Shown here: positions 1 to 64,000 of the stretch, in pieces
Layout of the letters: every line of letters starts with the position of its first letter
How positions within the stretch are numbered: the stretch's first letter is position 1
NCBI RefSeq assembly: GCF_004349135.1
Contig: NZ_SMFN01000003.1
Coordinates: 1 to 64,000, forward strand
Length of the DNA: 64,000 bases
Direction of reading: 5' to 3'
Origin: Flavobacterium sandaracinum
GTDB lineage: Bacteria > Bacteroidota > Bacteroidia > Flavobacteriales > Flavobacteriaceae
Program-made: the position numbers and the translations under genes
The notes under the pieces: model-generated
Databases searched by the model: none
What the model was told of the DNA's origin: nothing
What the model saw: only the letters and a program-made list of their open reading frames with translations

Positions 1-256
1 AACTATCCAATAATGACAAAGAATCTTTCTGAATTGATTGTAAAACATTGAATTTAAATGCATCACTATAACTACGGTTCTTCCTTGGTATTAATCCATC
101 TTCACCATAATAATTGTATAATCTAACCCATTTCTTAATACTGGATCTATGAACCATCTTTTTATTAGCTACAGATACACAGGAATTGTGCTGTTTGATA
201 ACTAATTCTACACATTCAAGCTTAAATGTGTATTCATACTTGACTTTTCTTTCCAT
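1..256 (-). CDS. IS3-family transposase OrfA-like protein, partial (cut by window start)
   Basis: Reading the minus strand from the ATG at 256 gives an open frame to the window edge, about 85 codons, beginning MERKVKYEYTFKLECVEL. It contains the segment SSIKKWVRLYNYYGEDGL, which has the spacing of the helix-turn-helix DNA-binding protein encoded by the first frame of IS3-family elements (members of this group usually need a -1 frameshift to make the full transposase). The gene lies just inside a typical IS end (276-299), which supports the assignment. The catalytic DDE half would lie beyond the left edge and cannot be checked. Whether the element is complete is unknown. Confidence 0.75.
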   Translation of the reverse strand, partial: MERKVKYEYTFKLECVELVIKQHNSCVSVANKKMVHRSSIKKWVRLYNYYGEDGLIPRKNRSYSDAFKFNVLQSIQKDSLSLLDS

Positions 257-261
257 AAAAA

Positions 262-299
262 TGCCCCCAAATAGTGTCTAACTTTTTGGGGGCAGTGTA
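262..299. mobile_element. Right end of IS3-type element with terminal inverted repeat and internal hairpin
   Basis: Read on the minus strand from 299 the sequence starts TACACTGCCCCCAAAAAGTT, the form of IS3-family ends (TGTA then a C-run and AAAAGTT). The ten bases at 262-271 are the exact reverse complement of 285-294, so the IS end can also fold into a 10-bp hairpin just upstream of the transposase start codon. The matching left end lies outside the window, so target duplication cannot be tested. Confidence 0.6.
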
Positions 300-333
300 G
301 AGAATGGTTTTTTTTATGATTGTAATTTTAGCA

Positions 334-1680
334 TTAAATAAAAATACTGAAAATATAATAAATTATTGCTGCCAATATTGCTGAAATTGGAATAGTTAAA
401 ACCCAAGCCCATAATAAGCTTACAGTCATTCCCCATCGTACAGCTGAAACTCTTTTTGTAAGTCCAACACCAATGATAGATCCAGTAATAGTATGTGTTG
501 TACTTACAGGAACTTTAAAATGTTCCGTAAAATATAATGTCAATGCTCCTGCAGTTTCCGCGGCAACACCTTCAAATGACGTTACTTTTGTAATTTTAGA
601 ACCCATTGTTTTTACAATTTTCCAACCACCACTCAAAGTACCTGCAGCAATTGCAGAATAACATGCTAGCGGAATCCAATCTGGCATTTTGAAAGCTCCA
701 TTTTCATCAGGAAGAACCACATCCAACCAATCCGGTAAACTTTCCTGAGCGATACCACTAGTTTGAATATAAACTGTAACAGCTGCAGCTATAATACCCA
801 TTACTTTTTGGGAGTCATTTCCACCATGCCCTAAACTAAAAGCAGCTGATGATAATAATTGCATTTTCTTTAACCAATATGTAGACTGATGTAAATTTAA
901 ACTACTAAAAATCAAGCAAAAAGAACTTATAGACAATACAATAAATGCAACTAAAAACCACTTAATATTGTGTGATTCAAAAACAACACTCCAAAAAGGA
1001 GAGTCGAAACGCGGTTTCTTGATTTCATCAAAATATATCATTTGACTTTCCACAAACCAAATAGTCAACAGCATTAATCCAACTGTAAATAATTTAGGAT
1101 AAATACTTCTTTTTGAAGCATTAAGAAGCCAAATAGAGATTAAATAAGACATTAAAGCACCAATTAAAGGAGCCAAAACAATGAAAGCAATGATGATTAA
1201 AACTCCAGAGGGGAATCCTCCATTTTTTCCTGCAGTATACCAGTTTACAGTATCATACCAATATGCCGTATGAATTTCTGTTCCTTCAATTACTGCATAT
1301 CCAAAAAAACCATGGACTGCAATAGCGTGTGCAATGGCAGCTCCTGCGAATCCTCCAATAAGAGTATGTGAGGAGCTCGATGGAATCCCTTGCCACCAAG
1401 TGAACAAATTCCAAATAATTGCAGCTATAACTCCAGCAAGGATTACAACTAAATCAATTTCTAAAGTATTGGCGGTTTTTGCAACCGTATCCGCCACTCC
1501 AAAACCAAAAACCCAATAAGCTAAAAAGTTAAAAAAAGCTGCCCAGACAACTGCTTGAAACGGACTTAATACTTTTGTGGCAACAACCGTAGCAATAGCA
1601 TTGGCAGCGTCATGAAAACCATTGATGTAATCAAAGATCAGAGCCAATACTATAATAACTATAAGTAGAGTAAATTCCAT
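334..1680 (-). CDS. pit: PiT-family inorganic phosphate transporter
   Basis: This is a 448-residue inner-membrane permease of the PiT family, which moves phosphate (often as a metal-phosphate complex) driven by protons or sodium. Both family signatures are visible: the N-terminal repeat has GFHDAANAIATVVATKVLSP near residues 21-40, and the C-terminal repeat has GHGGNDSQKVMGI followed by PVSTTHTITGSIIGVG. About ten hydrophobic segments are spread over the length, with a longer polar stretch between the two repeats. It lies 31 bp downstream of a PhoU-like gene on the same strand, the usual partner of PiT permeases, so the two probably form one transcript. Low-affinity phosphate uptake is inferred; some family members transport sulfate. 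Confidence 0.93.
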   Translation of the reverse strand: MEFTLLIVIIVLALIFDYINGFHDAANAIATVVATKVLSPFQAVVWAAFFNFLAYWVFGFGVADTVAKTANTLEIDLVVILAGVIAAIIWNLFTWWQGIPSSSSHTLIGGFAGAAIAHAIAVHGFFGYAVIEGTEIHTAYWYDTVNWYTAGKNGGFPSGVLIIIAFIVLAPLIGALMSYLISIWLLNASKRSIYPKLFTVGLMLLTIWFVESQMIYFDEIKKPRFDSPFWSVVFESHNIKWFLVAFIVLSISSFCLIFSSLNLHQSTYWLKKMQLLSSAAFSLGHGGNDSQKVMGIIAAAVTVYIQTSGIAQESLPDWLDVVLPDENGAFKMPDWIPLACYSAIAAGTLSGGWKIVKTMGSKITKVTSFEGVAAETAGALTLYFTEHFKVPVSTTHTITGSIIGVGLTKRVSAVRWGMTVSLLWAWVLTIPISAILAAIIYYIFSIFI

Positions 1681-1711
1681 AAATTATAATTTCAGAATAA
1701 AACGGATTGAA

Positions 1712-2356
1712 TTAAGAATGTTTTACAGAAATAGATTCTAGAACACCTGCTACGCTCTTACACTTATCAGTTGCTGTTTCTAAAACTGACAAAACTTCTT
1801 TGTACTTGATAATATTTTTAGCATCCGTTTCATTTTCGAATAAATCAAGAACCGCTTTATCATAAACATTATCTGATTTATTTTCTAACTTATTGATTTT
1901 CACACAAGCATCAGTAATATTCTTCATTTTTTTTAAATCTCTCAATTCTCTTACTGCCACATCAATATTTTGACAAGCCTCAAGATTAATTTCTGTCAAT
2001 TTTCTGATAGATTTTGTGATTTTATCCACTTGATACAATCGCATTCTACTCGCTGCACCATGAAGATTTCCCGCTACGTTGTCTATTGAAGTTATTAATG
2101 AATGTATATCTTCCCTATCAAATGGAGTAATAAAATTTCTACTCAACTCTAGGTTTGTTTGACGAGTTATATCCTCTCCTTTTTGCTCTAAAACATCGAT
2201 TTTCTGAAAAAGAACTTCACGTTCTTTCAAAGGAAGGTTTACAGCTTCGTGCAAATTCGTAGCTATTTCTATTAAATTACTTGATGCTTGTTCAAAAAGC
2301 GGAAAGAACTTTTTGTCTTTAGGAACCAAAAATTGGAAAAAATTATTTATATTCAT
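1712..2356 (-). CDS. PhoU-like DUF47 family phosphate transport accessory protein
   Basis: This 214-residue soluble protein is almost entirely predicted helix with many charged heptad-like stretches, as in the DUF47 (PhoU-related) family. It begins MNINNFFQFLVPKDKKFFPLFEQ, the usual start for this family, where KDKKFF precedes long helices forming PhoU-type bundles. Family members next to PiT permeases are thought to control phosphate transport from the cytoplasmic face. It is the first gene of a two-gene unit with pit and has its own candidate promoter at 2377-2384, so it is probably transcribed independently of hutH. No metal-binding residues were assigned. Confidence 0.9.
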   Translation of the reverse strand: MNINNFFQFLVPKDKKFFPLFEQASSNLIEIATNLHEAVNLPLKEREVLFQKIDVLEQKGEDITRQTNLELSRNFITPFDREDIHSLITSIDNVAGNLHGAASRMRLYQVDKITKSIRKLTEINLEACQNIDVAVRELRDLKKMKNITDACVKINKLENKSDNVYDKAVLDLFENETDAKNIIKYKEVLSVLETATDKCKSVAGVLESISVKHS

Positions 2357-2376
2357 TTCATTAAAATTTAGTCCGG

Positions 2377-2384
2377 CAAAATTA
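2377..2384 (-). promoter_or_regulatory. Candidate -7 promoter box for the DUF47-pit operon
   Basis: The plus-strand bases CAAAATTA read TAATTTTG on the minus strand, a full match to the Bacteroidetes -7 consensus TAnnTTTG. It would start transcription about 14 bases before the ATG at 2356. No clear -33 TTG was found. Confidence 0.5.
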
Positions 2385-2405
2385 CTTCATTATTCACCGC
2401 TAATG

Positions 2406-3920
2406 TTAAGCTAACATTAACAAATCGTTTTCCATTTGAAAAGTATTTAAAAAAGAAACCGTCTTTTCAATATCATAGTGCAAAATTCGGTCTTCTTTTA
2501 TTAAAGGTATTTCTTCACGATAGGCATTTAAAAACATTTCTACAAAATCACTAGACTTTAAGGGTCTCCTGTATTCAATTGCTTGCGAAGCATTCATTAG
2601 TTCGATTGCTAAGATTCGTTCCAGATTATCCAAAACACGCAATGCTTTCGTAGCAGCATTGGCACCCATACTGACATGATCTTCCTGCCCGTTACTAGAA
2701 ACAATACTGTCTACACTTGCGGGAGTTGCCAGTTGCTTATTTTGGCTGGCAATACTGGCAGCAGTGTATTGTGGGATCATCAACCCAGAATTCAGACCGG
2801 GATTATCAACTAAAAAAGCAGGAAGATTTCTAGTTCCTGAAATCAATTGATAGGTTCTTCGTTCTGAAATACTTCCTAACTCCGCTAAAGCAATTGCCAT
2901 AAAATCTAAGGCTAAAGCCAAAGGTTGTCCGTGAAAATTACCTCCAGAAATGATTTGGTCACTTTCAATAAAAATATTAGGATTATCCGTCACCGAATTA
3001 ATTTCAGTCTTAAACACTTTTTTTACGTATTCAAAAGCATCTTTTGAAGCTCCGTGCACTTGTGGCATGCATCTAAAAGAATACGGGTCTTGAACGTGCA
3101 TTTTTGCTTGTTCAATAATTTCACTTCCTTCTAAAAATCCTTTTATACGGTTTGCGGTTACAATTTGTCCTTTATGCGGGCGAATAAAATGGATTAATTC
3201 ATTAAATGGCTCCATGCGCCCGTCAAAACCTTCTAGTGATATTGTACCAATCAAATCAGCCAAATATGAAAATTTACTAACTTTCATCAAAATATGCACT
3301 CCGTAGGCACTCATAAATTGTGTTCCGTTCAACAAAGCCAGTCCTTCTTTTGACTGCAAAACAATCGGTTGCCAATCAAATTGTTTCAAAACTTCATTGG
3401 AATGCACTTTTTTTCCTTCGAAATATACTTCTCCCTCGCCTATTAAAGGTAATGATAAATGTGCTAAAGGTGCTAAATCTCCAGAAGCACCCAGTGAACC
3501 TTGTGTGTATATTACAGGAAGAATGTCATTATTATAAAAGGCAATCAAACGTTCGACCGTTTGCAATTGAATTCCAGAATGTCCATAACTCAGCGATTGA
3601 ATTTTAAGCAACAACATCAATTTTACAATTTCAGTTGGTACTTCCTCACCCGTTCCGCAAGAGTGTGATTTTACTAAATTCTCTTGCAATTTCGACAAAT
3701 TTTCGTTGGATATTTTTACATTACAGAGCGACCCAAAACCGGTGTTAATACCGTAAATAGGATCAGAATGCGAAGCCATTTTTTTGTCTAAATAGTCCCT
3801 GCATTTTTGAATATTTATTTTTGCTTCATCAGATAAAGCCAAAGCTTTGTGATACGAAACAATATCGTTTAGTGTTTCAAGGCTAAGTAACTCATTGCTA
3901 ATAAAATGTGTATTTTCCAT
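2406..3920 (-). CDS. hutH: Histidine ammonia-lyase
   Basis: This 504-residue cytoplasmic enzyme deaminates L-histidine to trans-urocanate, the first step of histidine degradation. The tripeptide Ala145-Ser146-Gly147 in GSLGASGDLAPLAHLSL forms the MIO electrophile of the family. The selectivity pair Ser85-His86 (LVKSHSCG) is the form seen in histidine lyases rather than the HL or FL of tyrosine and phenylalanine lyases. YGINTGFG near residue 56 supplies the catalytic tyrosine. Length matches the family. The rest of the hut pathway (urocanase, imidazolonepropionase) is not in this window, so the gene is solitary here. It is divergent from the threonine operon. Confidence 0.93.
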   Translation of the reverse strand: MENTHFISNELLSLETLNDIVSYHKALALSDEAKINIQKCRDYLDKKMASHSDPIYGINTGFGSLCNVKISNENLSKLQENLVKSHSCGTGEEVPTEIVKLMLLLKIQSLSYGHSGIQLQTVERLIAFYNNDILPVIYTQGSLGASGDLAPLAHLSLPLIGEGEVYFEGKKVHSNEVLKQFDWQPIVLQSKEGLALLNGTQFMSAYGVHILMKVSKFSYLADLIGTISLEGFDGRMEPFNELIHFIRPHKGQIVTANRIKGFLEGSEIIEQAKMHVQDPYSFRCMPQVHGASKDAFEYVKKVFKTEINSVTDNPNIFIESDQIISGGNFHGQPLALALDFMAIALAELGSISERRTYQLISGTRNLPAFLVDNPGLNSGLMIPQYTAASIASQNKQLATPASVDSIVSSNGQEDHVSMGANAATKALRVLDNLERILAIELMNASQAIEYRRPLKSSDFVEMFLNAYREEIPLIKEDRILHYDIEKTVSFLNTFQMENDLLMLA

Positions 3921-4348
3921 TTTGATCCTGTTTAAAAGGTAAAATTGAATAAATCTTTATAAATACACAACATTTGTTGACAATAATTTAAATTTAATAG
4001 TTAAACAAAACCAAAAATTAGATTTCATGCAAATACTCTTATATGTATTCAAAACAGTAATTTCAATTGCAAACTTTCACGTTCTTTACTAAAAAACAAA
4101 AGCAGTGCAGCAACTAATCAACTGATTTTGCTCATTTTGAATTCAATTAGCAGTGAAGTACATCCTTTTCCATTCAATAAAAAAGCTAGTTTCCAACTAA
4201 TAGAATTTGAAAAATTTGCTAATTTATACGAATAGCTTCATCAAGGACATCATAAATCAAACAATATTTCATTATCCTCAAATAGCTTGTGCTATTTTAA
4301 AATATTCGCAAAAACACATTTAAATACGCTGTTTTTTATAAAAAACTG
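3921..4348. other. Intergenic region between hutH and the threonine leader
   Basis: About 430 bp of AT-rich DNA between divergent hutH and the thr operon. It must hold the hutH promoter, but no full TAnnTTTG match facing hutH was found. An imperfect inverted repeat (CAACATTTGTTG near 3968-3979) lies about 50 bp upstream of the hutH start and could be an operator. No open frame with coding character was recognised. Confidence 0.4.
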
Positions 4349-4356
4349 TACTTTTG
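4349..4356 (+). promoter_or_regulatory. Candidate -7 promoter box of the threonine operon
   Basis: TACTTTTG matches TAnnTTTG exactly and lies 10 bases before the leader ATG at 4367. The transcript would therefore start within a few bases of the leader start codon, making a nearly leaderless mRNA. No good -33 TTG is visible upstream. Confidence 0.45.
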
Positions 4357-4366
4357 GTACATCAAA

Positions 4367-4471
4367 ATGGTAAACAATAAAGCTACATATCACTCTTCGA
4401 TACTAACTCAAATCTGGGTTGGCACTTCTATTACGTTTACTACAACAACTACAACTACCCCTTTGGGGTAA
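4367..4471 (+). CDS. Threonine operon leader peptide
   Basis: A 34-codon open frame upstream of thrA ends in a run of regulatory codons. Eleven of the 34 codons are threonine, including the stretch TFTTTTTTP at residues 23-32, and three are isoleucine. This is the composition of thr attenuator peptides, in which a ribosome short of charged tRNA-Thr stalls and lets transcription continue. The stop codon lies inside a terminator-like hairpin (4456-4470). The frame is too short for ordinary gene prediction. The codon run and its position are seen directly; attenuation is an inference by analogy with enteric thrL. Confidence 0.75.
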   Translation: MVNNKATYHSSILTQIWVGTSITFTTTTTTTPLG

Positions 4472-4477
4472 ATTTTT
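4456..4477 (+). terminator. Attenuator-like hairpin overlapping the end of the threonine leader
   Basis: TACCCC (4456-4461) and GGGGTA (4465-4470) are exact reverse complements with a TTT loop, followed by AATTTTT. This is a short intrinsic-terminator shape placed 158 bp before thrA, directly after the threonine codon run. A ribosome stalled on those codons would cover its 5' arm. A weak competing pairing is possible between GGGT near 4415-4419 and the ACCC of the stem. Confidence 0.5.
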
Positions 4478-4629
4478 AACATATAATCCTATTTATTATT
4501 ATTTTTTTCGGAAGAAAGAAAGTACTTGGATATATAATAAACATTACATTTTCAAAAAAAACAACACACACCATTAAATCGCCCACAACTATTAAAAGCG
4601 ATTTATCAATACATTAAAAATAACTTGAT

Positions 4630-7077
4630 ATGAAAGTATTAAAATTTGGCGGAACTTCGGTTGCCAATGCACAAAATATAAAACTGGTTTTAAACATCGT
4701 TAGTGACAAAGCCAAAGAAGAAAAATTAATTGTTGTGGTTTCTGCTTTCAGCAAAATCACGGATTTTCTACAACTTGCTTCGCAGAAAGCAGCCGCCGGA
4801 GATGAAAGTTTCAAAGATATTCTTGCCGACATAGAGAAAAAACATTTAGACGCTTTAAAAGAACTTATTCCTGTAAGTGAACAAAGCAGTCTTTTGAGTC
4901 ACATCAAAAGAATCATCAATCACCTGGAAACCTTACTGGACGGATGTTACCTTTTGGGTGAATTATCACCACGAACTTCAGATACGATTTTGAGTTTTGG
5001 CGAATTGCTGTCTTCTTATATAATTGCAGAAGCTTTAAAACAGAACCTAAAAAACAGCAGTTATAAAGACAGCCGCGAACTAATAAAAACCAATAACCAT
5101 TTTGGGAAAGCAGTTGTTAATTTTGATGTTTCCAATGAATTAATTGTCGATTTTTTTGCTTCCAATGAAAATCAGGTGGTAGTGATGCCGGGGTTTATAG
5201 CTGCTTCGCTTGACGGAATCAATACTACTTTAGGTCGCGGAGGATCGGATTATACAGCCGCTATTCTTGCAGGCGCTCTTGATGCAAATGACTTAGAGAT
5301 TTGGACTGACGTTAATGGAATGTTTACTGCCAATCCAAAAATTGTAAAACAAGCACAGCCTATCGCCTACATCTCCTATCAGGAAGCCATGGAGTTGTCT
5401 CATTTTGGTGCCAAAGTTTTGTATCCGCCAACAATCCAGCCCGTATTGAGAAAGAATATTCCAATTCTGATTAAAAATACTTTTGAACCAGCAGCTGATG
5501 GAACGTATATTTCCAATCAGTTTTTTGCACAATCCAATCCCGTAAAAGGAATTACACATATTGATGCAATCACATTGATCACGCTTGAAGGCTCTGGAAT
5601 GATTGGTGTTTCCGGCTCTTCCAAAAGGCTTTTTGAAGTATTATCCAATAAAAATATAAATGTAATTTTCATCACTCAAGCGTCATCAGAGCATTCTATT
5701 TGTATCGGAATTCTAAATTCGGATGCTGATGTGGCGGAAGAGGCTATCAACAAAGCGTTTGAGGTGGAAATTTCACAAAATAAAATAGAACCTTGTATTG
5801 TTGAGAAAAACCTTTGCATTATTGCTTTGGTAGGCGAAAATATGAAAAATCATCAAGGTTTGAGCGGAAGAATGTTTAGCACTTTAGGTAAAAATAATGT
5901 CAATATTCGAGCGATAGCACAAGGTGCTTCCGAAAGAAATATTTCGGCTGTAATCAACGAGAGAGATGTGAAAAAGGCATTGAATACACTGCACGAAAAC
6001 TTTTTCGAAGAAAATACCAAACAGTTGAACCTATTTGTGATGGGCGTTGGAAATGTTGGAGAGAAATTCATCGAGCAAATTCACCAACAAAAGAAATTCC
6101 TAAAAGAAAATCTAAAAATAAACCTGCGTGTTATTGCATTATCCAATTCCCGAAAAATGTATTTTGATGAAGATGGAATCTCTCTCAAGGAATGGCAATT
6201 TTTATTAGAAACCGGAGAACCCGCGGATAAAGAACAGTTTATTTCTAATGTAAAACAACTCAATTTACGCAACAGTATTTTTGTGGATATTACTGCAAAT
6301 GAAAGCGTATCCAAAACCTACGAACAGTTTTTAAAAAGAAATATTGCAGTAGTAACCTGCAACAAAATTGCTTGCGCCTCCGAGTATGATAATTACAAAA
6401 AACTAAAGAAATTATCGCAACAATTCAATGCTCCTTTCCTTTTTGAAACGAATGTGGGAGCGGGATTGCCAATTATTGATACCGTAAAAAATCTAGTTGC
6501 TTCGGGCGATAAAGTCAATAAAATTCAAGCCGTTTTATCAGGAAGTCTAAACTTTATCTTTAATAATTTCGACGAAAACAACACTTTTCATAATGTCGTT
6601 AAAGAAGCTGGCGTACAAGGATTTACAGAGCCAGATCCTAAAATAGATTTGAGTGGAATTGATGTAGCTAGAAAGATATTAATCTTGATTCGAGAAAGTG
6701 GATATAAAATGGAAATTGACGAAATCACAAACGAATCGTTTATGCCTACAGAATGTTTGGATACTACTTCAAATGAAGCGTTTTTCGAATCTTTGCAGAC
6801 ACATAGCGCTCATTTTGAAACTATTTATAAAGAAGCATTGAGCAAAGAATCTCGTTTGAAATACGTAGCGCAATTCGAAAACGGGAAGGCAAATGTTGGG
6901 TTGCGTTTTATTCCAAAAGATCATCCTTTTTACAATTTGGAAGGAAAAGACAATATCGTATTATTTTTTACAGACCGTTATGTAGACCAGCCGTTATTGA
7001 TAAAGGGTGCGGGAGCCGGAGCTGCGGTTACCGCTTCAGGAATATTTGCTGATGTGATTAGAATTGGAAACGTATAA
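4630..7077 (+). CDS. thrA: Bifunctional aspartate kinase / homoserine dehydrogenase I
   Basis: The 815-residue cytoplasmic enzyme catalyses the first and third steps from aspartate to homoserine. The kinase domain is at about 1-300 (KFGGTSV at residues 5-11; GRGGSDYTA at 202-210), paired ACT regulatory domains lie at about 313-455, and the homoserine dehydrogenase domain starts with the nucleotide-binding loop MGVGNVG at 471-477. The length matches E. coli ThrA. It is the first structural gene of a thrA-thrB-thrC operon under a threonine-rich leader, so both transcription attenuation and allosteric inhibition by threonine are expected. ATG at 4630 is the natural start, with KVLKFGG immediately following. 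Confidence 0.96.
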   Translation: MKVLKFGGTSVANAQNIKLVLNIVSDKAKEEKLIVVVSAFSKITDFLQLASQKAAAGDESFKDILADIEKKHLDALKELIPVSEQSSLLSHIKRIINHLETLLDGCYLLGELSPRTSDTILSFGELLSSYIIAEALKQNLKNSSYKDSRELIKTNNHFGKAVVNFDVSNELIVDFFASNENQVVVMPGFIAASLDGINTTLGRGGSDYTAAILAGALDANDLEIWTDVNGMFTANPKIVKQAQPIAYISYQEAMELSHFGAKVLYPPTIQPVLRKNIPILIKNTFEPAADGTYISNQFFAQSNPVKGITHIDAITLITLEGSGMIGVSGSSKRLFEVLSNKNINVIFITQASSEHSICIGILNSDADVAEEAINKAFEVEISQNKIEPCIVEKNLCIIALVGENMKNHQGLSGRMFSTLGKNNVNIRAIAQGASERNISAVINERDVKKALNTLHENFFEENTKQLNLFVMGVGNVGEKFIEQIHQQKKFLKENLKINLRVIALSNSRKMYFDEDGISLKEWQFLLETGEPADKEQFISNVKQLNLRNSIFVDITANESVSKTYEQFLKRNIAVVTCNKIACASEYDNYKKLKKLSQQFNAPFLFETNVGAGLPIIDTVKNLVASGDKVNKIQAVLSGSLNFIFNNFDENNTFHNVVKEAGVQGFTEPDPKIDLSGIDVARKILILIRESGYKMEIDEITNESFMPTECLDTTSNEAFFESLQTHSAHFETIYKEALSKESRLKYVAQFENGKANVGLRFIPKDHPFYNLEGKDNIVLFFTDRYVDQPLLIKGAGAGAAVTASGIFADVIRIGNV

Positions 7078-7082
7078 AAATA

Positions 7083-7153
7083 GTTTAAAGTTTTTTTTGT
7101 TTAAAGTTTCAAGTTCAAGAACTGGCTACAACTTTAAACTTTAAACCTGAAAC
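7083..7153. repeat. Inverted repeat filling the thrA-thrB spacer
   Basis: Positions 7099-7115 and 7130-7146 form a stem of 17 positions with one mismatch; the outer 11 bp (GTTTAAAGTTT) are perfect. A further copy of GTTTAAAGTTT is at 7083-7093. The repeats occupy nearly all of the 84-bp spacer. No T-run follows that would make it a good terminator. It resembles the inverted repeats enclosing the four-helix-bundle gene at 62.8-63.2 kb in composition and in lying in an operon spacer. Confidence 0.6.
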
Positions 7154-7161
7154 AAAAAATC

Positions 7162-8088
7162 ATGAATGAAATAAAAATATTTTGCCCTGCTACAATCGCT
7201 AATCTTTCCTGTGGATTTGATGTACTTGGACTGTGTTTAGAAACTGCTGGCGATGAAATGATTATTCGGAAATCAGATGAGAAAGGGGTTCGCATTACTA
7301 AAATTGTGGGTGCCGACTTGCCTTTGGAAACCGAAAAAAATGTAGCTGGAGTATCTGCTTTGGCAATGTTGGAAGCGGTAGAAACCGAATTTGGATTCGA
7401 AATAGAAATCTATAAAAACATCAAAGCTGGTAGCGGAATTGGAAGCAGTGCTGCAAGTTCAGCGGGAGCTGTTTTTGGAATCAACGAATTACTTGGACGA
7501 CCATTCACACGAAAAGAATTGGTTTTATTTGCGATGCAAGGCGAAAAATTAGCCAGTGGAAATGCCCATGCTGATAACGTTGCTCCTGCCCTTTTGGGTG
7601 GTTTTACGTTAGTGAGAAGTTCAAATCCATTGGATATTATCAAAATAGAAAGCCCATCTGAATTGTATGCTACGGTGGTTCATCCTCAAATTGAGTTAAA
7701 AACATCTGATGCACGTTCGGTGTTAAAGCAAACCGTTTCCTTGAAAAGTGCCATCACGCAATGGGGAAATGTAGGTGGACTAATTGCTGGATTGTACACT
7801 AAAGATTATGACTTAATCGGGCGTTCGTTGCATGATGAAATCGTAGAACCGTTGCGCAGTGTTTTGATTCCCGGATTTGATTTAATCAAGCAAACGGCAT
7901 TAGAAAACGGAGCTTTAGGTTCTGGAATTTCGGGTTCAGGTCCTTCTATTTTTGCTTTAAGCAAAGGAAAAGAAACCGCAGACAAAATTGCAAAAGCCAT
8001 GAGCGCTGTTTATGACGAAATGAATTTACCTTATGAAATTCACGTTTCAAAAGTAAATGATGAAGGGATGAAAATAATAGCCACCTAA
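7162..8088 (+). CDS. thrB: Homoserine kinase
   Basis: This 308-residue GHMP-family kinase phosphorylates homoserine to O-phosphohomoserine. The ATP-binding loop GSGIGSSAASSAGAV is at residues 90-104 and the C-terminal GHMP motif appears as GSGISGSGPSIFALS. The N-terminal FCPATIANLSCGFDVLG is typical of ThrB. It lies between thrA and thrC, separated from thrA by a spacer full of inverted repeats and from thrC by 127 bp. Length and motifs fit the family without gaps. Confidence 0.95.
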   Translation: MNEIKIFCPATIANLSCGFDVLGLCLETAGDEMIIRKSDEKGVRITKIVGADLPLETEKNVAGVSALAMLEAVETEFGFEIEIYKNIKAGSGIGSSAASSAGAVFGINELLGRPFTRKELVLFAMQGEKLASGNAHADNVAPALLGGFTLVRSSNPLDIIKIESPSELYATVVHPQIELKTSDARSVLKQTVSLKSAITQWGNVGGLIAGLYTKDYDLIGRSLHDEIVEPLRSVLIPGFDLIKQTALENGALGSGISGSGPSIFALSKGKETADKIAKAMSAVYDEMNLPYEIHVSKVNDEGMKIIAT

Positions 8089-8215
8089 ACTCCGAAAGCG
8101 GAATAAAAGGAATAAAATTATTGATTTAAAAATTACAACAACACATTCTGAATCCAGTTTCGTCTCCCTTTCCTTTGGTTAGGGTTATGGTAGGGATTCC
8201 ACAATTACTATACAA

Positions 8216-9508
8216 ATGAAATATTACAGTTTAAACCATAACGCACCCAAAGTTTCTTTCAAAGAAGCCGTAATACAAGGATTAGCAACTGATAAAGGGT
8301 TGTATTTTCCTGAAACAATTACTCCTATACCACAAGATTTTTTTGATAACATCGAGAATTTAAGCAACGAAGAAATTGCTTTTCATGCGATTCAACAATT
8401 TGTGGGCGATGAAATCCCTACAGCCATTCTCAAAGAAATTATTGACGAAACCTTGTGTTTTGATTTCCCTTTAGTAGCAGTTGAAAAAGGAATCTATTCT
8501 CTTGAACTATTTCATGGTCCGACTATGGCTTTTAAAGACGTGGGTGCGAGATTCATGTCTCGTTGTTTGGCCTACTTTAACAAAGATAAAAAAGACAGCA
8601 AAAATACTGTTCTCGTGGCAACTTCCGGAGATACAGGAGGAGCTGTTGCCAGTGGTTTTTTAGGCGTTGCAGGCGTCGAGGTGGTAATTTTGTATCCTTC
8701 AGGAAAAGTAAGCGACATTCAGGAAAAACAATTAACAACTTTAGGTCAAAATATAAAAGCGCTAGAAGTCGATGGCGTTTTTGATGATTGTCAGGATATG
8801 GTCAAAAAAGCGTTCTTGGACGAAAGTCTGAAACACAAAAACCTAACTTCGGCAAATTCGATTAATATCGCGCGTTGGTTGCCACAAATGTTTTATTTTT
8901 TCTTTGCTTACAAAGCTTTAAAAAAACAAAACAAGGAATTGGTTTTTTCTTGTCCAAGTGGAAATTTCGGGAATATTTGCGCTGGGATTATTGCTAAAAA
9001 ATTGGGCTTACCTATTCAACATTTTGTGGCCTCGACTAATATAAATGATACAGTTCCAAGGTTTTTAGAAAACGGTGTTTACGATCCGAACCCTTCTACA
9101 GCTACGATTTCTAATGCGATGGACGTAGGAAATCCAAGTAACTTTATTCGCATTCAAGAAATGTATCAAAATGATTTAGAGCAATTTAAAAAAGATTTTT
9201 CGTCTTATACGTTTACTGATGAAGAAACCAAAATAGCCATGAAAACTATTTTCAAAATCGACGGCTATATAGCTGAACCGCACGGAGCCGTGGGCTACTT
9301 AGGGCTAAAGAAAGAAATGAAAAACTACCCCAATGCGATTGGAATTTTCTTAGAAACTGCTCATCCAATTAAATTTTTGGATGTGGTTGAACCTATTTTA
9401 AATGTAAAACTACCCATTCCTGCACAAATTGAAAGTGTGATGAATAAAGAAAAAGTCCGCACAAAAATTAGCACTTATGAGGATTTGAAAGCATTTTTAG
9501 AATCATAA
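8216..9508 (+). CDS. thrC: Threonine synthase
   Basis: This 430-residue PLP enzyme converts O-phosphohomoserine to L-threonine, the last step of the pathway. Lys107 in GPTMAFKDVGARFM is the expected cofactor Schiff-base lysine, and VATSGDTGGAVASGF is the phosphate-binding region. The N-terminus MKYYSLNHNAPKVSFKEAV matches the family. The 127-bp spacer after thrB contains a C-rich then G-rich stretch (about 8162-8198) but no convincing terminator, so co-transcription with thrA and thrB is likely. Confidence 0.95.
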   Translation: MKYYSLNHNAPKVSFKEAVIQGLATDKGLYFPETITPIPQDFFDNIENLSNEEIAFHAIQQFVGDEIPTAILKEIIDETLCFDFPLVAVEKGIYSLELFHGPTMAFKDVGARFMSRCLAYFNKDKKDSKNTVLVATSGDTGGAVASGFLGVAGVEVVILYPSGKVSDIQEKQLTTLGQNIKALEVDGVFDDCQDMVKKAFLDESLKHKNLTSANSINIARWLPQMFYFFFAYKALKKQNKELVFSCPSGNFGNICAGIIAKKLGLPIQHFVASTNINDTVPRFLENGVYDPNPSTATISNAMDVGNPSNFIRIQEMYQNDLEQFKKDFSSYTFTDEETKIAMKTIFKIDGYIAEPHGAVGYLGLKKEMKNYPNAIGIFLETAHPIKFLDVVEPILNVKLPIPAQIESVMNKEKVRTKISTYEDLKAFLES

Positions 9509-9684
9509 TGCAATCTTGATTCCCTATTATGAAACCACCTATACCTTTCACTCTGCCGATTTTTTTTTAAAATAATAAATTGATTTTAAGTTTCTCATCC
9601 CTTTAAATTTTGTTTTTAAAACACATTTTGGCTTATTAAATTTTTAGGCCAGGAATCTGCTGACAAATAAGAAATGTTATTTAG

Positions 9685-9751
9685 ACCCGACAGCAGCGGC
9701 ATCCTTTTGTGCCGACTTTTCAGCGCAAAAGATATAGCGCATGGCGGGAGA
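9685..9751 (+). repeat. Diverged copy of Flavobacterium-type interspersed repeat
   Basis: The segment carries GGCATCCTTTT near 9698-9708 and AAAAGATA near 9727-9734, flanking a short centre, followed by GGCGGGA. The same landmarks in the same order occur at 59577-59673 (GGCATCCTTTT, then AAAAGATA, then AGCCCGACC) and, reversed, at 35041-35120. This copy is the shortest and most diverged of the three. Confidence 0.5.
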
Positions 9752-10000
9752 ACTGGTCTTGAAAAACCGAAAAAATTGTACTCCTAATGCAACTGCTGAA
9801 TGGTTGCCTATTTCTTTACTTTTTTTCTTTCAAAATAATGATGGTACAACTGCAGAAAATTAATTGAGATAAAACGATTTCAGCAAATAACTTTCGCGCC
9901 CATTTTACCTAAAAATGAACATGCTAAACCGCTATAAATTAAAAATTTAGAACAGATCCTAAATACTAAATTTACAAGAAAAATAAATTAAATAGACCTA

Positions 10001-10031
10001 TTGATAAAGCCATTAATTTTATCTACTTTTG
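10001..10031 (+). promoter_or_regulatory. Strong candidate promoter with long untranslated leader
   Basis: TTG at 10001-10003 and TACTTTTG at 10024-10031 are separated by 20 bases, matching both parts of the Bacteroidetes promoter (-33 TTG, -7 TAnnTTTG). The next clear gene starts at 10235, so the transcript would have a 5' region of about 200 bases whose content is unexplained. Confidence 0.5.
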
Positions 10032-10234
10032 CAATCAAATTGAGCAATCCAATTTAGGTTTCAACCTGGTAATAAAAAGCTTAGTTTTCATAAAGCAAAA
10101 TTGGCAGCTATTCAATACTGGTTTGCTCTTGTTAGAAACAAAAATCTTCGGATTTATGCATTACCTCAAGCATCACTACCGCACAAATTAGTTACCCTTA
10201 TATTAACAAATTTTTAAAAAACACGAAGAAGTTT

Positions 10235-11659
10235 ATGACAGATCAAAACATGAATGAAGTTAGTTTTGAAATTGAGGTATTAGATAAGCATAAAGAATAT
10301 AGGAACCAGTATCAATCCAATGATTTTTACTGGGGAGTAGGCATCGAAAATGAATGTTATTTAGAATTTGATAATCAACGTATCGTTGACAAAAATTTCT
10401 TATTAACAAATGGCATACGTGAAAAATATAGCGTCAACCATTTTAAAAATTACAAAGAAAACGTATTCGAAAATTCGCTACTCAAAATATTAACAGACAG
10501 AGAGTATGCAATCCCTGTTTTAATGAACTCCCATTCGTTTACAAAAACAGATGTAAACAATCAACATAAAGTTTTAGATCCCATAGACAATGAGCCAAAC
10601 CCAGAATACATTGGGGAAAGTATTTTTGAAATATTACAAAAACACAATAACTATTTCATTGACGAACATCAAAAAAAATTCATTTTTGATGGTGACACCA
10701 TTGAATTTGTAACGCAGGATTTTTACAAAAAAGATATCGATACTGTCATTGCGGAACTAGCAAATATAAAGCAAGAATTTACAGTAAACTTGCAACAACT
10801 ATTACTAAAAGAAAATATATTTTCGCAATTTGGCAACATAAAAATCTGCTCGGAAAATCATCCTTTTGCCATATTTGTTTCTAATAATGAAAATTATTCT
10901 GTTTTCAATAACATGACTTATCATTTTAATTTAACGATTCCAACAGAGTTAAATAAGGAAGGTGAAATTAAAGACAAAGTAGATTTTATCAAAAAACATC
11001 AGCGTACGATTCGGTTATTTCAATGGTTGAGTCCGTTGTTTATGATCAAATTTGGATCCTCTGACTTTCTATCCCATAACGACAGTAGCGTTAACTTAAC
11101 CAAGGCATCACAACGTTGTGCTATGTCAAGGTACATAGGGATTGGAACGTATGACACTAATGTTATGAAAACTGGAAAAATAGTCCAAATGGATTTTGAT
11201 GCGCATCCAATGCACGATAATCCGTTGTGGTGGGTGAATCGCTATTCTGAAATATCAGATTATGAGAAAATCGATAAAATTGGACTTGATGTAAATTTTC
11301 ACAAACACAAAAATCACGGTATTGAGTTTCGAATATTTGATTATTTTAATGAAAAACACCTCAAGGAAGTTTTAAATTTTCTGATTTTCATTATGGATCA
11401 TGCCATATTAAACGAAATCGAAAATCCGATTTGCGATTTAGAATGGAATAACTTTGTCTATGAATCTATTGTTCATGGAAAAGAAACGGCAGTCCCAGCA
11501 AACCTTATTTCTCTTTTAGAAAACATATTGTCTATAACTATAGAATCTAATGACCCTATTGCAATCTATAGTCAAATATATGCTAGTTTACATGATCGAT
11601 ATTATGAAAATGGTTTTTGTAGTTCCTTACTAATTACTAAAATTGCAGTAGCAGTGTAA
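10235..11659 (+). CDS. Putative amidoligase-like protein of unknown function
   Basis: No confident family match was recalled for this 474-residue protein. It is soluble, with no signal peptide. GVGIENECYLEF at residues 34-45 resembles the first strand of glutamine-synthetase-fold amidoligases (G-[IV]-E-x-E). TYHFNLTIP with His230 and HGIEFRIFDYF at 361-371 fall where those enzymes place their histidine and E-x-R metal or ATP ligands. If correct, it would join an amine to a carboxylate with ATP. It has its own promoter and a shared terminator with the convergent gene at 11745, an SH3 and cysteine-peptidase-like protein. The enzymatic assignment is an inference from short motifs only. Confidence 0.5.
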   Translation: MTDQNMNEVSFEIEVLDKHKEYRNQYQSNDFYWGVGIENECYLEFDNQRIVDKNFLLTNGIREKYSVNHFKNYKENVFENSLLKILTDREYAIPVLMNSHSFTKTDVNNQHKVLDPIDNEPNPEYIGESIFEILQKHNNYFIDEHQKKFIFDGDTIEFVTQDFYKKDIDTVIAELANIKQEFTVNLQQLLLKENIFSQFGNIKICSENHPFAIFVSNNENYSVFNNMTYHFNLTIPTELNKEGEIKDKVDFIKKHQRTIRLFQWLSPLFMIKFGSSDFLSHNDSSVNLTKASQRCAMSRYIGIGTYDTNVMKTGKIVQMDFDAHPMHDNPLWWVNRYSEISDYEKIDKIGLDVNFHKHKNHGIEFRIFDYFNEKHLKEVLNFLIFIMDHAILNEIENPICDLEWNNFVYESIVHGKETAVPANLISLLENILSITIESNDPIAIYSQIYASLHDRYYENGFCSSLLITKIAVAV

Positions 11660-11684
11660 AGGTTAATAGGAATTAAATATTACA

Positions 11685-11724
11685 AAAAAGACTTCTGTAC
11701 CACTAGAGTACAGAAGTCTTTTTT
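11685..11724. terminator. Bidirectional intrinsic terminator
   Basis: A perfect stem AAAAGACTTCTGTAC with a seven-base loop is bounded by an A-run and a T-run, so it can stop transcription from both sides. It lies between the convergent genes ending at 11659 and 11745. Confidence 0.85.
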
Positions 11725-11744
11725 ATTTAAAATGCCTTTACTAT

Positions 11745-12653
11745 TTAATCATGATAGTAAAAGATAGCAGATGAATATCCTTTTTCAGGATCTTTACTAT
11801 CCCACCAATCCTTTCTAACTTCTGAAAAATAATTATAATTATCCATTCCCGCTTGAGATTGCAGCGGATAAATGACTTTGCCCTCTAACCGAAATGCCTT
11901 TTCAGTTTCAGTTTCTGGAACAACCACTACAACGTGCCCTGACTTATTTAATATGAATCGTTTAGCACAAATGACACCTACACCTCCATTAGCATTGACT
12001 TTCTTTTGCAGTGCATCAACATCACTGACTCTTTCCCAACCAAAAGTATTAGCCGATTGTAAAAACCAGTCATAAATATAATTAGAATAAAAAGGTCTTA
12101 CTGTTTCTCCAAAAACTAAGGGCACTTCGTTTCCGTTTTCAAGCGCTTCTATTGCTGTATCTGTCCATCTTAGTCTGGGAATATAGACTTTGGCAAAAAA
12201 GCAATAATCAAAGGTGTAGATATTACAGTAGGTATCAGAATCATCTTTTTCATATCTAAAACTTTTTGAAACATTGAGTGTGTCTATTATTTTTCGAATG
12301 GAAGATAGCTTGGATGCAACACTAGTTAAGTCTCTGAAAGGAATAGCTGGATCACCAAGCGGCTTGTAGGTTTCTAATTTGTTGTCCAGACTTCCTTTAG
12401 AACCTGGTTCAAAATTAGGCACTTCGATATCTGCAATTTGATCCATAGTCTCATCAACATGTTCAATATCTTGCGAAAATACAAAACCTTCTTTATCAGT
12501 ATTCAAAAGCTTTACTTTCCACCAATCTGAGGTCGTTTTCTCAATTAATTTAACAGTATGTCTAAAAGGGATTTGTGTTAAAATTTTAGAATTATCATTC
12601 GCCGACGGAAAATCCCTAAGATTTAATGACGAAGTTGCTACTCTATATTTCAT
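11745..12653 (-). CDS. SH3-domain protein with NlpC/P60-like cysteine peptidase features
   Basis: The 302-residue protein starts with a bacterial SH3 domain at about 1-65 (YRVATSSLNLRDFPS; WWKVKLLNTDKEGFV), a module that usually binds cell-wall peptide. The rest contains DTYCNIYTFDYCFF with Cys143, YIPRLRW, and KSGHVVVVVPE with His240. A Cys near a CN-x-F helix and a His in a GHV strand is the arrangement of papain-like NlpC/P60 or CHAP amidases. No signal peptide is visible, so it may act in the cytoplasm or be delivered by another route. It is convergent with the amidoligase-like gene. Peptidase function is inferred; the third catalytic residue was not identified. Confidence 0.55.
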   Translation of the reverse strand: MKYRVATSSLNLRDFPSANDNSKILTQIPFRHTVKLIEKTTSDWWKVKLLNTDKEGFVFSQDIEHVDETMDQIADIEVPNFEPGSKGSLDNKLETYKPLGDPAIPFRDLTSVASKLSSIRKIIDTLNVSKSFRYEKDDSDTYCNIYTFDYCFFAKVYIPRLRWTDTAIEALENGNEVPLVFGETVRPFYSNYIYDWFLQSANTFGWERVSDVDALQKKVNANGGVGVICAKRFILNKSGHVVVVVPETETEKAFRLEGKVIYPLQSQAGMDNYNYFSEVRKDWWDSKDPEKGYSSAIFYYHD

Positions 12654-13140
12654 ATTAATCTAATTTATAATCTAAAAATAATTAAATCGCAAAATACTAA
12701 AAACAACTAAGAAAGCATCAATAGAAACTACTATTTTACCACATTTTTAATAAAAAATCCAATTGCAAAAATTACTGGCATATTTACCTCAGCCCTGTAC
12801 AAGATTTTCCTTTTTTCTTCCAAGCCAAAATTGATGCTTTTTGGTACTTCTTTTTTTTCAATACATTTTCAAGAACCTCGCCGATTTAATTTCTATTAAC
12901 AAGAAATTATTATGCTGTAATCTCGCCTGCTTTGTCAAAATGAACATTGTTATTAATCTTAGAAATTTTTATTTTACCATGCCCTATTTCTTCTTTGCTG
13001 TTTTACTAATTTATTGACTACTTACCATTTATTACTTTTAAGGAAAAAAAATGGTAGTTCTAAATTAAAATAAAAGTGAAATCGTTGCTAAATAACTTCT
13101 TATTTATGAAAGGAAACACATCACATGTTTTTATTGCCAA
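12654..13140. other. 487-bp intergenic region without recognised features
   Basis: This AT-rich stretch lies upstream of the SH3 protein gene and downstream of the LigD-type phosphoesterase, both on the minus strand. It contains several pyrimidine-rich tracts but no frame with coding character, no convincing terminator and no full promoter match. Confidence 0.4.
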
Positions 13141-13701
13141 TTAACTTTTCAAACTGTCTATTGTAGTATCAGAAATCACGGATTGATCCTGCAACAAAAT
13201 GTCTTCCTGGGTTGCATATTCATCTTTTGCTTTTATCAGAAGCCACGAATTCTCTTTTTTAACTTTCAATTTCACTAATACGAATTCCCCTTTCAGTTTT
13301 TTGCCCTTTATGATAAATCGGAGATGGCCTTTTTGCAAACAGGCATTTAGATTCCCATAATTTTCATCATCAACTAGAATATAAGTTCCATTATCCCAAA
13401 CTATAACGTTTCCCGCACCGTAATTACCTTCAGGAATGGTTCCTTCAAAATTACGATAAGCATAAGGATGATCTTCCACCTGGATAGCTAGTCTTTTATG
13501 GGCAGGATTCATAGATGGCCCTTTAGGTATTGCCCAACTTTTTAAGACTCCTTCACTTTCTAACCTAAAATCGTAATGCAAGTGAGATGCAGCATGTTTT
13601 TGAACAACAAAAATCATTTCCGCCACTGATTTTTTTATTTTACCTTCTGGCTCAGCGGTGGATGCAAAATTGCGCTTTTGATTGTATTCATGTAAAGTCA
13701 T
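13141..13701 (-). CDS. Stand-alone LigD-type DNA 3'-phosphoesterase domain protein
   Basis: The 186-residue protein is a free-standing copy of the 3'-phosphoesterase (PE) domain found at the front of some LigD ligases, which trims ribonucleotides and 3'-phosphates at DNA ends. His36, His42, Asp44, Arg46, His78 and Tyr82 keep the same mutual spacing as the catalytic set of Pseudomonas LigD. The motif is KHAASHLHYDFRLE, followed by PKGPS and GTIPEGNYGAG. No ligase or polymerase domain follows, and no ku gene is near. It might act in end repair with ligases encoded elsewhere. A short acidic protein is encoded 35 bp upstream on the same strand. Confidence 0.88.
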   Translation of the reverse strand: MTLHEYNQKRNFASTAEPEGKIKKSVAEMIFVVQKHAASHLHYDFRLESEGVLKSWAIPKGPSMNPAHKRLAIQVEDHPYAYRNFEGTIPEGNYGAGNVIVWDNGTYILVDDENYGNLNACLQKGHLRFIIKGKKLKGEFVLVKLKVKKENSWLLIKAKDEYATQEDILLQDQSVISDTTIDSLKS

Positions 13702-13736
13702 TGCACTAGGATTCTAGTTTGTTTAAAAATGCAAGA

Positions 13737-14102
13737 TTAAATCTTATTCCCTGTATTCTCTTCTAAATCATTATGATTGTCGCCCCCAATACTGTAATGG
13801 TTATTTTCTTCATCCTCACTCCCTATTTTCTCTTGCTCATCATCTAATTCTGAACCGGGTATGTCCAAGTCGGCTCCAGTCTTATCATCTTCAAAATCTT
13901 TTTCATTAAAATCCGTAACATTATTAATTTCAACAGGTATTTTCTTTTTAGAAATATCCTCTGGATTAATATCGCTTTCCTTGTGAAATTTATTGTAAAT
14001 ATCTTCACTTGGTGGATACAAAAGGGAATCTGGCACTTTGTTTTTATCTAATTTTTCTGACTTAGCTGCATTTGACTCTGATTTATCATTTTGATTTTCC
14101 AT
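13737..14102 (-). CDS. Acidic, low-complexity protein of unknown function
   Basis: This 121-residue protein is rich in Asp, Glu, Asn and Lys and has no signal peptide, membrane segment or recognisable fold; it is probably disordered. It begins MENQNDKSESNAAKSEKLDK and ends in a stretch dominated by DDEQEKIGSEDEENN. It precedes the LigD-type phosphoesterase on the same strand with 35 bp between them, so the two may be co-transcribed. The frame is clean and the composition differs from chance AT-rich translation, which supports a real gene. Function is unknown. Confidence 0.6.
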   Translation of the reverse strand: MENQNDKSESNAAKSEKLDKNKVPDSLLYPPSEDIYNKFHKESDINPEDISKKKIPVEINNVTDFNEKDFEDDKTGADLDIPGSELDDEQEKIGSEDEENNHYSIGGDNHNDLEENTGNKI

Positions 14103-14525
14103 TAGACTTTTTATTTAATTATTGATTACTAAGTTACTCATTTTTGTTCAAAAGTGTGTTTTATTTAACTCTAAAAGTAGCAATTCCTGCCAAAAACAAG
14201 AGACAAAACCCGCGCTAGATTTATTAAATTAACATTAATTCCAAAAAACAATGGGCGACCGAAGTAGTTGCCTATTCCTTTATCATTTCGAAAAAGAAAG
14301 ACGCTACATTATTTTGAAACATTTGCTTTAATCTTCATTTAATGACTTATATCATATAATAAGCAGTATTAATTAGCGACCTTTAGATATATTAATTATT
14401 GATTTATAGCTAATTATATTTACTGTCGATTGACAACTAAATAAATTTTAATAGTGAACGAATTAAAAATTTAAAGCCTTACGATTAATTTAAAAATGAT
14501 TTGGGACTATAACCTTTAATAAAAA
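14103..14525. other. 423-bp divergent intergenic region
   Basis: Between the acidic-protein gene (minus) and the alcohol dehydrogenase gene (plus). It should hold both promoters, but no full TAnnTTTG match with a fitting spacing was found on either strand. The sequence is AT-rich with no coding frame. Confidence 0.35.
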
Positions 14526-15584
14526 ATGAAAATGAAACAGACTAAAACAATTAAAGCACTTGTATATGATGGACCAGGTAAGATTGAGTTGAAAGAGGTG
14601 CCATTTCCTAAAATTGAAAAAAGCACTGATGCAGTGGTGAAAATACTTAAAACGACTATTTGTGGTACAGACTTAGGTATATTACACGGAAAAACTCCAT
14701 CGGTGAAACCGGGAACTACATTAGGTCATGAGGGCGTTGGTGTAATAGAAGAAATTGGTACTTCTGTCCGGAATTTTAAAAAAGGAGACCATGTCATAAT
14801 CTCCTGTATCACTTCAGATGGCAGTTGCGAATACTGTAAAAAACAAATGTACGCTCATTGTGAGGACGGCGGTTGGATTTTAGGGCATCTTATTAATGGC
14901 ACACAGGCAGAATACGTTCGGATTCCACATGCGGATAACAGCCTCTATCTGATACCAGACGGATCTGATGAAGAAGCGCTGGTAATGCTGAGTGACATTT
15001 TACCTACAGGACATGAAATTGGTGTGATTAATGGCGGAGTAAAACCAGGAGACACCATTGCGATTGTAGGAGCCGGTCCTATAGGAATGTCAGCCTTACT
15101 TACGGCTCAGTTCTACTCTCCGGCAAAAATCTATATGATCGACATCGATGAAAATCGTTTGGAAATGGCCAAAAAATTTGGAGCTACGCATACCATTAAT
15201 TCTACCAAAGAAGATGTCACAAAAAGAATTCAATCAGAAACAAAAGATGGTGTAGATGTAGCTATTGAAGCCGTTGGAGCGCCAGCTACCTTTGATATAT
15301 GCCAAAAAATTGTTCGCCCCGGCGGACACATTGCCAATATAGGAGTGCATGGAAAGCCAGTAGAACTGCAAATTCAGGATCTCTGGATCCAAAACATCAC
15401 GATAACAATGGGATTAGTAAACACCAATACTACTCCAATGCTTTTAAAAACAGTTTCCTCCGGTAAATTAGAACCTTCTAAACTGATAACTCATCATTTT
15501 AAATTGAAAGAGGTCCTAGAAGCGTATGAAGTATTTGGCAATGCAGGAAAAGAGAAAGCAATGAAAGTAATTATTGAGCCGTAA
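14526..15584 (+). CDS. Zinc-dependent alcohol dehydrogenase (medium-chain family)
   Basis: The 352-residue cytoplasmic oxidoreductase has catalytic zinc ligands Cys46 (TTICGTDLG) and His68-Glu69 (GHEGVG). A structural zinc site has four cysteines at 94, 101, 104 and 112, with a wider first gap than usual. The Rossmann loop is AIVGAGPIG at residues 179-187. The layout TTICGTDLGILHGKTP and the C-terminal region resemble bacterial isopropanol- or butanediol-type dehydrogenases, but the substrate cannot be told from sequence. It stands alone, upstream of the arsenic cluster with a 263-bp gap, and is probably a separate transcription unit. A second in-frame ATG is two codons in. Confidence 0.9.
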   Translation: MKMKQTKTIKALVYDGPGKIELKEVPFPKIEKSTDAVVKILKTTICGTDLGILHGKTPSVKPGTTLGHEGVGVIEEIGTSVRNFKKGDHVIISCITSDGSCEYCKKQMYAHCEDGGWILGHLINGTQAEYVRIPHADNSLYLIPDGSDEEALVMLSDILPTGHEIGVINGGVKPGDTIAIVGAGPIGMSALLTAQFYSPAKIYMIDIDENRLEMAKKFGATHTINSTKEDVTKRIQSETKDGVDVAIEAVGAPATFDICQKIVRPGGHIANIGVHGKPVELQIQDLWIQNITITMGLVNTNTTPMLLKTVSSGKLEPSKLITHHFKLKEVLEAYEVFGNAGKEKAMKVIIEP

Positions 15585-15821
15585 AAACGAGTAAGAATTT
15601 AAATTATTTTTTTTGTTATCATGCTCTGATGGGTAGCAATTATAAGATTTATTCTATCCCTAATGAATAAGTTAAAAGTAATGCAATCGAGAGGGATTCT
15701 CCATACTCCTTCTCCTTTGTGTTACTTTTTATTTTATAATTACAAAATAATAAAACCACTAAACCCTCAAAACTTAATGCTAATTTAACACCAAAAGTAA
15801 TCGTTGTTAGCTAATTAATCG

Positions 15822-15835
15822 TAATATTGCAATAT
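15822..15835 (+). promoter_or_regulatory. Palindromic ArsR operator overlapping a -7 box
   Basis: ATATTGCAATAT at 15824-15835 is a perfect 12-bp palindrome, 13 bp before the arsR ATG. It overlaps TAATATTG, a 7/8 match to the -7 consensus, with a TTG at 15804-15806 upstream. Repression by ArsR at this site, relieved by arsenite, is the usual logic of such clusters and is inferred here. Confidence 0.55.
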
Positions 15836-15847
15836 AAATATATAACG

Positions 15848-16180
15848 ATGGGAGTAACTAAAACACAACATTTTACAGAGGAGCAAAACGAACTGGCTGT
15901 ACTTGCAAAAGCATTAGGTCATCCTGCTCGTATTGCCATAATTGAACATCTTATAAAAGTTGACAGTTGCATCTGTGGAGACCTTGTAAACGAATTGCCT
16001 TTAGCACAACCTACTGTTTCGCAACATTTGAAGGAACTAAAAAATGCCGGGTTAATCAAAGGAAATTTCGAAGGGGCTTCAATTTGTTATTGCTTGAACG
16101 AAGAAGGGTTTGAAAAAATAAAAAGTTTTTTTTCCCTTATCAATACCTATTTAGAAAACAGGAAAGACCAATGTTGCTAA
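15848..16180 (+). CDS. arsR: ArsR-family metalloregulator
   Basis: This 110-residue winged-helix repressor opens the arsenic cluster. LAKALGHPARIAIIEHL and the recognition helix AQPTVSQHLKELKNAGL are typical of the family. Candidate arsenite ligands are Cys41 and Cys43 (DSCICGDL, equivalent to the ELCVCDL site) and the terminal Cys109-Cys110. The ATG at 15848 (MGVTKTQHF) is preferred over a TTG seven codons earlier, because the longer form would begin inside the palindromic operator. It is followed with short gaps by the DUF6428, arsC and acr3 genes. Confidence 0.93.
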   Translation: MGVTKTQHFTEEQNELAVLAKALGHPARIAIIEHLIKVDSCICGDLVNELPLAQPTVSQHLKELKNAGLIKGNFEGASICYCLNEEGFEKIKSFFSLINTYLENRKDQCC

Positions 16181-16199
16181 TTTTTAAATTATAAAAAAA

Positions 16200-16670
16200 A
16201 TGAAACTATCAGAAATTAAAAAAGAATTGAACGCGTTAGAAAACGTTGCTTTTATATTACCAAACGGAACGTATGTTCCAGAACATTTTCACGTAACGGA
16301 AGTAGGCTTAATTACCAGAAACTTCATTGATTGCGGTGGAAAAGTTCGAAAAGAGAACGTTGTGAATTTCCAGTTGTGGGATGCCAATGATTTTGATCAC
16401 CGACTTAAACCAAAAAAATTATTGGATATCATTGAACTATCTGAAAAAATTTTAGGAATTGAAGATCATGAAGTTGAAGTGGAGTTTCAAGGAGAAACAA
16501 TTGGTAAATACGACTTGGGTTTCAACGGAACGGACTTTACTTTAATCAACAAGCAAACCGCTTGTTTGGCTGAAGACCAATGTGGCATTCCTGCTGATAA
16601 ACAAAAAGTAAAATTGTCTGCAATCCCAACTCAAACGAATAGCTGCACGCCAGGTGGAGGCTGTTGCTAA
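16200..16670 (+). CDS. DUF6428 family protein in arsenic cluster
   Basis: The 156-residue soluble protein matches the DUF6428 family as I know it, which is often found between arsR and arsC in Bacteroidetes. It starts MKLSEIKKELNALENVAFILPNG and contains GTYVPEHFHVTEVGLITRNFIDCGG. The C-terminal tail has four or more cysteines (TACLAEDQCG and SCTPGGGCC), a possible arsenite or other thiophilic metal site. It is 19 bp after arsR and 16 bp before arsC. Its biochemical role is not established; a chaperone or sensor for arsenite is a guess from the cysteines and context. Confidence 0.8.
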   Translation: MKLSEIKKELNALENVAFILPNGTYVPEHFHVTEVGLITRNFIDCGGKVRKENVVNFQLWDANDFDHRLKPKKLLDIIELSEKILGIEDHEVEVEFQGETIGKYDLGFNGTDFTLINKQTACLAEDQCGIPADKQKVKLSAIPTQTNSCTPGGGCC

Positions 16671-16686
16671 TTCTTAAAACTATAAA

Positions 16687-17319
16687 ATGAGCCCAATTAA
16701 AACCAACCTCTTTTCAGAAATTGAAGAAGTAATCCGTGCTTTTGATTACGAAAATATATCTTCAGAACGTAAGATTATTTTACAACCACTTCTTGATTTT
16801 ATCCAAAATAAAGTTTCCAAAGAGCAAGAAATAAGGCTAAACTTTATTTGTACGCACAATTCCAGAAGAAGTCATTTGTCCCAAATTTGGGCGCAAACGG
16901 CCGCAGGGTATTTCAATATTAAAAATGTTTTTTGTTATTCCGGTGGTACAGAATCTACTGCATTATTCCCTATGATTGCCAGAACATTAAAGCAATCTGG
17001 ATTTCGAATTAATACTATTTCTGAAGGAAATAACCCAATTTACACCATAAAATTTGGAAAAAACGAACCTCCAATTATTGGTTTTTCTAAAACCTATGAC
17101 GATGATTTTAATCCAAAAAGTGAATTTGCAGCATTATTAACTTGCTCTCAAGCGGATGGCGGATGCCCTTTTATTGCTGGTGCAGAGGAAAGGATTCCCA
17201 TTACATTTGAAGACCCGAAAGTTTTTGATAACACGCCACAACAACAGCAAAAATACAAAGAGCGCAGTTTACAAATTGCAACAGAAATGTGCTATGTATT
17301 CTCCCAAATAAAATTATAA
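16687..17319 (+). CDS. arsC: Arsenate reductase-like phosphatase-fold protein
   Basis: The 210-residue protein belongs to the low-molecular-weight tyrosine phosphatase fold used by one class of arsenate reductases. The catalytic loop is Cys55-THNSR-Arg61-Ser62 in NFICTHNSRRSHLSQIW, a CX5R motif. It is longer than the classic 130-140-residue Staphylococcus-type enzyme, with an N-terminal extension of about 50 residues and Cys-containing elements TCSQADGGCPF further on that could serve in the disulfide cascade. It ends one base before the acr3 start, so arsenate reduced here would be exported next door. The phosphatase alternative is less likely given the context. Confidence 0.88.
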   Translation: MSPIKTNLFSEIEEVIRAFDYENISSERKIILQPLLDFIQNKVSKEQEIRLNFICTHNSRRSHLSQIWAQTAAGYFNIKNVFCYSGGTESTALFPMIARTLKQSGFRINTISEGNNPIYTIKFGKNEPPIIGFSKTYDDDFNPKSEFAALLTCSQADGGCPFIAGAEERIPITFEDPKVFDNTPQQQQKYKERSLQIATEMCYVFSQIKL

Positions 17320-17320
17320 A

Positions 17321-18394
17321 ATGGCATTACATAAAAAAAGATTAAACTTTCTAGATAAGTACCTTACCCTTTGGATTTTCATAGCCATGATAATTGGCGT
17401 TTCCATTGGTTATTTTATTCCTTCAAGCGATGACTTTATCAATTCCTTCTCCAGCGGAACCACTAATATACCTTTAGCAATTGGACTAATTGTAATGATG
17501 TATCCACCATTGACCAAAATTGATTTCTCAAAAATTCCATTAATTCTTGACAAACCAAAATTATTGACAGCCTCTTTTTTAATTACGTGGATTGTAGGTC
17601 CTTTTTTAATGTTTTTATTAGCAACCTTCTTCTTGAAAGATTATCCTGAATATATGACAGGTTTAATTATAATAGGAATTGCTCCGTGCATAGCTATGGT
17701 AATTGTATGGAACGAATTAGCCGAAGGAAATAGAGAATTAACAGCCGGTTTAATTGGAATAAATAGTTTACTGCAAGTATTCTTTTTTAGTTTATATGCC
17801 TATTTCTATTTGGAAATCATGTTGCCATTATTTGGAATACAAGGTTTAGAATTGAACATTTCTATAGCTGAGATTGCGATAACGGTTGGAATTTATTTAG
17901 GAATTCCATTTGCATTAGCGATAATTAGTCGCTACACCATCAAGAAGTTCATTGGTGACAAATGGTTCAATCAAAAATTTATTCCTTTTGTATCGCCTAT
18001 TACTTTGATTGCTCTACTTTTTACCATTGTAGTTATGTTTAGTTTAAAAGGGGAAATGATAGTTGATTTGCCCATGGATGTGTTTCGAATTGCGATTCCA
18101 CTTGTCATTTTCTTTACCATTATGTTTTTCCTGATGTTCTTTGTTTCAAAAAAGATTGGAGCAAATTATAGAGATGCTGTAGCGCTCTCCTTTACTGCAT
18201 CTGGAAACAATTTCGAATTAGCAATTGCAGTTTCCATAGGAGTTTTCGGAATCAATAGTGGCCAGGCATTTGCGGGTGTTATTGGACCTTTGGTAGAAGT
18301 TCCTGCATTGATAATTTTAGTGAATGTCTCATTTTGGTTGAAAAATAAATATTATTCAAAACCAGCACTAGTCACAAAAACAGAAAATACCTAA
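17321..18394 (+). CDS. acr3: ACR3-family arsenite efflux transporter
   Basis: This 357-residue inner-membrane protein has about ten hydrophobic helices and the Acr3 signature IAPCIAMVIVWNELAEGN, with Cys123 expected to be essential for arsenite transport. The end of the protein has ASGNNFELAIAVSIGVFG and VIGPLVEVPALI, also conserved in Acr3 proteins. It is translated directly after arsC. It exports arsenite using the membrane potential or protons. Length and motifs are normal. Confidence 0.94.
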   Translation: MALHKKRLNFLDKYLTLWIFIAMIIGVSIGYFIPSSDDFINSFSSGTTNIPLAIGLIVMMYPPLTKIDFSKIPLILDKPKLLTASFLITWIVGPFLMFLLATFFLKDYPEYMTGLIIIGIAPCIAMVIVWNELAEGNRELTAGLIGINSLLQVFFFSLYAYFYLEIMLPLFGIQGLELNISIAEIAITVGIYLGIPFALAIISRYTIKKFIGDKWFNQKFIPFVSPITLIALLFTIVVMFSLKGEMIVDLPMDVFRIAIPLVIFFTIMFFLMFFVSKKIGANYRDAVALSFTASGNNFELAIAVSIGVFGINSGQAFAGVIGPLVEVPALIILVNVSFWLKNKYYSKPALVTKTENT

Positions 18395-18518
18395 TTGTAT
18401 GAACAATTTATAATACTTAAAGTGTGTCCCAGATTCTCCTATTGGACGATATTAATAGTGAAGCATCTCTGACACGAAAAAACTAGAACAACATACAATT
18501 TAAACAGATTCAAACAAA

Positions 18519-19577
18519 ATGAACAAAATTTTAGATGTCATAGTCGTTGGCGGCGGACAAAGTGGACTAGCTTGCGGGTACTATCTCCGACGCCATAAAG
18601 TGAACTTCCTTATCTTAGACAAAGAGGAAAAATGTGGTGGCGCTTGGCTTCATGCTTGGGATAGTCTAACCCTTTTTTCTCCTGCTGAACACAGTTCCTT
18701 ACCGGGATGGCTCATGCCAAAATCTAAAAATCTATTTCCTCTAAAACAAGAAGTAATTGATTACTTATGCCAATACGAAAAGCGTTATGACTTGCCAATA
18801 GAGAGATCTGTAACTGTAGAAAGCGTACTTTTAGAAGATAAAATTTTCAAAATACAAACTAGTAAAGGAATCTATTTTTCCAAAGTTATTATTGCTGCAA
18901 CAGGCACTTGGAGCAATCCTTTTATACCAAAAATAGCAGGAATAGATACCTTCAAAGGAATTCAGATCCATTCGGCACAGTACAAAAATTCAGAATCCTT
19001 TAAAAATTTAAAAGTCCTTGTTGTGGGCGAAGGCAATTCAGGCGCGCAAATCGTAGCCGAAGTTTCTAAAGTTACCAATGTTAAATGGTCTACTAGCAAA
19101 CCACCTCAATATTTACCAGACGAAGTAGATGGTTTTTATCTTTTTAACGTAGCAACTGCCAAATACAATGCGGAAAAAGAAGGGAAACCATTTAATGCAG
19201 CCAATTATGATTTAGGGACTATTGTAATGGTACCGCCAGTTAAAGAAGCTCGATCTAGAGGTGTTCTCCTCTCTAGTGGTGGTATTAAAAGTATTTATAA
19301 AGAGGGCGTGATTTGGAATGACGGAACCAAAGAAGATTTTGATGCTATAATCTGGTGTACAGGTTTTGGTTATGCCACGTCTTTTCTTAAAAATAGTGTT
19401 TCAACAGACGATAGAGGCATTGTAAAAACAGAACAAAGCAAAGCAACAGAAGTTGATGGGGTATGGTTAGCAGGCTATGGAAGCTGGACTGGTTATGCCT
19501 CGGCAACACTTATTGGAATAAATAGAAATGCCAAACAAACTTGTAGCGAAATTTTAGCCTATTTGCACAAACAATAA
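18519..19577 (+). CDS. arsO: ArsO-like flavin-dependent monooxygenase
   Basis: The 352-residue protein has two dinucleotide-binding motifs, GGGQSG at 11-16 for FAD and GEGNSG at 170-175 for NAD(P)H, in the order seen in flavin monooxygenases. The conserved ATG-containing stretch AATGTWSNPFIP lies between them and VWLAGYGSWTGYASATLIG near the end. Proteins of this type next to acr3 are called ArsO; their exact substrate is not settled. It follows acr3 after 124 bp on the same strand, so it may be in the same operon or have its own promoter. A role in oxidising an arsenic species is inferred from location. Confidence 0.75.
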   Translation: MNKILDVIVVGGGQSGLACGYYLRRHKVNFLILDKEEKCGGAWLHAWDSLTLFSPAEHSSLPGWLMPKSKNLFPLKQEVIDYLCQYEKRYDLPIERSVTVESVLLEDKIFKIQTSKGIYFSKVIIAATGTWSNPFIPKIAGIDTFKGIQIHSAQYKNSESFKNLKVLVVGEGNSGAQIVAEVSKVTNVKWSTSKPPQYLPDEVDGFYLFNVATAKYNAEKEGKPFNAANYDLGTIVMVPPVKEARSRGVLLSSGGIKSIYKEGVIWNDGTKEDFDAIIWCTGFGYATSFLKNSVSTDDRGIVKTEQSKATEVDGVWLAGYGSWTGYASATLIGINRNAKQTCSEILAYLHKQ

Positions 19578-19623
19578 TATAATTTTCCTGATAAACGCGC
19601 TATTAACGGCACCATAAATTAAA

Positions 19624-20919
19624 TTATTGCCTTTTAAAAATTTCTACTGCATCCGTCTTGAATTTATTTTTTAACCACGCAGTCAATTTCTTCTTTTCGA
19701 TTGTGTCTAAATCATTTTTACTTTCATAAAGCACCACAGTAATCACTTTTCTATCTTCTTTATTCTCATTAAAAACATGATTTGCAATAGCAATATTGGC
19801 GATTTCAGGAAACAAAATTCTAGTTTCACTTAAAATGGCATTGTTATCAAATTTTAAAGATACGATTTGGCTTTGCAACTTAGCAATAATCAAATCTTTC
19901 TCGCTCATGGTTTTGTTATTAAAAGTAATTTCATTTAAAATATCCTGTTTCAAATCAGTTGTATCTTGAATAATATTTAAAACGGTATTATTTAACTCGT
20001 AGGTTTTTAGTTTTACGTTAAGTTCTTTTATTTCATCCTTATCGAGTCTTCTTCTTAAAAAAGCAATATCTATTTTTTTTGGATTTGACGTAAATTGCGT
20101 TTTTTTATACAATACAGTATATCCTTTATCTAGGAATTCTAATTTTAAAAATAATTCTACTTTTTGCTTGTATTTTTTTTCTTGAAACAGCTGGTAAGCA
20201 AAAAAGACACTCGGCACAATCAAAGCTAAAGTCAGGAATGAAATTAAATATTTCACTCTCTTCTCCGTTCTTAAATCAGTTTGTTTAACAATTGGATATT
20301 TTAAATATTTGACAATTATAAAGGTTGCAATGCAGATAAAAACGCAATTAATAGTATATAAATACATGGCACCGAAAAAGAATTTAAAATTCCCTAAAGC
20401 TAATCCATAACCTGCCGTACACAACGGTGGCATTAATGCAGTTGCAATAGCCACTCCAGGAATAGGATTTCCCTTCTCTACTCTTGTGATCGCTATCACT
20501 CCCACTAGTCCTCCAAAGAAAGCGATGAAAATATCGTAAATATTTGGTGATGTCCTAGCTAAAAGTTCGGATTGGGTGTCTTTGAAGGGACTTAAGAAAA
20601 AATAAATAGTAGATACGACTAAACTTACCACCGTAGCGATAAATAAATTTTTAAGCGATCTTTTGAGCAAATTAAAATCATAAATTCCCAAGCCAAAACC
20701 AGCACCTACAATAGGTCCCATCAAAGGCGAAATAAGCATTGCTCCAATAATAACGGCAGTTGAATTTACATTCAAACCTACTGAAGCAACTACAATGGCA
20801 CAAGCTAAAATCCATAGATTCGAGCCTCTAAAAGAGATGTTTGATTTTACATTATCCAACACTTTCTTCTTGTTCTCTTCGCCGCTATGTAAGTCAATAA
20901 AATTTACTACTTTATTCAT
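19624..20919 (-). CDS. DUF389 family membrane protein
   Basis: This 431-residue protein has about six membrane segments in its first 240 residues and a long soluble C-terminal part. The motif NSTAVIIGAMLISPLMGPIVGAG near residues 52-74 and TRVEKGNPIPGVAIATALMPPLCTAGYGL near 145-173 are hallmarks of the DUF389 family. No function is established for the family. The C-terminal 200 residues are rich in charged residues and coiled-coil-like heptads. It is convergent with arsO (46 bp between stops) and is a single-gene unit. Confidence 0.85.
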   Translation of the reverse strand: MNKVVNFIDLHSGEENKKKVLDNVKSNISFRGSNLWILACAIVVASVGLNVNSTAVIIGAMLISPLMGPIVGAGFGLGIYDFNLLKRSLKNLFIATVVSLVVSTIYFFLSPFKDTQSELLARTSPNIYDIFIAFFGGLVGVIAITRVEKGNPIPGVAIATALMPPLCTAGYGLALGNFKFFFGAMYLYTINCVFICIATFIIVKYLKYPIVKQTDLRTEKRVKYLISFLTLALIVPSVFFAYQLFQEKKYKQKVELFLKLEFLDKGYTVLYKKTQFTSNPKKIDIAFLRRRLDKDEIKELNVKLKTYELNNTVLNIIQDTTDLKQDILNEITFNNKTMSEKDLIIAKLQSQIVSLKFDNNAILSETRILFPEIANIAIANHVFNENKEDRKVITVVLYESKNDLDTIEKKKLTAWLKNKFKTDAVEIFKRQ

Positions 20920-21361
20920 TTCCCTAGTTTATTTCTTAATTGAATAGCATCTCCAACTTCATCATTTTGCCTTTGCTGTTAACCGCCAAAGTAGCAAGAT
21001 AACCATTTTTAAACTAATTGAAAACTTTCACTTTCAATCTTCTAATTGGCCACACAATTTAGCTGCTTCATTTATAGATTTGAAATAAGTGAAACCCATT
21101 CAATCTTAAAATTAGAAAAAACATTCAAGTAATCCAATCTCAATTTAAAGATGACAAAAAATAGTAACAAGGAAAAGCCATTCGTAAAGCATTCACAAAT
21201 TTAATTTGATAAAGGTCTATTATTTCGATATCTGTTTTTTTATGTTAAAAAAATTAAATTATTGCTAATTAAACGATAAACAAACATTTTTAACACCTAT
21301 AATACACCTTATTTAACATTTTATTTAGATATTTGAACAAACTAATCTTAAATAATCCAAA
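20920..21361. other. 442-bp divergent region between DUF389 gene and susC
   Basis: AT-rich DNA containing the starts of both flanking genes. No full match to the -7 consensus with suitable spacing was found, although TTG at 21206-21208 could be a -33 element. No anti-sigma/ECF sigma genes or two-component regulator precede susC, so its control is not visible here. Confidence 0.35.
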
Positions 21362-24349
21362 ATGAGAATTAAATTCAAACATTTTTTGAGCGTCTTATTT
21401 GTGCTTTTTGTACAATTGATATTTGCTCAAGAAAGTACCCTAACTGGTAAAGTTACCGATATGGGTGGTCTTCCAGTTCCTGGAGCTAACATTATTGTAA
21501 AAGGAACAACCATTAGCGCGCAAACAAATTTTGATGGTGAGTTTACCATAAATGCGCAAAGAGGACAAATTTTAGTAGTGAGCTTTGTAGGGATGAAAAC
21601 TATAGAAGTTACAGCTACTGCATCAATGCTGATAAAGCTCAGTGATGCTTCAAATCAACTAGAAACAGTCGTTGTAGTTGGGTATGGAACCCAAAGCAAA
21701 AAGAAATTGACGGATAATATTGCTCGTGTAACAGAAAAAGACATCCAACAAATTCCAGTATCCAATGTTCAAAATGCCTTAGTTGGTAAATTAGCAGGGG
21801 TACAAATAACGCAAACGAATGGTAAAGTAGATGGTGGAATAAACATTCGAGTACGTGGTGCCGCTAGTATTAGTGCAGGTACACAGCCACTGTATGTTTT
21901 AGATGGCATCCCTTTAGTGACTACTAATGAATCTAGTAATGGAGCACCAACCAATCCATTGCTTACATTAAGCCCGAACGAAATCGAATCTATTGATGTC
22001 CTTAAAGATGCATCATCAGCAGCCATTTATGGTGCTAGAGGAGCAAATGGTGTGGTTTTGATTACTACAAAAAGAGGTAAAGAAGGCAAAGGAACATTCT
22101 CCATAAACCTTTCTCAAGGAGTTAGCCAAGCTACTAATAAAAGAAAATGGCTGAATGCAGATCAGTACATTGAATTGTTTACTGAGGCATCTATCAATGG
22201 ACTTGGTGATGCTGCTGAGGCTGAAGATACTTTTGAATTCTTAGCTCAAGGAACAGACTGGAGAAACCGAGAAGTAGATACAGACTGGCAGGATACTGCT
22301 TTTCAAGATGGATTTAATACCGATGCTGATTTTTCAGTATCTGGAGGAGATGCCAAGACAAGATATTTCTTTTCTGGAGCATACAACAATACCACTGGTA
22401 TTATCAATAGTAATGCACTAGAAAGAATAACAGCGAGAAGCAATGTTTCTCACAAAATTTCCGACCGTTTTACGGCTGGTATGAATTTAAGTTTTTCAAG
22501 ATCCCAAATCGACCGTGTGCAGGATGACAACTCTTTTACAACTCCTTTGCAAGCTGTGGCACAATCGCCGTTATCGCCAGCTCGCTTAGCAGACGGAACT
22601 GCTAATCCTAATACATTATATGCTAATTATTTGTTAGCTATTGATAATTCCTTTTGGAAAACACTAATGCGAAGAGTTACTGGAAAAGTATATGGAGAAT
22701 ATAAAATCCTTCCTTCTTTAAAAGTCAATTCTGATTTTTCTTATGACTTATTGTCACAAACTGAAGATGCTTGGTCAGGAAGAAATGCTCCTTTTATGGC
22801 AACTGATGGAGAAGTTTTTGCAACTTCTGTAAATAATGAAACTTATATCTACAGTAACTATTTAACATTTGATAAAACCTTTGGCGAAAAGCATGATATT
22901 AATGCAGTAGCTGGTATGGAATTTAATAAATTCAATCGAAGATTTCAAAGTGTTACTAGTATTTACTTTCCAAATGACTCCTTTCAAACCGTTGATGGTG
23001 GTGCAGAAGTAAATGCAGGATCTGGAAACGAAACGGATTATACCTTCGTTTCTCAATTTGGTAGACTTACGTATTCATTTGCTGATAAGTATATTTTTAA
23101 AGCCAGTATCCGTCGTGATGGTTCTTCCCGTTTTGGTAAAAACGAGAGATTTGGTACTTTCCCTGCATTTTCAGCTGGTTGGATTCTTTCAGAAGAGAGC
23201 TTCTTAAAAGATAATGCTACGCTGACTTTCTTAAAACTTAAAGGAAGCTGGGGAAAATTAGGAAATGCTGAGTTGGGTAATTTTGCTTCACGCCAATTGT
23301 TTGGATCAAATCCTTACAACCTGAAATCAGGACTTTCATTCGCTCAAGCTGGAAATGATAATCTTACTTGGGAAAAATCAACTCAAATTGATTTCGGTGT
23401 TGAATTTGGTTTATTGAATAAAATCAGTGTCGAAGCGGATTATTACAAGAAAAATACTGATGGATTATTGTTTAGTGTTCCGTTATCAATCAGTTCTGGA
23501 GCAACTTCAATCAACCAAAACATTGGTGAAGTACAAAGTAGTGGAGTGGAATTTACATTGAATACAAAGAATATTGACTCTGATAACCTTAAATGGAATA
23601 CAAGTTTCAACATTACAACTAATGAATCCGAAGTATTATCTATGCCTAATAACAATAAGGATATCGTAGGAACCTTCACTATTAACCGCGTAGGAGAAAA
23701 TATTTCATCTTTTTATCTAGTAGAATATGCCGGAGTAGATCCTGCTAATGGTGATGCTTTATTTGTTAAAAACACGCTTAATACGGATGGGTCTTTAGAC
23801 AAATCAACCACCAATGATTACTCTGTAGCGAAAAGAGTTATAGCAGGAAATCCATTCCCTACTTTAATGGCTGGTTTAACCAATACGATCAACTATAAAG
23901 GGATTGATTTTTCTTTTACATTCCAAGGGGAATGGGGTGCTAGTATCTATAATTCTGCTGGTATTTATCAATCCGTTGCTGCAGATTATTTTGACAATCA
24001 AACAATTGATCAATTGGATCGCTGGCAAAATCCTGGAGATATTACCAATATCCCACAAGCTCGATTGTATGGTAGTAATGGAACTGGAGCGTCTACACGA
24101 TTTTTAGATAAATCTGATTTTGTTCGTTTAAGAAACTTAACATTAGGTTACTCTTTATCTGGTAATGCTATAAAAGAACTTGGAATGACAAGCGTACGAC
24201 TTTATGCAACAGGTGTTAACTTACTTACTTTTACAAACTATTCTGGTTATGATCCAGAAGCAAGAAGAGATGATGCTGGTATTGGAGAAGAGTTTTACTC
24301 AACACCACCTGCGAGAACAATTGCTTTGGGAGTCAACATTAATTTTTAA
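21362..24349 (+). CDS. SusC/RagA-family TonB-dependent outer-membrane transporter
   Basis: The 995-residue outer-membrane protein imports a ligand captured by the SusD partner. A signal peptide ends near residue 22 (LIFAQ), followed by a carboxypeptidase-regulatory-like domain at about 25-93 (LTGKVTDMGGLPVPGANI) and a plug domain at about 115-235 (VQNALVGKLAGVQI, PLYVLDGIPL, SIDVLKDASSAAIYGARGANGVVLITTKRG). The remainder is beta-barrel, ending in the aromatic-terminated strand VNINF. The susD gene starts two bases after its stop. No glycosidase genes are nearby; arginine- and amide-related enzymes are, so a non-sugar ligand is plausible. Substrate cannot be read from sequence. Confidence 0.95.
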   Translation: MRIKFKHFLSVLFVLFVQLIFAQESTLTGKVTDMGGLPVPGANIIVKGTTISAQTNFDGEFTINAQRGQILVVSFVGMKTIEVTATASMLIKLSDASNQLETVVVVGYGTQSKKKLTDNIARVTEKDIQQIPVSNVQNALVGKLAGVQITQTNGKVDGGINIRVRGAASISAGTQPLYVLDGIPLVTTNESSNGAPTNPLLTLSPNEIESIDVLKDASSAAIYGARGANGVVLITTKRGKEGKGTFSINLSQGVSQATNKRKWLNADQYIELFTEASINGLGDAAEAEDTFEFLAQGTDWRNREVDTDWQDTAFQDGFNTDADFSVSGGDAKTRYFFSGAYNNTTGIINSNALERITARSNVSHKISDRFTAGMNLSFSRSQIDRVQDDNSFTTPLQAVAQSPLSPARLADGTANPNTLYANYLLAIDNSFWKTLMRRVTGKVYGEYKILPSLKVNSDFSYDLLSQTEDAWSGRNAPFMATDGEVFATSVNNETYIYSNYLTFDKTFGEKHDINAVAGMEFNKFNRRFQSVTSIYFPNDSFQTVDGGAEVNAGSGNETDYTFVSQFGRLTYSFADKYIFKASIRRDGSSRFGKNERFGTFPAFSAGWILSEESFLKDNATLTFLKLKGSWGKLGNAELGNFASRQLFGSNPYNLKSGLSFAQAGNDNLTWEKSTQIDFGVEFGLLNKISVEADYYKKNTDGLLFSVPLSISSGATSINQNIGEVQSSGVEFTLNTKNIDSDNLKWNTSFNITTNESEVLSMPNNNKDIVGTFTINRVGENISSFYLVEYAGVDPANGDALFVKNTLNTDGSLDKSTTNDYSVAKRVIAGNPFPTLMAGLTNTINYKGIDFSFTFQGEWGASIYNSAGIYQSVAADYFDNQTIDQLDRWQNPGDITNIPQARLYGSNGTGASTRFLDKSDFVRLRNLTLGYSLSGNAIKELGMTSVRLYATGVNLLTFTNYSGYDPEARRDDAGIGEEFYSTPPARTIALGVNINF

Positions 24350-24351
24350 AA

Positions 24352-25752
24352 ATGAAAAAAATGAAATCAAATAAATTAATCTTAATTATTCTTTTCGCTA
24401 CTTTTTTTGCAAGTTGTGATAGTGAATTAGAAATTGATCCAAGACAAAATGAGGATGCAACAGTAACATTAAGTACTGAATCCGGCATTATGAATATCTT
24501 AACAGGCGCCTACGCTATAGCAGCAGATGGCGATGTTTATGGCGGTCGAATATTGACTTCAGCTGATTTATTAGCGCAGACTGGAATCACGGCAACAACC
24601 GACTTTAGATGGAGAGGAACTTTCGCGGAATGCAGACAAATGTATTCTAAAACAATGTTAGTAAATAATGGTTTTGTTCAGCAAATTTATACTAGAAATT
24701 ACCAAATTATTAATGCTGCCAATATCGTAATCGAAAACATAGATAAAGTACAGGATCCTGCTAAACGAGCAACCATGGTAGCTGAAGCAACTTTTTTGAA
24801 ATCGTTAGCTTATTTTGAACTAGTTCGTTTTTACGCAAAACCTTTTGAAGCAGGCCAAGCCAATAGTCAATTAGGTGTTGTCATCAGACCAAATGCCATC
24901 TATGATTTTACTATTGATTTAGCAAAAGAAAGAAGCACAGTAAGTGAAGTTTACGCGCTGATCATTTCAGGCTTAAACCTTGCTTTTAATGACCTTCCTG
25001 AAGATAATAGTTTTTATGCTGATAAATATGCTGCCAAAGCTCTTTTGGCTAGAGTATATTTACAGCAAGGAAATTACCCTGCTGCTAGAGATGCTGCTCA
25101 TGAGGTAATTGAAAATAGTGGGCGCACGCTATCCACTAAATATGCCGATGCTTTCAACCATGATGTGAATCAAAGTGAGGATATTTTTGCAATTCAAATC
25201 ACAAAACAAACGGGAGAAAATGAAGTAACTAATTTATATGCTTCTGAAAATAATGGAGGCCGTGGTGGTGATATCGAAATTAGAGCTACCTACTTGGCTA
25301 AATTTACAGACATTAATGACGAAAGACGCAATTTCAATTACATCAATCCGGACAACGGAAGACGATTGACTTCTAAATATACAAATCAGTTTGGTGATGT
25401 ACAATTAATGCGTCTTGCTGAAATGTACTTAATAAGAGCTGAAGCAAATTTCAGAGAAGGTACGTTCCTGGGAAACACGCCATTGGCAGATATCAATTTA
25501 CTTAGAACACGCGCAAACGCTGCAAACTTTTTGACCGTGAACTTAGCTTCTATATTAAGAGAACGCGAGTTGGAATTAGCAATGGAAGGTTTCGCAATAC
25601 ATGATTTAAAAAGAACAAAACGTTCTATTGATGTATTTGCCGATGGTTCCAAATTAATTCCTTACAATGACAATACTTTAGTATTTCCAATTCCTCTAAG
25701 AGAAATGGATACCAATAGTAAAATCACTCAAAATCCTGGTTACGGAAGTTAA
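24352..25752 (+). CDS. SusD/RagB-family outer-membrane lipoprotein
   Basis: This 466-residue protein is the surface ligand-binding lid of the SusC channel. The lipoprotein signal ends FFASCDSE with Cys22 as lipidation site, and the following acidic residues are typical for export to the cell surface in Bacteroidetes. TPR-like helical regions and the C-terminal family motifs RLAEMYLIRAEA, RERELELAMEGFAIHDLKR and FPIPLREMDTN are present. It is shorter than most carbohydrate-binding SusD proteins, which is common for peptide or small-molecule versions. It forms a two-gene operon with the upstream susC. Confidence 0.94.
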   Translation: MKKMKSNKLILIILFATFFASCDSELEIDPRQNEDATVTLSTESGIMNILTGAYAIAADGDVYGGRILTSADLLAQTGITATTDFRWRGTFAECRQMYSKTMLVNNGFVQQIYTRNYQIINAANIVIENIDKVQDPAKRATMVAEATFLKSLAYFELVRFYAKPFEAGQANSQLGVVIRPNAIYDFTIDLAKERSTVSEVYALIISGLNLAFNDLPEDNSFYADKYAAKALLARVYLQQGNYPAARDAAHEVIENSGRTLSTKYADAFNHDVNQSEDIFAIQITKQTGENEVTNLYASENNGGRGGDIEIRATYLAKFTDINDERRNFNYINPDNGRRLTSKYTNQFGDVQLMRLAEMYLIRAEANFREGTFLGNTPLADINLLRTRANAANFLTVNLASILRERELELAMEGFAIHDLKRTKRSIDVFADGSKLIPYNDNTLVFPIPLREMDTNSKITQNPGYGS

Positions 25753-25820
25753 TAAGGTATAGGACCAAGCAGAGTAAAACACAATTCGTCTGGCCTATTT
25801 TCCAGAAATCATAAAAAATT

Positions 25821-25855
25821 AAAAGCCCGAAAATCTATTTAGATTTCGGGCTTTT
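25821..25855. terminator. Bidirectional terminator between susD and the arginase gene
   Basis: AAAAGCCCGAAAATCT and AGATTTCGGGCTTTT pair over 15 bp with one extra A and a four-base loop. It lies between convergent genes ending at 25752 and 25876 and has A/T runs on both sides. Confidence 0.88.
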
Positions 25856-25875
25856 ATAGTTAACAGCTCTTAAAA

Positions 25876-26838
25876 TTATTCGATTGGCACACTAAGTTCC
25901 GATGTAATAGCCTCTAATACTTCAAAAGCAGTTTCAGCCATTTTATTCCCTTTAGTATCCAATAGCGGATTTATTTCTACAAATTCGATACAAACTACCT
26001 TTTTAGTTTCAATAATTTGATTAATCATTGCAATGATTTCGTACTGATCAAATCCTTTAGGAACTGGTGTTCCTGTTCCATAGGAAATCATATCGCAATC
26101 CATAGAATCCACATCAAAAGAAATATATAAAACTTCACAATGAGCGACTTTGGTCAACGCCTCTGAAACACATTTTTGTAATCCTCTAAAGCGTACTTCG
26201 TCGACCTTATAATTTTTAATATGCAGTTTTTCAATTTGCTTATTCTCTTCTTCCTCGGTATCACGAACACCAAAATAGATTAGATTTTCAGCCAAAACTT
26301 TAGGTCCCTTGTACCCTATGTTTTTCATATCCTCCCAATGCTGCTGCGTCTCTGGAGCCACATCATTATTCTGGCAACTCAAATTATCATCAGCAAGAGC
26401 CGCAGACAAAGGCATTCCATGAATATTTCCTGATGGTGAAGTATAAGGCGAATGCAAATCAGCATGAGCATCAATCCAAAACACACCTATATTTTGCTCT
26501 GGATAGGCTGCTTTAATTCCGCTTAAAGTTCCTAATGCTGAGGAATGATCTCCTGATAAAACTATTGGAAAATAATTCCCTTCTAAGTTTTTCTTTACTG
26601 CATTACAAACTCTGGTGCATTGCTCTACAACATGCTCAATTCGTTTAGCAGAGGAGCTTCTATTTTTGTCGTATATGGATTCGTTGTGTGTCCTTACGTC
26701 TTCAAACTCAAATTGATTAAAATAATCACTATCCTGATTGATCGCTGCAATTTCGATGGCATCAATCCCTAAATCGGATCCTCGTGTACCTGCACCTATA
26801 TCCGATCTATTTTTTATTAATTTTATCGTTTTTCCCAT
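25876..26838 (-). CDS. Arginase-family ureohydrolase
   Basis: The 320-residue enzyme has all manganese ligands of the ureohydrolase family: His98 in LSGDHSSALG, Asp123-x-His125-x-Asp127 in WIDAHADLHSP, and Asp242-x-Asp244 in SFDVDSMDCD. It lies 10 bp downstream of ornithine aminotransferase on the same strand, so arginase (arginine to ornithine and urea) is the best reading. Agmatinase or formimidoylglutamase activity is possible within the fold. The substrate-binding region has GSDLGIDAIE near the N-terminus, closer to arginases. No urease genes are in the window. Confidence 0.85.
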   Translation of the reverse strand: MGKTIKLIKNRSDIGAGTRGSDLGIDAIEIAAINQDSDYFNQFEFEDVRTHNESIYDKNRSSSAKRIEHVVEQCTRVCNAVKKNLEGNYFPIVLSGDHSSALGTLSGIKAAYPEQNIGVFWIDAHADLHSPYTSPSGNIHGMPLSAALADDNLSCQNNDVAPETQQHWEDMKNIGYKGPKVLAENLIYFGVRDTEEEENKQIEKLHIKNYKVDEVRFRGLQKCVSEALTKVAHCEVLYISFDVDSMDCDMISYGTGTPVPKGFDQYEIIAMINQIIETKKVVCIEFVEINPLLDTKGNKMAETAFEVLEAITSELSVPIE

Positions 26839-26848
26839 GATCTATAAA

Positions 26849-28132
26849 TTATCTGAAATCGTTTAAGGCTTTTTCGATAATAGCCAAACATTCCTGTATC
26901 TGCGATTCAGTAATCACTAACGGTGGGGCAAATCGAATTTTATTTCCGTGAGTTGGCTTAGCTAATAGACCATAATCTCTAAATTTCATGCAAATATCCC
27001 AGGCTAAATCAGATTCCTCTCCACTATTAATCACAATAGCATTTAATAATCCTTTACCACGAACCAAGGTGATTATAGGATTTCTTGAAGCAATCTCGTT
27101 AAGCCCAGTTCTTAAGACTTCTCCTAAGTGAGCGGCATTTTGCGCCAAATTTTCTTCTTTTACCACTTCAAGTGCAGCAATAGCGACAGCGGCAGCAATA
27201 GGATTCCCTCCAAAAGTGGAACCGTGTTGCCCTGGTTTAATCACATTCATGATGTGATCATTAGCTAAAACTGCTGAAACCGGATAAACACCACCTGAAA
27301 TCGCTTTTCCTAAAATAAGAATATCTGGTTTTACTTCTGGTTTTGCTTCACAACCATTTTTACAATCACAATTCCCACAAGTTGCTAATAACCTTCCAGT
27401 ACGAGCAATTCCGGTTTGTACTTCATCTGCAATAAATAATACATTATGTTGTTCACAAAGCGCTTTTGCTTTAGCTAAGTATCCTTCGGTAGGAACATAA
27501 ACACCCGCTTCTCCTTGAATTGGTTCTACTAAAAACCCTGCAATATTTTTGGTTGATTTTAAAACGTTTTCCAATGCTTCGACATCATCGTATGGAATTT
27601 TAATAAATCCAGCCGTGAATGGTCCAAAGCTTTTACGAGCAGTTTCATCATTTGAAAAAGAAATAATGGTTGTTGTTCTTCCATGAAAATTGTTTTCACA
27701 CACAATAATTTGCGCTTGATTTTCAGGAATTCCTTTTACCTCATACGCCCATTTTCTACATAATTTTAAGGCCGTTTCCACTGCTTCTGCACCAGTGTTC
27801 ATTGGCAATACTTTATCAAAATTAAAATATTTAGTTACATATTCTTCAAACGGTCCTAATTGATCATTATGAAAAGCACGGGAAGTCAATGTTAATGTTT
27901 GCGCCTGCTTTACCATAGCACCTACAATTTTTGGATGACAATGTCCTTGATTCACAGCAGAGTATGCTGATAAAAAATCATAATATTTTTTCCCGTCCAC
28001 ATCCCAAACATGAACCCCTTCCCCTCGCTCTAAAACTACAGGTAAAGGATGGTAATTATGAGCTCCATATTGATTCTCTTTTGCTATCAACGCTTCCGAT
28101 TTTGAAGAAAGGTTTTGTTCTGTATGTGTCAT
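26849..28132 (-). CDS. rocD: Ornithine aminotransferase
   Basis: The 427-residue PLP enzyme converts ornithine and 2-oxoglutarate to glutamate semialdehyde and glutamate. Lys276 in ILGKAISGG is the cofactor lysine and Asp236 in [13 protein letters not shown] contacts the ring nitrogen. [19 protein letters not shown] and [12 protein letters not shown] are typical of ornithine aminotransferases. A cysteine cluster, Cys252, 255, 257 and 261 ([11 protein letters not shown]), is inserted just before the PLP lysine and is absent from the human and Bacillus forms as I recall them. It begins the rocD-arginase operon, divergent from an Lrp-type regulator. Confidence 0.93.
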
Positions 28133-28160
28133 GATGTTTTTATTTTAAAATAGTAATGCA

Positions 28161-28168
28161 CAAAACTA
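28161..28168 (-). promoter_or_regulatory. Candidate -7 promoter box for the rocD-arginase operon
   Basis: CAAAACTA on the plus strand reads TAGTTTTG on the minus strand, a full TAnnTTTG match, about 29 bp before the rocD start codon, giving a leader of roughly 20 bases. It lies next to candidate regulator sites at 28223-28276. Confidence 0.5.
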
Positions 28169-28222
28169 CTACTTTTTTTTAATTTAGCAATAAAAATAAA
28201 TGTTTTGACTTTTAAAAACATA

Positions 28223-28276
28223 TTATTTGAAAATATTTCTTTAATTTACATTAAAATAAGTCATTATTTCAAATAA
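28223..28276. promoter_or_regulatory. Spaced inverted repeat, candidate Lrp-type regulator sites
   Basis: TTATTTGAAA at 28223-28232 and TTTCAAATAA at 28267-28276 are exact reverse complements, centred 44 bp apart (about four helical turns), between divergent rocD and the Lrp-family gene. That spacing suits a wrapping octamer of the family, but regulation is only inferred. Confidence 0.35.
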
Positions 28277-28365
28277 GCAATTCGATTTACAACTATTTTC
28301 GAAATAAATAAAAATAAGTACATTTATACTTCTACAAAACCTTCATCATTAATAGTAACAATAAC

Positions 28366-28818
28366 ATGGATATATTAGACGAATTCGATATCAAAATCAT
28401 CAAAGAACTAGAGAAAGATGGTAGAATGGCCTATTCAGCCATTGCGACTCATTTAAAAATATCAAACACCATGGTGCACCAACGCATCAATAGATTAACT
28501 GAACAAGGAATTATTACTGGTATAAAACCAGTAATCAATGAAAAAAAAGTAGGCTATGATTGGGGTTCGTTTACTGGAATCACATTAAATAAGGATCAGG
28601 ATTCAAATCGAATTATTGAGGAATTGAAAAAGATTCCAGAAATAACAGAATGTTATTATATTACCGGCTCATTTACGCTTTATGTGAAAATCATTGCCAA
28701 AGATCACGAGCACATGCGCAGTGTGCTTTATGAAAAAATAGACACTATTCCTGGCATTGCCAAAACCGATTCCATAATTGAATTGGGTTGCGCTTTTAAA
28801 AGAAATGTATCGTTATAG
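28366..28818 (+). CDS. Lrp/AsnC-family transcriptional regulator
   Basis: The 150-residue protein has an N-terminal helix-turn-helix (ELEKDGRMAYSAIATHLKISNTMVHQRINRL, about residues 14-44) and a C-terminal RAM ligand-sensing domain from about 70. It starts MDILDEFDIKIIKELEKDG, the standard opening of the family. Being divergent from rocD-arginase, it probably senses an amino acid of that pathway (arginine or ornithine) and controls the operon, like many Lrp-type regulators of catabolic genes. It lies 42 bp before the cyanophycinase gene and may be co-transcribed with it. Confidence 0.92.
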   Translation: MDILDEFDIKIIKELEKDGRMAYSAIATHLKISNTMVHQRINRLTEQGIITGIKPVINEKKVGYDWGSFTGITLNKDQDSNRIIEELKKIPEITECYYITGSFTLYVKIIAKDHEHMRSVLYEKIDTIPGIAKTDSIIELGCAFKRNVSL

Positions 28819-28860
28819 CAAAGCATCTATTTAACTTTCGATTAAACCAATAAAATACTG

Positions 28861-29724
28861 ATGAAAAAATATTTACATTCTGTTCTATCGCTTAAAGTTC
28901 GAATTAGCTTATTTACTTTTTTGTGTTGCTTCACCATTCAGGCACAAAATACAAAAGGGAAACTATTCATCATTGGAGGCGGACATCGATCAGATGCGCT
29001 TATGACGCAATTAATCAGCATTTCTGAGTTGAAGAAAAAAGATTATGTGGTTGTTTTGCCCATGTCAAGCGAAGAACCGGATAGTGCCTACATTTATTTT
29101 AAAGCACAATTTCAAAAACTGACCTCAAATCCTATTATCATGCTGAATTTTGATATCACATCTACGAATAATAAAGTGCTGAACGATTCTTTACAAAACG
29201 CAAAACTAATTTTCATTAGTGGAGGAGATCAAACTCGTTTTATGAATGTAGTCAAAAATACGCCAACATATACCGCCATTCACCGAGCTTTTGAAAATGG
29301 AAGTACAATAGCGGGAACCAGCGCTGGAGCTGCAGTTATGTGCGAGCACATGATCACAGGCAACCAAAAATTAGAACCTAAATACGCCGCTACTTTTGAT
29401 AACATCAGGCACGGAAATCTAGAAACTTCCTTAGGCTTAGGCCTGATAAAAAACGTAATTATCGACCAGCATTTTCTAAAAAGGAGCCGTTACAATCGCT
29501 TACTTTCTGCTTTAGTTGAATTCCCAGATTACATAGGAATTGGTATTGATGAAAGCACTGCGCTAATTGTTCGTAATAAAGAAATCGAAATTGCTGGTGA
29601 AAGCGAAGTAATTGTGGTCCAAAAACCAAAAGGCATAACCAAATCCAAAAAATCCAATTTGGTCAGTATCAAAAGCCTAGAAATGGCTATTTATAATCAT
29701 GGTCAAAAATTTAAAATCCAATAA
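28861..29724 (+). CDS. Exported cyanophycinase-family (S51) peptidase
   Basis: This 287-residue protein has a signal peptide with likely cleavage near residue 29 (FTIQAQN). The serine hydrolase elements of family S51 are present: Ser154 in AGTSAGAAVM, the GGGHRSDALM loop near 39-48, ISGGDQTRF near 119-127, and His204 in IDQHFLKRSRYNRL. Cyanophycinases release beta-Asp-Arg dipeptides from cyanophycin; related members cleave other N-terminal Asp peptides. Export implies an extracytoplasmic substrate. It directly precedes a penicillin-acylase-type gene (one base between stop and ATG), and an arginase and ornithine aminotransferase lie alongside. An isoaspartyl dipeptidase gene was not seen in the window. 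Confidence 0.83.
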   Translation: MKKYLHSVLSLKVRISLFTFLCCFTIQAQNTKGKLFIIGGGHRSDALMTQLISISELKKKDYVVVLPMSSEEPDSAYIYFKAQFQKLTSNPIIMLNFDITSTNNKVLNDSLQNAKLIFISGGDQTRFMNVVKNTPTYTAIHRAFENGSTIAGTSAGAAVMCEHMITGNQKLEPKYAATFDNIRHGNLETSLGLGLIKNVIIDQHFLKRSRYNRLLSALVEFPDYIGIGIDESTALIVRNKEIEIAGESEVIVVQKPKGITKSKKSNLVSIKSLEMAIYNHGQKFKIQ

Positions 29725-29725
29725 A

Positions 29726-31927
29726 ATGAAATATTTCAAGAATCATTTACCGCTGCTTATTTTAGTTTTTTGTTTTAACATTCCGCTGTTTTCACAACAT
29801 ACAGCTACTACAGAAATACAAAGATTAAAAAAACTCTCACAGCAAGTGACCATCATCAGGGACAATTGGGGAATTGCACACGTGTATGGAAAAACCGATG
29901 CGGATGCCGTTTTTGGTATGTTATATGCACAATGTGAGGACGATTTCAAACGTGTCGAAATGAATTACATAGAAAAATTAGGACGCCTTTCCGAAATTAA
30001 AGGACAATCAGTTTTGTACAATGACTTAGAAATTAAACTTTTAATTGATACCGAAGAAGCCAAAGCCGATTATACAAATGCCGCTCCTTGGTTGAAAAAA
30101 CTATTAAACAGTTATGCTGATGGTATTAACTTCTACCTGTACAATCATCCCGAAGTAAAGCCCGCTTTATTAACTCATTTTGAACCTTGGTTTCCCTTGC
30201 TTTGGACTGATGGGAGCATTGGGGCTATTAGCACCGCTGGCCTTTCCACTGGAGAATTAAAAGCATTTTATTCTGGAAATACAGATAAAGTCGCTTATAT
30301 CGAACGTGAAAAAGACATACAAACCGGCTCAAACGGATTTGCAATTGCACCTTCAAAAACAGTTTCGGGAAATGCTATTTTATACATAAATCCACATACT
30401 ACTTTTTATTTCAGACCAGAAATACAAATGAGCAGTGAAGAAGGATTAAACGCTTATGGAGCTGTAACGTGGGGACAATTTTTTATTTACCAAGGATTTA
30501 ATGAAAATTGTGGCTGGATGCACACTTCATCAAATGTAGATGTAGCGGATATGTACGCAGAAAAAATTACAACCAAAAATAACAAACTGTTTTACGAATA
30601 CGATAAAAAATTGTTGCCCGTAATAGAAAAATGGATCACCATCAAATATCTAGAAAACGGAAAACTAATTCCTAAATCATTCAAAACCTATCATACCAAT
30701 CACGGTCCAATTATGGCTAAAAGAGACGGAAAATGGATCAGTTTAAAATCAAATAATCGTTCGATGAAAAGTCTAGAGCAAAGTTGGATACGAACAAAAT
30801 CAAAAAGCTTTGCAGACTACAAAACAGCAATGGATTTGAAAGCCAATACTTCAAATAATACTGTTTATGCCGATAAAGAGGGAAATATAGCCTATTGGCA
30901 CGGAAATTTCATTCCTATTCGAGACAAGAACCTGAATTGGTCAAAAGTGATGGACGGTACAACATCGGCAACACAATGGAAAGGATTGCATGAGGTTTCA
31001 GAGACGGTACATTCCTATAATCCAATAAACGGTTGGCTACAAAACTGCAATTCTACACCGTATACAGTCGCTGGTGACAATAGTCCAAAAAAAGAAAACT
31101 ATTTGCCTTACATGGCGCCAGACGGGGAAAGTTTCAGAGGATTAAATGCGGTGCGATTATTAAGCAAAGGAACTAAGTATACATTAGACAAAGTAATTTC
31201 TGACGGATACGATACTAAACTAACCGCTTTCGAATATCTGATTCCAGCATTAATTTCTAGTTTTGAGAAAAATATCAGTATTGAAGATCCGCTCTATGCA
31301 GAACTTTCAGCTCCGATAACCCTGTTGAAAAATTGGGATTATTATGCCAAAGAAAATTCTGTGGCTACAACCTTAGCAGTGGAATGGGGTTACAAATTAG
31401 ACCCAATTATTCAAAAAGTATATGTGGATGAAGGCGAAATGGACCAAGTGGAAAACACGCTTAATTTTGCAAAAAATGCTTTTCCGGACCAACTAATTCC
31501 GCAATTGCAAATGGTGCTGAACGATTTGAAAATTAAATTTGGATCTTGGCAAATTCCCTGGGGAGAAATCAATCGTTTCCAAAGAGCTTCCGGTGACATT
31601 AATTTGATTTATAATGATGCGCTTGAAAGTTTGCCTATAGGTTACGGACCGGCACTTTGGGGAAGCTTACCAGCATACAAAAGCAACTATCAAAAAGACA
31701 CCAAAAAACGCTATGGAACGAACGGAAACAGTTTTGTGTGCGCAGTAGAATTTGGACCAAAAATAAAAGCCAAATCATTGCTGGCAGGTGGAAATAGCGG
31801 TGATCCTAAATCGGAACATTTTTTCGATCAGGCTGAAATGTACCAAAAAGGACAATTCAAAGACATCTTTTTTTATAAAGAAGAAGTTCAAAAACATGCT
31901 ACAAAAACATATCATCCCGGAGAATAA
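29726..31927 (+). CDS. Penicillin-acylase-family (Ntn hydrolase) exported amidase
   Basis: The start at 29726 (733 residues) is chosen because it gives a clean signal peptide (LLILVFCFNIPLFSQ) and lies just after the cyanophycinase stop; an ATG nine codons earlier overlaps that gene. The precursor layout is typical: an alpha region with TIIRDNWGIAHVYGKTDADA at about 42-61, then the autocatalytic nucleophile Ser202 in QTGSNGFAIAPSKT that would become the N-terminus of the beta chain, then NPHTTFYFRPEIQMS and GFNENCGWMHTSSN. The family hydrolyses amide bonds of acylated amines (penicillins, acyl-homoserine lactones, some peptides). Substrate is unknown; pairing with a cyanophycinase-like enzyme suggests amide or peptide scavenging. 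Confidence 0.87.
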   Translation: MKYFKNHLPLLILVFCFNIPLFSQHTATTEIQRLKKLSQQVTIIRDNWGIAHVYGKTDADAVFGMLYAQCEDDFKRVEMNYIEKLGRLSEIKGQSVLYNDLEIKLLIDTEEAKADYTNAAPWLKKLLNSYADGINFYLYNHPEVKPALLTHFEPWFPLLWTDGSIGAISTAGLSTGELKAFYSGNTDKVAYIEREKDIQTGSNGFAIAPSKTVSGNAILYINPHTTFYFRPEIQMSSEEGLNAYGAVTWGQFFIYQGFNENCGWMHTSSNVDVADMYAEKITTKNNKLFYEYDKKLLPVIEKWITIKYLENGKLIPKSFKTYHTNHGPIMAKRDGKWISLKSNNRSMKSLEQSWIRTKSKSFADYKTAMDLKANTSNNTVYADKEGNIAYWHGNFIPIRDKNLNWSKVMDGTTSATQWKGLHEVSETVHSYNPINGWLQNCNSTPYTVAGDNSPKKENYLPYMAPDGESFRGLNAVRLLSKGTKYTLDKVISDGYDTKLTAFEYLIPALISSFEKNISIEDPLYAELSAPITLLKNWDYYAKENSVATTLAVEWGYKLDPIIQKVYVDEGEMDQVENTLNFAKNAFPDQLIPQLQMVLNDLKIKFGSWQIPWGEINRFQRASGDINLIYNDALESLPIGYGPALWGSLPAYKSNYQKDTKKRYGTNGNSFVCAVEFGPKIKAKSLLAGGNSGDPKSEHFFDQAEMYQKGQFKDIFFYKEEVQKHATKTYHPGE

Positions 31928-32041
31928 TAGCTTAATCTCAATTATAAAAATTTAAAATACTGTTATCAATTAAAAAAATCACGGTACTAATTTCAGAATA
32001 AATTAATTGAGATATTTGCAACAAACAAAAAAACGATCAAA

Positions 32042-32812
32042 ATGAAAAATATCTTCTTTGCCTTTTTAGGATTTATTGTATTCTCCAACGGCTCATTGGC
32101 ACAATTAAAAACAGTACAATACACAGATGGAACACAAAAATTAAATGGATTATCAATTGCACCAAAGAAAGGAAGCAAAACGAAACCTGGAATTTTGATC
32201 CTTCCCGCTTGGAAAGGAATCGATAACCACTCCAAAGAATCTGCACAAAAACTATCAAAGATGGGTTATTATGCCTTTATAGCAGATATTTATGGAGAAG
32301 GAAATTATCCAACAAACACACAAGAAGCAGGCAAGCAAGCTGGCTTTTACAAAAGCAATGTGGCTGATTATCAAAGACGCATTCAACTCGCTCTAGAGCA
32401 ATTAGTAAAAGCGGGTGCTTATCCTAATAATATCGTTATGATTGGCTACTGTTTTGGTGGAACAGGTGTTTTAGAGGCTGCAAGAACTGGAATGGAACTA
32501 CAAGGAGTTGTTTCTTTTCATGGGGGTTTAGGTCGCGACGCTTCTAGAGTCAATAATCCAATTAAAACGAGAGTTTTAGTGCTTCATGGCGCTGATGATC
32601 CTTATGTTCCATTAACTGAAATAACCGCTTTTCAACAAGAAATGAGAGACACAAAAGCAGATTGGGAAATGATTTATTACGCGGATGCGGTACATGCTTT
32701 TACAGAGCCTGAAGCTGGGAATGATAATTCTAAAGGAGCTGCATACAACGAAAAAGCAGCAAGACGTTCCTGGGAACGCATGAATACTTTCTTAAAAGAA
32801 GTTTTGAAATAA
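32042..32812 (+). CDS. Exported dienelactone-hydrolase-family protein
   Basis: This 256-residue alpha/beta hydrolase has a signal peptide ending near residue 20 (FSNGSLAQ). Cys137 in MIGYCFGGTG is the nucleophile in the position used by dienelactone hydrolase, with Asp185 or Asp186 in LHGADDPYVP and His218 in ADAVHAFTEP completing the triad. It follows the penicillin-acylase-type gene by 114 bp. Family members cleave lactones and small esters, but the exported form is not characterised; the substrate is unknown. Confidence 0.88.
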   Translation: MKNIFFAFLGFIVFSNGSLAQLKTVQYTDGTQKLNGLSIAPKKGSKTKPGILILPAWKGIDNHSKESAQKLSKMGYYAFIADIYGEGNYPTNTQEAGKQAGFYKSNVADYQRRIQLALEQLVKAGAYPNNIVMIGYCFGGTGVLEAARTGMELQGVVSFHGGLGRDASRVNNPIKTRVLVLHGADDPYVPLTEITAFQQEMRDTKADWEMIYYADAVHAFTEPEAGNDNSKGAAYNEKAARRSWERMNTFLKEVLK

Positions 32813-32915
32813 TTTTTCAAACATAATTTTTCAAAAGCAGTATAAGTTCAGTTTTTTTGTTAGTTTTATAAATTAAAATGTAGCAAAAATTCTATAATTT
32901 ATACTGTTTTTTTTT

Positions 32916-33983
32916 ATGTCAAAAAGTAAAATCCGAAACGACAAAACCTGCCTTAATTGCAGATACGTGGTAGAAAATAAATTCTGTCCCAATTGTGGAC
33001 AAGAAAATACCGATACCAGAAAGACGTTTCACCACCTCTTTATCCATTTTTTTGAGGATTTAACACATTATGAAAATGCTTTTTGGCGCACTATAAAAAA
33101 TCTTTTATTCAAACCTGCTGCGTTAACTAAAGAATACCTTTCCGGAAAGCGACTCTCCTATTTAGCACCAGTTCGGCTTTATATTTTTATAAGTTTTATC
33201 ACTTTTCTATTGATTGCCATTTTCCCCGGTGAAATCAATTCTTCAGAAAAAAAACCCGAAAAGAAATCCACCATTACCACCAAAAACAAATCGTTTCAGA
33301 ATATTATAACCAAAAATGATTCGGTTAAAAAGAACCAAACTGATTCAAATGAGGAAGAAGAAGGATTTCAAGATTTTGGATACAACCCCGTGGAACAATT
33401 GGACTCTATCCAAACATTTCAAGATTTTGGATACGACTCCGTGGAACAACTTGACTCTATCCAAAAAAATGCTCCAGAATCAAAAAAGCTGTCCGATTTT
33501 AGTTATTGGATGAATAAAAAATTCCAAATCGTTAAAGAGAACAACACACAAAGCGAAATCATTGAAAAATTCATAAGCTCCTTTACCCACAATTTACCCA
33601 AAGTGCTGTTTGTATTCATGCCTCTTTTTGCTTTTTTCCTTTGGCTATTCCATAATAAAAAACGTTGGTATTATTTTGATCATGGAATTTTCACCTTACA
33701 TTACTTCTCCTTTTTATTATTGATTTTTCTGCTTTTGTTCCTCATTAACAAAGCGTTGTCACCATTTACAGCATCCAGTTTTATAACTTTTATACAGATT
33801 GTAGTTAATTTTATCGGAATTGGATGGATGATTTATTATTTTTATCCCGCACATCATCGTTTTTATGGTGAAACCCGCTTGATATCTTTTATAAAAAGTA
33901 GCTTGTTGTTTTTTATAAACTTTATTCTGATCATAATTATATTATCAATTTTTGCTCTTTACACCTTTATCAATTTACATTAA
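32916..33983 (+). CDS. DUF3667 domain membrane protein with zinc ribbon
   Basis: The 355-residue protein begins with a four-cysteine zinc ribbon (Cys12, 15, 24, 27: CLNCRYVVENKFCPNCG), followed by the DUF3667 block KTFHHLFIHFFEDLTHYENAFWRTI and LLFKPAALTKEYLSGKR. Membrane segments lie at about 88-105 and in the last 150 residues (four or five). Between them is a charged linker containing a 17-residue tandem duplication (FQDFGY...VEQLDSIQ). The family is common in Bacteroidetes and its function is not known. The gene ends four bases before the M28 peptidase start, suggesting co-transcription. Confidence 0.88.
   Translation: MSKSKIRNDKTCLNCRYVVENKFCPNCGQENTDTRKTFHHLFIHFFEDLTHYENAFWRTIKNLLFKPAALTKEYLSGKRLSYLAPVRLYIFISFITFLLIAIFPGEINSSEKKPEKKSTITTKNKSFQNIITKNDSVKKNQTDSNEEEEGFQDFGYNPVEQLDSIQTFQDFGYDSVEQLDSIQKNAPESKKLSDFSYWMNKKFQIVKENNTQSEIIEKFISSFTHNLPKVLFVFMPLFAFFLWLFHNKKRWYYFDHGIFTLHYFSFLLLIFLLLFLINKALSPFTASSFITFIQIVVNFIGIGWMIYYFYPAHHRFYGETRLISFIKSSLLFFINFILIIIILSIFALYTFINLH
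33366..33467 (+). repeat. Tandem duplication of 51 bp inside the DUF3667 gene
   Basis: Two copies, 33366-33416 and 33417-33467, are nearly identical (a few substitutions) and add 17 residues each in frame in the linker of the DUF3667 protein. It appears to be a recent slippage or recombination duplication. Confidence 0.85.
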
Positions 33984-33987
33984 AAAA

Positions 33988-35001
33988 ATGAAAAAAATCT
34001 CTTTATTAAGTTTGTCTGTTATTTTAACTTTAAGTTGTGCCTCACAAAAAAGCAGTTTCGCTCAGGTGGACCCAACAAAATACATGAATACAATCACTGC
34101 TGACGAATTAAAAACACATCTTTACATCGTTGCTTCTGACGAGATGGAAGGCCGCGAAACTGGATCTGCAGGACAGAAAAAAGCAGGTGTTTACCTCATC
34201 GATCAATACAAGAAAAACGACATCAGCTTCCCCACTGGTGCCGCTGACTTTTACCAAAAAATTCCTGCCGCTTTCCTGAATGCTAAGCGAAATGAAAATT
34301 TACCTGATTCAGAAAACGTTTGGGCTTATATTGAAGGATCTGAGAAACCAAATGAAGTCTTGGTAATTTCTGCTCATTACGATCATGTAGGTACAAAAAA
34401 CGGTGAAATTTATAACGGTGCTGATGATGATGGTTCTGGAACAGTTGCATTGTTAGAAATCGCGCAAGCATTCCAAATCGCTAAAAAAGCAGGACATGGC
34501 CCAAAACGCTCTATCCTTTTTCTTCATGTTACCGGCGAAGAACATGGATTACACGGCTCCCGTTATTACTCAGAAAATCCTTTGTTCCCGCTAGCAAATA
34601 CCATCACTGATATCAATATTGACATGATAGGACGTCGTGACGAAGCACATGCAGGAAGTAATAATTATGTATATGTTATTGGTGCAAACCGATTATCAAC
34701 TGATTTAGATAATATTTGCACCATTGCAAATGCTAAATACACTAACTTGGTTCTAGATTACAAATACAATGATCCTAAAGATCCCAACCATTTCTATGAG
34801 CGATCTGACCATTATAACTTTGCTAAAAACGGAGTACCCTCTGTTTTTCTTTTCAATGGAGTGCATGCAGATTATCACAAACCAACAGACAGTCCAGACA
34901 AAATTGAATACGATGCGTTAGCCAAAAGAGCACAGTTTGCCTTTGTTACTGCATGGGAGCTCGCAAACCGCAGCGAAAGACCAATCGTAGATAAAAAATA
35001 G
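33988..35001 (+). CDS. M28-family metallopeptidase lipoprotein
   Basis: Starting at 33988 gives a 337-residue protein with a lipoprotein signal (SVILTLSCASQ, Cys17); a TTG twelve codons earlier lies within the upstream gene. The catalytic part has the M28 zinc ligands in order: SAHYDHVG, NGADDDGSGT, TGEEHGLHGS, NIDMIGRRD and a later His in NGVHADYHKPTD. The two-zinc aminopeptidase fold spans about residues 100-330. The protein is probably anchored in the periplasm or on the surface and removes N-terminal amino acids from peptides. Substrate is unspecified. Confidence 0.92.
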   Translation: MKKISLLSLSVILTLSCASQKSSFAQVDPTKYMNTITADELKTHLYIVASDEMEGRETGSAGQKKAGVYLIDQYKKNDISFPTGAADFYQKIPAAFLNAKRNENLPDSENVWAYIEGSEKPNEVLVISAHYDHVGTKNGEIYNGADDDGSGTVALLEIAQAFQIAKKAGHGPKRSILFLHVTGEEHGLHGSRYYSENPLFPLANTITDINIDMIGRRDEAHAGSNNYVYVIGANRLSTDLDNICTIANAKYTNLVLDYKYNDPKDPNHFYERSDHYNFAKNGVPSVFLFNGVHADYHKPTDSPDKIEYDALAKRAQFAFVTAWELANRSERPIVDKK

Positions 35002-35008
35002 AGTAAAT

Positions 35009-35134
35009 AGTGGGGCACATCCCAGCTTTCACTAGCGTTGCAGCGTGGTCGGGCTATCCGTTACAATCTTTTTTATCTCGTAAAAAAACGAGATAAAAAA
35101 GGATTTCCACTACTATCCCTTGTGCGAACCCCAT
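35009..35134 (-). repeat. Interspersed repeat with internal hairpin (copy near 35.1 kb)
   Basis: The element contains TCGGGCTATCCGTTACAATC (35049-35068), a hairpin arm TTTTTTATCTCG (35069-35080) complementary to CGAGATAAAAAA (35089-35100), and GGATTTCCACTACTATCCC. Read on the other strand these match, in order, the landmarks of the 59.6-kb copy (GGATGGAAGTGGCATCC, hairpin, GATACAACGAACAGCCCGA). It lies in the gap between two convergent genes. Confidence 0.7.
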
Positions 35135-35172
35135 AAAAAAAGAGCTTTGAAGTGATTCAAAGCTCTTTTTTT
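35135..35172. terminator. Bidirectional terminator
   Basis: AAAAAAAGAGCTTTGAA and its exact complement form a 17-bp stem with a GTGA loop, with A and T runs on both sides. It separates the convergent M28 peptidase and histidine kinase genes. Confidence 0.88.
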
Positions 35173-35184
35173 ATCCTTTATTTA

Positions 35185-36381
35185 TCAAACTCTATCGTCA
35201 AATTCTATTTTATCTACACTATCGATTTTATACAAAGGTTCCTCAATAGGTAATGTAAAATAAAAAGAAGACCCAACTCCTTCTATACTTTCAACCCATA
35301 TTTCGCCATCATTTTTTTCTAAAAATCCTTTCACCAATAACAACCCTATTCCAGCACCTTTGTTATCTTTTCTTGCTTTAGAAAGGGTACTCATTTGTGG
35401 AGTAAAAAGTTTGTCTTGCACCTCCTTGGACATTCCAATCCCAGAATCCTTTATTTGAAAAATCACTTTTTCCGCTTCAATTTTGGCTAAAACGGTAATT
35501 TCCCCTCCTGGTAAGGAATGCTTAATAGCATTAGAAAGTATGTTTTGAAAAACAGAAAGCAACATTTTTGCATCTGCAAAAACACTAATATTGGGCTCGA
35601 TTTCATTATGAAGATTTATGGATTTCAAAGAGGCTGTTTCACGTAAGGAATCAAAAACCTTTTGTACATAAGTAAAAGGCTTAGTTTTTACAGGAGAAAA
35701 CACTTCAGATGCATATTTTACTCTAGCCCACTCTACTAAATTATCTAGCATATTTAGCTCATCTACTGCAGTTTTATGAAGTAAATCAAGTATTTCTTTT
35801 GCTTTCTTGGATTCTAATCGATCAAAATTTGTTTTCAAATATTCTGCCGACCCTATAATTCCAGATAATGGACTTCTTAAATCATGAGATACAATTGCAA
35901 GTACATTTTCTTTGTGTCCATTAAGATCTTCCAGTTCTTTTACATATTTCTTTATGGCATCCTCTGATTTCTTTCGCTCCGTAAGATCACGCAAAATTTT
36001 AACGTATCCCAACCTTTCTCCATCAATACCGATAAGCGGAAAAACCAAACCGTAAGCATAAAACACTTCCTTGTCCTTACAAATATGCCATCTATTGTCT
36101 GTTGCTCTCCCCTCTGATAGCGCAGCTTGAATTTCCGTTTGAGGAATACCATTTTTTATGTCTTGTTCCGTGAAAATTATATCAAAACTTTCCCCTATAA
36201 TTTCATCCGCTTCATAACCAAAAATTTTTGCAGCTCCAGAACTCCAACTATTTATTATAAATTCATTATCAAGAGTGAAAATCGAATAATCTTGTAAACT
36301 ATCTATTATTTGGCTATAAAACTCAGCAGTTGGAATGTATTTACTTTTAAGAATTTTAGTATTTATTTTCTCGTTTTTCAT
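35185..36381 (-). CDS. PAS-domain sensor histidine kinase (cytoplasmic)
   Basis: This 398-residue kinase has no membrane segment. A PAS domain at about 20-135 (IIDSLQDYSIFTLDNEFIINSWSSGAAKIFGYEADEIIG region) with a short PAC extension precedes a HisKA dimerisation domain whose phospho-acceptor is His166 (AIVSHDLRSPLSGIIGS), and an ATPase domain with N box near LSNAIKHS and G boxes DSGIGMSKE and NKGAGIGLLLVKGF. No response regulator gene is adjacent, so it is an orphan kinase whose partner is elsewhere. The stimulus, probably a cytosolic ligand or redox signal, is not predictable. Confidence 0.93.
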   Translation of the reverse strand: MKNEKINTKILKSKYIPTAEFYSQIIDSLQDYSIFTLDNEFIINSWSSGAAKIFGYEADEIIGESFDIIFTEQDIKNGIPQTEIQAALSEGRATDNRWHICKDKEVFYAYGLVFPLIGIDGERLGYVKILRDLTERKKSEDAIKKYVKELEDLNGHKENVLAIVSHDLRSPLSGIIGSAEYLKTNFDRLESKKAKEILDLLHKTAVDELNMLDNLVEWARVKYASEVFSPVKTKPFTYVQKVFDSLRETASLKSINLHNEIEPNISVFADAKMLLSVFQNILSNAIKHSLPGGEITVLAKIEAEKVIFQIKDSGIGMSKEVQDKLFTPQMSTLSKARKDNKGAGIGLLLVKGFLEKNDGEIWVESIEGVGSSFYFTLPIEEPLYKIDSVDKIEFDDRV

Positions 36382-36659
36382 TAAATTATGTAAATAATAT
36401 TTAAAATTTTGAAAGCTTATTATTAATTGATTTGACTATCAAAGGCGTTCAAAGATAGACAAAAGAAAATACCATTGCTTTAATACCAAGAATATAAAAC
36501 CTAACGGGTCAATATAGACTGAAATAGCTATTCTATTAATCTAATGAATCATAAAATTCACAATAATTTATTTGATGACAAAACATGATGTTATTCTTTT
36601 TTACTAGGTTCAAACCGATAGTGAACGAGCTACAATCACACGAAACTTTAATCCACAAA
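36382..36659. other. Intergenic region upstream of the histidine kinase
   Basis: Roughly 280 bp between the kinase start and the tRNA-His terminator, AT-rich, with no coding frame recognised. It should hold the promoter of the kinase gene, but no full -7 match was identified. Confidence 0.3.
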
Positions 36660-36687
36660 AAAAGCCTCTCATTTCTGAGAGGCTTTT
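36660..36687 (-). terminator. Intrinsic terminator of tRNA-His
   Basis: AAAAGCCTCTCA and TGAGAGGCTTTT form a perfect 12-bp stem around TTTC, followed on the minus strand by a run of T. It lies 9 bp beyond the tRNA 3' end. Confidence 0.88.
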
Positions 36688-36695
36688 GCTTTCTG

Positions 36696-36770
36696 GGTGG
36701 GAGACGGGGCTCGAACCCGCGACCCTCGGTACCACAAACCGATGCTCTAACCAACTGAGCTACAACCACC
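36696..36770 (-). tRNA. tRNA-His (anticodon GTG)
   Basis: On the minus strand the D arm (GCTC AGTTGGTTA GAGC), anticodon arm (TCGGT TTGTGGT ACCGA) and T arm (GCGGG TTCGAGC CCCGT) are all well formed. The anticodon loop TTGTGGT gives GTG, histidine. An extra G at the 5' end (36770) opposite C at 36696 is the G-1:C73 identity pair of histidine tRNA. The acceptor stem reads GTGGTTG against CTCCCAC, so positions 5:68 and 6:67 do not pair (T-C and T-T). The 3' CCA is not fully encoded. Confidence 0.95.
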
Positions 36771-36844
36771 ATTTGCTTAGCGGTGGCAAATATACAACAT
36801 AAGTTTACTTCTGCAAATATTTTTTTTAAAAAATTACATGAAAT

Positions 36845-37561
36845 TTACATCAAATCGCCTAAGCTATTGACTGCCAAATATCTTTCTACAGTAAAACCTT
36901 CGGCATGTTCTACTCCTGTGAGCCGTCCTAAATCTCTAGAACGATAATTCAAGCTTTCGAAGAAGTTTTTACTCGTTATTGGAGACTCCGGCTCATTAGA
37001 ATTTGCATCATAAAATTGAGAACCATACGCCAAAATAGATTCGATTTTTTTATCCGTGAAACCTGTAATATCAACTACAAAATCCGGTTCTATGTTTTTC
37101 CACTGAATATAATGATAGACGATTTTAGGTCGCCAAGCCTTTTGTTGCTCTCCTTCCAATTCAGTTTCTATCTTCATTAATCCAGATAAAAAACAAGCAT
37201 CTGAAACCAAATTGCTTCCTTTAGCATGATCAATATGTCGATCATCAATTGCATTACACAAAACAATTTCTGGCTGGTATTTCCGAATCATTTTTATGAT
37301 TTCCAATTGATGCTTTTCGTCATTGACAAAAAAACCATCTCGCATCTCTAAATTTTCACGTGCTGAAACTCCCAAAATTTTTGCAGCAGCATGAGCTTCC
37401 TGATCCCTAATTTCAGCTGAACCTCGAGTTCCTAATTCCCCGCGGGTCAAATCAATAATTCCAACTGTTTTTCCTAACGAGATTTCTTTTAAAATGGTTC
37501 CTGCACAACCTAATTCCACATCATCAGGATGCGCACCAAAAGCCAGTATATCTAATTTCAT
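36845..37561 (-). CDS. bshB1: Bacillithiol biosynthesis N-acetylglucosaminyl-malate deacetylase
   Basis: The 238-residue enzyme of the LmbE/PIG-L family removes the acetyl group of GlcNAc-malate, the second step of bacillithiol synthesis. The zinc motif AHPDDVE with His11, Asp13 and Asp14 opens the protein (MKLDILAFGAHPDDVELGCAG), and DDRHIDHAKGSNLV supplies the third ligand. DLTRGELGTRGSAEIRDQEA is close to Bacillus BshB1. It follows the menaquinone genes menF and the thioesterase on the same strand with a 52-bp gap, though pathway linkage is not apparent. Confidence 0.92.
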   Translation of the reverse strand: MKLDILAFGAHPDDVELGCAGTILKEISLGKTVGIIDLTRGELGTRGSAEIRDQEAHAAAKILGVSARENLEMRDGFFVNDEKHQLEIIKMIRKYQPEIVLCNAIDDRHIDHAKGSNLVSDACFLSGLMKIETELEGEQQKAWRPKIVYHYIQWKNIEPDFVVDITGFTDKKIESILAYGSQFYDANSNEPESPITSKNFFESLNYRSRDLGRLTGVEHAEGFTVERYLAVNSLGDLM

Positions 37562-37613
37562 TTTATTTGTTTTTTTTAATATAGAAACTTACTAATTATC
37601 TAAACCAAATCTT

Positions 37614-38693
37614 TTACAACACTTGTTTCATTGTAGCAGATTTATTCACGCTTTCCTTCCATTCATTTTCTGGAATACTATCTTTTGTAATACCGCAGCC
37701 TAAATACAAATGCGCTTGGGTGATTGCATGTTTAGAATCCTCTTTGATTTGCATGCATCGCAAATTCACATATAAATCTGATTTTATTTCTCCAGAATTA
37801 AATCCTTCTTTGTTTAATTCACCTAAAAAACCGGTATAATATTCTCGGTCATAGCCTTCATTTTCTAAAATAAAATTTTTAGCGACTTCCTTAGGTAATC
37901 CACATACGGCAGGCGTTGGGTGTAAAACGGAAACAACTTCTTTCAAGGTTGAATGCTCATTAATTACACCTTCAATGTCTGTTTTAATGTGTGCTAAAGT
38001 TCCAGCTTGTGCAGTATACGGACTAGATACAGCTACTTCTGAAGTCAAATCCTTTAAATTATTCAAAATAAAATCAGTAACAAACTGCTGTTCTTCTATT
38101 TCCTTTTTTTCCCAAACTACTTCTTTTGCAGGCTGAATTTTTTGCGTACCCGCTAATGACATTGTATAAAAAGTATCTGAATTGGCCTTCAGTAATCGCT
38201 CCGGTGAAGCGCCCATCCATAAACCTATTTTGGGATGAAACCAGCAATAGCAAAAAGCAGTAGGATAATTTTGAATTAATTTTTCGAAAATTGAAACTAA
38301 ATCAAAATTTGACACATTGACAATTTCTTCCCGAGACACTACTACTTTTTTCAAAGTACCTTTTGCAATAGCATCAATTCCCTTTTGTACAAGCCCTTCA
38401 AAATGTTCTTTAGCTTGAATATCTTCTGAATCTATACAATCCAAAGCATTATTTTCATCAGAAGAAGGCACTAGTGTTTCCCATTTTACCGACTGATTTC
38501 TGGGAATCAATATCATCTGGTTTCCTTCAAAAGGAGCGAAAACAAATCCAGTCTCTTCAAAATTCTCGGAAAAATATAAGTGATCGTTATTTTGAAAAAA
38601 ACCAACTAATTTAATATTATTTGGTTTTCGGTACAATACAAAAGGTAAATTTTGAGCTTTTTGTTGCTTTACTTTTATAAAAAAATCAATCAT
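37614..38693 (-). CDS. menF: Isochorismate synthase (chorismate-binding family)
   Basis: The 359-residue enzyme converts chorismate to isochorismate, the first committed step to menaquinone (or a siderophore). The chorismate-binding domain fills the C-terminal two thirds, with MGASPERLLKANSDTFYTMSLAGT, HPTPAVCGLPKEVAKNFI, EGYDREYYTGFLGE and a final YLGCGITKDSIPENEWKES. The short N-terminal part is typical of bacterial MenF. The adjacent hotdog thioesterase gene, which could be the DHNA-CoA thioesterase MenI, supports a menaquinone role. Confidence 0.9.
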   Translation of the reverse strand: MIDFFIKVKQQKAQNLPFVLYRKPNNIKLVGFFQNNDHLYFSENFEETGFVFAPFEGNQMILIPRNQSVKWETLVPSSDENNALDCIDSEDIQAKEHFEGLVQKGIDAIAKGTLKKVVVSREEIVNVSNFDLVSIFEKLIQNYPTAFCYCWFHPKIGLWMGASPERLLKANSDTFYTMSLAGTQKIQPAKEVVWEKKEIEEQQFVTDFILNNLKDLTSEVAVSSPYTAQAGTLAHIKTDIEGVINEHSTLKEVVSVLHPTPAVCGLPKEVAKNFILENEGYDREYYTGFLGELNKEGFNSGEIKSDLYVNLRCMQIKEDSKHAITQAHLYLGCGITKDSIPENEWKESVNKSATMKQVL

Positions 38694-38819
38694 AGCTACT
38701 GTTTAAAAATATAAATTTCATTGAAAATAAGGGCTTTATCATCTGCTAGATTTTTGTCAAAACCATTTTAGTACTTTTCCTAAAATTTTTTTTTGACTTA
38801 AGTCACAAATAAAAAGGAA

Positions 38820-39257
38820 CTATTTATCTCCGCTTTTTCTTTTTGGCAAAATCATATTGGTTAATTTGCAAAGCGAAATTAAAGCATTCTTTTCATCTGT
38901 AATTCGTATTTCCCAAAGGTGAATGCTTCTCCCCTTGTGGACAATCTTAGCGGTTGCCGTTACAATTCCGTCTCGTTTTGCTTTCAAATGATTGGCTGAA
39001 ATTTCAATTCCGCGCACCTCGCTTAGTTCGGAATTTACATAAAGCATTGAAGCGGCACTGCCTACACTTTCTGCTAAAGCTACGGATGCGCCACCATGTA
39101 ATAATCCCATGGGCTGATGTACAGAAGGATTCACAGGCATTGTTGCAACCAGAAAATCTTCTCCTGCGTCAGTATATTCAATACCTAGTGTTTGCATTAA
39201 GGTGTTTTTAGAAACTTGATTGCAATATTGAAGTATTTTTTCTTTGTCGAATGTCAT
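38820..39257 (-). CDS. Hotdog-fold acyl-CoA thioesterase (possible MenI)
   Basis: This 145-residue protein has the PaaI-type hotdog motif PMGLLHGGASVALAESVGSAAS, in which the glutamate near residue 68 is the usual catalytic residue. The family hydrolyses aryl- or acyl-CoA thioesters. Because isochorismate synthase is encoded 126 bp downstream on the same strand, 1,4-dihydroxy-2-naphthoyl-CoA hydrolysis in menaquinone synthesis is the likeliest role, but phenylacetate-type thioesterases look similar. Confidence 0.82.
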   Translation of the reverse strand: MTFDKEKILQYCNQVSKNTLMQTLGIEYTDAGEDFLVATMPVNPSVHQPMGLLHGGASVALAESVGSAASMLYVNSELSEVRGIEISANHLKAKRDGIVTATAKIVHKGRSIHLWEIRITDEKNALISLCKLTNMILPKRKSGDK

Positions 39258-39372
39258 GTTTTTGTCTTTAAAAATGTAAAAATAAATAAAAGATAAGTCA
39301 CAAAACAGTTATTACAATTGTTATTCTGATTTCAAAATAGATTTTTCCTATTTTTACAAAAAATACAACCAG

Positions 39373-40899
39373 ATGCGTTACAAAATAGTCTTGCTTTTTA
39401 TCGGAATAGTGCTTTCTATTTGTTCCTGTCGTTCCGATTTTGAGACTGTAGCAAGTACTGGAGATTTGGAGTTTTCCAAAGACACGATCTATCTCGACAC
39501 TGTTTTCACTAACATTGGCTCCAGCACATATAGGCTCAAAGTGTACAATAAAAGCAAGAATGACATTACCATTCCGACAATTAAATTAGGAAAAGGTTTG
39601 AATTCTAAATACCGATTGACCGTTGACGGAATGCAGGGAACAGAAGGGAAAATTTTTAACAATGTAGACCTTTTAGCCAAAGACAGTTTGTATATTTTCA
39701 TAGAAACTACCGCTAATATTGCAGATGCTACTCCAACCGATTTTTTATACACCGATCAAATTCAGTTTGACAGTGGCGAAAACCTACAAAATATTGAACT
39801 AGTAACACTGATTCAAGATGCTGTTTTCTTGTATCCAAAGCGTTTTGCAGATGGAACTACGGAAACACTTCCTGTTGGAAACCAAGATATAGATGGTTTT
39901 TATCTGGATGAAAATGATCCTGTAAATGGAAATGAATTGCAGTTTACCAATGACAAACCGTATGTGATTTATGGCTATGCAGCAGTTCCTTCGAATAAAA
40001 CGGCCACTTTTGAGGCTGGAACTCGAGTGCATTTCCATGCTAACTCTGGACTTATTGTAGCCAATAATGCCTCCATCAATATTAATGGAACACTTTCAAC
40101 AACAGATAAACTAGAAAACGAAGTCATTTTTGAAGGCGATCGTTTAGAACCAGATTTTTCAAATGTACCGGGACAATGGGGAGCCATTTGGTTCACTGAT
40201 GGCAGTACCAATAATACAATTAATCACCTCACAATTAAAAATGCAACGATTGGGTTGTTGATTCAAAACAATGATGGCACAACAGTTTTTATCAAAAATA
40301 CCCAAATCTACAATTGTAGCAACTACGGAATTTTGGCGCAGACCGCAAAAATAAATGGAGAAAACATAGCCATCAATAATGCCGGATTAGCTAGTTTAGC
40401 CTGCACTTACGGCGGAAATTATTCGTTTACCCACTCCACTTTCAATAATAATTGGAACAGCTCGAAACAAGTGGCGGTTTTGGTTAGCAATTATATTTTG
40501 GGAGCAGTTCCAGAGGTAAAAGATTTAACCGCTGCCACGTTTAATAACTGTATAATTTATGGTTCGTACTCAAACGAAATGAGCTTAACCAAAAAAACGG
40601 GAGCCGCTTTTGAATACCAATTTAACAATTGCCTGATTAAATTTGATAACGTATCCAATCAATTTACAACCAATCCCGATTATCAATTCAACACGGATAC
40701 GACACATTACAATGCCATAATTTTGAACAAGGATCCAAAATTCTTCAATGTATCTCAGAATAAGTTCAATATTGATCAAACTTCAGCCGCTTTCGCAAAA
40801 GGGAATTCGGCATATCTGATTCCGTTAGACATTACGGGAAATACTAGGACTTTACCACCTGATTTGGGAGCGTATCAAAACAAAGTTTTTCCAAAATAA
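39373..40899 (+). CDS. Right-handed beta-helix lipoprotein of unknown function
   Basis: This 508-residue protein is exported as a lipoprotein; the signal ends IGIVLSICSCRSD with Cys17 or Cys19 as the likely lipidation site. The N-terminal 150 residues are beta-rich with an immunoglobulin-like look (GDLEFSKDTIYLDTVFTNIGSSTYRLKVYN). From about 205 to 480 there are repeated Asn-rich turns typical of parallel beta-helix folds (INGTLSTTDKLENEVIFEGD, HLTIKNATIGLLIQNNDGTTVFIKN). No catalytic residues of polysaccharide lyases were recognised. It is upstream of the nuclease pair but separated by a promoter. Confidence 0.8.
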   Translation: MRYKIVLLFIGIVLSICSCRSDFETVASTGDLEFSKDTIYLDTVFTNIGSSTYRLKVYNKSKNDITIPTIKLGKGLNSKYRLTVDGMQGTEGKIFNNVDLLAKDSLYIFIETTANIADATPTDFLYTDQIQFDSGENLQNIELVTLIQDAVFLYPKRFADGTTETLPVGNQDIDGFYLDENDPVNGNELQFTNDKPYVIYGYAAVPSNKTATFEAGTRVHFHANSGLIVANNASININGTLSTTDKLENEVIFEGDRLEPDFSNVPGQWGAIWFTDGSTNNTINHLTIKNATIGLLIQNNDGTTVFIKNTQIYNCSNYGILAQTAKINGENIAINNAGLASLACTYGGNYSFTHSTFNNNWNSSKQVAVLVSNYILGAVPEVKDLTAATFNNCIIYGSYSNEMSLTKKTGAAFEYQFNNCLIKFDNVSNQFTTNPDYQFNTDTTHYNAIILNKDPKFFNVSQNKFNIDQTSAAFAKGNSAYLIPLDITGNTRTLPPDLGAYQNKVFPK

Positions 40900-40990
40900 A
40901 CTAATCTAAATTAGAGCATCCTAACTATTTAAAATTAAAAAAACTTGAATAAATTAAACATTTAGTAACATCCGATGTCAATTTAAATAG

Positions 40991-40998
40991 TAGTTTTG
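40991..40998 (+). promoter_or_regulatory. Candidate -7 box of the first endonuclease gene
   Basis: TAGTTTTG matches TAnnTTTG. It overlaps a TTG that could be misread as an upstream start (40996), so the ATG at 41062 is the better start, with a leader of about 55 bases. Confidence 0.5.
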
Positions 40999-41061
40999 AA
41001 AAATTTTTTCACATATAAATTCAAACCCTTTTTTAAAACCAAATTAATCCATTATCAGACT

Positions 41062-42837
41062 ATGAAACAAATCTACTCGCTACTCTTTTTATTTCTTTTT
41101 GCAGCAGGTTTTGCACAAGCACCAACCGGCTATTACACAAATGCCACAGGAACTGGTTATACATTGAAAACTCAATTGTACAATATTATAAAAGACCATA
41201 CAGTTCTTAGCTATGGCGATTTATATGTTACCTATGAAACATCAGATATTGATAATTTCTTTGAAAAAGATGGTTCGGTTTTAGACATGTATTCGGAAAA
41301 TCCAACCGGAACGGATCCATACACTTATAGCATTGCAACTACGCAGCGATGCGGAAGTAGTGGTTACGCCAAAGAGGGAGATTGTTACAATAGAGAACAC
41401 ATCATACCACAATCCATATTTAGCCAAGCATCACCGATGGTCTCTGATGCGCATTTTATTACTCCTACTGACGGAGAAGTAAATGGAATAAGGAATAATT
41501 ATCCGCATTCAGTAGTAGCGATCGCTACTCAAACTACTTTAAACGGAAGTAAACTTGGAACTAGTACAACTGCTGGATATTCAGGTCTTGTTTTTGAACC
41601 AATTGATGAATTCAAAGGGGATATTGCCAGAATGTATTTCTATTTTGCAACTCGTTATGAAAATACAGTTGCCGGATACAATTACCCAATGTTCAATAAT
41701 TCAACTAATAAAGTATTTACCACAGCATTTCTAAATCAATTGTTGGCTTGGCACAATCAAGATCCAGTAAGTGCTAGAGAAATTACGCGCAACAACGCCA
41801 TTTATGCACGTCAAAATAATAGGAATCCATTTATTGACAATCCTGATTATGTAACAGCTATTTGGAAAACAGAAGTAGTTGATACGGAAGCTCCAACTGC
41901 TGTGACAAACTTAACTGTAACTGAGACTACCGCTAACACTGCAACCTTAACTTGGACTGCTGCTACAGACAATGTAGCCGTTACCGGTTATGATGTGTAT
42001 GTAAACGGCACTTTAAAATCAACAGAAACTGGATTAACAGCCATTGTAAATGGTTTAGCAGCTTCAACTACTTATTCCTTTTCTATCATTGCCAGAGATG
42101 CCGAAAGAAATTCTTCATTAGCCAGTAACATTGCTGAGGGAACTACTAAAGCTCCTGCTGCCGGCACAACTTCTTGTGCATCTGAAGATTTTCAAACTAT
42201 GCCACCTAATGCCAGTTCTTATGCAACACAAACTTGGACTAATGCTGGAATAACATGGACCGCTGTGGATTCCCGTACCGACCAAACATTGAATTCAAGA
42301 GCAATAACAATACGAAATGGCTCTCTTACCTCTTCGTCTGTTGCTAATGGCATCAAGGATTTAACAGTTACTACCCAACTTGTTTTTTCTGGAACCGCAG
42401 GATCATTTAAGCTTAATGTTAATGGAATTGAAGTTGGGACCATACCTTATAGTGCAACGGCGACTACTACAACTATTTCAGGAATAAATGTCACCGGTGA
42501 TGTAATCATTAGCATCACAGGTAACAGTAGCACATCAAATCGTGTAAAATTTGACGACCTTTCTTGGACATGCTCTGCCTCACTTAACGTTAATGAATTA
42601 GAAACAAACAGTTTTAATATCTATCCAAATCCATCAAATGGAAATGTAAAATTAAATTTAGAAAATTCAAATGAAAAATATTCTGTTCAAGTGTTTTCAG
42701 TATTAGGACAAAAAGTATTTGAAAAAGAATATACAAACAGTTCTTCTGCTACTATCAACAATCTTCAGAAAGGAGTTTACCTAGTTAAAATAACAACCGA
42801 CACAAAATCAGTTACTAAAAAACTTATTGTAAACTAG
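41062..42837 (+). CDS. Secreted endonuclease I-type nuclease with fibronectin III and T9SS domains
   Basis: The start at 41062 (591 residues) gives a clean signal peptide, MKQIYSLLFLFLFAAGFAQ. The endonuclease I domain (about 20-285) has the beta-beta-metal-like motif GDCYNREHIIPQSIF with His113 as general base, and FKGDIARMYFYFATRYE. A fibronectin type III domain follows at about 293-380, then a beta-rich domain with two Cys (about 385-510), and a type A T9SS sorting domain in the last 75 residues (FNIYPNPSNGNVKLN; GQKVFEKEY; KGVYLVKITT). It is probably secreted to scavenge extracellular DNA. A close paralogue follows at 43144. Confidence 0.93.
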   Translation: MKQIYSLLFLFLFAAGFAQAPTGYYTNATGTGYTLKTQLYNIIKDHTVLSYGDLYVTYETSDIDNFFEKDGSVLDMYSENPTGTDPYTYSIATTQRCGSSGYAKEGDCYNREHIIPQSIFSQASPMVSDAHFITPTDGEVNGIRNNYPHSVVAIATQTTLNGSKLGTSTTAGYSGLVFEPIDEFKGDIARMYFYFATRYENTVAGYNYPMFNNSTNKVFTTAFLNQLLAWHNQDPVSAREITRNNAIYARQNNRNPFIDNPDYVTAIWKTEVVDTEAPTAVTNLTVTETTANTATLTWTAATDNVAVTGYDVYVNGTLKSTETGLTAIVNGLAASTTYSFSIIARDAERNSSLASNIAEGTTKAPAAGTTSCASEDFQTMPPNASSYATQTWTNAGITWTAVDSRTDQTLNSRAITIRNGSLTSSSVANGIKDLTVTTQLVFSGTAGSFKLNVNGIEVGTIPYSATATTTTISGINVTGDVIISITGNSSTSNRVKFDDLSWTCSASLNVNELETNSFNIYPNPSNGNVKLNLENSNEKYSVQVFSVLGQKVFEKEYTNSSSATINNLQKGVYLVKITTDTKSVTKKLIVN

Positions 42838-42860
42838 TTTAAAAATTGAAATACTCATTT

Positions 42861-42887
42861 AAAGCGGCAATTATTGCCGCTTTTTTT
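42861..42887 (+). terminator. Intrinsic terminator after the first endonuclease gene
   Basis: AAAGCGGCAA and TTGCCGCTTT form a 10-bp stem with a TTA loop followed by seven T residues. A closely similar hairpin ends the paralogous gene at 44981-45008, suggesting that the terminator was copied with the gene. Confidence 0.9.
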
Positions 42888-43056
42888 GTTCTTATTTTTT
42901 CGAAAAAACATTTCAATCCAATACAAAAGACCTACCTCACTTTTGTATCTATTTTTTTTCCAAAACGATAACTAATTTTCTCAAAATGTTAATAATTATG
43001 TTAAGAAAAACATAATTATATTCACAATTTCTTAACACGAAACATCTTTAAAGTTA

Positions 43057-43064
43057 TAAATTTG
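43057..43064 (+). promoter_or_regulatory. Candidate -7 box of the second endonuclease gene
   Basis: TAAATTTG matches TAnnTTTG; the leader would be about 70 bases before the ATG at 43144. Confidence 0.45.
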
Positions 43065-43143
43065 TGCGTCTTAAGTACTTAAAATATACAAACCTGTTTT
43101 AAAAATCTGAGATTAACCCCAAAAACCAAAACAAATTTAAATT

Positions 43144-44976
43144 ATGAAAAAAATCTACTCTGCCTTATTGTTGTTAATCGTCACAACTGGTATCGCGCAA
43201 GTACCAACTGGCTATTACACTACCGCCACGGGAACTGGCTACACCTTAAAAACACAGCTATACAACATTATAAAAGGCCACACTGATAACGGTTACTCAG
43301 GTTTATACACAATTTACCAAACATCAGACAGGGATTATTACTACGAAAATGACGGCACTATTTTAGACATGTATTCTGAAAAACCAACCGCCACAGATCC
43401 TTACAATTACTCTGCTGGAACAACTCAAAGATGTGGCACCTATAGCGTAGAAGGCGATTGCTACAACAGAGAACACATTATTCCACAATCGACTTTTAAT
43501 TCTGCTGCACCAATGGTTTCCGATGCACATTTTATCACTCCAACAGATGGAAAAGTAAACGGGCAACGTTCTAATTATCCACACGGACCGGTAACATCTG
43601 CAACTTGGACTTCTTTGAATGGAAGTAAACTTGGAGCAAGCACAACAGCTGGTTATTCCGGACCTATATTTGAGCCAATTAGCGAATTCAAAGGGGATAT
43701 CGCACGTATGTATTTTTATTTTGCCACTCGTTACGAGAATACTGTTGCCGGCTATTCCTATGCAATGTTTAATGGGACTAGTAATCAGGTTTTCACAACT
43801 GCTTTTTTAAACTTATTGATCACTTGGCACAATCAAGACCCAGTGAGTTCAAGAGAAATTGCGCGTAACAATGCTATTTACACAGCTCAAAACAATAGGA
43901 ATCCATATATTGATCATCCTGAATATGTACAAGCGATTTGGAACCCAACAGCTGATACACAAGCTCCAACTACACCAACGAATTTAGTATCATCTACAAA
44001 AACAACCACTTCTATCTCACTAAGCTGGACAGGCTCAATGGACAACACTGCTGTAACCGGCTATAATGTTTATATGAACAGCGCTTTAAAAGCAACGATA
44101 ACTGGACTTTCCACTACTATTACAGGATTAACTGCTGCAACAACTTACGCTTTTACTGTAAAGGCTAAAGATGCCGCAGGAAATATTTCTGCTTCAAGTA
44201 ACACCCTAAACGTTACAACAACTGCAAGCGGTTCCACTGCAACTGATTTGTTATTCTCAGAATATATTGAAGGTTCTTCGAATAATAAGGCGTTGGAAAT
44301 TTCAAATGCAACGGGTGCTGCGGTCAACTTATCCATATACAGAATCAAAAAACAAACAAATGGAGCAGGTGCTTGGAGTGCAGGTTTACCGCTGACAGGA
44401 ACGTTAAATAACGGAAGTAAATTTACTATCGTAAACAGTTTAATGGCGTCCAGTTGTTATCCAACAAGCGCTGCAAACATTTCTACATCGGCAACTGAGA
44501 TGGCTTTTAATGGAAATGATGCTGTAGGTTTATTCAAAAATGGTATCTTGATTGACATCATTGGAACTTTTAATGGCGGAACGGCAAATTTTGCAGCGGA
44601 TCAAACCCTTCGAAGAAAAGCTACTGTTACTTCTCCTACAACTACTTTCAATAAGACAACCCAATGGGATTCTTACACATCTGATACGTGTAACAATTTA
44701 GGAAGTCGCATCGTTGCAAAAGAGTCTAAAACAGAAACTATTTCAGATAGGGATGCAATTGTTATTTACCCAAATCCATCGCATGGAACTTTCTCTGTCA
44801 ATCATTCGAATAAAATGTATTCTATTGAAATTTATTCTATCATTGGCCAGAAAATTTACAGTGAAGAAAACAGCACCAAATCAGAAATTACGGTGCCGAA
44901 CATTGCAAGCGGAACCTACTTAGTTCGAATTACTATCGATTCGGATTCAGTCATAAAAAAATTAATAATCAACTAA
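43144..44976 (+). CDS. Secreted endonuclease I-type nuclease with lamin-tail-like and T9SS domains
   Basis: The 610-residue paralogue of the preceding gene has a signal peptide (MKKIYSALLLLIVTTGIAQ), an endonuclease I domain with GDCYNREHIIPQST (His111), FKGDIARMYFYFATRYE, and a fibronectin III domain at about 277-360. The next region differs: TDLLFSEYIEGSSNNKALEISNATG at about 368-392 is typical of a lamin-tail-like domain, replacing the beta domain of the first copy. It ends with a type A sorting domain (IYPNPSHGTFSVNHS; GTYLVRITI). The nuclease halves are highly similar, so the gene arose by duplication followed by exchange of a middle domain. Confidence 0.93.
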   Translation: MKKIYSALLLLIVTTGIAQVPTGYYTTATGTGYTLKTQLYNIIKGHTDNGYSGLYTIYQTSDRDYYYENDGTILDMYSEKPTATDPYNYSAGTTQRCGTYSVEGDCYNREHIIPQSTFNSAAPMVSDAHFITPTDGKVNGQRSNYPHGPVTSATWTSLNGSKLGASTTAGYSGPIFEPISEFKGDIARMYFYFATRYENTVAGYSYAMFNGTSNQVFTTAFLNLLITWHNQDPVSSREIARNNAIYTAQNNRNPYIDHPEYVQAIWNPTADTQAPTTPTNLVSSTKTTTSISLSWTGSMDNTAVTGYNVYMNSALKATITGLSTTITGLTAATTYAFTVKAKDAAGNISASSNTLNVTTTASGSTATDLLFSEYIEGSSNNKALEISNATGAAVNLSIYRIKKQTNGAGAWSAGLPLTGTLNNGSKFTIVNSLMASSCYPTSAANISTSATEMAFNGNDAVGLFKNGILIDIIGTFNGGTANFAADQTLRRKATVTSPTTTFNKTTQWDSYTSDTCNNLGSRIVAKESKTETISDRDAIVIYPNPSHGTFSVNHSNKMYSIEIYSIIGQKIYSEENSTKSEITVPNIASGTYLVRITIDSDSVIKKLIIN

Positions 44977-44980
44977 TTCA

Positions 44981-45008
44981 AAAAGCGGCAAATTTGCCGC
45001 TTTTTTTA
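44981..45008 (+). terminator. Intrinsic terminator after the second endonuclease gene
   Basis: AAAAGCGGCAAA and TTTGCCGCTTTT form a perfect palindromic stem followed by T residues. Confidence 0.9.
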
Positions 45009-45033
45009 TAGCCAAAATTTAATCTTAATTGTC

Positions 45034-45041
45034 TAAATTTG
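45034..45041 (+). promoter_or_regulatory. Candidate -7 promoter box of purL
   Basis: TAAATTTG matches TAnnTTTG, about 28 bp before the ATG at 45069. It overlaps a TTG at 45039 that extends the frame, arguing for the downstream ATG. Confidence 0.55.
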
Positions 45042-45068
45042 CACCGCAATACAACAAACTACAGAACA

Positions 45069-48000
45069 ATGATCCATTTCTTTGAAAACCAAAGCAAAAC
45101 TGTTTTTGCCGTACACACGCAAAACATATCGAGCGCAGACGAGATATCGGCTCAAGACATTTCAAAATTAAACTGGCTTTTTGCCAACTCCAATAAAATA
45201 GAAAAATCCGTGTTGACGGATTTTTTTGTTGGTCCTCGCGCCACAATGATAACGCCTTGGAGCACTAATGCTGTGGAAATCACCCAAAACATGGGAATAT
45301 CCGGTATCATTAGAATCGAAGAATTTCACAAAGTAACCGCTGATTTTTCTGATTTTGACCCGATGCTTTCGCAAAAGTACGCCGAGCTAAATCAAGATAT
45401 TTTTACTATCAATGTACTTCCGGAAGCCATTTTGGACATTGATGATATTGCTGCTTACAACAAACAAGAAGGATTATCTTTGAGTCCGGAAGAAGTAGAG
45501 TATTTAGACAATTTAGCGATTAAATTAAGTCGTAAACTAACCGATTCTGAAATTTTTGGTTTCTCACAAGCCAATTCAGAGCACTGTCGTCACAAGATTT
45601 TCAACGGAAAATTTATCATTGACGGGGAAGAAAAAGAATCTTCTTTATTCAAATTAATCAAGAAAACATCTCAGGAAAACCCTAACGATATTGTTTCGGC
45701 ATATAAAGATAACGTTGCTTTTGTAAAAGGGCCACGAGTACAACAATTTGCTCCAAAAAGTGCTGACAAGCCTGATTATTATGAAGTAAAAGAATTTGAT
45801 TCGGTTATTTCATTAAAAGCAGAAACACATAATTTCCCAACAACGGTAGAGCCTTTCAACGGAGCTGCAACGGGTTCTGGTGGAGAAATTCGGGATCGTT
45901 TAGCAGGTGGACAAGGTTCTTTGCCAATGGCAGGAACGGCAGTTTATATGACTTCATACTCTCGTTTGGAAGCCCCGTCCGACTCCGCTCAGGGAAGACC
46001 GTGGGAAAACGGTATGACCGAAAGAAAATGGTTGTATCAAACACCAATGGATATTTTAATCAAAGCGTCAAACGGAGCTTCTGATTTTGGAAATAAATTT
46101 GGACAACCGTTAATTACAGGTTCTATCCTGACTTTCGAACATGAAGAAGATGCTCGCAAACTAGGTTTCGACAAAGTGATCATGCAAGCAGGTGGAATTG
46201 GGTACGGAAAATTAGATCAAGCGATTAAGAAAAAACCACAAACAGGTGATAAAATTGTTATCCTGGGTGGAGAAAATTATAGAATTGGAATGGGTGGAGC
46301 TGCAGTTTCTTCAGCTGACACAGGTGCTTTTAGTTCAGGAATAGAATTGAATGCGATACAACGTTCGAATCCAGAAATGCAAAAACGTGCTGCCAATGCC
46401 ATTCGTGGTTTGGTAGAAAGTGATATCAATCCAATTGTTTCTATTCACGATCACGGAGCTGGTGGACATTTAAACTGTCTGTCGGAATTAGTGGAAGATA
46501 CTGGTGGATTAATCGATTTAGATAAATTGCCTGTGGGAGATCCTACCCTTTCGGCAAAAGAAATAATTGGTAACGAATCTCAGGAAAGAATGGGATTGGT
46601 TATCGCCAAAGAAAACATCGATTTATTGCAAAAAATTGCTGACCGTGAACGTTCTCCAATGTACCAAGTAGGAGACGTAACGGGAGATCACCGTTTTACT
46701 TTCGAGTCCAAATCAACTGGTGCTAAACCAATGGATTTTGCTTTGGAAGACTTTTTTGGAAGTTCTCCAAAAGTAGTAATGACGGATAAAACCATCGTTA
46801 GAAACTATGCTGATTTAGACTATTCAGTAAAAAATATCTCTACCTATTTAGAACAAGTACTTCAACTGGAAGCAGTTGCTTGCAAAGACTGGTTGACCAA
46901 TAAAGTAGACCGTTGTGTGGGTGGTAAAGTGGCCAAACAACAAACTGCTGGACCTTTACAATTACCATTGAATAATTGTGGTGTAATGGCCTTGGATTAT
47001 CAAGGAATAGAAGGAATTGCTACTTCGATTGGTCACTCTCCTGTTGCCGCATTAATTGATCCTGTTGCGGGAAGCAGAACGGCTATTGCTGAAGCATTGT
47101 CTAACATTGTTTGGGCTCCAATAAAAGATGGTTTAGACGGACTTTCATTGTCTGCTAACTGGATGTGGGCGTGTAAAAACGAAGGAGAAGATGCTCGTTT
47201 GTACGCCGCTGTGCAAGGTTGTTCGGATTTTGCAATCGAATTGGGAATCAATATTCCAACCGGGAAAGATTCACTTTCAATGAAACAAAAATATCCAAAT
47301 GAAGAAGTAATCGCACCGGGAACGGTAATTATTTCAGCAGGTGGAAATTGTACCGACATTAGAAAAGTAGTAGAACCTGTTTTACAAAGAGACGGCGGTT
47401 CTATTTATTATATTAATTTATCGCAAGATGATTTCAAATTAGGTGGTTCTTCGTTTGCGCAAACGTTGAATACTATTGGAAAAGAAGTGCCAACGATAAA
47501 AGACGCTGCATTTTTCAAAAGAGCGTTCAATACGATTCAAGAATTAATTTTAGAAAACAATATCCTTGCAGGACACGATATTGGAAGTGGTGGATTGATT
47601 ACCACTTTATTGGAAATGTGTTTTGCTGATGTGAATTTGGGAGCTAAAATAGATTTCTCTGTTTTCGAAGAAAAAGATTTGGTAAAAATCCTGTTCTCTG
47701 AAAATATCGGAATTGTTTTTCAAGCAAAATCAGATGCGGAAGTGGAATCTAAATTAAACGCAACTAACGTTTCTTTCTATAAATTAGGAACAGTGGTTGA
47801 CAGTGGGATTTTAGACCTTGGGAATTTGACCTTTGACATAAAAGAATATAGAGATATTTGGTTCAAGACTTCATTTTTATTAGACCGAAAACAATCTAAG
47901 AACGGAACGGCTCAGGCACGTTTCGATAATTACAAAAACCAAGCGTTACACTATACTTTCCCAACACATTTTACAGGAAAATTACCTGTCATCTCGAGCG

Positions 48001-48755
48001 CAGTAGAGAGACCAAAAGCTGCTATTATCCGTGAAAAAGGAAGTAATTCGGAGCGTGAAATGGCAAATGCAATGTATTTAGCCGGTTTTGATGTCAAAGA
48101 TGTTCACATGACCGATTTGATTTCAGGTCGTGAAACTTTGGAAGACATTCAGTTTATTGGAGCTGTTGGAGGTTTTTCTAATTCAGATGTTTTAGGTTCT
48201 GCCAAAGGTTGGGCCGGAGCATTTTTATACAATGAAAAAGCAAAAACCGCTTTAGACAATTTCTTCAAAAGAGAAGACACATTGTCTGTTGGAATTTGTA
48301 ACGGTTGCCAATTGTTCATGGAATTGGAAGTCATTAATCCGGAACATGAAGTACACGGAAAAATGCTGCACAACGAAAGTAACAAACACGAAAGTATTTT
48401 TACATCGGTTACGGTTCAAGAAAACAATTCAGTGATGCTTTCTTCATTAGCAGGAAGTACACTTGGCGTTTGGGTTTCGCATGGAGAAGGAAAATTTAAC
48501 TTACCAATGGGTGAAGAAAATTATAATATTGTTGGAAAATATGGATACGAAAGCTATCCTGCAAATCCAAATGGGTCGGATTATAACACAGCAATGTTGT
48601 GTGATAAAACGGGTCGCCACTTGGTGATGATGCCACACATTGAGCGTTCTACTTTTCAATGGAATTGGGCATATTATCCAAAGGATAGAAACGATGAAGT
48701 TTCTCCTTGGCATGAAGCTTTTGTAAATGCTAAGAAATGGATTGATACTAAATAA
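45069..48755 (+). CDS. purL: Phosphoribosylformylglycinamidine synthase
   Basis: The large single-chain form (1228 residues from ATG 45069, MIHFFENQSKTVFAV) catalyses the fourth step of purine synthesis, using glutamine. The N-terminal region, two AIRS-like catalytic halves (FSQANSEHCRHKIF, ETHNFPTTVEPFNGAATGSGG, LSMKQKYPNEEVIAPGTVI) and a C-terminal glutaminase with nucleophile Cys1077 (VGICNGCQLFMELE) are all present. Two stretches look like in-frame inserts of short palindromic repeats: near residue 303-309 (EAPSDSAQGRPWENG) and near 973-981 (LPVISSAVERPK). Both lie in loop or linker regions, so activity may be unharmed. The frame is intact. Confidence 0.95.
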   Translation: MIHFFENQSKTVFAVHTQNISSADEISAQDISKLNWLFANSNKIEKSVLTDFFVGPRATMITPWSTNAVEITQNMGISGIIRIEEFHKVTADFSDFDPMLSQKYAELNQDIFTINVLPEAILDIDDIAAYNKQEGLSLSPEEVEYLDNLAIKLSRKLTDSEIFGFSQANSEHCRHKIFNGKFIIDGEEKESSLFKLIKKTSQENPNDIVSAYKDNVAFVKGPRVQQFAPKSADKPDYYEVKEFDSVISLKAETHNFPTTVEPFNGAATGSGGEIRDRLAGGQGSLPMAGTAVYMTSYSRLEAPSDSAQGRPWENGMTERKWLYQTPMDILIKASNGASDFGNKFGQPLITGSILTFEHEEDARKLGFDKVIMQAGGIGYGKLDQAIKKKPQTGDKIVILGGENYRIGMGGAAVSSADTGAFSSGIELNAIQRSNPEMQKRAANAIRGLVESDINPIVSIHDHGAGGHLNCLSELVEDTGGLIDLDKLPVGDPTLSAKEIIGNESQERMGLVIAKENIDLLQKIADRERSPMYQVGDVTGDHRFTFESKSTGAKPMDFALEDFFGSSPKVVMTDKTIVRNYADLDYSVKNISTYLEQVLQLEAVACKDWLTNKVDRCVGGKVAKQQTAGPLQLPLNNCGVMALDYQGIEGIATSIGHSPVAALIDPVAGSRTAIAEALSNIVWAPIKDGLDGLSLSANWMWACKNEGEDARLYAAVQGCSDFAIELGINIPTGKDSLSMKQKYPNEEVIAPGTVIISAGGNCTDIRKVVEPVLQRDGGSIYYINLSQDDFKLGGSSFAQTLNTIGKEVPTIKDAAFFKRAFNTIQELILENNILAGHDIGSGGLITTLLEMCFADVNLGAKIDFSVFEEKDLVKILFSENIGIVFQAKSDAEVESKLNATNVSFYKLGTVVDSGILDLGNLTFDIKEYRDIWFKTSFLLDRKQSKNGTAQARFDNYKNQALHYTFPTHFTGKLPVISSAVERPKAAIIREKGSNSEREMANAMYLAGFDVKDVHMTDLISGRETLEDIQFIGAVGGFSNSDVLGSAKGWAGAFLYNEKAKTALDNFFKREDTLSVGICNGCQLFMELEVINPEHEVHGKMLHNESNKHESIFTSVTVQENNSVMLSSLAGSTLGVWVSHGEGKFNLPMGEENYNIVGKYGYESYPANPNGSDYNTAMLCDKTGRHLVMMPHIERSTFQWNWAYYPKDRNDEVSPWHEAFVNAKKWIDTK
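45978..45995 (+). repeat. Short palindromic interspersed repeat fragment inside purL (first)
   Basis: TCCGACTCCGCTCAGGGA has the form of a dispersed Bacteroidetes motif (commonly TTCGACTCCGCTCAGnGTGAC). It encodes the unusual residues SDSAQG in a loop where PurL proteins I recall are shorter. The source family is from memory. Confidence 0.5.
47986..48013 (+). repeat. Short palindromic interspersed repeat inside purL (second)
   Basis: The 28 bases include GTCATCTCGAGCGCAGTAGA followed by GAGACC, matching the dispersed Bacteroidetes palindrome GTCATCTCGAGCGCAGTCGA with one change. It encodes PVISSAVERP in the linker before the glutaminase domain (REKGSNSEREMANAM follows). Confidence 0.6.
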
Positions 48756-48774
48756 TTTTTACTACTAAACACCT

Positions 48775-48805
48775 AAAGCGTTCTCTATGGAGAGCGCTTT
48801 TTTTT
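48775..48805 (+). terminator. Intrinsic terminator of purL
   Basis: AAAGCGTTCTC and GAGAGCGCTTT pair (one G-T) around TATG, followed by a long T-run, 20 bp after the stop codon. Confidence 0.85.
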
Positions 48806-48954
48806 GTAGAATATTATTTATAGCTGTATTGAAAATAAAAACTAGCATATTAATAAAAGGAAACACAAAAGAGGACAAGGATAAAAATTGTGTTTCGGAA
48901 AAAGTCGGAAGTTGCCCTACAATTTAAAATGGAGAACCATAAAACTGTATAAAA

Positions 48955-49905
48955 TCAGACCGTCAATGTATCAACAATCGCGGAAACGGGTCGGATTGCA
49001 ATCGTGTTTTCAATGGTAGGACCAGCCACCCAAACTGTTTTGTAAGTCACTTCGGTAGCTGCTTTGGTAACGGCATTAGATCCCAAAAGATAGCGAATCA
49101 TTTTTACCCACTTTTTCAAACTTTTATTCTTGCTCAAAGTCCTTTCAATCCATGATTGCTTCGTTCCAACTTTTTGAACGTAAGGTGTATTGATTACTGT
49201 GCAAGGCGTACCCGATATTTTTTCCGTTAGAACAATATCTTTAGCACCATAATCGACGCAAGCTTGTTTATACTCCTCAGAAACGCCTGATTCGATTGAG
49301 GCTATAAAGGGACTACCCACAGATACGCCAACTGCACCATAACGTAACATTGTATCTAAATCCGCTTTAGTACTTACACCACCTGCGGAAATAACGGGCA
49401 ATGTAGTGTTCAAATCCAACTCTTTTATTAAATCTTCCGGCGAATGATTCCCTCTATGTCCTCCAGCCAAATTATTGACTGCGATTAGAGCATCAGCACC
49501 CAAACTTTCAACTTTTTTGGCGAAAGCCAAATCGGTAACGTCACAAAAAACTTTTATTCCTACTTTATGGGCGGCATTTATGGTTTCTTCGGGTGAACCT
49601 AAAGAAGTAATTATAAAATCTACTTTCTCAGCACATAAAACAGCTAATTGATCTTTGTATTTTATATTTGATTTATTGACAATCAAATTATATCCAAAAC
49701 TTCCTCCTGGCACTTTGGCAGCTTTCAGCTCCAGAATTGAAGCCCGTAATTCCTCTAAAGTTCTGTAATTTAAGGCCGGTATACAACCTGCCACACCTGC
49801 TTTCATTCCTTCAATTACCATTTTTGTATTCGAAACCAAAAACATTGGGGCCATTATTAGCGGTCTGTGAATGTTTAAAAGAGCGGTTAATGTGGGCTTT
49901 ATCAT
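48955..49905 (-). CDS. Nitronate monooxygenase (2-nitropropane dioxygenase family)
   Basis: The start at 49905 (316 residues, MIKPTLTALLNIHRPLIMAPMF) is chosen because the longer TTG start at 49929 lies in the -7 promoter box. It is a TIM-barrel FMN enzyme oxidising alkyl nitronates or related propionate-3-nitronate. Motifs include the N-terminal PLIMAPMF, SLGSPEETINAAHKVGIKVF, the FMN phosphate loop AGGHRGN and VISAGGVSTKADLDTMLRYGAVGVSVGSPF. Family members also include enoyl-ACP reductase FabK, but the AGGHRGN motif fits nitronate oxidases better. A LysR gene lies just upstream on the same strand with its own promoter. Confidence 0.85.
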   Translation of the reverse strand: MIKPTLTALLNIHRPLIMAPMFLVSNTKMVIEGMKAGVAGCIPALNYRTLEELRASILELKAAKVPGGSFGYNLIVNKSNIKYKDQLAVLCAEKVDFIITSLGSPEETINAAHKVGIKVFCDVTDLAFAKKVESLGADALIAVNNLAGGHRGNHSPEDLIKELDLNTTLPVISAGGVSTKADLDTMLRYGAVGVSVGSPFIASIESGVSEEYKQACVDYGAKDIVLTEKISGTPCTVINTPYVQKVGTKQSWIERTLSKNKSLKKWVKMIRYLLGSNAVTKAATEVTYKTVWVAGPTIENTIAIRPVSAIVDTLTV

Positions 49906-49926
49906 TGCTTTAAGTTTTAGTTGAAA

Positions 49927-49934
49927 CAAATATA
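49927..49934 (-). promoter_or_regulatory. Candidate -7 promoter box of the nitronate monooxygenase gene
   Basis: CAAATATA on the plus strand reads TATATTTG on the minus strand, a full match. Spacing to the ATG at 49905 is about 22 bp, leaving a leader of roughly 15 bases. Confidence 0.5.
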
Positions 49935-50125
49935 AGTAAACATACTATGCACGCCTACTATTTACAGTTTTATAGTTGCAATGACTGACTTGATACTTCA
50001 TAAAATTGAAACAGGTGTTATTTTACAAAAGTCTGTATAGCTAATTAATGCTTATAGAAACACTTTGAAACTATTAATATGAAACCTGTAAATAATTTAT
50101 TTACAATTTAAAAATAGCAAATACG

Positions 50126-51049
50126 CTAATAGTGCTCGTACCAATTGAATTTTTCTTTAACAATATTATCCTTTTCTTTTATCATATATTCTAAGAGTGC
50201 GGCAGCTACTGGACCATGTTTTTTGCCTTTGAGCCATATCAAACTCCAAGTTGTTTTAATTGGCAAACCTTTAAAAGGAATAATTTGCAGTTCCTGATTC
50301 GATAACTCATTTTTGATTCCAATCAAGGGCACAATAGAACATCCTAATCCCGCTATCACGGCCTGTTTGACTGCTTCATTCGATGTAAGTTCCATTTTTT
50401 TTGGAATTACAACAGCATTTCGTTCGATAAAGCGCTCCATTGTTTGGCGCGTGCCAGAACCTTTTTCCCTATAAATTAATGGCATATTTTTGAATATCTC
50501 ATTTAAATTTATTGCCTCTTTAAATTCTGTTTTAGAGTCACCGATCAAATATAATTTATTTTGAAGCAAATCTAATTTTTCTATATTCAAGGTCGCGGGT
50601 AAAACAGACACCAAGGCAAAATCTACTTCGTTTTTTTCCAAACTAGTAATTACTCCACTTTTATTAGTTACATCCATTTGCAATTCGATACCGGAATGTT
50701 TTTTTATAAAATCTGCTAAGAAGAATGGCATGATATATTTACCTGTCGAAACAATAGAAATTCTTAATCGGCCTGTCAATTGTCCCTTGTACGCCATCGT
50801 TTTGAAATTGATGGCCTCGACTTGATTTATTATTTTTTCTGCGACTTCAGCGATTTCATTCCCAAAATCGGTTACATACAATCTCCTACCAACCACTTCG
50901 GTTAAGGGAATATCAAATTGATCTTGAAAATTTTTGAGTTGAATAGATACCGCAGGCTGTGTTAAGTGTAGCTCTTCGGATGCTTTTGTGACGCTCTTAG
51001 TTCTGACTACCTTTAAAAATATCTGAAGTTGATGCAAAGTATAGTTCAT
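50126..51049 (-). CDS. LysR-family transcriptional regulator
   Basis: The 307-residue regulator has an N-terminal winged helix-turn-helix (LQIFLKVVRTKSVTKASEELHLTQPAVSIQLKNFQ, residues 8-42) and a LysR substrate domain from about 90 (RLRISIVSTGKYIMPFFLADF; REKGSGTRQTMERF). The GSGTRQ motif and overall shape resemble CysB/CbbR-type sensors of small anions, though the effector cannot be assigned. The nearest target could be the downstream nitronate monooxygenase gene or its own promoter, which has overlapping inverted repeats at 51099-51155. Confidence 0.92.
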   Translation of the reverse strand: MNYTLHQLQIFLKVVRTKSVTKASEELHLTQPAVSIQLKNFQDQFDIPLTEVVGRRLYVTDFGNEIAEVAEKIINQVEAINFKTMAYKGQLTGRLRISIVSTGKYIMPFFLADFIKKHSGIELQMDVTNKSGVITSLEKNEVDFALVSVLPATLNIEKLDLLQNKLYLIGDSKTEFKEAINLNEIFKNMPLIYREKGSGTRQTMERFIERNAVVIPKKMELTSNEAVKQAVIAGLGCSIVPLIGIKNELSNQELQIIPFKGLPIKTTWSLIWLKGKKHGPVAAALLEYMIKEKDNIVKEKFNWYEHY

Positions 51050-51073
51050 AAATTTATTTAATGATTAGTATTG

Positions 51074-51081
51074 CAAATATA
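51074..51081 (-). promoter_or_regulatory. Candidate -7 promoter box of the LysR gene
   Basis: CAAATATA reads TATATTTG on the minus strand, full match, about 25 bp before the ATG at 51049. The same box is used by the adjacent nitronate monooxygenase gene. Confidence 0.5.
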
Positions 51082-51098
51082 AATAAAAATTTATAGAT

Positions 51099-51155
51099 AA
51101 AAATACTCAAATTTGTTGATATTTAATTACCAGTATTTTAAGAAACAACAAATTT
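51099..51155. promoter_or_regulatory. Interlaced inverted repeats upstream of the LysR gene
   Basis: AAATTTGTTG (51109-51118) is exactly complementary to CAACAAATTT (51146-51155), and AAAATACT (about 51100-51107) to AGTATTTT (51132-51139). Both pairs lie 20-75 bp upstream of the -7 box, a placement expected for LysR autoregulation. Confidence 0.4.
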
Positions 51156-51483
51156 TTATTTACGATTATTTTTGAAATGAAAAAACAAGAAAATTATAAA
51201 AAAGGAATTGCCGTACGCAAGCGTGCGCTGGAATTTGCTCTATATCATTTACTTTTCTAATATTTTGAATTAGTAACCAAATAATAGGATATTAATGACG
51301 TATGTAGGTGCTTATGACATTCGCTTAACTTTTGATAAACTATAAGTTAAGCGAAGTAATTCCAAATGTAAAGCAAAACTACCTTTAGCTTCACGAACAA
51401 TAAAACATAAAAAATTAGTACTGCAAATCATATCTTTTATACTGCGCTATAATTGTCTTGCGTACTGCTAATTCAACATAAAA
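51156..51483. other. Intergenic region upstream of the micro-protein cluster
   Basis: About 330 bp with no gene. It contains a GC-richer stretch near 51210-51235 (TACGCAAGCGTGCGCTGG) and a perfect 12-bp inverted repeat at 51320-51355. No terminator T-run follows the repeat, and no coding frame was recognised. Confidence 0.4.
51320..51355. repeat. Perfect 12-bp inverted repeat
   Basis: TTCGCTTAACTT (51320-51331) and AAGTTAAGCGAA (51344-51355) pair without mismatch around a 12-base loop. No T-run follows, so it is not a simple terminator. It could be a dispersed repeat, an operator, or the stem of a small RNA. Confidence 0.6.
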
Positions 51484-51618
51484 ATGAGACTAACAAAATC
51501 TGCTATTAGAATAATGCTTTGGACTGCTGTTTTAATTTCAGCTTTAGTGGTCACCATACTAATTGACGACTTATTATCTGTAGAGCTTTCACAATCAAAA
51601 ATTAGTATTGTACTGTAG
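51484..51618 (+). CDS. Small single-span membrane protein, paralogue of next gene
   Basis: A 44-residue frame, MRLTKSAIRIMLWTAVLISALVV... with one hydrophobic segment followed by DDLLSVELSQSKISIVL. It is shorter than usual gene-call limits, but its core (IRIMLWTAVLISALVVTILIDD) aligns residue by residue with the next gene (FLTLMLWTAVLITAIICIIQLDD), which is strong evidence that both are real or that one is a truncated duplicate. Position just upstream (41 bp gap) suggests tandem duplication. No function is known. Confidence 0.6.
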   Translation: MRLTKSAIRIMLWTAVLISALVVTILIDDLLSVELSQSKISIVL

Positions 51619-51659
51619 TGTTCTTATTAATCCGAAATATATAAATTCCACGATAAAAC

Positions 51660-51875
51660 ATGAAACCAACAAAAATCTTTTTGACACTAATGCTCTGGAC
51701 TGCTGTCTTGATTACAGCCATAATATGCATAATTCAGCTTGACGATTTAATATTGACCGAGTTATCTTATGCCGTAATTTTTATTGCGCTATTAAACCTT
51801 ATTCGTCTGCCATCCTTTAATACTATTAAACCAATTTTCACAAATGGAAAAAATTCAAAAAATTCAATTGACTAA
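51660..51875 (+). CDS. Small membrane protein of unknown function
   Basis: This 71-residue protein has two hydrophobic stretches, TLMLWTAVLITAIICII (residues 9-25) and YAVIFIALLNLI (37-48), with an acidic DD pair between them, and a polar tail. Its first half duplicates the preceding 44-residue protein. Its 3' end overlaps the next gene by 32 bp, which points to translational coupling. No family was recognised. Confidence 0.65.
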   Translation: MKPTKIFLTLMLWTAVLITAIICIIQLDDLILTELSYAVIFIALLNLIRLPSFNTIKPIFTNGKNSKNSID

Positions 51876-52119
51876 AGGGTTATTCACGAATGAAGAAGCC
51901 AAAGAAGTTTTATTTAATCTGATAAATACAAAAATTAATTTCCACAACCTCAAAAACTTTAGCAATGATATTCGATCAGGTACGGCTGATGAAGCTGGTT
52001 TAAAAAGAGTAGTAGAACTCACAGGAGCGAAAGCAACTATTGACCAAATTATAAGTTACGCTAAAAAAGAGAATCTAAAAATAAAAATAGATACCGATAT
52101 CTTGATTACAATTGAATAA
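51844..52119 (+). CDS. Small conserved-looking soluble protein of unknown function
   Basis: The 91-residue protein starts MEKIQKIQLTKGLFTNEEAKEVLFNLI and has predicted helices and a final beta strand (LKIKIDTDILITIE). No domain is recognised. It overlaps the upstream small membrane protein gene and is four bases from the DUF6671 gene, so it appears part of one operon from about 51484 to 55269. The composition looks coding and not like a shadow frame. Confidence 0.65.
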   Translation: MEKIQKIQLTKGLFTNEEAKEVLFNLINTKINFHNLKNFSNDIRSGTADEAGLKRVVELTGAKATIDQIISYAKKENLKIKIDTDILITIE

Positions 52120-52122
52120 CAC

Positions 52123-52959
52123 ATGTTCGCACAAAGAAAGTTACTCATTGCCACTATGCATGAGAAAGAAAAAGTAATAGCTCCCCTTTTTGAAAAAGAA
52201 CTCGGTCTCCACTGTTTTGTTATTTCAGACTTTGATTCGGATTTACTGGGAACATTTACAGGCGAAATAGAACGTAAGGACGACCCCATTACAACTGTTA
52301 GAAATAAATGTCTAATGGCCTTAGCTCTGACAGATTGCGACATGGTAATTGCTACCGAAGGTTCCTTTGGATCTCATCCCTCCCTTTTTTTTGCTCACGC
52401 CAATGATGAAATAGTGCTATTCCTTGATAAAAAAAATAATTTAGAAATTATCGCCCGAGAATTGAGTCTCGAAACGAACTTTAATGGCGCTCAGATTGAA
52501 ACTGTGATACAATTAAAGGAATTTGCTGACAAAGTAAATTTCCCTTCCCATGGTTTAATTGTAAGAAAAACAAAAGACGATTGTACTGAAGTTGAAAAAG
52601 GAATCACAGATTGGGAATCCCTAAATAGTATTTTTCAAAAATTTATACAGCAATTTGGCATGGCCTATATTGAAACGGACATGCGAGCAATGTATAACCC
52701 TACCCGGATGAAAGTAATTGAAAAGGCTACAAAAAAACTCATCGAAAAAATACAATCCTGTTGTCCAGAGTGCCACACACCAGGATTTGGAATTACTAAT
52801 GCTAAAGTAGGTTTACCCTGCAGTTTATGCAACTGTCCCACTCGATCAACTTTAAGCTATAGTTATACTTGTCAGAAATGTTTTTTTACAAAAGAAGAAA
52901 AATATCCAAATAAAAAATTAACCGAAGATCCAATGTATTGTGATTTTTGCAATCCCTAA
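52123..52959 (+). CDS. DUF6671 family protein with C-terminal zinc-ribbon cysteines
   Basis: The 278-residue soluble protein has an N-terminal alpha/beta part (LLIATMHEKEKVIAPLFEKELG; CDMVIATEGSFGSHPSLFFAHANDE) and a C-terminal region with four CxxC pairs: CCPECHTPGFG, PCSLCNCPTR, YTCQKCFF and YCDFCNP, likely binding two zinc ions. I recall this layout as DUF6671, without known function. It is seven bases before the Sua5-type gene, suggesting translational coupling and perhaps a link to nucleic acid or tRNA metabolism. Confidence 0.75.
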   Translation: MFAQRKLLIATMHEKEKVIAPLFEKELGLHCFVISDFDSDLLGTFTGEIERKDDPITTVRNKCLMALALTDCDMVIATEGSFGSHPSLFFAHANDEIVLFLDKKNNLEIIARELSLETNFNGAQIETVIQLKEFADKVNFPSHGLIVRKTKDDCTEVEKGITDWESLNSIFQKFIQQFGMAYIETDMRAMYNPTRMKVIEKATKKLIEKIQSCCPECHTPGFGITNAKVGLPCSLCNCPTRSTLSYSYTCQKCFFTKEEKYPNKKLTEDPMYCDFCNP

Positions 52960-52966
52960 ATAAATT

Positions 52967-53926
52967 ATGATTAGCAATGATATTGAACTCGCTGTTGACC
53001 TCTTAAAAATGGAAGACATAATTGGTTTTCCTACAGAAACTGTTTACGGTTTAGCAGGAAATATCTACAGTGAAAAAGCAATTGATACCATTTACCGCAC
53101 AAAGCAAAGACCCTCATTCAATCCTTTAATCGTACACATTAAAAAAATAGAGGATTTAAATAAAGTAGCCATAGAAATACCTGAATCTGCAAAAATTTTA
53201 GCAAAAAAATTTTGGCCAGGACCACTAACTCTTTTGCTAAAAAAACATGCATCGGTCCCAGATCGCATTACTGCTGGGAAGCCAACAGTGGCCGTTAGGA
53301 TTCCAAATCATCCTGTTGCACTTTCCCTTTTGCACCAACTCGATTTTCCTTTAGCAGCTCCCAGTGCAAACCCATTTAGTTCCATTAGTCCAACTTCAGC
53401 GGAACATGTTCAGAACTATTTTGGAGACAAACTCAAGATGGTTTTAGATGGCGGTGTATGCAAAGCAGGAATAGAATCAACAATTGTTGGCTTTGATGAC
53501 GATGAAATAATTATTTATCGTCTGGGAGCCATCTCAAAAGAAGAAATTGAAAATAGTGTAGGACCCGTATCTCTTTTAAACAAAAATGAAAACGCGCCTG
53601 AAGCGCCTGGCATGCTATCAAGACATTATGCTCCAAAATCGACTTTATTTTTAACAACTAACGTTTTAGAAAAAATCAAGCTGTTTTCAGGTAAAAAAAT
53701 TGGTTTATTATTATTTAAAAAAACCGAAAAGAATCCAGCCGTTGTTTGCCAAATTAGTCTTTCTCCTTCCGGCAATTTACAAGAAGCGGCTTCAAATTTA
53801 TACGCAGCTCTGCATGAACTTGATACAATGCAAATTGATGTTATCATTGCAGAACGTTTCCCTGATAATGACCTAGGAAGAACAATTAACGATCGATTAG
53901 AAAGAGCGTCCAAAACACATAACTAA
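52967..53926 (+). CDS. sua5: Threonylcarbamoyl-AMP synthase, Sua5/YrdC type
   Basis: The 319-residue enzyme makes threonylcarbamoyl-AMP from threonine, bicarbonate and ATP for the t6A modification of tRNA. The YrdC domain fills residues 1-200 (GFPTETVYGLAGNIYSEKAIDTIYRTKQRPSFNPLIVHI; AAPSANPFSSISPTSAEHV; LDGG region) and a Sua5 C-terminal domain follows (EAPGMLSRHYAPKS). It is the long Sua5 form. Its stop overlaps the dihydroorotase ATG (TAATG). Threonine is made by the operon at 4.6-9.5 kb, although this is only a metabolic link. Confidence 0.92.
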   Translation: MISNDIELAVDLLKMEDIIGFPTETVYGLAGNIYSEKAIDTIYRTKQRPSFNPLIVHIKKIEDLNKVAIEIPESAKILAKKFWPGPLTLLLKKHASVPDRITAGKPTVAVRIPNHPVALSLLHQLDFPLAAPSANPFSSISPTSAEHVQNYFGDKLKMVLDGGVCKAGIESTIVGFDDDEIIIYRLGAISKEEIENSVGPVSLLNKNENAPEAPGMLSRHYAPKSTLFLTTNVLEKIKLFSGKKIGLLLFKKTEKNPAVVCQISLSPSGNLQEAASNLYAALHELDTMQIDVIIAERFPDNDLGRTINDRLERASKTHN

Positions 53927-55269
53927 TGAGGATTTTAATTAAAAATGCTACTGTAGTCAATGAAGGTCAAATAAAAATTACTGATGTTTTAATTGTTGGA
54001 GAACGTATCGAAACCATTTCTAAAGACATTACTGATAAGGAAGCATACATCATAGAAGCAGAAGGATTGTACCTTTTGCCCGGTATTATTGATGATCAAG
54101 TCCATTTTAGAGAACCAGGGCTTACCAGTAAAGCAACAATTTATTCAGAATCTAAAGCAGCAGCTGCGGGCGGCATTACCTCATACATGGAAATGCCAAA
54201 CACGATACCAAATACCTTGACCCAACAATTACTGGAAGATAAATACACCATTGCTTCTCAGACTTCTTTAGTCAATTATTCCTTTTTTATGGGAATTAAC
54301 AAAGACAATTTAGAAGAAGCTTTGAAAACAGATACCGAAAATGTTTGCGGTATTACTGATGATGGACTTTATTTTAATAATGACGAAGGTATTTTGGCAA
54401 ATTATCCTGATTTTTTAGAAAAACTCTTTTCGAGATCAGAGACACTTATTGCCCTGCATAGTGAAGATGACGCGATCATCAAAAGAAATACAGAATGGTA
54501 CCGCAAACAATATGGTGCTGAAATTCCCTTTGATTGTCATCCTAAAATAAGAAACGAGGACGCGTGTGTGACCGCAACAGAACGAGTATTGAAAATAGCT
54601 CGAGAACACAACAACAGGCTGCATTTATTTCATATTTCTACTTTGGCAGAAGCCAATTTATTTGACAATACAACCCCAATAAGTGAAAAGCGAATCACAG
54701 CGGAGGCCTGCATTCATCATCTTTGGTTTTCAGACCATGATTATCAAAAATTAGGTTCTAAAATAAAATGGAATCCCGCTATAAAAACGGAACAAGATAA
54801 AAATGGTCTCTTACAATCGCTATTAGAAAATAGGTTAGACATCATTGCCACCGATCATGCACCTCATACCCTAAAAGAAAAATCAGGCACCTATTTTGAG
54901 GCTATGTCTGGAGGACCATTAGTGCAACATGCTTTGCCTGTAATGCTTGAATTGTTTCATCAAGGAAAGATTAGCTTAGAAAAAATTGTAGAAAAAATGT
55001 GCCACAATGTTGCTCTTATTTATAAAATTAAAGAAAGAGGATACATTCGCGAGGGCTATTTTGCTGATTTAGTGCTAGTAGACATCAATAAACCTTGGAC
55101 AGTAACTCCAAATAATATTCTTTACAAATGCAAGTGGTCGCCTTTTGAAAATCAAGTATTTAAAAGTAAAATTATAAAAACAATAGTCAACGGAACAATT
55201 GTATTTAACAAGGGAGTATTTAATGAATCGAAAACCGGAATGAGATTGAAGTTTTCAAAAATCAGATAG
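53926..55269 (+). CDS. pyrC: Dihydroorotase-family amidohydrolase
   Basis: The 447-residue protein matches the Bacteroidetes dihydroorotase subfamily that cyclises carbamoyl aspartate for pyrimidine synthesis. The usual metal motif HxHxxEPG appears as DDQVHFREPG, with Gln in place of the first His. Other ligands remain: LHSEDDAI, HLFHIST and ATDHAPH. MEMPNT and GGPLVQHALPVML are family features. The Gln change is, from memory, shared with relatives such as the Porphyromonas enzyme, so it may reflect a one-metal subfamily. Allantoinase is a possible alternative. It is translationally coupled to sua5. Confidence 0.85.
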   Translation: MRILIKNATVVNEGQIKITDVLIVGERIETISKDITDKEAYIIEAEGLYLLPGIIDDQVHFREPGLTSKATIYSESKAAAAGGITSYMEMPNTIPNTLTQQLLEDKYTIASQTSLVNYSFFMGINKDNLEEALKTDTENVCGITDDGLYFNNDEGILANYPDFLEKLFSRSETLIALHSEDDAIIKRNTEWYRKQYGAEIPFDCHPKIRNEDACVTATERVLKIAREHNNRLHLFHISTLAEANLFDNTTPISEKRITAEACIHHLWFSDHDYQKLGSKIKWNPAIKTEQDKNGLLQSLLENRLDIIATDHAPHTLKEKSGTYFEAMSGGPLVQHALPVMLELFHQGKISLEKIVEKMCHNVALIYKIKERGYIREGYFADLVLVDINKPWTVTPNNILYKCKWSPFENQVFKSKIIKTIVNGTIVFNKGVFNESKTGMRLKFSKIR

Positions 55270-55339
55270 CATTTTAAACATTGAATACATCTAAACCCTA
55301 CAAATTAAATTAGTAACAAAATCAACGAATCAAAAAAAA

Positions 55340-56302
55340 ATGAACCTTAATTTATTAATTGAAAATCTAACGAATCCGGCATTACTCTTTTTTGTACTAG
55401 GAATCATAGCAGTATATTTAAAAAGCGATTTAGAAATACCACCCAATTCCTCTAAATTTATCTCTCTATACCTACTTTTCTCCATAGGATTTAAAGGAGG
55501 GCAAGAATTATCACATGAAGTATTTACGAGCGAAATTGTTTGGTCCATGCTGTTTGGAATTTTCATCTCCTCCACAATCCCGCTCTACACTTTTTTTATT
55601 CTTAAACGAAAATTAAGTGTCTTTGATTCTGGAGCTATTGCTGCAGCTTATGGTTCCGTTAGTGCGGTAACTTTTGTCACAGCAGTTTCTTTTTTGGAGT
55701 CGCAACAATTAGCGCTACATGGTCACATGGTTGCTATAATGGCCTTAATGGAATCCCCTGCCATTATCATAGGCCTCGTTTTAATATCTTTTTTTAATAA
55801 AGATAAAACAACCACTATTGAAAAAAGTACTGTCCTTAAACATTCTTTAACAAACGGAAGTGTGTTGCTTATTCTTGGAAGTTTAGTAATTGGTTTCTTG
55901 GCCAGCGAAAAACAAGCGCAAGGTATTGAGCCCTTTACTAATGATCTATTTAAAGGCTTTCTGGCCATATTTTTATTAGATATGGGAATAACAAGTGGTC
56001 GAAAACTCAAATCATTCTTCTCATTTGGGTGGTTTCCTTTCCTTTTTGCAATTGTGATTCCTTTATTCAATGGATGCCTGTTTGCAATACTAAGCTCGAT
56101 AGTGACAACGGACATAACCAATCGTTTTATTTTTGCCGTACTAGCCGCAAGTGCATCTTATATTGCTGTCCCTGCCGCAATGAAAATAACCGTTCCCAAA
56201 GCAAATCCTGGACTATTTTTACCTATGGCGCTGGCAGTAACTTTTCCAATAAATATTACGATAGGATTACCGCTGTATTTTCTCATAGTCCAAAATTTTT
56301 AA
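55340..56302 (+). CDS. sbtA: SbtA-type sodium-dependent bicarbonate transporter
   Basis: This 320-residue inner-membrane protein has about ten hydrophobic helices and matches the SbtA family (formerly DUF897): LLFFVLGIIAVYLKSDLEIPPNSSKFISLYLLFSIGFKGG at about 14-53, YGSVSAVTFVTAVSFLE near 108-124, and ESPAIIIGLVLISFF. In cyanobacteria it imports bicarbonate. In this heterotroph it may feed carboxylation reactions or pH balance. No sbtB-type regulator is adjacent. It follows dihydroorotase by 70 bp. Confidence 0.88.
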   Translation: MNLNLLIENLTNPALLFFVLGIIAVYLKSDLEIPPNSSKFISLYLLFSIGFKGGQELSHEVFTSEIVWSMLFGIFISSTIPLYTFFILKRKLSVFDSGAIAAAYGSVSAVTFVTAVSFLESQQLALHGHMVAIMALMESPAIIIGLVLISFFNKDKTTTIEKSTVLKHSLTNGSVLLILGSLVIGFLASEKQAQGIEPFTNDLFKGFLAIFLLDMGITSGRKLKSFFSFGWFPFLFAIVIPLFNGCLFAILSSIVTTDITNRFIFAVLAASASYIAVPAAMKITVPKANPGLFLPMALAVTFPINITIGLPLYFLIVQNF

Positions 56303-56518
56303 AAATTTTATGAAAAGTCCCTATTTAAATTTTCATTGCGCTTCTAATCATTTTTCGTGGGACGATTTTATATTTAAAATCAACTCTTTACACCTTAATC
56401 TCAGAAAACGATTTCGTTGTTTTTCAATAATCACCGAAAATTTTACGATATAATTTCCAATTTTTAATTTTTATCCCCATTTTTTTTTTAATTTGCAATC
56501 AAATCCAATAGTTTTATA
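56303..56518. other. Spacer upstream of fadD
   Basis: 216 bp, AT-rich. AATTTGCAATC near 56492-56502 resembles a loose -7 element. No terminator for sbtA was recognised. Confidence 0.3.
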
Positions 56519-58294
56519 ATGATAAATATCACCCGCCTTTTTGATTTTCCTTATTATCAACAAGAAAAATACACTTCAATTCCAGATGCTTTAACAACAA
56601 AGCAAAATGGAGTTTGGATAAAAACTTCTACACAAGAATATATTGCCAAAGCCAATGCGGTATCGAGGGCGCTCTTGAAAATGAACGTTCAAAAAGACGA
56701 TAAAATTGCCATTATTTCTACTAATAATAGAACAGAATGGAATATTATGGATATTGGTGTGTTGCAAACTGGTGCGCAAACCGTTCCAATTTACCCTACA
56801 ATTTCTGAAGATGATTATGAATATATTCTGAACCACTCCGGTGCAATCTATTGTTTTGTATCGGATGTCGAAGTGCTTCGAAAAGTAAATCTAATTCGAA
56901 ATAAAATTCCAAACGTAAAAGAAGTTTATTCATTTAACGAAATTGAAGGATGTAAAAACTGGAATGATTTATTGATTCTTGGTGTAGACACTGGCAATCA
57001 AAGTGAAGTTGAAAACCGTAAAAACAACGTAACAACAGAAGATTTAGCAACTATAATTTATACTTCGGGAACAACAGGAAAGCCGAAAGGCGTTATGCTT
57101 TCGCACAAAAATATTGTTTCAAATGTATTGGATAGTGCCTCAAGAATTCCTTTTGAAGCAGGTAAAAGTCGAGCCTTGAGCTTTCTCCCTATTTGCCATA
57201 TTTTTGAAAGAATGATTTTGTATTTATACCAATACTATGGTGTATCGGTATATTTTGGAGAATCAATAGACAAAATTAGTGACAACATAAAAGAAGTAAA
57301 ACCAACAGTAATTACTGCTGTTCCAAGACTTTTAGAAAAAGTATACGATAAAATCTATGCCAAAGGAACCGAGTTAACCGGCATCAAAAAGAAGCTATTC
57401 TTTTGGGCTATTGATTTAGGATTAATCTATGAGCCCTATGGTAAAAATGGATTTTGGTATGAATTCCAACTCAAAATTGCCCGTAAACTTATTTTCAGTA
57501 AATGGAAAGAAGGTTTGGGTGGAAATCTTGATTTAATGGTTTCTGGAAGTGCTGCTTTGCAACCAAGGCTAGCACGAATTTTTGCAGCAGCAGAAATTCC
57601 CGTAATGGAAGGGTACGGATTAACAGAAACATCCCCTGTAATCTCAGTTAATGATATTAGAAATGGTGGTTTCAGAGTAGGAACGGTGGGAAAAGTGATT
57701 GATAATGTAGAAGTACTCATTGCTGAAGATGGCGAAATCCTGTGCAAAGGACCAAACGTAATGATGGGCTATTACAAAGATGAAAAACTGACGAACGAAG
57801 TAATCACAGACGGATATTTCCACACCGGAGATATTGGGATTTTTGACAAAGACGGATTCTTGAAAATTACCGATCGTAAAAAAGAAATGTTCAAAACCTC
57901 AGGTGGAAAATACATAGCGCCGCAATTAATCGAAAATACGATGAAACAATCTCGTTTTATTGAACAAATCATGGTAATTGGTGATGGACAAAAAATGCCC
58001 GCAGCCTTTATTCAACCTAGTTTTGATTTTATCAAAGAATGGGCTGTTATACACGGAATCAATATTGGAAAAAGCAATGAAGAAATAATTGCCAACGAAA
58101 AAGTTATCGAGCGCATCCAACTTGAAGTGGATAAATTGAATGAAAAGTTTGGAAATTGGGAAAAAATAAAACGTTTTGAATTGACCCCAGATTTATGGTC
58201 TATTGAAGGTGGACAATTGACCCCAACACTAAAACTGAAACGAAAAATAGTAATGGAGAAATACATTGATTTGTTCCATAAAATCTACAACTAG
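56519..58294 (+). CDS. fadD: Long-chain acyl-CoA synthetase (AMP-dependent)
   Basis: The 591-residue enzyme activates fatty acids to acyl-CoA via an acyl-AMP. The AMP-binding signature TIIYTSGTTGKPKGVMLSHKN lies near residues 178-198, with GYGLTETSPVISVN at 362-375, GYFHTGDIGIFDKDGFLKITDRKKE near 427-451, and a conserved C-terminal lysine near QLTPTLKLKRK. The protein resembles the long-chain type with its extended C-terminal domain. It is upstream of the fatty-acid oxidation genes (MarR, fadJ, fadI), fitting use of exogenous fatty acids. Confidence 0.92.
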   Translation: MINITRLFDFPYYQQEKYTSIPDALTTKQNGVWIKTSTQEYIAKANAVSRALLKMNVQKDDKIAIISTNNRTEWNIMDIGVLQTGAQTVPIYPTISEDDYEYILNHSGAIYCFVSDVEVLRKVNLIRNKIPNVKEVYSFNEIEGCKNWNDLLILGVDTGNQSEVENRKNNVTTEDLATIIYTSGTTGKPKGVMLSHKNIVSNVLDSASRIPFEAGKSRALSFLPICHIFERMILYLYQYYGVSVYFGESIDKISDNIKEVKPTVITAVPRLLEKVYDKIYAKGTELTGIKKKLFFWAIDLGLIYEPYGKNGFWYEFQLKIARKLIFSKWKEGLGGNLDLMVSGSAALQPRLARIFAAAEIPVMEGYGLTETSPVISVNDIRNGGFRVGTVGKVIDNVEVLIAEDGEILCKGPNVMMGYYKDEKLTNEVITDGYFHTGDIGIFDKDGFLKITDRKKEMFKTSGGKYIAPQLIENTMKQSRFIEQIMVIGDGQKMPAAFIQPSFDFIKEWAVIHGINIGKSNEEIIANEKVIERIQLEVDKLNEKFGNWEKIKRFELTPDLWSIEGGQLTPTLKLKRKIVMEKYIDLFHKIYN

Positions 58295-58315
58295 TCGATA
58301 CAAAATCGTTCTGTT

Positions 58316-59371
58316 ATGAAACTAAAATTCTTTATCTGCTCCATCATAGGTGTGTTCTTATTTTCTAATTGTCAGGAAAAACCAAAGGAAGATTCTATCA
58401 AAGCAAGTTATTTAGATTTCTCCAAACGGGACGACCAACTCACGGGAGGTATCAAAATGATTCCGATTCAAACACCAAAAGGCACGTTTAAAGTCTGGAC
58501 CAAACGAGTGGGCAACAATCCTAAAATAAAAGTGTTGTTGCTGCACGGCGGTCCCGGTTTGACACATGAATTATACGAAGCCTTTGACGGCTATTTCCCC
58601 AACGAAAGCATCGAATACATATATTATGACCAGTTGGGTTCGTATTACAGCGACCAACCTAACGACAACAGCTTATGGACCAATGAACGCTTTGTGGAAG
58701 AAGTCGAGCAAGTGCGCATCGCATTAGGATTAGACAGTTCTAATTTTTACCTAATGGGGCAATCTTGGGGCGGAATTCTAGCAATGGAATATGCGTTGAA
58801 ATACCAAAAAAACCTAAAAGGCTTGATTATCTCGAATATGATGGCGAGTGCTCCTGAATACAATGCTTACGCAAAAGACGTTCTGGCACCTCAAATGGAT
58901 CCTAAAATCCTAAAACAATTACAGGATATAGAAAAGAATAATGATTTTGACAATCCAAAATACAGCGAATTACTTTTTAAATATTACTACACGGAACACA
59001 TTTTAAGAATGCCTCTTGAAGAATGGCCGGAATCCATCAACAGATGTTTCAAGCACATTAATCCAAATGTATATGTGTTTATGCAAGGCCAAAGCGAATT
59101 TGGAATGACTGGAAATGCCACTCTAAAAAATTGGGATGTCAAAGCAAGATTAAAAACACTTACCGTACCTACATTGAGTATTGGTTCTAAATACGACACG
59201 ATGGATCCAGAGCACATGAAATGGATTGCTAATGAAGTTCAAAATGGGCGTTTCTTGTTTTGCCCTAACGGAAGCCACCTTTCACAATACGATGATCCTA
59301 AAACCTATTTCCCGGGTGTGATTCAATTCTTGAAAGATGTGGATCATGGGGAGTTTAGGAAAAGTAAATAG
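58316..59371 (+). CDS. Proline iminopeptidase-family lipoprotein
   Basis: The 351-residue alpha/beta hydrolase has a lipoprotein signal (IGVFLFSNCQEK, Cys19). LLLHGGPGLTHELYEAF near residues 75-91 is the HGGPG loop of proline iminopeptidases, and the nucleophile is Ser150 in LMGQSWGGILAMEYA. Asp and His of the triad are expected near SKYDTMDPEH and GSHLSQYDDP. It may remove N-terminal proline from peptides at the cell envelope. It is 21 bp after fadD, but its role there is unclear. Confidence 0.88.
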   Translation: MKLKFFICSIIGVFLFSNCQEKPKEDSIKASYLDFSKRDDQLTGGIKMIPIQTPKGTFKVWTKRVGNNPKIKVLLLHGGPGLTHELYEAFDGYFPNESIEYIYYDQLGSYYSDQPNDNSLWTNERFVEEVEQVRIALGLDSSNFYLMGQSWGGILAMEYALKYQKNLKGLIISNMMASAPEYNAYAKDVLAPQMDPKILKQLQDIEKNNDFDNPKYSELLFKYYYTEHILRMPLEEWPESINRCFKHINPNVYVFMQGQSEFGMTGNATLKNWDVKARLKTLTVPTLSIGSKYDTMDPEHMKWIANEVQNGRFLFCPNGSHLSQYDDPKTYFPGVIQFLKDVDHGEFRKSK

Positions 59372-59389
59372 TAAAAATATTTATCATAA

Positions 59390-59421
59390 AAAAAACCACG
59401 AATTGCTGTTCGTGGTTTTTT
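59390..59421 (+). terminator. Intrinsic terminator after the lipoprotein peptidase gene
   Basis: AAAAAACCACGAA and TTCGTGGTTTTTT pair over 13 bp around a six-base loop, with a T-run, 18 bp after the stop at 59371. Confidence 0.88.
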
Positions 59422-59469
59422 GTTTTTAATTCATGACTATAATAATCCTCTAATCATTATTATAGTTCC

Positions 59470-59502
59470 TCCTTTGTCATACTGACAAAGGAAGTATCTC
59501 AT
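59470..59502 (+). repeat. Short palindromic interspersed repeat
   Basis: TCCTTTGTCA (59470-59479) and TGACAAAGGA (59483-59492) are exact complements with a TAC loop, followed by AGTATCTC. The form matches a dispersed Bacteroidetes motif (GTCATnCTGACnAAGGAAGnATCTC) as I remember it. It has no T-run for termination. Confidence 0.6.
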
Positions 59503-59576
59503 CAACAGATTCTATAATTAATCCCGCCAATTTAACTACAATCCCCAATCAATCTCCTTTGCACAATTTGCGTAAG

Positions 59577-59673
59577 GGATGGAAGTGGCATCCTTTTATA
59601 AATCCCCATCCCGAAGCCTCGGGATTGGGATTTATAAAAGATACAACGAACAGCCCGACCCGCAGGGAAACGC
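59577..59673 (+). repeat. Interspersed repeat with long internal hairpin (copy near 59.6 kb)
   Basis: The core is GGGATGGAAGTGGCATCC (59577-59594), then a hairpin of about 24 bp with one bulge and one mismatch (arms about 59591-59615 and 59620-59643), then GATACAACGAACAGCCCGAC. This is the fullest of three copies in the window; the 35.1-kb copy matches it on the opposite strand and the 9.7-kb copy is a short diverged version. Confidence 0.7.
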
Positions 59674-59770
59674 CAAAAAAATTAATTACTCCTAAAAAAA
59701 CAGCATAATTTCCTCTATTTCAGTAGAGTTTTTTTATATTTAATACTTTTTAACAAAAAAATAATTGAAT

Positions 59771-59805
59771 ATATTATGCATGCATAGTATTTTTTATTAT
59801 ATTTG
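59771..59805 (+). promoter_or_regulatory. MarR operator palindrome and -7 promoter box
   Basis: ATATTATGCATGCATAGTAT (59771-59790) is a 20-bp palindrome with one mismatched pair (inner 12 bp TATGCATGCATA perfect), just upstream of TATATTTG (59798-59805), a full -7 match. The marR start is at 59824. It is the expected site for autorepression by the MarR protein, released by a fatty acyl or phenolic ligand. Confidence 0.6.
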
Positions 59806-59823
59806 AAAACGATATAGTTCCTT

Positions 59824-60333
59824 ATGAAAGATAAAACAATAGATTATATTTTACGTGCCACTTGGCAAGCAGTGGCCAGAATGTATAATGAAGAAGCTTC
59901 TAAATACGATGCGAGCATGGCTACTGGTTTCGCTTTATTGAGTATTGATAAGGAAGGTGGAACGCCATCGACTTCTTTAGGTCCAAAAATGGGAATGGAA
60001 GCTACCAGCCTGACCAGAACCCTAAAATCGATGGAAGAAAAAGGATTAATCATTCGGAAGAAAAACCCTGTAGATGGCCGTGGCGTTTTGATTTACCTGA
60101 CTGATTTTGGTAAAGAAAAAAGAGAATTATCAAAGAATACCGTATTGAAGTTTAATGAAACGGTGAAACAAACTATTTCGGCAGAGAAACTGCAGCACTT
60201 TATAGAAGTTGCGGAAACAATCAATGAATTAATTCAAGACAAAAATATATTTACGCACACGAGCGTCATCGAACTGGCGAAACAAACTGAAAAAACAGAA
60301 AATGATACTGCTGTAATTGATATTCATCAATAA
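59824..60333 (+). CDS. MarR-family transcriptional regulator
   Basis: The 169-residue winged-helix protein has LGPKMGMEATSLTRTLKSMEEKGLIIRKKNPVDGRGVLIYLTDFGK at about 57-101, the MarR DNA-binding module, including the DxRG wing. It directly precedes fadJ-like and fadI-like genes, so it probably represses beta-oxidation genes until fatty acids or their CoA esters are present. A 20-bp palindrome at 59771-59790 in its own promoter is the likely operator. Confidence 0.9.
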   Translation: MKDKTIDYILRATWQAVARMYNEEASKYDASMATGFALLSIDKEGGTPSTSLGPKMGMEATSLTRTLKSMEEKGLIIRKKNPVDGRGVLIYLTDFGKEKRELSKNTVLKFNETVKQTISAEKLQHFIEVAETINELIQDKNIFTHTSVIELAKQTEKTENDTAVIDIHQ

Positions 60334-60377
60334 CAATAGCGCTGTCATTTTCTAATGAAAATCAAATATTATTTTAT

Positions 60378-62768
60378 ATGAAACGCACAATTAAAAAAGT
60401 TGCAGTAATTGGATCCGGAATTATGGGTTCAGGAATTGCCTGCCATTTTGCTAACATTGGAGTTGAAGTCCTATTATTAGACATTGTTCCAAGAGAACTG
60501 ACCGAAGCGGAAGCTAAAAAAGGTCTTACCTTAGAAAGCAAAATAGTAAGAAACAGATTAGTGAACGAGCATTTGGCCAATTCCCTGAAATCGAAACCCT
60601 CTCCTATTTACAGTCAGAAATTTGCCAGCAGAATCACAACTGGAAATACCACGGATGACATGGCGAAAATCGCTACTGTGGATTGGATTATTGAGGTTGT
60701 AGTGGAACGTTTGGACATCAAGAAAATGGTTTTTGAACAAATTGAAAAATTCAGAAAACCGGGAACTTTAGTTACTTCAAACACATCCGGAATTCCAATT
60801 CACTTTATGAGTGAAGGACGAAGCGATGATTTCCAAAAACACTTCTGTGGGACCCACTTTTTTAACCCTGCGCGTTATTTAAAATTATTCGAAATCATTC
60901 CTGGCCCACAAACTTCAACTGAAGTTTTGGATTTCCTTACAGATTATGGTTCTCGATTTTTAGGAAAAACTTCGGTCGTGGCCAAAGATACTCCGGCATT
61001 TATTGGAAACCGAATCGGGATTTACGGAATTCAAAGTTTGTTTCATTTGGTAAAAGAAATGGGATTAACGATTGAAGAAGTCGATAAATTGACTGGTCCA
61101 GTTATTGGTCGACCAAAATCAGCTACTTTTAGAACGGTTGATGTAGTTGGATTAGATACTTTGGTACACGTTGCCAACGGAATTTATGAAAACTGCCCAA
61201 ATGACGAACAACACGAGTTATTCAAACTTCCGGATTTCGTCAACAAAATGATGGAAAACAAATGGTTGGGAAGCAAAACAGGTCAAGGTTTTTATAAAAA
61301 AGTAGACAAAGATATTTTGTCTTTGGATTTAGATACTTTAGAATACCGTCCGGCTAAAAGAGCTTCATTTGCTACTTTGGAACTGACAAAAACGATTGAT
61401 AAACCAATTGACCGTTTTAAAGTTTTGGTAAAAGGAAAAGACAAAGCAGGCGAATTCTACCGTAAAAGTTTTGCAGGAATGTTTGCTTACGTTTCGAACA
61501 GAATTCCTGAAATCTCAGATGAATTATACAAAATTGACGATGCGATGAAAGCCGGTTTTGGATGGGAAAATGGTCCTTTCGAAATTTGGGATGCCATTGG
61601 TGTTGCAAAAGGAATCGAAATCATGAAAGCGGAAGGTCTTGAACCAGCTGCTTGGGTAAATGATATGTTGGCTTCTGGAAGTACAAGCTTTTATTCTGTA
61701 AAAGAAGGAGCAACTTTTTTCTACAATATTCCAACAAAATCACAAACTAAAGTTCCGGGACAGGATTCCTTTATTATCCTGAACAACATTCGCGAAAGCA
61801 AAAAAGTGTGGAGCAATAGCGGTGCAATTATACAAGATTTAGGAGACGGAATTTTGAATTTAGAATTCCAATCTAAAATGAATACGATTGGTGGCGATGT
61901 TTTACAAGCTATCAATAAAGCGATTGATTTATCTGAAAAAGAATATCAAGGATTGGTTATTGGAAATCAAGCAGCGAATTTCTCTGTTGGAGCCAATATC
62001 GGAATGATTTTCATGATGGCAGTGGAACAAGAATATGATGAGTTGAATATGGCCATCAAAATGTTCCAAGACACGATGATGCGCGTTCGTTATTCTGGAA
62101 TTCCTGTTGTGGTTGCGCCACACGGAATGACTTTTGGCGGTGGTTGCGAAATGAGCTTGCATGCGGATAAAGTAGTTGCTGCAGCAGAAACCTATATGGG
62201 ATTAGTAGAATTTGGTGTCGGTGTACTTCCAGGTGGTGGTGGATCGAAAGAAATGGCGTTGAGAGCATCGGATTTATTTCATAAAAATGACGTAGAGTTG
62301 AATGTTCTACAAGAGTATTTCTTGACCATTGCGATGGCAAAAGTGTCTACTTCAGGTTACGAAGCTTTTGATACTGGACTTTTACAAAAAGGGAAAGATA
62401 TTATTGTAGTGAATAAAGACCGTCAAATTGCTGAAGCAAAAAAACACGCTTTATTAATGGCAGAAGCCGGTTACACACAACCAATTCGAAGAACGGATGT
62501 AAAAGTTTTGGGTAAACAAGCTCTTGGAATGTTCTTAGTAGGAACAGACCAAATGGAAGCCGGAAAATACATCTCGGAACACGACAAGAAAATTGCTAAT
62601 AAACTGGCGTATGTAATGGCTGGTGGAGATTTATCAGAACCAACTTTAGTGAGCGAGCAGTATTTATTGGACATTGAAAGAGAAGCTTTCTTATCTCTTT
62701 GTACAGAAAGAAAAACATTAGAAAGAATTCAATTTATGTTAACCAAAGGGAAACCGCTACGAAACTAG
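60378..62768 (+). CDS. fadJ: 3-hydroxyacyl-CoA dehydrogenase / enoyl-CoA hydratase fusion
   Basis: This 796-residue bifunctional beta-oxidation enzyme has the dehydrogenase first: the NAD loop VAVIGSGIMGSGIACHF at 9-25 and the central THFFNPARYLKLFEIIPG motif. The hydratase domain is C-terminal, with GMTFGGGCEMSLHADKV and MGLVEFGVGVLPGGGGSKEM. The order is reversed relative to E. coli FadB/FadJ, as in other Bacteroidetes and Actinobacteria. It lies 44 bp after the MarR gene; the downstream partner fadI is separated by the four-helix-bundle cassette at 62777-63235. Confidence 0.92.
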   Translation: MKRTIKKVAVIGSGIMGSGIACHFANIGVEVLLLDIVPRELTEAEAKKGLTLESKIVRNRLVNEHLANSLKSKPSPIYSQKFASRITTGNTTDDMAKIATVDWIIEVVVERLDIKKMVFEQIEKFRKPGTLVTSNTSGIPIHFMSEGRSDDFQKHFCGTHFFNPARYLKLFEIIPGPQTSTEVLDFLTDYGSRFLGKTSVVAKDTPAFIGNRIGIYGIQSLFHLVKEMGLTIEEVDKLTGPVIGRPKSATFRTVDVVGLDTLVHVANGIYENCPNDEQHELFKLPDFVNKMMENKWLGSKTGQGFYKKVDKDILSLDLDTLEYRPAKRASFATLELTKTIDKPIDRFKVLVKGKDKAGEFYRKSFAGMFAYVSNRIPEISDELYKIDDAMKAGFGWENGPFEIWDAIGVAKGIEIMKAEGLEPAAWVNDMLASGSTSFYSVKEGATFFYNIPTKSQTKVPGQDSFIILNNIRESKKVWSNSGAIIQDLGDGILNLEFQSKMNTIGGDVLQAINKAIDLSEKEYQGLVIGNQAANFSVGANIGMIFMMAVEQEYDELNMAIKMFQDTMMRVRYSGIPVVVAPHGMTFGGGCEMSLHADKVVAAAETYMGLVEFGVGVLPGGGGSKEMALRASDLFHKNDVELNVLQEYFLTIAMAKVSTSGYEAFDTGLLQKGKDIIVVNKDRQIAEAKKHALLMAEAGYTQPIRRTDVKVLGKQALGMFLVGTDQMEAGKYISEHDKKIANKLAYVMAGGDLSEPTLVSEQYLLDIEREAFLSLCTERKTLERIQFMLTKGKPLRN

Positions 62769-62776
62769 AAATTTGA

Positions 62777-62805
62777 GTATTAAGGTTTGAGTATTAAGTA
62801 TCAAG
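62777..62805. repeat. Left inverted repeat of the four-helix-bundle cassette
   Basis: This 29-base arm pairs with 63207-63235: 26 Watson-Crick pairs, one G-T pair and two mismatches. It starts 9 bp after the fadJ stop and contains two copies of GTATTAAG. Confidence 0.85.
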
Positions 62806-62831
62806 AGTTAATAATTTAAGTAACGACAATT

Positions 62832-63188
62832 ATGCACCAATTTGAAAAATTAAAAATCTGGCAAAAAGCAATGGACATTACTGAAAATGTTTATCGGGCT
62901 TGCACTACTCTACCTCAAGAAGAAAAATTCAATCTTACTAGTCAAATGAAAAGATGTTCAGTTTCAATACCTTCAAATATTGCAGAAGGCTCTGGAAGAA
63001 ATTCTAAAAATGAATTTGCACATTTTTTAGGAATAGCTAATGGCTCAACTTTTGAATTGATAACTCAATTAATGATTTCTAAACGTCTTGGATTAATAGA
63101 TGAATTAAAAATTACACCAATAATAAATGAATTAGTCGAGGTGAGTAATATGAATTTTGCACTTCAAAAAACACTAAAAAACCAATAA
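62832..63188 (+). CDS. Four-helix-bundle protein of the 23S rRNA intervening-sequence family
   Basis: The 118-residue protein has MHQFEKLKIWQKAMDITENVYRA at the start and SQMKRCSVSIPSNIAEGSGRNSKNEFAHFLGIANGSTFEL near residues 36-75, the hallmark of the S23/IVP four-helix-bundle family, which was first found in intervening sequences of bacterial 23S rRNA. Relatives include the Avd accessory protein of diversity-generating retroelements, but no reverse transcriptase is present here. It is inserted between fadJ and fadI, two genes normally adjacent, and is enclosed by 29-bp inverted repeats. It is therefore better seen as a mobile cassette gene than as part of beta-oxidation. Molecular function is unknown. 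Confidence 0.9.
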   Translation: MHQFEKLKIWQKAMDITENVYRACTTLPQEEKFNLTSQMKRCSVSIPSNIAEGSGRNSKNEFAHFLGIANGSTFELITQLMISKRLGLIDELKITPIINELVEVSNMNFALQKTLKNQ

Positions 63189-63206
63189 TTATAACGATTG
63201 GGAAGT

Positions 63207-63235
63207 CTTAATACTTAATACTCCAATCTTAATAC
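63207..63235. repeat. Right inverted repeat of the four-helix-bundle cassette
   Basis: Reverse complement of 62777-62805 apart from three positions, ending 9 bp before the fadI ATG at 63245. In RNA it would close a stem around the four-helix-bundle frame. Confidence 0.85.
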
Positions 63236-63244
63236 TTTTTATAA

Positions 63245-64000
63245 ATGAAAACAGCCTATATAGTTAAAGCATACAGAACAGCCGTGGGGAAAGCTCCAAA
63301 AGGTGTGTTCAGATTCAAACGTCCTGATGAATTGGCAGCAGAAACCATCGAGTTCATGATGAATGAGTTGCCAGATTTCGACAAAAAACGTATTGATGAC
63401 GTAATGGTAGGAAATGCAATGCCAGAAGCCGAACAAGGTTTAAACGTGGGACGATTGATTTCCTTAATGGGATTGAAAATTGAAGACGTTCCGGGTGTAA
63501 CCGTAAATCGTTATTGCGCGTCTGGATTAGAAACAATTGGTATGGCTACAGCCAAAATACAATCGGGAATGGCAGATTGTATTATAGCCGGTGGTGCCGA
63601 AAGCATGAGTTTTATTCCAATGGGAGGCTATAAACCTACTCCGGATTATGCTGTTGCAAAAGCGGGTAACGAAGATTACTATTGGGGAATGGGACTAACT
63701 GCTGAAGCGGTTGCCAAACAATTCAATGTATCTCGTGCGGACCAAGATGAGTTTGCTTATAACTCACACATGAAAGCCTTGAAAGCACAAGCCGAAGGTA
63801 AATTTGACAAACAAATTGTTCCTATTACAGTAGAACAAACGTTTATCAACGAGAACGGTAAAAAAGAAACTAAATCGTATATCGTAAATAAAGATGAAGG
63901 TCCTAGAGCGGGAACTTCTGTAGAAGCTTTGGCAGGTTTAAGACCAGTTTTTGAAGCGAACGGAAGCGTAACTGCAGGAAACTCTTCTCAGATGAGTGAT
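63245..64000 (+). CDS. fadI: Acetyl-CoA acyltransferase (thiolase), partial at window end
   Basis: Reading from ATG 63245 gives 252 residues to the window edge, in frame. It is the thiolase that completes beta-oxidation by releasing acetyl-CoA. Cys91 in VNRYCASGLETIG is the acylated cysteine, and IIAGGAESMSFIPMGG is typical. The start MKTAYIVKAYRTAVGKAPKG follows closely after the right inverted repeat of the cassette. The C-terminal His and Cys of the active site lie outside the window. Together with fadJ it forms the usual trifunctional set. Confidence 0.93.
   Translation, partial: MKTAYIVKAYRTAVGKAPKGVFRFKRPDELAAETIEFMMNELPDFDKKRIDDVMVGNAMPEAEQGLNVGRLISLMGLKIEDVPGVTVNRYCASGLETIGMATAKIQSGMADCIIAGGAESMSFIPMGGYKPTPDYAVAKAGNEDYYWGMGLTAEAVAKQFNVSRADQDEFAYNSHMKALKAQAEGKFDKQIVPITVEQTFINENGKKETKSYIVNKDEGPRAGTSVEALAGLRPVFEANGSVTAGNSSQMSD

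Follow-up and report, generated by a model that had tools for sequence, protein, structure and literature searches.

A candidate mobile hairpin cassette with an S23 gene between fatty-acid oxidation genes of Flavobacterium sandaracinum

At its end, the 64,000-nt stretch of the Flavobacterium sandaracinum genome analyzed here (the window) carries an operon for fatty-acid oxidation, in which the spacer between the fadJ-like and fadI-like genes holds a gene of the S23 family enclosed by inverted arms. We lean towards reading this feature as a mobile, intercistronic hairpin cassette with a ring-forming protein that would recognize the cassette's own arms. The cassette occupies the spacer, extending from the stop codon of one gene to just before the start codon of the next, the arms belong to the S23 gene, the content of the spacer differs between sister species, and the history of S23 conflicts with that of the flanking genes. 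Mobility of the cassette is supported, but it is site-loyal. The class to which it belongs comprises small cassettes located between operon genes across Bacteroidota, each with inverted arms that repeat a degenerate 7- or 8-nt unit some four to five times, and it occurs in two forms, an autonomous one with an S23 gene in the middle and an ORF-less one without S23. More tentatively, these cassettes may constitute a new class of mobile elements, intercistronic homing hairpins, in which a ring-forming S23 protein would go with a private 7–8-nt unit repeated in both arms at about one unit per subunit, nonautonomous hairpins would share that unit, housekeeping genes across Bacteroidota would be the usual neighbors, and the intervening sequences (IVSs) of rRNA would be one branch.

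The cassette, its protein, and its neighbors

The operon consists of a MarR-like gene (judged from the protein), the fadJ-like gene, the S23 gene, and the fadI-like gene (Table 1). The original prediction, which was made from the sequence alone, had placed the gene between fadJ and fadI; the location and the fatty-acid oxidation neighbors hold, but "fadJ" is only a convenient label, because the upstream protein carries its dehydrogenase part N-terminally and its hydratase part last, the reverse of the domain order of E. coli FadJ, and falls below the cutoff of all 25 NCBIfam models among the matches listed. The statement that the cassette occupies almost the whole spacer is correct (the flanking genes end at 62768 and start at 63245), and counting by hand reproduces the predicted pairing of arms 62777–62805 and 63207–63235 at 27 of 29 positions, namely 26 Watson-Crick pairs and one G-T. 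A repeat finder lengthens these arms to 34 nt with 88% complementarity, each arm being itself a tandem array of degenerate 7-nt units, and the sole ORF of at least 60 aa between them is S23.

Table 1. Features of the cassette and related elements in the window
Feature	Position	Strand	Remarks
Whole cassette	62769..63244	+	Entire spacer, from fadJ-like stop codon to fadI start codon
Left arm	62776..62809	+	7-nt units AGTATTA AGGTTTG AGTATTA AGTATCA AGAGTT; best lag 7
S23 / 23S-IVP four-helix-bundle gene, 118 aa	62832..63188	+	PF05635 and TIGR02436 matches
Right arm, inverted copy of left arm	63203..63236	+	Repeat finder
Upstream neighbor, 3-hydroxyacyl-CoA dehydrogenase / enoyl-CoA hydratase (fadJ/fadB-like)	60378..62768	+	Domain matches
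Downstream neighbor, acyl-CoA thiolase (fadI-like), continues past window end	63245..64000	+	Domain match
MarR-fadJ spacer, 44 nt, without insert	60334..60377	+	585-nt S23 cassette there in relative G040
ORF-less hairpin, 7-nt units GTTTAAA/GTTTCAA, between two co-directional window ORFs	7078..7161	.	

Assignment of the protein to the four-helix-bundle family of 23S-IVPs, also part of the prediction, is confirmed by its matches to PF05635 (3.4e-38, 130.6 bits against a cutoff of 33.8, positions 1–103 of 106) and TIGR02436 (5.9e-36). The solved relatives 2gsc and 2rld contain five chains each as deposited, and in the relevant passages of the literature the Xanthomonas S23 structure is reported as a homopentamer and the function of S23/IVP proteins is still described as not known (PMC4990558). 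The window gene is under purifying selection and its protein is in use: its dN/dS is 0.10–0.19 versus seven relatives, and over sampled site pairs the median is 0.19 with a 90th percentile of 0.39 (241 of 400 pairs having a usable dS).

The window genome (G000) contains 11 PF05635 genes, of which nine are uninterrupted across the match and two have internal stops (L002, G000:C2:50591–50938, which adjoins a gene read as nadD, and L287, G000:C8:92040–92249). Seven of the first nine S23 genes found in this genome have an inverted flank match of at least 14 under a separate scoring, and the arm units mostly differ among these nine. One S23 gene (L006, G000:C63:43336–43575) has very long arms, with 164 nt of 7-nt units (AACCGAA/AACGGAA) per side. 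Just past the window end lies a second S23 gene (L008, G000:C23:64465–64755), divergent and 23% identical to that of the window, which sits directly after the thiolase gene and before an acyl-CoA dehydrogenase-like gene. The corresponding spacer of relatives carries two or more S23 types, whose arms differ.

Arms, repeat units, and hairpins without a gene

Relatives of the window S23 are present at E ≤ 1e-12 in 54 of 61 genus genomes, and PF05635 is present in 44 of 61 genomes across the phylum Bacteroidota. Inverted flanks scoring at least 16 accompany 78 of 114 S23 loci of the genus, versus 15 of 684 mismatched locus pairs; the 114 are the unique loci kept from 138 S23 hits after duplicates and short flanks were left out, hits without an ATG start or without a stop having been excluded beforehand. 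The window element scores 26, and the threshold of 16 is reached by 0 of 46 other window genes (best score, 15) and by 2 of 19 other genes in named loci, while arms occur in 49 of 79 named S23 relatives. At the level of the phylum, 12 of 20 usable loci have arms (20 of 30 loci were kept, 10 being dropped at the ORF filter), including 10 of 16 outside the genus, versus 2 of 200 mismatched pairs.

Of 73 elements from 29 sites, 46 have a best period of 7 and 20 one of 8, and these 66 elements have a median of 4.7 units per arm (middle half, 4.0–5.3). Agreement between arms is 82% in the paired register and 66% when they are shifted by one unit (129 elements). Arm units go with S23 lineages across sites, two of the types being GTATTAAG and AGAATAG. 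At S23 identities above 0.60, 82% of 190 cross-site pairs share arm 6-mers above 0.15, and below 0.45 just 0.5–4% of the pairs per bin do so, in a comparison whose pairs are non-independent and come in large part from few site pairs. At the two largest sites, an element's own arms match each other at 18.5 and 16.6, versus 17.3 and 15.1 for arms of the same lineage from other species, and own arms match clearly better at three further sites. What stays constant is chiefly the motif of the lineage, not exact pairing. This motif accounts for much of the arm match, which counts against the mobile-cassette reading.

AG is the most enriched dinucleotide in the arms (1.51). The idea of a universal AG motif was modeled on TRAP, a ring protein with RNA wrapped around it, and was rejected; AG is the dinucleotide that most often ranks as best conserved, yet it does so at just 6 of 27 sites.

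Unique S23 elements from the fetched loci number 204 and correspond to 35 sites, at 30 of which the gene usually points the same way as both neighbors (neighbors being defined as the longest open fragments). Co-directional genes flank 20 of the 27 window spacers of 40–400 nt, so that about 37% both-side co-direction would be expected if the orientation of S23 were random. Fragments next to S23 at some sites belong to sdhA/sdhB, groES/groEL, gmk/nadD, hemF/hemB, panB, and dapB, and a published table for F. columnare includes a four helix bundle gene flanked by guanylate kinase and nadD (PMC5524665, in the part bearing on this locus). Among the open-license literature matches listed (titles and beginnings of abstracts, without bioRxiv), none reports S23 cassettes residing in operon spacers.

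This operon-wise arrangement agrees with the alternative that the cassette is a 23S-type IVS now residing in an mRNA, where RNase III would cut the arm stem, free the S23 message, and leave the messages of the neighbors intact, with selection keeping the stem. The protein family and the build are those of rRNA intervening sequences, as far as these are described in PMC4990558, and the cassette as RNA folds at −93.7 kcal/mol (z −3.6 versus 100 shuffles). The mismatches in the stem argue otherwise, with 103 G-U versus 106 A-C in 78 S23 elements and 12 versus 31 in 25 ORF-less hairpins. Since G-U mismatches are no more common than A-C, nothing here points to an RNA helix as the object of selection, and the proposal that the paired arms are kept by selection as an RNA stem is unsupported; nor does any Rfam family match at E ≤ 1 within 62000–64000. 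We regard an IVS working in mRNA as unlikely.

Hairpins without a gene also count in favor of the mobile-cassette reading. The one in the window has a palindrome score of 18 (best of 15 shuffles, 11), and other contigs of the genome carry hairpins with the element's own GTATTAAG unit and no S23 between co-directional ORFs (C64 and C12), as well as one with mixed units (C37). These hairpins share the arm unit of the window element and not its exact sequence, and copies with like arms and different neighbors, which the prediction had called for, thus exist in ORF-less form. The GTATTAAG-unit motif was found in 28 of 61 genus genomes, with the reversed control pattern, which resembles a 7-nt-unit motif, giving many hits in some genomes and thus not serving as a clean control. 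As 22 of the 28 are among the 55 genomes without the window S23 type (at least 65% identity), the hairpins can occur without a resident S23 of that type, and their strict dependence on one is unsupported.

Elements that did change site took their arms with them: the relative G040 carries two S23 copies, one in the MarR-fadJ spacer and one in the fadJ-fadI spacer, which have 97% protein and 85% DNA identity, one arm unit, and a dN/dS of 0.018 (rough, with dS > 1). None of the 21 other MarR-fadJ loci, the window included, matches this S23; 16 of these spacers are measurable and span 12–135 nt, too short for an S23 gene, and the other five came out as length 0 and count as unmeasured. In G048, the sister of G040, the MarR-fadJ spacer contains a 99-nt ORF-less hairpin. 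The site-0 hairpin matches the site-1 arms of the same genome with p 0.0004, based on 10 genomes only and on linked loci. A BLAST search for copies of one ORF-less hairpin returned one match in each of five genomes, all at the same spacer.

Turnover of the fadJ-fadI spacer and history of S23

The fadJ-fadI spacer was compared in 57 of 59 genus loci, with one genome per species (G031 and G037 were left out, and L069 was unusable). It spans 3–575 nt in 54 of the 57, and in two it is disrupted, at 1029 and 1311 nt. The window S23 type is intact in six and present as disrupted remnants in two (L076 and L092, the latter recognized by eye only), a second S23 type with other arms occupies three, and one has a longer repeat array. 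A further 33 spacers are of hairpin length without a gene, 25 of them with a palindrome score of at least 12, and 11 measure 3–29 nt. Seven of these 11 are only 3–5 nt long, so the empty sites that the prediction had pointed to do occur in relatives and the cassette is not fixed; the sister genomes L078 and L084 have 443 nt with S23 and 3 nt, respectively. No target duplication was identified, the empty 3–5-nt spacers being too short to define one.

The remnants at L076 (G005) and L092 (G025) are interrupted by short palindromes such as GCTCCGTAGGAGC and by an ORF, presumably a REP-associated tyrosine transposase judging from its appearance. Other hairpin families in fad spacers (L012, L026, L039, L077, L070, L020, and others) are of the CCCCCTAACCCCC...GGGGGTTAGGGGG and TGTCATTCCGACGAAGGAGGAATC types, and the ORF-less hairpins of L012, L026, and L087 seemingly have no 7-nt units.

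Spacer content tracks the species tree weakly. Six classes of spacer state, assigned by eye, require 25 changes on the flanking-gene tree (56 rows) versus 29.9 for shuffled labels, which were as low in 2 of 200 cases, and the window S23 type, remnants included, accounts for 8 changes across 8 rows, a number not exceeded under shuffled labels. Divergence of S23 correlates with that of fadI at this site (rho 0.31–0.37, 900 sampled pairs), and this correlation together with the weak clustering of states indicates that part of the cassette history is vertical. At the same time, of 19 unique S23 splits supported at 90 or higher, 13 are incompatible with comparably supported splits among the flanks (6 of 11 at 95). 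Forcing the nine closest S23 carriers into one group is rejected on the flank tree (AU p 2e-41, for a group picked from the S23 tree). A second AU test, with 18 rows and two species groups, gives no contrast because both trees reject (S23 tree, 7.7e-7; flank tree, 2.9e-4). The conflict between S23 and flank trees suggests that the cassette was transferred from species to species into one and the same spacer.

The mobility put forward in the original prediction is supported by the conflicting histories, but this S23 lineage stays mostly at one spacer and does not roam freely: 66 of the best 80 relatives of the window S23, out of 119 named loci, lie at fadJ-fadI, with carriers ranging from Flavobacterium to Gelidibacter, Polaribacter, and Leeuwenhoekiella. 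Cultured species with the cassette at this position include Flavobacterium granuli and F. cucumis (L183, L208). S23 lineages in general are site-loyal, with 37 site changes for 35 sites (minimum, 34; shuffled, 100), as counted for 134 of the 204 elements with at most 22 per site on a tree with long branches.

This site loyalty, together with the conservation of the flanking genes, would also fit homologous recombination in those genes as the process that moves cassettes between species, S23 being a passenger of fast-changing spacer hairpins; gene-less spacers of hairpin length do outnumber intact S23 cassettes at this site (33 vs. 9 of 57). Three tests gave no signal of co-moved flanking DNA, although old transfers would have lost such tracts, and one of them showed a small drop within 75 nt of the spacer, based on six genomes. 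Further points against this reading are that the arm unit tracks the S23 lineage across sites and that the S23 protein is maintained under selection, and we consider recombination of this kind improbable as the explanation. ORF-less spacers likewise suggest passage between species: six pairs show a likeness of 85% or more, and in four of them the species are only 54–61% alike at fadI third positions, whereas in two they are closer; selection on the hairpin could also explain such likeness in distant species. Least probable of all is a vertically inherited operon gene with an autoregulatory stem that was lost many times, its scatter reflecting loss and not movement, which would suit the concentration of this S23 type at fadJ-fadI in many Flavobacteriaceae, the purifying selection, the strong site loyalty, and the weak clustering and correlation with fadI, but which is contradicted by the disagreement of the S23 and flank trees at 13 of 19 unique strong splits and in the AU test, by unrelated S23 types with their own arms in the same spacer, and by the second copy in another spacer of G040.

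Proposed mechanism and comparison with known systems

Under the mobile-cassette reading, the S23 protein, whose solved relatives are pentameric rings, would bind the repeated units at about one unit per subunit and thereby bring both arms together. The cassette would then be copied into the equivalent spacer of another genome in a homing-like manner and only rarely into a new spacer, and the ORF-less hairpins may be either mobilized in trans or relics. Position and orientation would be filtered by selection, with intergenic and operon-wise insertions being tolerated and providing S23 with a host promoter. The correspondence between four to five units per arm and a ring of five subunits is suggestive. 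The many S23 lineages, each with its own arm unit, amount to a natural specificity experiment that makes the nucleic-acid target of the fold directly testable, and the same would apply to the target of Avd, given its likely homology with S23. Such cassettes, of which the window genome has 11 genes, would also explain a fast-changing part of the operon spacers of Bacteroidota.

The closest known counterparts are the S23-encoding IVSs in the 23S rRNA genes of Leptospira and Coxiella, for which the relevant passages describe an ORF between complementary ends (a 28-bp stem in Coxiella), a patchy distribution, and horizontal transfer (PMC4990558). The window cassette resembles them in its protein family (PF05635), in an ORF enclosed by pairing ends, as seen in the length, complementarity, and folding of its arms, and in patchy horizontal spread. 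It differs in lying outside an rRNA gene, in the mRNA spacer between two fatty-acid oxidation genes, and in that its arms are tandem 7–8-nt arrays whose unit varies by lineage, with ORF-less versions in the same spacers. We liken the cassette to an IVS in its working and do not place it in that class, because its location differs and cutting by RNase III is unsupported.

Insertions in the rRNA genes of CPR bacteria include IVP ORFs at several sites and both ORF-containing and ORF-less inserts at one site, according to the sections of PMC11270868 that deal with them. The coexistence of cassettes with and without an ORF at one site is similar; in contrast, the CPR insertions lie in rRNA genes and mostly carry homing endonuclease ORFs, and those sections mention no arms of this type (PMC11270868). 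Intergenic TAACTGA heptamer repeats in Beggiatoaceae, Cyanobacteria, and some Bacteroidetes, for which horizontal spread is suspected in the parts of PMC4679880 that treat their distribution, are likewise intergenic with 7-nt units; unlike the cassette arms, they are described there as repeats of a single unit in direct orientation, apart from one indirect repeat. The terms S23, 23S, and four helix are absent from the text of PMC4679880.

Homology of S23 with Avd, the accessory protein of diversity-generating retroelements, is called likely in the pertinent part of PMC10053308. The window S23 scores 24.2 bits against the NCBIfam Avd model, well short of its cutoff of 80, and, unlike Avd, it has metabolic genes on both sides. 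An IVP gene between the operon genes cmr3 and cmr2 inside a cas locus has been read as having a CRISPR-associated function (PMC3936711, in the section on this locus), and the S23 gene of the window similarly lies between two operon genes. The Pleurocapsa cmr3-IVP-cmr2 arrangement in that section (PMC3936711) raises the possibility that IVP genes in cas operons are intercistronic passengers and not CRISPR functions. Finally, the cassette has in common with transposons and MITEs that inverted repeats are shared by copies at different sites, as seen in the hairpins on C64 and C12 and in the cross-site arms of closely related S23 elements.
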